Assembly (NCBI GenBank): GCA_021848605.1
Contig: JAJZUM010000005.1
Span: forward strand, 1-34,910
Direction: 5' to 3'
Origin: Pseudomonadota bacterium
GTDB taxonomy: Bacteria; Pseudomonadota; Gammaproteobacteria; Pseudomonadales; Moraxellaceae
Length of the DNA stretch: 34,910 nt
Shown here: one piece after another, positions 1 through 34,910 of the stretch
Layout of the letters: every line of letters begins with the position of its first letter
Numbering within the stretch: position 1 is the stretch's first letter
Position numbers and translations under genes: made by a program
Notes under the pieces: model-generated
What the model saw: only the letters and a program-made list of their open reading frames with translations
Database searches by the model: none
What the model was told of the DNA's origin: nothing

Positions 1-14
1 ACTGTGAGGTCTCT

Positions 15-422
15 ATGCGCCCAATACTGAAAACACCACTTATTGTTCTAACCCTGGCGGTTCTGGGTGGGTGCGCCTCCGGCGAACACGCTCGCACCGA
101 CTTCAGTCATCAGCAGTATCAGGCCAAGGTACACTTTGACAGCCCGGCCCTGATGTCTGTCGTTGGCATTACCGACATTGCCGTAGATCGCGGCGCCGGA
201 TTCCCGCGCGTGCAAGCGACCATTGTCAACCACTCCCATTTCAGCAAGCATTTTGAGTACCAGATCAAGTGGTTCGACAGCAGTGGCTTTGTGGTTAATC
301 CTGGCTCACAACCCTGGATTCCGGTGCATCTGCATGGCAAGGAACATTTGCAGGTCCAGTCAACGGCACCCAATGCCGATGCTCAGGACTTCAGCATTGA
401 TGTACGCAAACAGGATTCCTGA
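15..422 (+). CDS. ycfL: YcfL-family (DUF1425) lipoprotein
   Basis: A 135-residue exported lipoprotein. The N-terminus has a basic start, a hydrophobic stretch and a lipobox LGGC with the lipidated cysteine at residue 20. The rest is a small beta-rich domain resembling YcfL/DUF1425 (the 'ATIVNHS' and 'QIKWFDSSGF' type segments). A GTGAGG ribosome-binding site lies five bases before the ATG. It is followed after 32 bases by an LpoB-type gene, the same order as ycfL-lpoB in enterobacteria, which is the main support for the name. The role of YcfL is not established; the neighbour suggests an outer-membrane partner in peptidoglycan synthase activation, which is inference. Confidence 0.8.
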   Translation: MRPILKTPLIVLTLAVLGGCASGEHARTDFSHQQYQAKVHFDSPALMSVVGITDIAVDRGAGFPRVQATIVNHSHFSKHFEYQIKWFDSSGFVVNPGSQPWIPVHLHGKEHLQVQSTAPNADAQDFSIDVRKQDS

Positions 423-454
423 AAATATCTCACAACCTTTAGCGTGGACATGAC

Positions 455-1057
455 ATGAACTATAACCATACCTTGAGAGCCCTGTTGACCTGTTCTGTGC
501 TCGGTTTGACCGCATGCGCCAGCCAGGTCAACTATGTTGACCCCAACAGTGTTGATACCGTAACCACTGATTTTGGTTCCACAGACCTGCAAATGATCGC
601 CAGTCATGAGGTCGATAACCTGCTGGCCTTTCCTCCCGTCCAACGCATGATTGCCAATGGTGAACGCCCCATTCTTTTCGTGGACCATATCCGCAACAAG
701 ACCATGGAACATATTGACACCGAATCGGTCACGGATACCATCATGACCAAGCTGGTGCAGTCCGGAGCATTTCGCTTTGTCGACATGACCGCTGCTGCCG
801 CATTGCGCAAACAGCTCGATTACCAGAACAACAGTGGCATGGTCGACCCCTCAAAGGCTATTGCCATGGGCCAGCAGATTGGCGCCCAGTACATGCTTTA
901 TGGCGAGTTGTCCAATATTACCCAGCAGAACTCCAGTGAGCGTTCCGTCTATTACAAGTTCACTTTGAAGCTCACCTCAGTCCGTACTGGGGAACTGATC
1001 TGGATTGGTGAAAAACAGATTCGCAAAATCCAGAAAAAATCACTTTTTGGTTTGTGA
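455..1057 (+). CDS. lpoB: Penicillin-binding protein activator LpoB-like lipoprotein
   Basis: A 200-residue lipoprotein with lipobox LTAC (Cys21). LpoB is an outer-membrane lipoprotein that reaches through the periplasm to activate the bifunctional peptidoglycan synthase PBP1B. The family pattern is visible: a 'RNKTMEHIDT' segment, a helix with 'VTDTIMTKLVQSG', then 'GAQYMLYGELSNI' and a C-terminal strand pair 'YYKFTLKLTSVRTGELIW'. The length is close to the E. coli protein (213 residues), and the disordered linker after the lipobox is short. It sits directly downstream of the ycfL-like gene and upstream of another lipoprotein, probably in one transcript. The ribosome-binding site is weak. 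Confidence 0.85.
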   Translation: MNYNHTLRALLTCSVLGLTACASQVNYVDPNSVDTVTTDFGSTDLQMIASHEVDNLLAFPPVQRMIANGERPILFVDHIRNKTMEHIDTESVTDTIMTKLVQSGAFRFVDMTAAAALRKQLDYQNNSGMVDPSKAIAMGQQIGAQYMLYGELSNITQQNSSERSVYYKFTLKLTSVRTGELIWIGEKQIRKIQKKSLFGL

Positions 1058-1151
1058 TCATTGCGGCTGCTCTGTTGTCGCGTTCTATACGTGCATGGCG
1101 CAGCCCCCCCAGAACCCAATTTGGTGTTTGACTCACGCTGGAGAGCAAACT

Positions 1152-1874
1152 ATGCGCATCATTGCCTCAATCGCCTTGCTCGGTTCCCTGTTGATGACCG
1201 GCTGCTCGCATTCACCATCATCAACGCTACCCGTACGCGTTAGTGATCGGCCACACTCGGGCGTGCAGACACCGCGACATGAGGGTACCCTGGCTCGACA
1301 AAAACAGCCTCGTCTTCTGGTGCTTGATTTCGTCTCTACGGATCAAAAGGTGTTTGCTTTTCTACCTGAACTTGCTAATGATCCTCAACGTCAACCCCGA
1401 TTACAACACCACTTTCTGGACACGCGCCTCGGACGGGCAACCGTTCTCGGGGCTGACTGGCTAAGTACCGATCTGCAGCAATTTCCGGGCTGGATCGTCA
1501 TTGACCGGCTCCCCTGGGAAGCACAATTGCATCATCTGCAAAGCCGTAGTGATCTCGAGCAACTGGTACAAGGCGCCAAACCAGATATTCTGATTATTTC
1601 AACCGTTGAAGATCTTGGACTGCGCCAATCGGATTTCAGTGGTTATGGCCTTGATACTTCGGCCAAACGCTTTGAGCTGCATCTATTCGTTCGCGCTGTG
1701 GATGCCCACAACTTCAAGATTCTGGCCAGTGGTGAATACGAGGGCGAATCTTCCACCAGCGAATCGGATAACGGTCAGTCGAGTGATAGTGGCCGTATCC
1801 GTTCACTGATGCGTCAGGCAGCGCTAGCCGCTTCGCAGGATCTTATTGCGCGACTTGGGCCAAGCCCCAATTGA
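1152..1874 (+). CDS. Uncharacterised lipoprotein downstream of lpoB
   Basis: A 240-residue predicted lipoprotein. I chose the ATG at 1152 because GGAGAG (1140-1145) lies six bases before it and the encoded N-terminus is a clean lipoprotein signal ending in MTGC; an in-frame upstream start would bury this signal. I do not recognise a named family. The mature part has a 'PRLLVLDFVS' strand, a 'KPDILIISTVEDL' strand and a 'ELHLFVRAVDAHNFKILASG' segment. Together these recall the CsgG/LpoB-like fold, in which the protein reports a parameter built from strands plus 'V.D..T..' repeats. A Ser-rich stretch follows (about residues 196-205). Third in a row of three lipoproteins, so a shared envelope role is plausible but not shown. 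Confidence 0.75.
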   Translation: MRIIASIALLGSLLMTGCSHSPSSTLPVRVSDRPHSGVQTPRHEGTLARQKQPRLLVLDFVSTDQKVFAFLPELANDPQRQPRLQHHFLDTRLGRATVLGADWLSTDLQQFPGWIVIDRLPWEAQLHHLQSRSDLEQLVQGAKPDILIISTVEDLGLRQSDFSGYGLDTSAKRFELHLFVRAVDAHNFKILASGEYEGESSTSESDNGQSSDSGRIRSLMRQAALAASQDLIARLGPSPN

Positions 1875-1899
1875 TTTGCGGACCCAATTGATCTGCGGA
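1866..1899. repeat. 17-bp tandem duplication across the lipoprotein stop codon
   Basis: Two adjacent 17-base units, CCCAATTGATTTGCGGA (1866-1882) and CCCAATTGATCTGCGGA (1883-1899), differ at one base (T1876 versus C1893). The first unit contains the TGA stop of the lipoprotein gene. The second fills nearly the whole gap before the clpB stop on the other strand. A matching event with a different sequence is seen at 28089-28122. Confidence 0.9.
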
Positions 1900-1900
1900 C

Positions 1901-4498
1901 TCAGTGCAGCAGCTTTTTCTGAAATTGCAGCGTGTTAGCCTCTCCCAGGCTGACAACGATCGTATCCCCACCCACAAAATGCCCTGCGAGCAGTTCGGTG
2001 GCCAACGGATTCTCCAGCAAAGTTTGCACGGTCCTTTTCAATGGGCGCGCCCCAAAAACCGGGTCATAGCCACGCTCACTCAGCCAGAATACGACATCAT
2101 CCGGAATTTCCAGATGCAGATCCTTGTCTGCCAGACGTGAATCAAGACGAGCCAACTGCAACGAAGCAATGGACTTGAGTTCCTCCATACCCAGAGGATG
2201 AAATACAACGGTCTCGTCAATACGATTGATAAACTCAGGTCGGAAATGCTGACCGACCCGTTGCATGACCGCCTGTTTCATGGCGGCCAGCGCATCGGCG
2301 CTGCCGTGGCCGGCCATACTTTGAATAAGATCCGAGCCCAGATTTGAAGTCATGACAATGACAGTATTGCGAAAATCGACGGTCCGCCCCTGTCCATCCG
2401 TCAATCGCCCTTCGTCAAGCACCTGCAGCAGCACATTGAATACATCGGCATGTGCCTTTTCAACTTCATCTAGCAAAATCACGGAATACGGACGCCGACG
2501 CACGGCCTCCGTCAAGTAACCACCTTCTTCGTAGCCAACATAGCCCGGGGGGGCCCCAATCAAACGGGCTACGCTATGTTTTTCCATAAACTCGGACATA
2601 TCAACCCGCAACAGGGCATCATCCCGATCAAACAGAAATTGTGCCAAAGCCTTGCATAGTTCAGTTTTGCCAACCCCCGTCGGCCCAAGAAAAAGAAAGG
2701 AACCCTGCGGACGATTGGGATCAGCCAGGCCCGAACGGGAACGTCGCACTGCATGGGCAACCGCGGCTACCGCCTCATTCTGACCAATCACTTGGGCATG
2801 AAGCGCATCTTCCATACGCAACAATCGCTCACGCTCACCCTCAAGCATGCGACTGACGGGAATACCCGTGGCCGCACTGACGACTTCAGCAATTTCCTCT
2901 TCAGTGACCCGATTACGCAACAGACGTGGCGCCGAAGCGGATTGTCCCTGCTGAGAAGCCTGATTCAACTGGCGCTCAAGTTCAGGTATCGTGGCATACT
3001 GCAAACGGGACATCCGTTCCAGATCACCCGCCCTGCGGGCGGCATCAAAGTCCTGGCGCGCCTTCTCAAGATCTTCCTTGATTTGCTGTGCACCATGCAG
3101 ACTGAGCTTCTCTGCTTTCCAGATCTCATCAAGGTCGGCATACTCATGTTCAAGCCGACTGACTTCCTCTTCGATTTTATGCATGCGCTGCTGCGAGGCG
3201 ACATCACCCTCGTGACGCAGTGCTTCTCGCTCCATTTTCAGCTGAATCAGGCGACGATCAAGCTTGTCCATCGCCTCAGGCTTAGAGTCCATTTCCATAC
3301 GGATACGCGAGGCCGCCTCATCGATCAGATCAATGGCCTTGTCGGGCAACTGCCGGTCGGTGATATAACGTTGCGACAAGCGCGCGGCGGCAATAATGGC
3401 TGGATCGGTAATATCAACGCCGTGATGCAGTTCATAACGCTCTTTAAGGCCACGCAAAATGGCGATCGTATCCTCGACACTGGGCTGATCAACCAATACT
3501 TTCTGAAAACGTCGCTCCAAAGCCGGATCTTTTTCAATATACTGGCGGTATTCATCAAGGGTCGTTGCACCGACACAGTGCAGTTCACCCCGAGCCAATG
3601 CTGGCTTGAGCATGTTACCGGCATCCATGGCACCATCAGCCTTGCCCGCACCGACCATGGTATGAATTTCATCAATAAAAAGAATAATCCGACCTGCTTC
3701 CTTGCTCAAATCTTTTAACACTGCCTTTAAACGTTCTTCGAACTCACCCCGATATTTTGCACCGGCAATCAGCGCGCCCATATCCAGTGCGAGAACACGC
3801 TTATTGCGTAAACCCTCGGGTACTTCCTGGTTAATGATTCGCTGCGCCAAGCCTTCAACGATGGCCGTTTTACCCACTCCTGGTTCACCAATCAGAACCG
3901 GATTATTCTTGGTGCGACGCTGTAATACCTGAATCGTTCGACGAATTTCATCATCCCGACCAATCACCGGATCAAGCGCACCTTCCTCAGCCCTTCGGGT
4001 CAAGTCAATACAGAATCGATCCAAAGCCTGACGCTGGTTTTCGGCATCGGCATCCTGAACGGAGTCTCCAGCTCGCATGGCAGCAATCGCCTGTTTCAAG
4101 ACATCAGGCTGCAAACCAGCCTGTTTAAGCAACCGGCCGACCTCGCCTTCATCGAGCATGGCCAATAATACCCATTCGCTGGCTACAAACTGGTCCTTGC
4201 CCTGCAAGCTCAACTTTTCGGCACGATTAAACAGACGAGCCAATTCAGATGATACCTGGATATCGCCCTGATGACTGACTTTTGGCATACGCCGAATGGA
4301 GTCCTCGAGTTCACCCTGAAGGGTTTTCGGTTGCACCCGACAACTTTGCACAAGAGCCCGCACACTACCCTGTTCCTGACGCAACAGTGCCAATAGCAGA
4401 TGTTGTGGCTCGATAAACTGCTGATCATGTTCCAATGCCAGAGACTGTGCCTCGGCAAGGGCCTGCTGCAGTTGTGACGTCATTTTTTCAAGACGCAT
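1901..4498 (-). CDS. clpB: ATP-dependent chaperone ClpB
   Basis: A disaggregase of the Hsp100 class that works with DnaK/DnaJ to rescue aggregated proteins in the cytoplasm. All modules are present over 865 residues: Clp N-domain (about 1-145), first AAA+ module with Walker A GEPGVGKT (204-211) and Walker B 'ILFIDEIHT', the coiled-coil middle domain (about 400-520), and the second AAA+ module with GPTGVGKT and '[11 protein letters not shown]'. Two in-frame ATGs are close together (4504 and 4498). The GGAG at 4506-4509 is one base from the first but seven from the second, so I chose 4498, which gives the family-typical MRLEK start. A heat-shock-type promoter lies upstream. Its stop abuts the convergent lipoprotein gene without a visible terminator. 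Confidence 0.97.
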
Positions 4499-4529
4499 AG
4501 TCATGCTCCAAAATGGATGTATGACTAAG

Positions 4530-4557
4530 ACATAAGGGCAGTAAGGAAATTTTCAAG
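4530..4557 (-). promoter_or_regulatory. Predicted sigma-32 heat-shock promoter of clpB
   Basis: On the minus strand, CTTGAAA (4551-4557) is an exact match to the sigma-32 -35 element. After a 13-base spacer comes CCTTATGT (4530-4537), which fits the -10 consensus CCCCATNT at five of its seven defined positions. The clpB start is about 30 bases downstream. clpB is a classic sigma-32 regulon member, which supports the call. Confidence 0.7.
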
Positions 4558-4559
4558 CT

Positions 4560-4582
4560 GGGAGCGAGAGAATCCCGCTCCC
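4560..4582 (-). terminator. Hairpin after the cytochrome c4 gene
   Basis: A perfect 7-bp stem GGGAGCG/CGCTCCC (4560-4566 with 4576-4582) and a 9-base loop lie 11 bases past the c4 stop codon, just before the clpB -35 element. The following sequence on the minus strand (AGCTTGAAAATTT) is only moderately T-rich, so termination may be partial. Confidence 0.45.
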
Positions 4583-4593
4583 AAAGCACTGAA

Positions 4594-5247
4594 TCAGTGC
4601 AGACCCTGAATGAAACTGGCAACAGCCAGAATATCGGTGTCAGAAAGGCGCGAAGCCATCAGTTCCATCGGTCCTGGCTCAGTTGGCCGGGTGCTATCGT
4701 TGCGTCGGTATGCTGGAGCATCCAGATCACCCCGACCCGCAGCACGGAAGGCCTTCAACTGGGCCACGACATAATCGGCATGCTGACCCGCCAGACGTGG
4801 AAAACCAGCCTCGGGCATACCTTTGCCGGACGGACCATGGCAACTGGCACATGCCTGAACGCCTGCGGCAACGTTCCCTCCACGCCACAGACGCTCACCT
4901 TGTTTCAGGTATTCCGGCTTGGTAAAGCCAACGCCCATTTTCTGACTGGAGAAATAAGCTGCCACATTGGCAATATCCTGATCCGTCAGGCCAGCAGCCA
5001 TACCATTCATGATGGCATTCTGGCGACGACCCGCCTTGAAGTCGTGCAGCTGCTTTTCAATATAGCGGGCATTTTGTCCTGCCAATCGAGGAAAAGTTGG
5101 AGCTACACTGTTGCCATCTGCACCATGACAGGCGGCACACATCGCTGCTTTGGCCTGTCCTGCCGTGGCATCACCCACCAGCGGATCGGCCATCACAGCC
5201 ACCATCACACCAGCCCCGACAAGAAGGGCACACAATGACTTCATCAT
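4594..5247 (-). CDS. Cytochrome c4, dihaem periplasmic electron carrier
   Basis: A 217-residue protein with a Sec signal peptide (hydrophobic to about residue 19, cleavage likely after AVMA) and two fused cytochrome c domains. Haem-binding motifs are CAACH (37-41) and CASCH (133-137). A candidate axial methionine, Met80, lies in 'IMNGMAAGL', and a second in '[10 protein letters not shown]' near the C-terminus. Cytochrome c4 passes electrons in the periplasm, commonly to terminal oxidases. An AGGA sits eight bases before the ATG. The gene lies 42 bases downstream of the cytochrome c5-like gene on the same strand, so the two are likely co-transcribed. This pair next to engB and polA is also found in Pseudomonas. 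Confidence 0.93.
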
Positions 5248-5289
5248 GGATAACGTCCTGAATATCTGAAACAGCGGTTCAACCGAAAA

Positions 5290-5580
5290 TCAATGGGCAT
5301 TGTACTTGATAGCTGCCATCAGTTCAGCATCGGTACACTCGGAACAGGTTCCCATGGCAGGCATCGCCTTGTAACCATTCTTGGCATGTTCAAAAAGAAC
5401 CTTCATGCCTTGCTTGAGACGCGGAGCCCAAGCTGCCTTGTCGCCATGCTTGGGAGCACCGGCAACACCCTGACCGTGACAAACCACACAGTGCATGTTA
5501 TACACCTGCTCACCCGTCATTGCTGCCTGACTTGCAGCAACCATACCCGTCATCATCAAAGCAAGGGCCAATTTCTTCAC
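5290..5580 (-). CDS. Cytochrome c5-like monohaem protein
   Basis: A small periplasmic c-type cytochrome of 96 residues with a signal peptide (MKKLALAL to about SQA) and one haem motif, CVVCH. The C-terminal 'MPAMGTCSEC' supplies the methionine ligand and the extra cysteine pair typical of the c5 family. I chose the GTG at 5580 because GGAG (5590-5593) is nine bases upstream and the product then begins as a textbook signal peptide; the ATG at 5595 is an alternative with a poor ribosome-binding site. It ends shortly after 'AAIKYN', slightly short for the family. It probably starts an operon with the c4 gene. Confidence 0.87.
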   Translation of the reverse strand: MKKLALALMMTGMVAASQAAMTGEQVYNMHCVVCHGQGVAGAPKHGDKAAWAPRLKQGMKVLFEHAKNGYKAMPAMGTCSECTDAELMAAIKYNAH

Positions 5581-5632
5581 GTCTTTTATCTCCATGGTCA
5601 ATCGTTGTGGTTCAACATTCGACAGCTGTTTG

Positions 5633-5650
5633 GGTCTCTGTTCCGAGACC
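5633..5650. repeat. Inverted repeat in the c5 upstream region
   Basis: A perfect 6-bp inverted repeat, GGTCTC/GAGACC with a 6-base spacer, lies between the predicted c5 -10 element (TATAAT on the minus strand, 5664-5669) and the c5 gene. It would be in the 5' leader of the c5-c4 transcript. It could be an operator or an RNA hairpin; nothing else indicates which. Confidence 0.4.
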
Positions 5651-5663
5651 ATCCTGGCCGCTG

Positions 5664-5669
5664 ATTATA
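5664..5669 (-). promoter_or_regulatory. Consensus -10 element upstream of cytochrome c5
   Basis: TATAAT reads perfectly on the minus strand. No convincing -35 hexamer is found at 16-18 bases, so an activator may be needed or the match may be chance. Confidence 0.35.
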
Positions 5670-5754
5670 CACCAGGATTTGGGCCAGAGGTATGCGATCA
5701 TGGTATGCTTAACCGATCTTCATAATCACGACCACCTCTGGATCAAAACCGCTC

Positions 5755-6411
5755 ATGCCAGACACCCTGACACTTTCTCCCCTACGCACTCTGACGTTTT
5801 TAACCAGCGCTGCCCGCTTTGAGCAGTGCCCAGCTGATCAAGGCATCGAAGTCGCCTTTGCCGGCCGATCCAACGCCGGCAAATCCAGTGCCATCAATGC
5901 CCTCGCCCAACAGCGCCAATTGGCACGAAGCTCAAAAACCCCGGGACGAACCCAATTGCTCAACTTCTTTCATATGCCTGCATATGAAAACCGCTACCTG
6001 GTTGATCTGCCCGGCTACGGCTACGCAGCTGTCAGCAAAGCCACTCAGGCTTCCTGGTCCAGTGAACTGGGCCGATACCTGCGTGAACGAAGCTGCCTAG
6101 CAGGACTGATCCTGCTGATGGACATCCGCCACCCTTGCCAGGATCTCGATCTCAGCCTCATTGACTGGTGCATGGCCCGAACGCTGCCAGTACATATCCT
6201 GCTGACCAAAGCAGACAAACTGAATCGCGGACCCGCAACCCTTGTTCGCAACCGGCTCCGCAACCAGTTTGGCGACCACCCCCACATCAGCATTCAAACC
6301 TTCTCGGCCCTGAGAAAAACAGGCCTCGAGGAATGCGATGCGCGAATTCGATCCTGGCTCAACATACCCGACACCCCGCATGCTAACACAGCAGATTTCG
6401 TGCAAACGTGA
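5755..6411 (+). CDS. engB: Ribosome biogenesis GTPase EngB/YsxC (YihA)
   Basis: An essential GTP-binding protein involved in assembly of the large ribosomal subunit. The 218-residue protein carries the full set of G motifs: G1 GRSNAGKS (37-44), the G2 region 'SKTPGRTQ', G3 DLPG in 'VDLPGYGYA', and G4 TKAD in 'LLTKADKLN'. Length and order match the family from end to end. It is divergent from the cytochrome c5-c4 genes, with polA nearby, an arrangement also found in Pseudomonas. The ribosome-binding site is weak (GGA about 11 bases upstream). Confidence 0.95.
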   Translation: MPDTLTLSPLRTLTFLTSAARFEQCPADQGIEVAFAGRSNAGKSSAINALAQQRQLARSSKTPGRTQLLNFFHMPAYENRYLVDLPGYGYAAVSKATQASWSSELGRYLRERSCLAGLILLMDIRHPCQDLDLSLIDWCMARTLPVHILLTKADKLNRGPATLVRNRLRNQFGDHPHISIQTFSALRKTGLEECDARIRSWLNIPDTPHANTADFVQT

Positions 6412-6558
6412 CACATGTCAAGACTAGCATGAAAACCATCAACACTCGCTGACAACAGAAAAACAACAGTCCCGCAGTTTGCTGTGGGGCAAGTGCATGC
6501 CAAAATATTCGTTCAAATCTTGAACCCTATGATTCTCGTCAGAACCGAGGCTTAAGCC

Positions 6559-8508
6559 ATGTTAGCCATGAATTCAACCTGCGGGGGATTTTTTTTACCA
6601 CGCCGGATTGTCATCATAGTCCTCATACTTTTTTCAACGGCTGGATGGTCAAACCCAAATTCAAAGATCGCCTTACCGCTGATCATGGCCATGGACTTTA
6701 CGCCTTCCAGTCATGAACCAACCAATCACCAGGCTCTGGTTTGGTTAAGCGTTCTGGATCAGTTGAAAAACAGAGATTTTATGTTTAGCCACAACCTCAG
6801 GCAAACCGATCTTCCGCCACGATTACATGCGATCATGATACTGGTACGCCATCCCGACAAGGATTTTTTTGAGAAGGTGTACCCCGGCCTGCACCTGATG
6901 AAGATTCCGTTCATTTTATGCCTGAACGAACAGAATATGAAAAATCATCTTTCATGGCATGCGGTCCGAACCATGCTGTCGGGTGGAGCCATCCTGGCCA
7001 ATGCAGGGAGCCGAGCACCTTCGTTGATTAAGTCAGACCCCCAAGGCGACCTGCAGCCCTGGATATCGACCCGCGCCTGGTCAAAACACGGCTATGAACC
7101 GGATGCCCAGTATCACGAACGTATCCGTGCCGATCTTGAGCACATGCAACAACGCATCGTGCGCGAGACCAGCTATAAAACCAGCATAGTGGTCTGGCCT
7201 GCGGACGTACACAGCGAGGAACTTGACGGGATTGGCCGCAATCTTGGACTAAAGTACAGCCTTTATGACGCCAGCACCGGAATACCCTCCGACCCGGAAC
7301 CCGCCACCCTGGCATGGCACCGTATCAGCCTTCACTCGATTCAGGGAGCACTGGACCAGATTAGCCTCCTGATTCGACACCACCCCGATCACGACAATAC
7401 TCAGACCGTCATGCATGTTAACCTTGACTACGTCTACGACAAAGACCCTGCCCAGGAAAACTTCAATCTGAACCAATTGATCCATCGCATCAACAGCATG
7501 GATGTCTCAACGGTTTATCTGCAAGCCTTTGCGGACCCAGATGGCAACGGCGCCGCTGATGCAGTCTACTTTCCCACAACCATACTTCCGGTCCGTCAGG
7601 ATTTGTTCAATCATGTTGCCTGGCAGATCCACCTGCACACCCACGTCCGCCGGGTCTACGCCTGGATGCCACTACTGGCCTGGCAACTTCCTTCATCCAA
7701 TCCAGAGGCTCACGATCAGGTGGTTACCCTGCCAAGCCGACCCAACCATACTGACATGGGCTATCCCCGCCTTTCTCCCTTTTCAGCACCCGCCCTGAAG
7801 GTGATAACCGCCATTTACAAAGATCTTGCTCAACATTGCTGGTTCAACGGACTGCTTTTCCATGATGACGCCACCCTGTCTGATTTTGAAGATGACAGCC
7901 CAGCAGCACGGGCATTTTATGAACACATCGGGCTGCCGGGCTCGGTAGCAGCCATTCGGCAAAACCCCTCTGCAATGGAGCGATGGACCCTACTTAAAAC
8001 AGCACAACTCGATCGTATTGCTTTGCACCTCGCGGATACCGTCCGCAACAACCACCCGGGACTGAAAACGGCTCGCAATCTCTACGCCCAGGTTGTTCTC
8101 AATCCCGCATCCGAAACCTGGTATGCCCAGTCCTTGAGCCGAACCCTCCAGGACTTTGATTATGCAGCCATTGAGGCGATGCCCTATATGGAAAATGCCA
8201 CCGATCACCCGTACTTCTACCACGACCTGTTGCAAGCCATAGGCAACCAGCCACAAGGCTTGCAGAAAACCGTTTTCGAGTTGCAAACCAAAGACTGGCG
8301 CAGCGGAGGAACCCCCATCCCAACACCGGTACTTGCCCAAACAGTCTGCATGCTCTACGGCTGGGGTGTTGTCAATATTGGCTACATTCCTGACGACCCT
8401 TTTCGCAACAACCCGGACCCAACCATCTTGCGCCCAGCTCTGGAGCATCACTGCGCCAGCAACCCCCACATCCAGTCAATGGGCAGCGCCCCAATGACGC
8501 CCCCATGA
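6559..8508 (+). CDS. pgaB: PgaB-like protein: degenerate deacetylase domain plus intact-looking hydrolase domain
   Basis: PgaB is a periplasmic enzyme of poly-beta-1,6-N-acetylglucosamine export, with an N-terminal CE4 deacetylase and a C-terminal GH153 glycoside hydrolase. This 649-residue homologue has a signal peptide (RRIVIIVLILF to about Trp30) without a lipobox. The C-terminal half (about 284-625) is strongly PgaB-like: 'VNLDYVYD', 'STVYLQAFADPDGNG', 'VYAWMPLLAW', 'RLSPF', 'GLLFHDDATLSDFED', 'LKTARNLYA', 'AMPYMEN'. In the N-terminal half the usual TFDDG is replaced by 'LVRHP' (Arg97-His98 in place of Asp-Asp). The two metal-binding histidines of the SHTxxxH motif are Gly150 and Ser155. 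It therefore should not deacetylate. No pgaA, pgaC or pgaD is in the window. GAGG eight bases upstream supports the ATG at 6559. Its 3' end overlaps the convergent polA by 33 bases. Confidence 0.85.
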   Translation: MLAMNSTCGGFFLPRRIVIIVLILFSTAGWSNPNSKIALPLIMAMDFTPSSHEPTNHQALVWLSVLDQLKNRDFMFSHNLRQTDLPPRLHAIMILVRHPDKDFFEKVYPGLHLMKIPFILCLNEQNMKNHLSWHAVRTMLSGGAILANAGSRAPSLIKSDPQGDLQPWISTRAWSKHGYEPDAQYHERIRADLEHMQQRIVRETSYKTSIVVWPADVHSEELDGIGRNLGLKYSLYDASTGIPSDPEPATLAWHRISLHSIQGALDQISLLIRHHPDHDNTQTVMHVNLDYVYDKDPAQENFNLNQLIHRINSMDVSTVYLQAFADPDGNGAADAVYFPTTILPVRQDLFNHVAWQIHLHTHVRRVYAWMPLLAWQLPSSNPEAHDQVVTLPSRPNHTDMGYPRLSPFSAPALKVITAIYKDLAQHCWFNGLLFHDDATLSDFEDDSPAARAFYEHIGLPGSVAAIRQNPSAMERWTLLKTAQLDRIALHLADTVRNNHPGLKTARNLYAQVVLNPASETWYAQSLSRTLQDFDYAAIEAMPYMENATDHPYFYHDLLQAIGNQPQGLQKTVFELQTKDWRSGGTPIPTPVLAQTVCMLYGWGVVNIGYIPDDPFRNNPDPTILRPALEHHCASNPHIQSMGSAPMTPP

Positions 8509-11196
8509 GCAGGACACCTGCAGAGGCACTCGCAAGGAAACAGCCTGACACATACACTCCGACACCCAGTCGGCAACTTGGGCACAACGCTCATCCGGCA
8601 CTTCAAGCACCAGTTCATCATGGACCTGCAAGACCATCTGAATGCGTTCATCGCCTTGTTCGCGAAGTCGCTCGGCAACCTGGAGCATGGCTTTTTTCAT
8701 AATGTCCGCTGCTGAACCCTGCATGGGCGCATTGATGGCTGCCCTCAAAACCGCAGCTTTTTGAACCGCAGGCATGGAAGATAACGAGGGCACATGCAAC
8801 CGCCGCCCCAACAGCGTTTCAACGTACCCCTGACGTTCGGCCAAGTGTCGCGTTTGTTCCATAAACTGCTGAATACCGGGATAACGCTCAAAGTAGCGTT
8901 TCATCCAGGCATCAGCCTCCTGTCGCGAGCAACCCAGCTGTTGAGCAAGACCAAAGGCAGACATGCCATAAATCAAACCAAAATTAATCGCCTTGGCGGC
9001 TCGACGCTGCGCATCATCAACTTCATCCAGACGAACCGCAAATATTTCCGCTGCCGTAGCCCGATGCACATCCAGCCCCAAACGAAACGCCTCAACCAGG
9101 GCAGGATCGCCACTGTAATGGGCCATAATCCGCAATTCGATCTGCGAATAATCTGCCGACAACAGCATCGACCCCTCAGGCGCAACGAAGGCCTCACGGA
9201 CACGACGCCCCTCCGGACTACGAATAGGAATATTTTGCAGGTTGGGCTCTGCCGAAGATAAACGCCCGGTAGATGTTCCCACCGGATTATACGTCGTATG
9301 AATACGACCTGATTCCGGGCGCACCAGAAGGGGTAGCTTGTCGGTATAAGTCGACTTGAGTTTGCTCAGACGACGATACTCCAGACAAAGAGCCGGAACA
9401 GGATGTTGGCTTGACAGAACCTCAAGCACTGCCTCAGCAGTTGATCGCTGACCGGTAGCCGTCTTTTTGGAGACATTCAAACCCAATCGATCATAAAGTA
9501 CATCAGCCAGTTGCCGGGGCGAATCAATATTGAAAACCGTTCCCGCCTGCTCATGAATATCCAGGCGCAGCTGATCGATCCGTACACCTAGCCCAGCGCT
9601 TTGGGCTTGCAACACTTTGACATCGACACAAACCCCATGCAACTCCATGGCAAGAAGAACATCACTAAAAGGCTGGTCAACGTGATTCAGCAACTCCAGG
9701 AGGTTTGACTGTTGAGCCAGCTCCTCTTCCAGTTCCCGGTAAAGTCGCAAGAGTACTTCTACTTTTCGAGCACAAACCGATCGATCAGGCGTTTCAAAAA
9801 GATCCTTTTGCACCTGGGAGGCTTCAATCTCCAACCCCCAACGATTCTTGGCCTGAACCTTAAGATCGAGCGGCTGTCGTACATCCAGCAGGAACAAGGC
9901 CAGATGAACATCGCGAACCACACCGTTCAGATGCACCTGCATTAATGCCAGACGATGCCCGAGCTCCTTGGCATCCCAAACAATTTTGCTGCTATCCCGG
10001 GACTGAATCCAGTCTTTCAACTGCGGCCAACCCGGAATCAGCTGCACATCACCCAACCATAGAGCAATACGCTTTTCTGTGTTTTCCTGCATGCTGGAAT
10101 CAAAAAAATACCACACCTCCTGATCTTGACCTATCGTCTGGACTCCAAAGACACGGGCATGATTGCTTGTTTCAAGCCCCAGTTCATCCACATGACGCAG
10201 TTCAAAAAAATCAAGCGTTGCCGGGACTTGATGATTCTCTTCTTGATCAAGCTCTTTCTGGCGTGGTTGGCTTACCGCTACAACAGTATCCCTGTCCGTA
10301 GTCAATGCTGAAGCCGACCGAAGCAGGCGACTACGCTCTGCCCGAAACTCAAGACGATGATAAATCTCATCAAGACGAGGCAGGTTTCGCGGCCCTCGCA
10401 CAAGGCTCTGCCATGGTCGAACCGGAACATTGGCACGAACCGTGGTGAGCTCATGCATCAGTGGTAATTGAGGTAAAGCCTGCTTTAATGCCAGGCCAGT
10501 TTTTCCGGACATCGTTGGAATTTGCCGCAAAAGATCTTCCCAGGACAACGAACCTTGCACAAGTTTCTGAGCCGTCTTGGCACCCACACCCGGCACACCA
10601 GGAATATGATCAACCGAATCACCCAGCAATGCCAAATAGTCCGCGATGCGGTGTGGCGGAACACCAAATTTATCCTGAACCGCCTGTTCATCCAGGATTA
10701 TTTCTTGGGAAGGGTGATAAATTCGGATAAACGGTTGCACCAGCTGCGTCAAGTCTTTGTCGCTTGAAGCGACTAAAACATGACACCTCTCTCCTGAAGC
10801 CTGTAATGCCAAAGTGGCTAAGACATCATCCGCCTCAACACCGAACTCGCGAATCACCGGATAGCCCTCGGCTTCGAGTAATTCAAAAAGCAACTCGACC
10901 TGCGGGCGCAAATCCTCAGGCATGGGTGGACGATTTGCCTTATATTGCGGGAAAAGCTCATGCCGAAAGTTATTGCCCGGGGCATCGAAAACGATCACCA
11001 ACCGTTCAGGACGCGTTTTGTCGATCAGACGATTGAGCATATTGATAAAACCACGAATGGCGCCGGTTGGCACGCCATCCGAGGTACTCAATGGCGGCAT
11101 CGCATGGTACGCCCGGTAAAGAAAACTGAAGCCATCAACCAGGAGCAAACCTGCACCTGTCAGGCCATCGGCAGTTTCGGAGAAACCTACAGCCAT
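8476..11196 (-). CDS. polA: DNA polymerase I with apparently inactive proofreading domain
   Basis: Repair and Okazaki-fragment polymerase, 906 residues from the chosen start. The 5' nuclease domain is complete (from 'LLLVDGFSFLYRAYHAMP', with 'EADDVLATLA', 'SSDKDLTQL' and 'GVPGVGAKTA'). The polymerase domain has motif A 'SADYSQIELRI' (about 680-690), motif B 'RRAAKAINFGLIYG' and motif C 'QVHDEL' (about 857-862). The middle domain lacks the proofreading residues of E. coli Pol I: no DTET motif, 'WDAKELGHRL' where NLKYD is expected, and 'SVCARKVEVLLRLY' where the last Asp is expected. I chose ATG 11196, with GGGG six bases upstream and the family-like N-terminus; ATG 11208 and a TTG at 11256 are alternatives. 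Confidence 0.95.
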   Translation of the reverse strand: MAVGFSETADGLTGAGLLLVDGFSFLYRAYHAMPPLSTSDGVPTGAIRGFINMLNRLIDKTRPERLVIVFDAPGNNFRHELFPQYKANRPPMPEDLRPQVELLFELLEAEGYPVIREFGVEADDVLATLALQASGERCHVLVASSDKDLTQLVQPFIRIYHPSQEIILDEQAVQDKFGVPPHRIADYLALLGDSVDHIPGVPGVGAKTAQKLVQGSLSWEDLLRQIPTMSGKTGLALKQALPQLPLMHELTTVRANVPVRPWQSLVRGPRNLPRLDEIYHRLEFRAERSRLLRSASALTTDRDTVVAVSQPRQKELDQEENHQVPATLDFFELRHVDELGLETSNHARVFGVQTIGQDQEVWYFFDSSMQENTEKRIALWLGDVQLIPGWPQLKDWIQSRDSSKIVWDAKELGHRLALMQVHLNGVVRDVHLALFLLDVRQPLDLKVQAKNRWGLEIEASQVQKDLFETPDRSVCARKVEVLLRLYRELEEELAQQSNLLELLNHVDQPFSDVLLAMELHGVCVDVKVLQAQSAGLGVRIDQLRLDIHEQAGTVFNIDSPRQLADVLYDRLGLNVSKKTATGQRSTAEAVLEVLSSQHPVPALCLEYRRLSKLKSTYTDKLPLLVRPESGRIHTTYNPVGTSTGRLSSAEPNLQNIPIRSPEGRRVREAFVAPEGSMLLSADYSQIELRIMAHYSGDPALVEAFRLGLDVHRATAAEIFAVRLDEVDDAQRRAAKAINFGLIYGMSAFGLAQQLGCSRQEADAWMKRYFERYPGIQQFMEQTRHLAERQGYVETLLGRRLHVPSLSSMPAVQKAAVLRAAINAPMQGSAADIMKKAMLQVAERLREQGDERIQMVLQVHDELVLEVPDERCAQVADWVSECMCQAVSLRVPLQVSCSWGRHWGAAH

Positions 11197-11402
11197 ACTC
11201 AACCCCATCCCATCATGTTCGCCGGCTATTCTGCGGTGAAACCCCAACTGAGGCAATCACAATCAACAGGTCGATTTTTTGACGAATTTTTAAGAACTAA
11301 AATCACAAATTTTCGCCTCAAAAAGAACAAAAAGTTTTATGAAATTTTCCCGGGGCTGGTTATGATCAACAAAGGTATGTCTACGCTGAAGCGGGGTGTC
11401 CG
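11197..11402. other. AT-rich divergent intergenic region
   Basis: About 200 bases between polA (-) and the unknown gene (+). The stretch 11270-11350 is markedly A/T-rich with several A and T runs and should hold promoters for both directions. I see no confident -35/-10 pair: TATGAT at 11361-11366 is a fair -10 for the + strand but lacks a good -35. Confidence 0.5.
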
Positions 11403-12050
11403 ATGCAGGCACATACAGCTCGATCGTTAATTGAACTGGCCCTGAACCATGAACGGAAGACTCGCTCTTTTGCTCGGATCCTTGCCATCCGACTGGCTGA
11501 ATTGTACCCTGATCAACACATTCACCTTACGCGCACGAGCCAATTTCTTCATTTTGTCTTTCAGTACATTCGCCATACAGCCGATGTTCTTGAAAGCATG
11601 AACCATGCGGCCGAATGCTCGGGGCTCAATGATCAGGCCCAACCTTTGACCCGAATGTTTGACGATCTGTTCTTGCTCGGTAGTGGTTCCTCTGAGGACA
11701 AACGTAGTATTGAGGAAATCCTGGATGAGTCCTACGTGATTCATCGCTTGATCGAGGTCATTAACCAGATGTGCCTGAACCAGGGATATCAGCCCTTGCT
11801 GGCTCTTGAAATGAGCACCCCCAATCTGATCATTCGCACACTGATTGGCCCACCCTACGTGGAGGAACTTGAAGAGATTGCTCATGATGCCGCCACGGCC
11901 CTCATGCATCAAACAAAAAGTCTGAGGCAACGACATGAATGGCAGGATGCATGGCAACAAAACTCCAGACATCTTGGTGATGACCCTGATGTTGGTCAGC
12001 CCTTCTTCGCAGCGAAACAAGCCGCGATTGATTGGGGCAACCTGCAGTGA
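11403..12050 (+). CDS. Unrecognised helical protein coupled to a diguanylate cyclase
   Basis: A 215-residue soluble protein with no signal peptide, membrane segment or motif that I recognise. Predicted composition is almost entirely helical, rich in Leu, Glu, His and Ile, with amphipathic stretches such as 'RSLIELALNHERKTRSFARILAIRLAELY' (broken here to its pattern) and 'HRLIEVINQM'. A GGGG ribosome-binding site (11393-11396) precedes the ATG by six bases. Its TGA stop lies two bases before the ATG of the following GGDEF gene, and a GTG overlaps it as GTGA, so the two are probably translationally coupled. A regulatory or binding partner of the cyclase is the natural guess, but there is no direct evidence for a function. 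Confidence 0.75.
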   Translation: MQAHTARSLIELALNHERKTRSFARILAIRLAELYPDQHIHLTRTSQFLHFVFQYIRHTADVLESMNHAAECSGLNDQAQPLTRMFDDLFLLGSGSSEDKRSIEEILDESYVIHRLIEVINQMCLNQGYQPLLALEMSTPNLIIRTLIGPPYVEELEEIAHDAATALMHQTKSLRQRHEWQDAWQQNSRHLGDDPDVGQPFFAAKQAAIDWGNLQ

Positions 12051-12052
12051 AC

Positions 12053-14269
12053 ATGGCGTCAGCTGAATCAGTTTTGCAATCCACTGAGCCGCACACAGCA
12101 GTCTGTTGCCTGCTGGCACAGACGCTCAGCGATCCGGTGTGGTTTCTTGATATGTCCGGCAATGTCTTGTGGTGTAACCCAGCTGCTGAACGTTTCAGCC
12201 TGCCCAAACCGGGCCCTGCACCACACAGCCTGACGCCGTTCGGGCATTCATCGCAGGACACAATAGCACTTGTTGGTCTTGACGGCACGTTACACTTTGC
12301 CCATATGCATCAGGCCCTTGGCAGCTACCAAGGTCAAAAAGTACGTCTACTGCGCGCCATTGCCCAGGATACGACCCATCACCCATCGGAAATCATCAAC
12401 CGACATCTGATTCAGACCCTTAAGGACCGACAACAACTGGTTGATGCGATGCAACGCGCCAATGAACAGCTAGAGGCCATCATTGAAGTCCAGAGTCACC
12501 TGGCTCAGCTTTCACTCGATATGCATTCCTATGCCCAACATGTGGTTGATCGTCTATGCACCCTGATTCATGTCCAAAGTGCCAGTGTCTTTTTGCTTGA
12601 AGAAATGCGGCTTGATCGCCTTGCCCATCAAGGCCCCCCCCATCTACCCAAGGTACTGCCTCTGTCCGAAGCCCCCAAAATGGCTCTGGATGGGTTGAAT
12701 AATGACCAGATTATTCTTATTGATCAGCCTGCCATGCGCGACGTTTTCCACTGGTTTGGACTGAAACAGGATCAACGTCTGGTCTTGGCCCCGCTGCATC
12801 ACTCCCGATCCTGTGTTGGACTGATCGTGCTGACCATAGCCCATGACGGCCTTTTTACTGAACGTGACCGACAAACCCTACAGTTGCTCACCCGCATGCT
12901 GAGTTCAGCACTGGTGCACCAACGCGACTATGCCCTCAACCACCGACTTCTTCAGGAACGCACCCGGCACGTCCAAGATCTTCAGGAGGAGATCAACCGG
13001 CGTGAAGCCAGCGAACAGGCACTCGGGAAAGCCCACGAGCGTACCCACGCCATTCTGGAAACCTCCCATGAAGGATTTCTAAGCTTTGATCGTCATCTCT
13101 GTATCACTGATCTCAATGCAGAAGCAGCTCATCTACTCGGTGCACCGCCCGAAACGCTCAAAGGCCGCTCCATGGCCGACCACCTGCTGCAGGAGCCCTT
13201 TCTTAGCCGTCTACGCTTGGGCATGAGTCAGTACCGACGACACGGACGATGGCCATGGCTCAAGCGTCGGATGGAAGTACGCCTTGAAACCTACCAGAAC
13301 ACATCGGTTATTGTTGAGGTCAGCTTTAGTGCCACCGGAGACCTGGAAGAACCTGAATTCCATGCTTTTCTGCATGACATTTCGCACCGCAAACGCAGCG
13401 AACTGGCTCTTTTGCAACAACAGCGCATGTTGCGTGCCATCAGCGACCATTTACCAGCGTCCGTCTTATTTGTTGACCTGAGCGGATATTGCCATTACGC
13501 CAATCATCACGCCCGTCAAGTCATTGATGCAGACATTTCCCCAGCGCAAGTAATCTCCTTGGAGCATTTGTTTGTTGATTCGACTCCATCGACACAGGAT
13601 TTTATTGCTCAGGCCCGCAATGAAGGATTCAGCAGAGCTGAAGCGAGCGTTCCCACTGTTCTGGGCCTACGCCGTTGCGAGATCCGCTGCATGTTCCAAA
13701 CCGGTGTCGATGAAACGCCCGAAGGAATCCACCTGGTGATTTGGGATATTGAAGACCGCTGGCAGGAAGCCCTGCGTTTGCGTGATGCCGCACAGCGAGA
13801 CCCCTTGACGGGCACGCTCAATCGGAGTGGATTCATGCAGGAAGCACAGATTCAGCTTCAGAATGCATCCGCAAGCACGCATGCGCTACTTTATCTTGAT
13901 ATGGACACCTTCAAACCGATCAATGACCTTTACGGCCATGCAACCGGCGATGAAGTCCTGCAGGTTTTTGCAGCCCGCCTGCGTGCATGTATTCGTGAAG
14001 GCGACCTGATTGGTCGTATTGGCGGAGACGAATTCCTGATCCTGCTGCGCAATGTTGACCGCATTGAGGTTGCCGAGCGCATTGCCCGCGACATACTACA
14101 GGCAACTCGACAGGTGTGGCGAATCCAGGGTGTAAACCTGCATGCAACGACGAGCATCGGATTGGCACTGCACCGAGCCGGCGAAACCGCCGCCGAGGTG
14201 GTCGCCCGAGCCGATCGGGCACTGTATGACGCCAAGGCTGCAGGCCGGGATACCTTTCGGCTGGCCTGA
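12053..14269 (+). CDS. PAS/GAF sensor diguanylate cyclase
   Basis: Makes cyclic di-GMP from two GTP in response to an unknown signal. The 738-residue protein has no membrane segments. Domains in order: PAS (about 15-105, 'DPVWFLDMSGNVLWCNPAAERF'-type pattern), coiled coil, GAF (about 145-285), coiled coil, PAS (about 315-440), PAS (about 450-570) and GGDEF (about 580-738). The signature is an exact GGDEF at 657-661 and an inhibitory-site RxxD (Arg648-Asp651) is kept, so it should be active and product-inhibited. No EAL domain. Start choice: ATG 12053; a GTG at 12047 overlapping the preceding stop has a better-placed GGGG (nine bases) and would add two residues. Confidence 0.9.
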   Translation: MASAESVLQSTEPHTAVCCLLAQTLSDPVWFLDMSGNVLWCNPAAERFSLPKPGPAPHSLTPFGHSSQDTIALVGLDGTLHFAHMHQALGSYQGQKVRLLRAIAQDTTHHPSEIINRHLIQTLKDRQQLVDAMQRANEQLEAIIEVQSHLAQLSLDMHSYAQHVVDRLCTLIHVQSASVFLLEEMRLDRLAHQGPPHLPKVLPLSEAPKMALDGLNNDQIILIDQPAMRDVFHWFGLKQDQRLVLAPLHHSRSCVGLIVLTIAHDGLFTERDRQTLQLLTRMLSSALVHQRDYALNHRLLQERTRHVQDLQEEINRREASEQALGKAHERTHAILETSHEGFLSFDRHLCITDLNAEAAHLLGAPPETLKGRSMADHLLQEPFLSRLRLGMSQYRRHGRWPWLKRRMEVRLETYQNTSVIVEVSFSATGDLEEPEFHAFLHDISHRKRSELALLQQQRMLRAISDHLPASVLFVDLSGYCHYANHHARQVIDADISPAQVISLEHLFVDSTPSTQDFIAQARNEGFSRAEASVPTVLGLRRCEIRCMFQTGVDETPEGIHLVIWDIEDRWQEALRLRDAAQRDPLTGTLNRSGFMQEAQIQLQNASASTHALLYLDMDTFKPINDLYGHATGDEVLQVFAARLRACIREGDLIGRIGGDEFLILLRNVDRIEVAERIARDILQATRQVWRIQGVNLHATTSIGLALHRAGETAAEVVARADRALYDAKAAGRDTFRLA

Positions 14270-14319
14270 GCGAACAGCACCACATACTCCCCGTTCCAAA
14301 GGCCGGAGATTCCTGCAGC

Positions 14320-14350
14320 ACTCAGGCGTGGTATTGAGCCACCCCTGAGT
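14320..14350 (+). terminator. Strong hairpin after the diguanylate cyclase gene
   Basis: Stem ACTCAGGCGTGG (14320-14331) pairs with 14339-14350 over 12 positions with one mismatch, around a 7-base loop. It lies 50 bases past the stop codon. No T-run follows, so it may act with Rho or be a processing or stability element instead of a classic terminator. Confidence 0.4.
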
Positions 14351-14440
14351 CGCTCCGGCGCCCCCCTCTACTGGCGACATAACACTTCTGAACAGGCCCT
14401 GTCAGTAGTCATGTGCACGAAACGCCGCGAACGGCCGGAA

Positions 14441-14469
14441 TTGCTCGTGAGTCCCATGTACGATACAAT
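14441..14469 (+). promoter_or_regulatory. Predicted promoter of the toxin-antitoxin module
   Basis: TTGCTC (14441-14446) and TACAAT (14464-14469) are separated by 17 bases and lie about 60 bases before the antitoxin start. The -10 matches consensus at five of six positions. Such promoters are usually repressed by the antitoxin and its complex. Confidence 0.5.
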
Positions 14470-14531
14470 CTTGTTTTGTGGTTGCATTGCGACTACCATA
14501 TGAGTGTATGAACCGTTCCCGGAGAGCTGCC

Positions 14532-14798
14532 ATGCGCACCGCCGACACCTATGTCCGCGCCCGCATCGACACCCAAACAAAAGAACGCGCCGCTGATGCG
14601 CTTGAAGCGATGGGCCTGTCGATATCTGACGCCATTCGCCTGCTGATGCTGCGCATCGCCGACGAACACCGCCTGCCCTTCGATGTGAAGGTGCCTAACG
14701 CCACGACCAAGAAGGCCATTGCCGAACTGGAAGCGGGCAAGGGCAAGAAGTTTGCCAGCGTGGACGAGCTGATGGCAGACTTGGATGCGGATGATTGA
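14532..14798 (+). CDS. RelB/DinJ-family antitoxin
   Basis: An 88-residue antitoxin expected to bind DNA through an N-terminal ribbon-helix-helix and to block its toxin through a C-terminal tail. The start at 14532 is fixed by GGAGAG six bases upstream (14520-14525) and by the family-like beginning MRTADTYVRARID. The ribbon-helix-helix is followed by 'LSISDAIRLLMLRIADEHRLPF', a DinJ hallmark, and an acidic C-terminus. An earlier in-frame ATG (14478) would add 18 residues upstream of the good ribosome-binding site. The gene overlaps the toxin gene by 14 bases. Its GC-rich codon use differs somewhat from neighbouring genes, consistent with acquisition. Confidence 0.88.
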   Translation: MRTADTYVRARIDTQTKERAADALEAMGLSISDAIRLLMLRIADEHRLPFDVKVPNATTKKAIAELEAGKGKKFASVDELMADLDADD

Positions 14799-15066
14799 TC
14801 GCTCCTCTGCCTTCAAACGCGACTACAAGCGCGAGATCAAGGGCAGATACCGTGCCACGATTGATGACGACCTCAAGCAGGTTCTGGTCGCACTGGCGAC
14901 CGACCAGCCCCTCGATGCGCGCTGCCGCGACCACGACCTTTCCGGTGATTGGGCGGGCTACCGCGAGTGCCATGTCAAGGCCGACCTGCTGCTGATCTAC
15001 CGCAAGTCGGATTCCAACACCCTCCGACTAGCTCGGCTTGGCTCGCACAGCGAGCTTTTCGGCTGA
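14785..15066 (+). CDS. yafQ: YafQ-family mRNA interferase toxin
   Basis: A 93-residue RelE-superfamily endoribonuclease that cleaves mRNA at the ribosome. The residues known to matter in E. coli YafQ all have counterparts at nearly the same positions: His50, His63, Asp67, His88 and Phe92, ending in 'LGSHSELFG'. The toxin should therefore be active. It overlaps the antitoxin gene by 14 bases, which couples translation. An alternative ATG two codons later (14791) cannot be excluded; the longer form matches the usual MRxIxRS beginning. Confidence 0.9.
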   Translation: MRMIDRSSAFKRDYKREIKGRYRATIDDDLKQVLVALATDQPLDARCRDHDLSGDWAGYRECHVKADLLLIYRKSDSNTLRLARLGSHSELFG

Positions 15067-15164
15067 TCCGGTGCGCGTAACCGGTCAGAATAGGGCGTTC
15101 TGTTTTCTGCATTAGGTACCCGGTAATTATCTGAAATTCTTCAATGAAATTCTGAGATGATGAG

Positions 15165-15439
15165 ATGAGCCTATATCGTCGCTATTCAGAGGCATTCTGG
15201 CTGGATTTACAGCAGCAATATGAGCAGAGTGGGCAAACGTTTCAAGCTTTCTGTGCTCAGGTTGGGGTTAGTCCATCAGGATTTCGCGGCTGGAAAAAAG
15301 GTACGCTGACTGTTCCATGCAAGCTGCTTCCTTTGTTCCCATTTCCCTGAATGCCATAGAACTTGTATCTCAGGGCTGGTCTTTTGAACTTCGAGTGGCG
15401 CTGCCCGGTCTTTGGTTGCAATGGAAAAAATCGGCATGA
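15165..15439 (+). pseudogene. IS66 TnpA-like gene with a -1 shift at an A6 run
   Basis: The first frame encodes a helix-turn-helix beginning ('YSEAFWLDL', 'FCAQVGVSPSGFRGWKK') and then stops at 15350 after unrelated sequence. In the -1 frame the reading continues as 'AASFVPISLNAIEL' and 'WSFELRVALPGLWLQW', typical of the C-terminal part of these proteins, and stops at 15437-15439. The frames join exactly at A6G (15294-15300). This is either a homopolymer indel or a programmed -1 frameshift; with the rest of the element missing, decay is more likely. Confidence 0.7.
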
Positions 15440-15597
15440 TGCCCACCATACGTCGGAACCTGCTGTACAGCAAACCTCCTGTGGATATGCGTCTTTCCTA
15501 TGATGAGCTGAGACCCAAGGACGACTACTTCGTCTGCGCTATCCTTCTCTTCTCTTCCCTTCTCTTCCCTTCTCTTCCCTGCATAGCCCCGCCCTGA
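15436..15597 (+). pseudogene. Truncated IS66 TnpB-like gene
   Basis: Begins with ATG overlapping the TnpA-like stop (ATGATG with TGA inside). The first 27 residues ('MMPTIRRNLLYSKPPVDMR') carry the P-VDMR hallmark of IS66 TnpB. After about residue 28 the similarity is lost, the frame enters the C/T-rich repeat and stops at 15597, against about 110 residues for a full protein. Confidence 0.65.
15551..15580. repeat. Decanucleotide tandem repeat
   Basis: Three perfect copies of TCTCTTCCCT, flanked by further C/T-rich sequence (15543-15550). It lies at the broken end of the IS66 remnant. One strand is pure pyrimidine over about 37 bases. Confidence 0.9.
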
Positions 15598-15632
15598 ACG
15601 GAGGAGCTTGTTACGCACTCGGTCATGTTGTA

Positions 15633-15827
15633 TCAGGAAGCGGAAGGGCGAAGCGCAATGACAACCGGCTTGGCCTCATCATCCTCCAGCAAGGGTTCCT
15701 CGCGTCGCGTCGCGCAGGATACACATTCCCACCAAATTTGGGTATCCTCCTGACAGCGCCTCACGGTGTCCATACGTCCACAGACAGGGCAGACCGCACC
15801 GGCAATAAATCGTCTCAAGATGGTCAT
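15633..15827 (-). CDS. YheV-like zinc-ribbon protein (TIGR02443/DUF2387)
   Basis: A 64-residue protein whose beginning 'RRFIAGAVCPVCG' and following 'WWECVSCATRREEP' match the YheV family of small putative metal-binding proteins. Cys13-x2-Cys16 and Cys35-x2-Cys38 form a zinc ribbon. The C-terminus 'PVVIALRP' corresponds to the family's conserved end. Function unknown. AAGG about eight bases upstream supports the ATG. It is divergent from earP with only 29 bases between the starts, so each promoter must overlap the other gene. Confidence 0.85.
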   Translation of the reverse strand: MTILRRFIAGAVCPVCGRMDTVRRCQEDTQIWWECVSCATRREEPLLEDDEAKPVVIALRPSAS

Positions 15828-15856
15828 AAAAAACCTTGTAGGAACAAATCATCCAG

Positions 15857-16969
15857 ATGCAACATGACTCTATGCACTTCATTCTATTTTGTCGAGTCAT
15901 TGATCGTTTTGGTGATGCCGCTATTGCATGGCGCCTCGCAAGGCAGCTTGTGGCAGCCGGTCAGTGCTGTACACTGCTGATTGATCACCTGCCCACACTG
16001 AAGCAACTCTGCCCCGAACTTGATATGCTGCACCTCGATTTGGATGGAATCCGGGTGATAGTCTGGTCGAAGGATGTACGGCCATCTGACCTGCCAGTGG
16101 CCGATGTCTGGATTGAGTGTTTCGGTTGCGGTTGGGGGGGCCTTGATCATTCACACTACACGGATCCGCAACGACCTTTGCGCTACAATCTGGAATACCT
16201 AGGCACAGAATCCTGGGTGGAGCAATGCCATGGACTAGACTCACCAGACCCACGCACCGGCCTGAAAACTACGTTCTGGATTCCTGGGTTTAGCAGGTAT
16301 TCTGGCGGATTGCTAAGAGAACAGGGACAGGACGAAGACGACGCCCCATCAGATCTATTAAGCCGCCTGTTAGGGATGCCAGTCCACGCCTCAGCTTGCA
16401 GTGTTTCACTCTTTTGTTATCAGCACGCTCCGTTGCAAGGACTGGCTGATGCACTCGTGGAGCAGAGCGAGCACCAGGAGACCCATCTGTTGATTTTTCC
16501 GGGAGAACCCAGCAAGGCATGGTCGCAGATCTCCCTATCCATGACATCACCACTGCATATCCATTGGCTTCCCTGGCTCTCGCACACAGACTATGACCGC
16601 CTGTTGCGTTGCTGTTCCCTGAATATTGTTCGGGGTGAAGATTCTTTCGTACGCGCCCACTGGGCCGGAAGGCCCCTACTCTGGCATGCTTATCCCCAGG
16701 ATGATGTCGCTCATCTTGACAAGGTTCGCGGCTGGCTGGAACAGCGCCCAGTCAGCCAACCCTTTTACGCCTGGCACCTGGACTTTAATCAGGGCTCAGG
16801 CCATCCTGACCAAGCTCGTGCCGCACTGGATGTGCTCCCTGAAGAACAGGCCTGTATCCTTGAGTTTCGCAGGACGCTACGCGGCTTGCCCAGTCTTGTA
16901 GAACAAATGCTCGAACATATCCAGCATCAGCGTTCTTCCGGACAATCCAATGCTATGCTTAATGCATGA
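15857..16969 (+). CDS. earP: EF-P arginine rhamnosyltransferase EarP
   Basis: EarP transfers rhamnose from dTDP-rhamnose to Arg32 of elongation factor P, which lets EF-P relieve ribosome stalling at polyproline. The 370-residue protein has the GT-B layout of the family: N-terminal 'DRFGDAAIAWRLARQL' containing the two catalytic-region aspartates (Asp16, Asp20; DNFGD in most members, here DRFGD), 'ADVWIECFGC', 'YLGTESWV', and the nucleotide-sugar site 'NIVRGEDSFVRAHWAGRPLLWHAYPQDD' pattern with the conserved Arg-Gly-Glu-Asp. The efp gene, usually adjacent, is absent; instead the stop overlaps a histidine kinase start (ATGA). The best ribosome-binding site is distant (AGGA 13 bases upstream). 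Confidence 0.92.
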   Translation: MQHDSMHFILFCRVIDRFGDAAIAWRLARQLVAAGQCCTLLIDHLPTLKQLCPELDMLHLDLDGIRVIVWSKDVRPSDLPVADVWIECFGCGWGGLDHSHYTDPQRPLRYNLEYLGTESWVEQCHGLDSPDPRTGLKTTFWIPGFSRYSGGLLREQGQDEDDAPSDLLSRLLGMPVHASACSVSLFCYQHAPLQGLADALVEQSEHQETHLLIFPGEPSKAWSQISLSMTSPLHIHWLPWLSHTDYDRLLRCCSLNIVRGEDSFVRAHWAGRPLLWHAYPQDDVAHLDKVRGWLEQRPVSQPFYAWHLDFNQGSGHPDQARAALDVLPEEQACILEFRRTLRGLPSLVEQMLEHIQHQRSSGQSNAMLNA

Positions 16970-19900
16970 GCATCAATATTGAAGCATCCTTTCTCTTGCA
17001 ACGCTCCACCAGCATCCATCGTGCCCTGGTGGATGGTGTCGCTGCCCGTGTACTGGCCTGTCGTCTTTGTCAGGATGTCGAGGCCAGGGCGGTAGGCTAT
17101 GCTTTTGCCATCATGATTCAGGAGACGAACGAACTCAAACTTTGGGCTGCTTCACCGCAGACTGCAGAACTGCAACGACAACTGGAACAGCGCAGTGCGG
17201 ATCGACAACGCTGTGCTCGTTGTGCTGTGATCAGCATGAATCAGGCAATTGTCGCTCAGGATCAAGAGCGGGATGACGCATGTCATCCCTGCTATATGAA
17301 TGCCCTTGCTGCACCATGGTCGTGTTGGTCCTATCCCATTGTCGACGGCGACAATATTATTGGTACCTTACGTGTCAGCAGTCATCAGCATTGCCAACCG
17401 AGTCGCGACGAGGCCGACCTGCTCGACACCCTTGCGTCCATGGCTGGTATTCTGTTGTGCTTTGAACGCAATCAGCAAACCCAGCAGAAACAGGCCCAGT
17501 CACTGGCACGACTTGCAACTTTTCAAAAAACGCTCACTGAAATTAATGCCATGGTTGCCATGGCCCAGGAAGAAACCCAGTTCCTGCAATCAATTTGTGA
17601 CCTACTGGTTCATAAAACCGGCATGAAGGTTGCCTGGGTATCCCGCCCCAATGCATCAGGCTGGTTTGAGGTCCTGGCTGCTTCAGGTCAGACTGCTTAT
17701 CTGGATGGACTTCAGGTTTGTACGGATGCGGCACACCCTAAAGGTCGTGGCGGCATTGGTCGAACCTGGCGGGAACAGCGCTGTTTTTTCAACAACCAGT
17801 TTCTGACCAATCCCGACATGCTCGCCTGGCTGGATCGTGCCCGTACCTGGAATATTCGCTCCAGTGCGACGCTGCCCTGTCTAAGCCAACAACGCATCTG
17901 GGCGGTACTGGCTGTTACCCATGAACACGAGAATGTTTATGATGAGCCATTGCAAACTCTGCTCGAAGAACTGGCCAACAGCATCGCCCGGGGACTTGAC
18001 CTTCTTGCCCGTCGTCAGCAGGAAAAGCATCTTATGGCTGTCCAGGGGCATCTGATCAACAACACCAGGGTCGGTATGACCATGGTTCGCAATCGCCGAT
18101 TCATTCTGGTTAATCCTTATTTTGCGCAGATTTTGGGGTATAACCATCCATCCGAACTCATTGGCCAGTCAACGCGCATAATTTACCCGAACAACGAAGA
18201 ATACCAGCATATTGGCAACATGTACCGCAATGTACCCGGCATCGGCCATGCCAGCCCCATGTTTCAGACATTCCTGCTGCACAAGGACGGACACACCGTA
18301 CCTTGTGAGACCAATTTTACCCTGAATGAGGATGAAGAAGGCACCTTTTCCATTTGGACGCTGATTGATATCAGTGATCGCATTCAAAGGGAACAAGAAC
18401 GTAATTTGTACCGCGATCAACTGTTACGCTATGCCGAACGGGTACCGGGCATGCTCTACAAATTTCGATTGGCCCCAGATGGCCTCATGAGCTTTCCGAT
18501 TGCACTTGGCTCGGTCCGGGAAATGATGGGTGCCAACGCCGAGGAACTCCAGGCTTCTGCTGACCCGGCGTTTGCTCGTCTGCATCCGGATGACTACCCC
18601 TTTGTCGCCCAGTCTATCCTTGAATCAGCCCAGAACATGACTCCCTGGCACCTGGATTGCCGACTGGTATTGGATCAGGGAATTGTTTGGCGGCGTGGCA
18701 GCTCCGTACCTGAACGGGAAGAAGATGGGTCGGTGGTCTGGTATGGCTTCATTGCCGACGTAACTGATCAGAAAAATATTCTGGAAGCGCTGCAAACCAG
18801 CGAAGCACAATTACGCGCTGTTTTTTCAGCATCGCCTGCAGCTATGGCTGTACTTGATGCCAATGACTTCAGGATCCGCTCGGTCAATCCTGCTTGGTTG
18901 CGCCTGCTCGGTCGTGATGCCGAACAGATCAAAGGCAAGACCCTGATCCAAAACGGCATATGGTCCCACATTGATGACCAGAACATCTTCCAGCAACACT
19001 TGACGGCACCCCACGCCTTGCATCAACCCATGGAACGCACCCTACTCAATGAGGAAGGACTGCCGATTTTATGCCGTATTGTTGCCGCCCGGACCCAGTC
19101 CGGGGACGCGATTATTATGATTGTTGAAGATATTACCCTGCAAAGAGCTGCCGAGCAGTCCATCGCCCGCATGAATCAGGCACTGGAACTGCGGGTTCTG
19201 GAACGAACCCAGGCATTAGAAGCCAGCAACAACGCCCTGCAAGCAAGCCTGGTTGAACTTCAGGCCACCCAGATGCATCTGGTAGAAGTCGAAAAACTAT
19301 CCGCTCTTGGTCACTTAGTCGCGGGTATTGCCCATGAAATCAACACCCCTGTGGGCAACAGCCTGTTGGCTGCCACCAATCTTGATCAGATGCTGCTGGA
19401 CATTGAAGCGCGTGTCCAACAAGGCATCAAACGCAGCGACTTCCAGGATTTTCTCCTGCAGGCTCAGCAGTCCTCAGCGGTGATTGTACGCAACCTGTAC
19501 AAAGCCGCTGAACTGGTCACCTCCTTCAAACAGGTTGCTGTTGACCAGAACTTGCCTGACAACCGCCGCTCTTTTGACTTGCGTTCCCTGATTCTGGACC
19601 ATATCAACCTGCTCCAGCCTCGCCTGAAACATACGCCGATATCCATACGCCTTGATATGGATATCGAGATCGTGATGCAGAGCCTACCCGGCCCACTCGG
19701 ACAGATCCTGACCAACCTGATTACCAATACCCTGGATCATGCCTTTGAAAACATGCCCGCTGCACCATTGATCCGGATTCAAGTCAATGGTCTGGAGGAT
19801 GACATGGTAGAAATTCGGGTTGAAGACAATGGCCGGGGCATTTCTGCTGCCGACCTTAGCCATATCTTTGAACCCTTTTTCACAACCCGTTTAGGCAGGG

Positions 19901-20049
19901 GCGGTTCCGGCCTCGGATTGCACATCAGCTACAATGCCACCATCAGCTTAGGCGGCAGGCTCAATGTGCAGAGCACGGAAGGTCAGGGCACCTGCTTCAT
20001 CCTACGCATACCGCGCACTCTTCCTGAGCGCAACCTGAACGACGTTTGA
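16966..20049 (+). CDS. Cytoplasmic multi-sensor histidine kinase with CxxC-rich N-terminal domain
   Basis: A 1027-residue kinase without membrane segments. Domains: N-terminal GAF-like domain (about 20-165), second GAF (about 195-345), PAS (about 360-475), PAS (about 490-605), PAS (about 612-725), a coiled coil, dimerisation/phosphoacceptor helix with His790 in 'GIAHEINTP', and an ATPase domain with DNGRG (954-958), FEPFFTT (968-974) and GGSGLGL (979-985). The first domain has three CxxC motifs: Cys32/35, Cys83/86 and Cys106/109, plus Cys120 and Cys143. This suggests metal, Fe-S or thiol sensing; that is inference. No receiver domain and no response regulator adjacent. The start overlaps the earP stop (ATGA). 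Confidence 0.92.
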   Translation: MSINIEASFLLQRSTSIHRALVDGVAARVLACRLCQDVEARAVGYAFAIMIQETNELKLWAASPQTAELQRQLEQRSADRQRCARCAVISMNQAIVAQDQERDDACHPCYMNALAAPWSCWSYPIVDGDNIIGTLRVSSHQHCQPSRDEADLLDTLASMAGILLCFERNQQTQQKQAQSLARLATFQKTLTEINAMVAMAQEETQFLQSICDLLVHKTGMKVAWVSRPNASGWFEVLAASGQTAYLDGLQVCTDAAHPKGRGGIGRTWREQRCFFNNQFLTNPDMLAWLDRARTWNIRSSATLPCLSQQRIWAVLAVTHEHENVYDEPLQTLLEELANSIARGLDLLARRQQEKHLMAVQGHLINNTRVGMTMVRNRRFILVNPYFAQILGYNHPSELIGQSTRIIYPNNEEYQHIGNMYRNVPGIGHASPMFQTFLLHKDGHTVPCETNFTLNEDEEGTFSIWTLIDISDRIQREQERNLYRDQLLRYAERVPGMLYKFRLAPDGLMSFPIALGSVREMMGANAEELQASADPAFARLHPDDYPFVAQSILESAQNMTPWHLDCRLVLDQGIVWRRGSSVPEREEDGSVVWYGFIADVTDQKNILEALQTSEAQLRAVFSASPAAMAVLDANDFRIRSVNPAWLRLLGRDAEQIKGKTLIQNGIWSHIDDQNIFQQHLTAPHALHQPMERTLLNEEGLPILCRIVAARTQSGDAIIMIVEDITLQRAAEQSIARMNQALELRVLERTQALEASNNALQASLVELQATQMHLVEVEKLSALGHLVAGIAHEINTPVGNSLLAATNLDQMLLDIEARVQQGIKRSDFQDFLLQAQQSSAVIVRNLYKAAELVTSFKQVAVDQNLPDNRRSFDLRSLILDHINLLQPRLKHTPISIRLDMDIEIVMQSLPGPLGQILTNLITNTLDHAFENMPAAPLIRIQVNGLEDDMVEIRVEDNGRGISAADLSHIFEPFFTTRLGRGGSGLGLHISYNATISLGGRLNVQSTEGQGTCFILRIPRTLPERNLNDV

Positions 20050-20058
20050 AGAAGATCC

Positions 20059-21123
20059 TCAGAGGTGATACTGACGACTTAATTCATGAACGGCATCAAT
20101 CATCATCCTGGCGTGATCCGGATTGACCCACTGTTCAATACCGTGCCCCAGATTGAAGACATGGCCATTGCCATGACCAAACTCGGCCAGTACACGCTGT
20201 ACTTCAGCACGAATGACCTCAGAACTGGCGTAGAGTACAGCCGGGTCGAGATTGCCCTGAAGAGCGCAACGTCCACCCAAGCGACGACGTGCCTCACCAA
20301 GATGAACCGTCCAGTCTACTCCTAAGGCATCACAACCCGTTTCAGCCATTGCCTCAAGCCAGAGTCCACCACCCTTGCTGAACAGAATCACGGGTACCCG
20401 ACGACCATTGCGTTCGCGAATCAAACCGGCCACAATTTGCTGCATGAATCGGAGGGAAAAACGGCGGTACTCGGTATGAGCCAATACGCCACCCCAAGTA
20501 TCAAAAATCTGTACGGCTTCGACTCCGGCACGAATCTGAGCATTCAGGTAGGCTGTCACTGCCCTTGCCAAATGATCAAGCAAGTGCTCGAGCAAATCAG
20601 GCTGACAGTACATCATGGTCTTAATGACCCGAAAATCCTTGGATGATCCTCCCTGAATCATATAACAGGCCAGGGTCCAGGGTGAACCAGAAAAACCGAT
20701 AAGCGGCACGCGTCCAGCCAGAGCATTGTGAATGGTTTCAACAGCCTTGATGACATAATCCAAATCACGCTCAACCTGCACGGTAGGCAAATCAAGGATA
20801 TCGCGCTCATTCTCCAGCTTCTTGGCGAACCTAGGCCCCTCACCTTCCGAAAAGTACAAGCCCATGCCCATGGCATCAGGAATAGTAAGGATATCGGAAA
20901 ACAGTATGGCTGCATCCAGATCAAAACGTTCCAATGGCTGCAAGGTTACTTCACAAGCAAGTTCCGCATTCTTGCAAAGATCCAGAAAACTACCAGCCTG
21001 GGTACGGGTAGCCCGATATTCAGGCAGATAGCGTCCTGCCTGACGCATCATCCAGACCGGAGTGTACGGCACAGGCTCACCCATCAAGGCCCGCAAGAAA
21101 ACATCATTACGCAGCTCAGCCAT
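20059..21123 (-). CDS. hemE: Uroporphyrinogen decarboxylase
   Basis: Converts uroporphyrinogen III to coproporphyrinogen III by removing four carboxyl groups, in haem synthesis in the cytoplasm. At 354 residues it equals the E. coli length. The N-terminal '[16 protein letters not shown]' signature contains the Arg residues that hold the substrate carboxylates; '[18 protein letters not shown]' contains the catalytic Asp; 'FNLGHGI' near the C-terminus is also conserved. It follows gltD by 48 bases, as in Pseudomonas, so it may share the gltBD transcript. It converges on the histidine kinase gene with only nine bases between stops and no terminator visible. Confidence 0.97.
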
Positions 21124-21171
21124 ACCGCTTCAATCCTCGTATCAATAACAAATGTCCAGCAACATGGTGAT

Positions 21172-27070
<5,899 letters not shown>

Positions 27071-27141
27071 GAGCAGCACCCTTTAAGAAATACAGAGTTG
27101 AAGAACAGGCCCAGGGTTGAAAAAACCGAAAAAGGCTAACC

Positions 27142-27170
27142 ATTCTAGATGATTAAGGCACTTATGGCAA
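27142..27170 (-). promoter_or_regulatory. Predicted promoter of gltBD(-hemE)
   Basis: On the minus strand TTGCCA (27165-27170) and TAGAAT (27142-27147) are separated by 17 bases; each matches consensus at five of six positions. The start of transcription would be about 65 bases before gltB. Confidence 0.6.
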
Positions 27171-27200
27171 GATCCTTGCAACTATTGTATCGGACAGGAC

Positions 27201-27229
27201 TTGCCATCGCCCACACAAAATGTTAATAT
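27201..27229 (+). promoter_or_regulatory. Predicted promoter of the ars operon
   Basis: TTGCCA (27201-27206), a 17-base spacer, then TAATAT (27224-27229). The -10 element overlaps the left arm of the ArsR operator. The transcript would start only about 20 bases before arsR. Confidence 0.6.
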
Positions 27230-27257
27230 TTCAATAATTATTGGATTATTGAAATAT
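27226..27257. promoter_or_regulatory. Predicted ArsR operator
   Basis: A perfect 12-bp inverted repeat, ATATTTCAATAA (27226-27237) and TTATTGAAATAT (27246-27257), separated by eight bases. It covers the -10 element and runs into the first two bases of the arsR start codon. The size and AT-rich dyad symmetry fit ArsR/SmtB-family operators, and the location allows direct repression of the operon. Confidence 0.75.
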
Positions 27258-27609
27258 GGATACACCTCAAGCTGTTTCTTTGTTTGAAATACTCGCATCG
27301 GGTGCACGTCTCGACATCTTCCGTCTGCTGGTCCGACACAACCCTCACGGTCTGGTTGCTGGTGAAATCGCACGCGAACTGCACATTGCCCCAACCAATC
27401 TCTCCTTTCACCTCAAGTCAATGACCTACAATGGACTGCTTCATGTCACACAGGAAGGTCGTTACCAACGCTATCGCGCCGCACTTGGCCGCATCGAGGA
27501 ACTGATCCGTTACCTGACCGAAGCATGCTGCGCCGCCCACCCTGAACAATACTGCCCCATCCTGACTGCGACACCACTCGAACAGCATCCAAAAGGCACA
27601 TCATCATGA
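27256..27609 (+). CDS. arsR: ArsR-family arsenic-responsive repressor
   Basis: A 117-residue winged-helix repressor. Residues about 10-85 form the DNA-binding domain ('LFEILASGARLDIFRLL', 'GEIARELHIAPTNLSFHLKSM', wing 'VTQEGRYQRYRA'). The metal site is not the CxCxxC of plasmid ArsR. Instead the C-terminus has Cys91, Cys92 and Cys100, which resembles the As(III) site of Acidithiobacillus ferrooxidans ArsR (a vicinal pair plus a third Cys), although the spacing to the third Cys here is two residues longer. It is expected to repress its own operon through the palindrome upstream. Its stop overlaps the arsC start (ATGA). Confidence 0.92.
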   Translation: MDTPQAVSLFEILASGARLDIFRLLVRHNPHGLVAGEIARELHIAPTNLSFHLKSMTYNGLLHVTQEGRYQRYRAALGRIEELIRYLTEACCAAHPEQYCPILTATPLEQHPKGTSS

Positions 27610-28100
27610 ATATACTCTTTCTTTGCACGGGGAACTCGTGCCGTTCCATACTGGCGGAAGCCATTTTCAACCACTTGGCACCCCATGGGTTCAAGGCCGC
27701 AAGCGCTGGTAGCCGACCAACAGGCTTTGTCCATCCACGCACGCTGGAATTGCTTGCCGACGAAGGAATATGTCATGAAGGGTATTACAGCAAATCTCTG
27801 GACACACTCACAACAACTCCTGACCTGATCATCACGGTCTGCGCCAACGCCCAGGCTGAGGCCTGCCCCGTTTTTCCCGGCCCCTACTTGCGCAGTCACT
27901 GGGGTGTTGATGATCCTGCACAAGTCGAAGGGACAGAGACCGAGATCAAAGCAGCGTTCCGGTCAAGCTACCAGATACTGCGCCGACGGATTGAAGCATT
28001 CTTTGCCCTTCCTCTGCACGACCTGAAACACAATCCCGAAGCCTTTCGTGTCCAACTTGATGGCATTGGCTCCCTCCAACCGGATACCTGTCATGCCTGA
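27606..28100 (+). CDS. arsC: Arsenate reductase, LMW-phosphatase type
   Basis: Reduces arsenate to arsenite for export. The 164-residue protein has the low-molecular-weight tyrosine phosphatase P-loop C-x5-R (Cys7 to Arg13 in CTGNSCRS). The relay cysteines are probably Cys79 and Cys87 in 'TVCANAQAEAC', followed by 'HWGVDDPA' with the family Asp-Pro. The Cys79-Cys87 spacing is one longer than in the thioredoxin-linked staphylococcal enzyme, so the electron donor (thioredoxin or glutaredoxin) cannot be told. It has a C-terminal extension of about 20 residues. Translationally coupled to arsR, and its last codons lie in a 17-bp duplication. Confidence 0.93.
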   Translation: MNILFLCTGNSCRSILAEAIFNHLAPHGFKAASAGSRPTGFVHPRTLELLADEGICHEGYYSKSLDTLTTTPDLIITVCANAQAEACPVFPGPYLRSHWGVDDPAQVEGTETEIKAAFRSSYQILRRRIEAFFALPLHDLKHNPEAFRVQLDGIGSLQPDTCHA

Positions 28101-28122
28101 ATCCTTGTCATGCCTGAATCCT
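28089..28122. repeat. Perfect 17-bp tandem duplication across the arsC stop codon
   Basis: TGTCATGCCTGAATCCT occurs twice in a row (28089-28105 and 28106-28122). The first copy contains the arsC TGA. The duplication creates an extra ATG at 28110 in frame with acr3, but the ribosome-binding site and family start favour 28140. Confidence 0.92.
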
Positions 28123-28139
28123 TATCCAAGGAACGTACG

Positions 28140-29189
28140 ATGAACCGTTTTGAACGATACCTCAGCCTATGGGTTACGCTCTGCATCATTGCCGGCATCA
28201 TGATCGGGAAAATCATTCCAGGCATGACTCAGCGTATTGGCAACTTCGAGATTGCTCATGTCAATCTGCCGGTAGGATTTCTTATATGGTTGATGATCAT
28301 CCCCATGCTGGTCAAGGTTGACTTCCATGCCCTGCAGGACATCCGCAAACACCTGCGCGGCATCGGAGTAACCCTTGCTGTCAACTGGCTGGTCAAGCCC
28401 TTTTCCATGGCTTTTCTTGGATGGTTCTTTATCCGCCACGTATTTGTCCAGTTCCTTCCCGCATCTCAGTTGGACAGCTACATCGCCGGCCTCATTCTTC
28501 TGGCTGCAGCCCCTTGCACCGCCATGGTATTCGTCTGGAGCCGTCTCAGTCACGGCGACCCACTTTTCACACTCTCCCAGGTTGCCCTTAACGACGGCAT
28601 CATGATCATTGCTTTTGCCCCCATCGTCGCCCTGCTGTTAGGCGTTTCATCGATTGTGGTCCCCTGGACAACCTTGTTGACCTCGGTGCTTCTTTATATT
28701 GTTTTTCCGGTCACCCTCGCCCAGATCTGGCGAAAGTATTTGCTACGGCAAGGTGATTCAGCACTTGAGCGTGCCATGCAGCGCATGAATCCCATTTCCA
28801 CGACATCTTTACTCCTGACCCTGATCCTTCTTTTTGCCTTCCAGGGCGAAGCCATTATCGCCCAGCCGATGATCATTGCACTGATCGCCATCCCCATTGT
28901 GCTACAAGTGTTTTTTAATGCCGCTCTCGCCTATCTCCTAAACCGGATGCTCGGTGAAAAACACGCCATTGCCTGCCCATCTTCCCTGATTGCCGCCTCC
29001 AATTTTTTTGAACTGGCGGTCGCCACCGCCATAAGCCTATTTGGTTTTCACTCCGGAGCCGCATTGGCTACCGTTGTTGGCGTCCTGATTGAAGTCCCAG
29101 CCATGCTAATCGTGGTACGCTGTGTTAACGCCAGCAAGAACTGGTACGAATGCAACACCTCCGCTAGCGTCACCAATGAGATATCTTGA
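28140..29189 (+). CDS. acr3: Arsenite efflux permease Acr3
   Basis: Exports arsenite across the inner membrane. About ten hydrophobic helices over 349 residues. The two residues known to be needed in Acr3 are present: Cys126 in 'APCTAMVFVWS' and Glu318 in 'IEVPAM'. The ATG at 28140 was chosen for AAGGA about seven bases upstream and for the family-like N-terminus; the ATG at 28110 would add ten residues that lie in the tandem duplication. Some databases call this arsB, but the protein belongs to the Acr3 and not the staphylococcal ArsB family. Third gene of the ars operon. Confidence 0.94.
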   Translation: MNRFERYLSLWVTLCIIAGIMIGKIIPGMTQRIGNFEIAHVNLPVGFLIWLMIIPMLVKVDFHALQDIRKHLRGIGVTLAVNWLVKPFSMAFLGWFFIRHVFVQFLPASQLDSYIAGLILLAAAPCTAMVFVWSRLSHGDPLFTLSQVALNDGIMIIAFAPIVALLLGVSSIVVPWTTLLTSVLLYIVFPVTLAQIWRKYLLRQGDSALERAMQRMNPISTTSLLLTLILLFAFQGEAIIAQPMIIALIAIPIVLQVFFNAALAYLLNRMLGEKHAIACPSSLIAASNFFELAVATAISLFGFHSGAALATVVGVLIEVPAMLIVVRCVNASKNWYECNTSASVTNEIS

Positions 29190-29228
29190 AGACAGCTCAG
29201 CAGGACAAAGAGCCATATCTTCAATATC
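29180..29228 (+). terminator. Inverted repeat at the end of the ars operon
   Basis: GATATCTTGAAGA (29180-29192) and TCTTCAATATC (29218-29228) pair with one bulged base across a 25-base loop and include the acr3 stop codon. No T-run follows. It may be a weak terminator or an mRNA 3' structure. Confidence 0.35.
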
Positions 29229-29311
29229 CTCGGGGCCGATAACATAGCTGCGTGAGTCAATCGGGCCACCGCACGAAGGCTTTAAAATACTTCATGAATC
29301 CCGGCTGGATC

Positions 29312-29340
29312 TTGAACTCAGACCCAGCTCGGGGTTTAAT
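29312..29340 (+). promoter_or_regulatory. Predicted promoter of yajQ
   Basis: TTGAAC (29312-29317), 17-base spacer, TTTAAT (29335-29340), about 30 bases before the yajQ start. Matches consensus at four and five of six positions. Confidence 0.5.
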
Positions 29341-29368
29341 AGAGTATCGTTCAGGAACCTGATTAGCT

Positions 29369-29857
29369 ATGCCATCGTTTGATATCGTTTCCGAAATTGA
29401 AATGTTCGAGATTGCCAATGCTGTTGGCAATACCCAGAAAGAACTGGCAACCCGTTTTGATTTTCGAGGCAGTTCGGCAAATGTCGAGTTGCAGGAAAAA
29501 AATAAAACGGTTGTACTCACGGCAGAATCGGACTTTCAGGTTGACCAGCTACGCGCCATGCTGGAACAACATCTCGTCAAACGCAAGCTGGATGTCCAGA
29601 TCATGGACGTTAAGGATATGCATGCCTCCGGCCGCACGATGACCCAAAGCATCCTGCTCAAAGATGGACTGGATCAGGATACAGCTAAAAAAATCGTCCG
29701 TCATATTAAAGATGCTGGATTTAAGGTTCAGGCTGCCATCCAGGGTGACAAAATCCGTGTAAGCGATAAAAAGCGCGATGCATTGCAAACCCTCATTGCC
29801 GATCTGCGTCAGCAGAGCTTCGGCATACCCCTGCAATTCAACAACTTCAAAGACTGA
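29369..29857 (+). CDS. yajQ: YajQ-family nucleotide-binding protein
   Basis: A 162-residue cytoplasmic protein with two RNP-like domains. The N-terminus 'MPSFDIVSE' is a hallmark, followed by 'ELATRFDFRGS', 'MTQSILLKDGLDQDTAKKIVRHIKD' pattern and the C-terminal 'IPLQFNNFKD'. YajQ proteins bind nucleic acids and in some bacteria (Xanthomonas, Pseudomonas) bind cyclic di-GMP; whether that holds here is unknown, though a diguanylate cyclase lies elsewhere in the window. Followed after 16 bases by the hot-dog gene. Confidence 0.95.
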   Translation: MPSFDIVSEIEMFEIANAVGNTQKELATRFDFRGSSANVELQEKNKTVVLTAESDFQVDQLRAMLEQHLVKRKLDVQIMDVKDMHASGRTMTQSILLKDGLDQDTAKKIVRHIKDAGFKVQAAIQGDKIRVSDKKRDALQTLIADLRQQSFGIPLQFNNFKD

Positions 29858-29873
29858 TAAAAGAAAGGAATCC

Positions 29874-30413
29874 ATGAGCTTCCAAAATGCACTAACCCGG
29901 AACCTAGCCCGTCTCTCCTTTGTTCCAGCCACACTGAGACCCAGCATCATATCGCGTCTGCTCGGCAAAGTCGTACCCTACGTTGGTACCTCCGGATTAC
30001 TCTATGAGTCCCTCGACTTTGAACAGGTCGTGGTCAGCATTCGTAATCGCAAACCGGTACAAAACCATATCGGGGGCGTACACGCCGCTGCCGTTGCCCT
30101 GCTTGCCGAGACCGCCAGCGGTTTTGTGGTCGGCATGAATCTTCCGGATGACCGCTTGCCCCTGATCAAAAGCCTGCAGGTCGATTATGTTCGCCGCAGT
30201 CAGGGGGGCCTTCGTGCCGTTGCCCGATTAAGTGCCGATCAAATTCACCGATTGCGCAATGAAGAGCGTGGCGAAGTTGAAGTGTTGACCACCGTGACGG
30301 ATGAACATGGTGATCAGCCCGTACAGTGCCGTATGCTTTGGGCATGGGTTCCCAAAAAACGCGAAAAACGCGAAGAATTATCGACCATGTGCAAACCAGG
30401 ATTGAAATCCTGA
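29874..30413 (+). CDS. Hot-dog fold protein, DUF4442/YiiD C-terminal type
   Basis: A 179-residue protein. The core 'NHIGGVHAAAVALLAETASGFV' is the hot-dog central helix with the N/G-x-HAAA pattern of thioesterase-like DUF4442 proteins, followed by 'SLQVDYVRRSQGGLRAVARLS', the usual beta strands. An acyl-CoA thioesterase-like function is possible but catalytic residues are not certain in this family. The start is set by AAAGGA about five bases before ATG 29874; the same frame is open upstream inside yajQ but that part is not coding. The C-terminus is highly basic ('PKKREKREE'). Confidence 0.75.
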   Translation: MSFQNALTRNLARLSFVPATLRPSIISRLLGKVVPYVGTSGLLYESLDFEQVVVSIRNRKPVQNHIGGVHAAAVALLAETASGFVVGMNLPDDRLPLIKSLQVDYVRRSQGGLRAVARLSADQIHRLRNEERGEVEVLTTVTDEHGDQPVQCRMLWAWVPKKREKREELSTMCKPGLKS

Positions 30414-30516
30414 AGCTACACCAAACGTGGTTACCCGCTGTTTTGTGAAAAGCATGGTTGGAGAACCGCATAGCTGAATTAGCTGGCTCGGGCGTTTCGC
30501 TGGCGGATTTCTTTTG

Positions 30517-30566
30517 AAAAAATGCTGAAGGCCTTTGGGATGATTCAATCACAGGGATTTCAGCAT
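30517..30566 (-). terminator. Probable intrinsic terminator of the accA-DUF4403 gene cluster
   Basis: On the minus strand an 8-bp stem (TTCAGCAT-type arms at 30522-30529 and 30559-30566), with a further inner helix of about six pairs with one mismatch, is followed directly by six T (30522-30517). It lies about 100 bases past the DUF4403 stop. The rest of the 250-base gap (30414-30665) shows nothing I recognise. Confidence 0.6.
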
Positions 30567-30665
30567 GTTCGTTCTGCCGTTTACCCAGCTACGTCAATTG
30601 GACGTGTGTGCTTGAACTAAGGCGCAAAAATTCATATCGCCGGATTACCCTCTCCAGCAAGCCCC

Positions 30666-32087
30666 TCAGGGCATCGGGACTTGCACGGGGTTGTTGTCCA
30701 GGCCGTAGTACAATTGTAAGTCGCCATTTGCGCCAACCATGGCATGAACTTTATCCGGGCTGAACCATAAACCTTGCGCTCGAAAGTCCTCCAGGGTCAG
30801 TTTGGCTTTCAGGCCATGCCCCATGTCCAGTGGAGCCTTGGTATATCGGCGTAACTGCTGCAGTGCCGGCGCCAAAGGAACCTTAAGGCTGAGCTCAATT
30901 TGCTTGCGCAATTCATGCCCCAGCATCCACGATGCAGTTCGCGCCAGAAAACTTGTTGTCGAAAGTGCATAATCGACCTGGGTAAACGACAAGGAACCGG
31001 TCTGTGGATCCATGACGGGTGTCGCCTCAAGCACAATCATACCAGCAAATGGCTGATCCAGTTGTAATACCAGCACAGCTCGATCGGCATGACCGTAAAC
31101 CTGCACCGAGCGAATCGTGACCTGATGACCGTGTACCATCAGAGTACGCCCCGCTATACTTTGATTGAGCAATGCATCTGCTTTACTCAAAGGCATGCCA
31201 AAAAGCAAACCAACCCGGAATCCCGGCCTGGACGCCCAGGGCTTGAGTGCAGGCAAGGGCGGTACGGGCTGAGCCACCGGACGCTCACCAAGAACTTCCG
31301 GACGGGCCTTCAACTGAATATCCAGGTTCACGATCGAACCGGCACCATCGAGCTGGCTCAAAGCCAAATCACTGGGGTGGAGCAGCAGCCAAAGACCATG
31401 TCCCATGTCAACTGGCTGGTTGAGTATGGGCCACACAGCCATCAAAGCCGAGCGAACGCCATCAGCGCTCAGAGCCTGAGTCAGCTCATCCTGGACCAGA
31501 CGATTAACTTGATCATGAATCCAAGGCAGACTGAGCAGGCTCCCTACATCCAGATTAAGTGCGGTAACCCGGCATGCCCTCAGCCAGTCCATCTTCCAGG
31601 CCCCAGGCTGCACCGATACCCCACCCATCTGCAATACGGAAAGAGTCCCATCCAGAGAAAACCGGATCCGCGCCGGTGCCTCACCGAAGCCGCAACCGGC
31701 AAGGGTGGCATGGCCCAGCGGCCCCGACATGGAGGCCCGAGCGGCAACGTCCACAACAGCCTGCAGGTGCAGGGCATGATGCACGACCTGCAGTTGCAGA
31801 TCATCCATGGTCAAACGGTATTCCGTCTGTACCGCCACCCTCAACCCCCCCAAAGCTGCAACAGCCATCTGTTTGCTGCTTTGACCAGCCAGCAAAGGTT
31901 TGGGCAGATGGTGCAAAACATCAGCACGCACACTCTGCAGATTGAGTGCAACCGGCACATTAATTTCGGATTCCGTTTGCACAGGAACAGCACTTGGAGA
32001 CGGATCATTGGCAGGCAGCCGTACCTCGTGTCCAGCGCAACCGGCAAACATCAACGCCAGTAAAACCCAAAATAGACGCATGTTCAT
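30666..32087 (-). CDS. DUF4403 family lipoprotein
   Basis: A 473-residue exported lipoprotein with lipobox FAGC (Cys17 from the start at 32087). The start was chosen because GAGGA lies six bases upstream; an earlier ATG at 32111 overlaps the preceding gene's stop. The mature protein is beta-rich with repeated 'lipid-binding-like' strands and helices, and segments such as 'SEINVPVALNLQSV', 'LNLDVGSLLSLPWIHDQVNRLV' and 'FSLDG', which match my recollection of DUF4403. That family is of unknown function and is related in fold to lipid-binding proteins, so an envelope lipid role is a guess. Last gene of the cluster, 20 bases after the hydrolase gene. Confidence 0.7.
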   Translation of the reverse strand: MNMRLFWVLLALMFAGCAGHEVRLPANDPSPSAVPVQTESEINVPVALNLQSVRADVLHHLPKPLLAGQSSKQMAVAALGGLRVAVQTEYRLTMDDLQLQVVHHALHLQAVVDVAARASMSGPLGHATLAGCGFGEAPARIRFSLDGTLSVLQMGGVSVQPGAWKMDWLRACRVTALNLDVGSLLSLPWIHDQVNRLVQDELTQALSADGVRSALMAVWPILNQPVDMGHGLWLLLHPSDLALSQLDGAGSIVNLDIQLKARPEVLGERPVAQPVPPLPALKPWASRPGFRVGLLFGMPLSKADALLNQSIAGRTLMVHGHQVTIRSVQVYGHADRAVLVLQLDQPFAGMIVLEATPVMDPQTGSLSFTQVDYALSTTSFLARTASWMLGHELRKQIELSLKVPLAPALQQLRRYTKAPLDMGHGLKAKLTLEDFRAQGLWFSPDKVHAMVGANGDLQLYYGLDNNPVQVPMP

Positions 32088-32107
32088 GCTGTTTCCTCGC
32101 ATCCAGC

Positions 32108-32767
32108 TCACGACAAACGCTCGGTGAACAAACGATCAGCAACATAAGGATTGGTTTGACGTTCAGCTCCGAAGGTTGACATCGGGCCATGCCCTGGGAC
32201 GAACTGAACCTGATTCCCCAAAGCAAAAAGCCGGGTACGGATTGAGCGAATCAATTCTGGACCATCACCCCCCGGAAAGTCACTGCGCCCAATTGAGCCC
32301 GCAAACAACACATCACCCACCCAGGCCAGTTGTTGTTCATGATGGTAGAGCACCACATGACCAGGCGTATGGCCGGGGCAATGCAAAACCTGAAACTGCT
32401 CGTACCCCAGTCTCAGCACATCACCATGATCCAGCCAACGATCCGGGACAAACGCCTCGGCCTGGGGCAGGCCAAAGCGAGCCGCTGCGGCGGGCACCAG
32501 ATCAAGCCAATAGGCATCAGCCTGATGAGGTCCCTCGACCGGCCCCCAGCCCATAGACCTAAGGGCTGCAACAGCCCCCACATGATCGACATGGCCATGG
32601 GTCACCCACAACTTTCCGGGCTGCAGCTGTTGTTGACGCACCAAAGCCAATATTCGATCAATGTCACCACCGGCATCAATCAGTGCCGCTTCTCCGGTCT
32701 GGTCACACCAGACCAGCGTACAGTTCTGCTGCAGGGGTGTGACTGGAATAATCCTGTATTGCAACAT
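32108..32767 (-). CDS. Metallo-beta-lactamase fold hydrolase, YcbL/glyoxalase II-like
   Basis: A 219-residue cytoplasmic hydrolase. The metal motif HxHxDH is His57, His59, Asp61, His62 ('THGHVDHVG'); further ligands are the His of 'CPGHTPGHV', the Asp of 'VGDVLFAGSIGRSDFPGG' and the His of 'VPGHGP'. This pattern is that of YcbL-type glyoxalase II proteins, which hydrolyse S-lactoylglutathione or similar thioesters. The ATG at 32767 is preferred (AGAGG seven bases upstream) to a TTG at 32782. It starts 11 bases after the accA stop. Confidence 0.88.
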   Translation of the reverse strand: MLQYRIIPVTPLQQNCTLVWCDQTGEAALIDAGGDIDRILALVRQQQLQPGKLWVTHGHVDHVGAVAALRSMGWGPVEGPHQADAYWLDLVPAAAARFGLPQAEAFVPDRWLDHGDVLRLGYEQFQVLHCPGHTPGHVVLYHHEQQLAWVGDVLFAGSIGRSDFPGGDGPELIRSIRTRLFALGNQVQFVPGHGPMSTFGAERQTNPYVADRLFTERLS

Positions 32768-32778
32768 CGCCAAACCTC

Positions 32779-33735
32779 TCAAACCACACTCGAACCATAA
32801 CTCATGATGCGCTGATAACGACGCTCCAGTAGGGCTGAAACATCCATGGAGCGCAGCTTTTTCAGATGTTTGAGCAACGACTTGCGCAGATGGTCTGCCA
32901 CAACGTCAACTTGGCGGTGAGCACCACCTAAGGGTTCAACCACAATATCATCAATCAGGCCGAGATGTTTGAGTCGCTGTGCGGTCAAGCCCATGGCCTC
33001 AGCAGCGTCTGGTGCCTTTTCCGCTGTTTTCCATAGAATGGAGGCACAGCCCTCTGGAGAAATAACCGAATAGGTACTGTACTGCAGCATCTGCACGACA
33101 TCACCAACCCCAATGGCCAATGCTCCGCCGGAGCCACCTTCACCGATGACCGTGCAGATGATCGGCGTTTTCAGACGAGACATCACTGCCAGATTACGGG
33201 CAATCGCTTCAGACTGCCCACGTTCTTCAGCATCAATACCCGGATAGGCACCGGGGGTATCAATAAAGGTAATAATCGGGAGCCGAAAACGCTCAGCCAT
33301 CTCGAACAAACGTAGGGCTTTTCGATAACCATCCGGCTTGGGCATACCAAAATTGCGCCAGACCTTTTCTTTGACATCTCGACCCTTTTGATGTCCAACC
33401 AGCATGACCGGCTCGCCCTGGAGTCGGGCCGTTCCGCCAATAATGGCAGGATCATCCGCAAAGACCCGATCACCATGGTATTCATCAAAGTCGGTAAAAA
33501 TACGGTCAATATAGTCCCTACTGTAGGGACGCAACGGGTGTCGGGACAGCTGAGAGACTTGCCATGGACTGAGCGAACTGAAAATCTCTTCCGTCATGCG
33601 CACCAACTTCTCCTCAAGCCGCATGACTTCTTCATCAATGTTCAGATTGGTCCCCTGACCCAGTTTGCGCAGTCCCTCAATCTTGGACTGCAGGTCTGCG
33701 ATCGGTTGTTCAAAATCGAGATAATTCGGATTCAC
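32779..33735 (-). CDS. accA: Acetyl-CoA carboxylase carboxyltransferase subunit alpha
   Basis: With AccD it transfers the carboxyl group from biotin to acetyl-CoA to make malonyl-CoA, the first committed step of fatty acid synthesis. 318 residues against 319 in E. coli, matching throughout: N-terminal '[18 protein letters not shown]', 'RPYSRDYI', '[13 protein letters not shown]', the oxyanion-region '[16 protein letters not shown]' and '[15 protein letters not shown]', '[14 protein letters not shown]'. The start codon overlaps the stop of the upstream deacetylase gene (ATGA), so expression is coupled. Confidence 0.97.
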
Positions 33736-34547
33736 GCCATGGACTCCTTATGGCCATTCATTCCCAGATCGGTACGCCGCAACAGCTTCAAATCACGGAG
33801 ACGGCACTGCGCTTCAAACCAGCCACTTGCCAGCGCCTCGAATTCAACCGGCCGGGTAGCGCTCAAAACATCGTCCCGATCATAATGGCCGGGATGGCAC
33901 ATGATCAAGCCCTGATCACTCAGGCTATCCAGCCAATGCAGCATGTAACGCTGAAAAGCCGATGCTTCAAAATGATAGACTCCGGCAAAATCCGTATTCA
34001 TACAGCAATCCTGAGGTAATGCATGACCTCCCAGCAACTGGATGACCCAAGCCTTAAAGCCACGCCATGAGCGCGTCACCGTTGAACGCAACGGCAAAAT
34101 ACGGCCATAACGCTCCTGCAACACATGCAGCATGGCCTGACGAATCTGCGGCAATTGGTGCACATGCTGGTGACCATCAATATAATCAGGCTCTCGCCCA
34201 ATGGCCTGTTCAAAGGCATCAAGTTGAGCATGCCAGAATCCATGCAGGTCTTTCATGGTCCATTGCTGCAAATAAGAGCGTCTCCAGACTTCACCCAACG
34301 ACCAGCAAAGCCGACCCTCAATCGATTGGGTTAAAGAAAAGTGCAATCCAAGCGCCAGATCGCTACAGGCCAGCAAATCAGGCGCATGTTCCCTACACGC
34401 TGCTGATTCCGCAAAAATACTGGTTCCGGACAACAAGCCTTTGGCTGCCAGTGCAAGAATAGCCCGATCAATCGGTTCGGACTGGGCAAAATCATCAGCG
34501 ATCAGCCATAGCCGACGCGAGGGTGTTCCATCAGGAGTGTCTGCCAT
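33732..34547 (-). CDS. ChbG/HpnK (YdjC) family deacetylase
   Basis: A 271-residue metal-dependent carbohydrate deacetylase. Motifs: Asp18-Asp19 in 'LIADDFAQS', His in 'LGLHFSLT', '[13 protein letters not shown]' with metal-binding histidines, and 'MCHPGHYD'. Members remove acetyl groups from chito-oligosaccharides (ChbG) or act in hopanoid side-chain synthesis (HpnK). No hopanoid genes are visible, but a GtrA-type membrane protein lies upstream, so lipid-linked sugar modification is plausible. The ATG at 34547 was chosen over a TTG two codons upstream. It overlaps GtrA by 17 bases and accA by four. Confidence 0.82.
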
Positions 34548-34910
34548 ACGCAAAAGCCCAGAATTTACTGATCAAGAAAGTAAGAACCGCCACGACTACC
34601 AGCACGATTGCCAATGAGACATAGTAGGGTATTGCTGGGAAGTCCTGCAACAAGAGCGCAAAAAGCAGCTGGTTGAGCGCAAACGACATCAAGGCCACCA
34701 TGGCAAAACGAGGCAGTGTCTGCCGGTGCCCGTGTCCAACCTGAAAGGTCAAACGACGGTGCCCGAAATAACTGACCCAAAAGGCACAGCAAAAAGCAAG
34801 GATGTTGGCATGCAGTGGCAGCACAGACCAACGTCCCACCAGCAACAGAACCAAAAAGTAATGCACGACAAAGGCAGAGCCGCCGACCAGAACAAACCAG
34901 AACAATTGCC
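34531..34910 (-). CDS. GtrA-like membrane protein, 5' end outside the window
   Basis: At least 126 residues with four hydrophobic helices and the GtrA pattern ('LVGGSAFVVHYFLVLLL' near the beginning, 'NILAFCCAFWVSYFGHRRLTF' in the second helix pair, '[14 protein letters not shown]' at the end). GtrA proteins are thought to flip or hold undecaprenyl-phosphate-linked glucose. The reading frame is still open at the window edge. The apparent start at 34905 is a TTG inside the first helix, so the true start is probably beyond 34910. Confidence 0.8.
   Translation of the reverse strand, partial: QLFWFVLVGGSAFVVHYFLVLLLVGRWSVLPLHANILAFCCAFWVSYFGHRRLTFQVGHGHRQTLPRFAMVALMSFALNQLLFALLLQDFPAIPYYVSLAIVLVVVAVLTFLISKFWAFAYGRHS

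Follow-up and report, generated by a model that had tools for sequence, protein, structure and literature searches.

A PgaB paralogue with a dead deacetylase domain and a changed -3 subsite in its hydrolase half

Introduction

What is a PgaB-type protein kept for once its deacetylase site is ruined? The question is raised by one such protein, whose 649-codon open reading frame (6559-8508, + strand) lies in a 34,910-nucleotide stretch of DNA that we refer to as the window. The first-pass annotation of this stretch, made from its letters, described the protein as an orphan PgaB homologue with an erased deacetylase active site and a retained hydrolase domain. We find that the reading frame is real, and the core observation of that annotation is confirmed: the CE4 site is ruined and the GH153 catalytic residues are preserved. 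As we argue below, the protein would best be explained, with a probability of roughly 0.6, as a PNAG hydrolase that is exported, has a remodelled -3 subsite and carries a pseudo-deacetylase domain in a structural role; it would be a duplicate PgaB kept for its GH153 half.

Materials and methods

The comparison set of 53 normal PgaBs consists of seven proteins from paralogue-bearing genomes, the PgaB of Chromobacterium, 22 loci of the family, L059 of Acinetobacter baumannii, ten loci from a search of the order and 12 from a search of the class. Repeats (L011, L090, L091) were dropped, as was L101, a repeat of one of the paralogues. Loci L097-L100, whose C-terminal part did not align as GH153 or was short, were also left out; their CE4 motifs are intact. 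Within the set, L078 is a fragment next to an internal stop, and the first two CE4 motifs are missing from it. The paralogue of G031 is cut by a contig end, so counts for the CE4 half refer to eight full-length copies and counts for the GH153 half to nine. For the tree L028 was left out, and 21 of the 22 family loci (L022-L043) were used.

The family search matched 112 of 299 genomes and motifs were read in a subset of the loci, so the number of genera with the paralogue is at least three. The same search gave 17 GH153 matches without a CE4 domain, 15 sequences of which were compared (without G166 and G118). Of these, L104 may be part of a normal PgaB, since the start of its contig truncates it and pgaC follows; it was left out of the final 14 stand-alone GH153 proteins, and it too has Asp at the D326 position. 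L116 and L117 were not counted in any set.

Results

The gene and its surroundings

6559..8508, + strand: PgaB-like paralogue with a dead deacetylase domain, 649 amino acids
6559..6651, + strand: N-terminal hydrophobic export signal, residues 1 to ~31, without a lipobox (read by eye; putative cleavage position)

Upstream of the gene lie an engB-type GTPase gene, two cytochrome c genes and a ClpB-type gene; downstream, polA is convergent with it and the 3' ends overlap. A scan for promoters and terminators found none ahead of the gene on its own strand. Beyond polA the window also holds a PAS/GAF diguanylate cyclase with a GGDEF domain (12032-14269) and a large PAS/GAF histidine-kinase-type protein (16966-20049); control of PgaC-PgaD by c-di-GMP is reported in PMC7112194.

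Pfam model GHL13 (PF14883, GH153) covers residues 286-609 of the protein with an E-value of 2.6e-133, and Polysacc_deac_1 reaches 22.2 bits, below the Pfam cut-off of 23.1. The equivalog model TIGR03938 (PgaB, deacetyl_PgaB) gives 486.5 bits with a match that starts at profile position 118. As its cut-off is 321.9 bits, automatic annotation would label the protein 'N-deacetylase PgaB', and this name is misleading. The best relatives of solved structure are BpsB and E. coli PgaB. No relatives were found in the viral contigs scanned.

The deacetylase site is lost in every full-length copy

6667..7383, + strand: CE4 (NodB-type) remnant, residues ~37-275 (alignment; PgaB deacetylase fold in the model)
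6847..6852, + strand: R97-H98, in place of the catalytic/metal Asp-Asp (E. coli D114-D115; alignment)
7003..7005, + strand: A149, in place of metal histidine H184 (alignment)
7018..7020, + strand: P154, in place of metal histidine H189 (alignment)
7036..7050, + strand: D160-P-Q-G-D164, two Asn of normal PgaB changed to Asp in 8/8 full-length paralogues
7195..7206, + strand: WPAD, residues 213-216, in place of WPYG (alignment)

The erasure of the CE4 active site, first noticed from R97-H98 at the Asp-Asp pair and from WPAD at WPYG, stands. The replacements of the two metal histidines had been placed at Gly150 and Ser155, one residue too far; once relatives join the alignment they fall on A149 and P154. 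The first of these aligns with the metal histidine whose E. coli PgaB number we take to be H184. The N-terminal histidine of the SYHE motif (E. coli H55) is gone as well and is D46 in the window protein.

The loss extends to all eight full-length paralogues, every one of which lacks the second Asp, both metal histidines and the N-terminal histidine, and none of which keeps the complete CE4 set (metal Asp-His-His plus catalytic Asp) in the alignment. At the positions of E. coli D114-D115 we read R-H (two copies), D-H (one), D-A (three) and D-E (two). The first Asp is thus retained in six of the eight, which means that the site was not erased in the same way in every paralogue. The H184 position carries A or E, the H189 position P, D or N, the H55 position D, P or A, and the WPYG position WPAD, WPND, WPAG, WPGG or WPNG. 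In the 53 normal PgaBs, drawn from the family, the order and the class, the CE4 His and Asp ligands are intact wherever the motif is present, and WPYG varies in three (WPYA twice, WPFG once). A dead-CE4 pattern that is common to the nine-copy clade and found in 0/53 normal PgaBs is not a matter of chance.

Another change in this half concerns the usual Asn-Pro-Gln-Gly-Asn of normal PgaBs, which is Asp-Pro-Gln-Gly-Asp in the window protein: normal PgaBs have Asn at the position of D160 in 53/53 cases and at that of D164 in 51/53. Together with E180, D160 and D164 are the only invariant acidic residues of the CE4 remnant among the eight full-length paralogues, and a search for an invariant histidine in these remnants found none.

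The comparison with PgaB structures proposed in the first-pass annotation points to retention of the CE4 fold. In a model of moderate confidence (mean pLDDT 65.6, pTM 0.48), residues 37-273 of the window protein superpose on the PgaB deacetylase fold of 4u10_A (Z 20.5, rmsd 3.0, 220 residues aligned), with a similar match of the CE4 half to 3vus_B (Z 20.2, rmsd 3.0, 218 aligned).

The hydrolase half keeps its catalytic residues and has a changed pocket

7414..8385, + strand: GH153 (Pfam GHL13) domain, residues 286-609 (Pfam; structural match to 6au1_A)
7420..7422, + strand: N288, at the position of BpsB D326 (-3 GlcN subsite); Asn in 9/9 paralogues
7861..7866, + strand: H435-D436, equivalent to BpsB H473 and the proposed catalytic acid D474; kept in 9/9 paralogues
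8191..8193, + strand: E545, at the position of BpsB E585 (substrate binding, +2); unchanged in 9/9 paralogues (number mapped via neighbouring positions)
8347..8349, + strand: C597; Cys in 9/9 paralogues and 0/53 normal PgaBs
8386..8388, + strand: I610, at the position of BpsB Y648 (central cavity); Ile in 9/9 paralogues
8452..8454, + strand: C632; Cys in 9/9 paralogues and 0/53 normal PgaBs

The GH153 signature LFHDDATLSDFED is retained, as had been noted, and the modelled GH153 half matches 6au1_A with Z 25.4 and rmsd 5.1 over 332 aligned residues (45% identity in the Foldseek alignment). Seven residues, H435, D436, D290, D326, D442, E545 and E574 in window numbering, are kept in 9/9 paralogues; they are the equivalents of BpsB H473, D474, D328, D364, D480, E585 and E613. 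Among normal PgaBs the H473 position is Gly in 1/53.

What the first-pass annotation had missed is that the hydrolase half is itself altered. In BpsB numbering, used from here on for this half, D326 is Asn in 9/9 paralogues and Asp in 53/53 normal PgaBs and 14/14 stand-alone GH153 proteins; Y648 is Ile in 9/9 paralogues and Tyr in the same 53/53 and 14/14. Of the three -3 subsite aspartates, D328 and D364 are kept in the paralogues and D326 is the one changed. A scan of the GH153 half gave twelve positions with a residue that all paralogues share and that is rare in other proteins; two of them (D326 and Y648) fall in the groove or central cavity described for BpsB. The lineage-specific cysteines C597 and C632 likely form a disulphide pair, which would fit an exported protein.

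Work on BpsB gives these positions a meaning. At subsite -3, GlcN is proposed to be held by D326, D328 and D364; D326N is reported to retain about a quarter of the activity and D474N none, D326A lost more than 90% and Y648F had little effect, and variants with less than 30% activity generally failed to disrupt biofilms (PMC5933820). Fully acetylated PNAG is not cut by the BpsB hydrolase. Because D326N lowers the activity of BpsB on dPNAG, the change in the paralogue could point to reduced enzyme activity or to a binding role and not to a new specificity. It should also be noted that the 14 stand-alone GH153 proteins have no CE4 domain and all keep Asp326, so loss of the deacetylase alone does not drive the Asp326 change. 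We argue that this change would be a feature of the paralogue enzyme and no simple by-product of CE4 loss.

One clade in three genera, with halves that evolve at different rates

The paralogue is present in 3/3, 2/2 and 3/3 of the genomes covered from three genera, which apparently belong to Moraxellaceae; these eight genomes carry nine copies, since G019 has two. The latter genome holds its two dead-deacetylase paralogues on different contigs (L048:1234-3153 and L049:3844-5772) and has one normal PgaB. The tentative family placement comes from loci of the largest genus, which are 65-78% identical to a named Acinetobacter baumannii PgaB. A tree of homologues, another check named in the first-pass annotation, agrees with a common origin: when GH153 halves were placed in a tree of 39 rows, the nine paralogues with the shared dead CE4 site grouped as one clade with support 100/99, and its sister is a group of seven normal PgaBs of the same genera (98/93). 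One duplication before the three genera parted would be the simplest account. In the window genus the gene is flanked by the engB-type gene and polA. It adjoins guaB-guaA in the second genus, where the other copy of G019 lies elsewhere, and is found near tatD in two genomes of the third. In all three genera it is outside any pga operon.

Divergence is distributed unevenly along the protein. Between the window protein and its nearest relative, identity is 89% over the GH153 half and 66% over the CE4 half; for G001, which belongs to the same genus, the values are 75% and 31%, and for the two other genera 61-65% and 20-23%. In five pairs of normal PgaBs the halves differ by 1 to 6 points (86% and 81%, for example). 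For G006/G021, the pair with the least saturated synonymous sites, CE4 dN is 0.158 in the paralogue versus 0.016 in the normal PgaB, and GH dN is 0.031 versus 0.006. The rate of evolution in the CE4 remnant is several times that in the GH153 half. Purifying selection on the remnant nevertheless persists, as dN/dS is 0.10 to 0.21 in three pairs. For the two closest copies within each genus the GH153 halves are 89-94% identical, with dN/dS of ~0.03 in two of these three pairs, and all these ratios are to be read with synonymous sites near saturation in four of six pairs (pS 0.62-0.85) and two GH values uncomputable. The listed copies of the paralogue have no internal stops.

The same genomes carry a normal pga locus

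The word 'orphan' in the first-pass annotation has to be given up. The window genome (2.6 Mb in 219 contigs) encodes a second PgaB on contig C196, which scores 825 bits with TIGR03938 over profile positions 2-620; pgaC adjoins it (598 bits), and the gene order is acnB, pgaB, pgaC, pgaD. Of the pga genes, pgaA alone was not found: a profile search with E up to 10 recognised no PgaA in the window genome, the best match being a weak TPR-type protein of 32.7 bits against a cut-off of 366.65. The more local statement, that pgaA and pgaC are not near the paralogue, is upheld, as the contig of the window has no pgaC-family match. The genome-wide search for pgaACD thus yielded pgaC and pgaD and no pgaA. 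The lack of a lipobox is likewise correct as an observation and fails as a distinctive trait, because by a simple motif test 0/7 normal PgaBs of the same genomes have one.

With E up to 1e-20 the PgaA model also had no match in the seven other paralogue-bearing genomes, and it did match the related genome G010. In the eight genomes taken together (G000, G001, G002, G004, G006, G019, G021 and G031) PgaA is recognised in none, and pgaB and pgaC are found beside acnB in seven. The PgaD model was passed in all five loci scanned, and look-alike frames occur in the other two. The exception to the presence of normal pgaB and pgaC is G002, in which neither was found. We do not accept this as a true loss of the pga operon: acnB, the operon neighbour in the seven other genomes, is missing from G002 too, which makes an assembly gap the likelier cause.

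Comparison with known proteins

The window protein shares its domain order and, in the model, its fold with PgaB/BpsB/HmsF (E. coli 4f9d; B. bronchiseptica 5bu6 and 6au1), as well as the catalytic Asp, the His and the +2 Glu. It differs from them by the lost CE4 metal ligands, by Asn at Asp326 and Ile at Tyr648, by the extra Cys pair and by the absence of a pga operon around its gene. Two PgaBs are reported for A. baumannii, apparently a member of the same bacterial family, AbPgaB1 from a three-gene pga operon (A1S_0938 to A1S_0940) and AbPgaB2, both as deacetylases (PMC9935895). The A. baumannii PgaB of L059 contains the AbPgaB1 peptide quoted in that source. It shares 38.8% identity with the window protein and ~50% with the normal PgaB encoded in the window genome, and its annotated neighbours are pgaC and pgaD without pgaA, the same as in the window genome. 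L059 has intact deacetylase motifs (TVDDG, SHSYHLH, WPYG) and Asp at -3, whereas the window protein lacks both. By this sequence comparison, AbPgaB1 is the type to which the window genome's normal PgaB belongs, and the window protein is neither AbPgaB1 nor AbPgaB2.

The stand-alone GH153 proteins of Acinetobacter type (L102, L103, L105-L115 and L118) resemble the window protein in that their chain has the GH153 active-site residues and no functional deacetylase. Unlike it, they have no CE4 remnant and they keep the equivalents of Asp326 and Tyr648 in 14/14 cases. In the two loci read with wide flanks, L102 and L103, the stand-alone gene adjoins the pga operon. These are Acinetobacter-type pga loci with a pgaA-sized gene (L102:4114-5928 and 7754-8968; L103:4571-6439 and 1519-2835), in which PgaB keeps its CE4 motifs and has an eroded GH153 catalytic motif, and the adjoining stand-alone gene, in opposite orientation, has this motif intact. 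As far as motifs tell, the arrangement is a mirror image of the window paralogue. Yet another arrangement is seen in the relative G026 (L116:424-2418 and 7317-9311), where two further PgaB-like genes have intact CE4 motifs and changed GH153 motifs, and a pgaC-like frame comes after each of them.

CE4 pseudoenzymes have been described: Ba0150 (4M1B) and EcCDA, the latter probably inactive (PMC10967932). As in the window protein, a NodB-type fold has lost metal or catalytic residues in them; they are other branches of the family, and the excerpts of PMC10967932 available to us describe no GH153 coupling for them. Our literature search, over titles and abstract starts among the matches listed, returned no dead-deacetylase PgaB paralogue. 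What is new here, judging from these comparisons, is a PgaB paralogue with a dead CE4 domain and an altered -3 subsite; dead CE4 proteins in other branches were already known.

Discussion

The suggestion that the protein cuts or binds a PNAG-type polymer without deacetylating it appears to be the best reading, given an erased CE4 site and a strongly constrained GH153 half. We think that the paralogue is probably a cutter with its own preference for the biofilm sugar. The gene would be a second, relocated copy of pgaB, most likely from one duplication in the ancestor of the three genera, and would have been retained for its GH153 hydrolase half. Its CE4 half, which has lost the metal ligands and stays in frame with a modelled CE4 fold, may serve as a scaffold for the hydrolase. 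The protein would be exported to the periplasm and would cut poly-beta-1,6-GlcNAc there with less dependence on positively charged GlcN at -3 than normal PgaB, acting as a polymer-trimming or clearing hydrolase beside an intact pgaBCD system. Clearing or trimming of periplasmic polymers by hydrolases or lyases is shown or proposed for AlgL and BcsZ (PMC9384988), and by analogy with these related systems such a role is plausible for the paralogue. A bolder version, to which we give little credence, is that Asn at 326 and Ile at 648, in a protein with no deacetylase of its own, free the GH153 domain from its GlcN requirement, so that fully or highly acetylated PNAG could be cut and undeacetylated polymer cleared or trimmed in pgaBCD cells without a recognised PgaA.

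Not every reading requires an enzyme. The changed -3 subsite could make cutting negligible, and the groove would then hold the polymer for transport or adhesion, perhaps helping in cells without PgaA. The reported losses of activity in BpsB D326A and D326N (PMC5933820) and the failure to recognise PgaA in any of the eight genomes would both suit a binding protein. Such a protein need not keep D474, however, and the proposed catalytic acid is kept in 9/9 copies along with the neighbouring His and the other groove acids; nor does the fold include an outer-membrane barrel that could substitute for the PgaA pore. We regard a pure binding function as unlikely. Less probable still is a CE4 half rebuilt into another site, around D160 and D164 for example, instead of a dead scaffold. 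These two residues are Asp in 8/8 full-length paralogues in place of the Asn of almost all normal PgaBs, and the remnant is still under purifying selection; against this, a new site would have to do without an invariant histidine and with D160, D164 and E180 as its only invariant acidic residues, in a domain that is as little as 20-23% identical between the window protein and the other two genera.

Two further explanations are less credible still. The protein might be an ordinary PgaB in which the same fold deacetylates with unusual ligands, as its TIGR03938 score above the cut-off and the first Asp kept in six of eight copies could suggest; the ligands are replaced differently from genus to genus, though, and seven of the eight genomes already have a normal PgaB, which makes the idea very improbable. 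Hardly more can be said for a duplicate in decay that is turning into a pseudogene. A fast-varying CE4 half with a lost active site is what decay would give, but the high identity and low dN/dS of the GH153 half in the closest pairs, the absence of stops from the listed copies and the retention of the gene in 8/8 genomes covered from the three genera speak against it, and we hold this to be the least credible of the alternatives.

We thus continue to prefer the reading as a PNAG hydrolase that is exported and has a remodelled -3 subsite. For annotation, the case is a warning that the 'N-deacetylase PgaB' cut-off can be passed even though the deacetylase site is gone. PNAG genes without a recognisable PgaA exporter in these genomes are a separate puzzle. 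If the acetylated polymer were accepted, the protein would be a PNAG hydrolase useful as a biofilm tool. Whether Asp326 sets the GlcN requirement could be tested directly on the paralogue and the normal PgaB that its genome also encodes. The paralogue presents the deacetylase and hydrolase halves of PgaB uncoupled in one natural chain, with a clean substitution at the very subsite that is proposed to read deacetylation.
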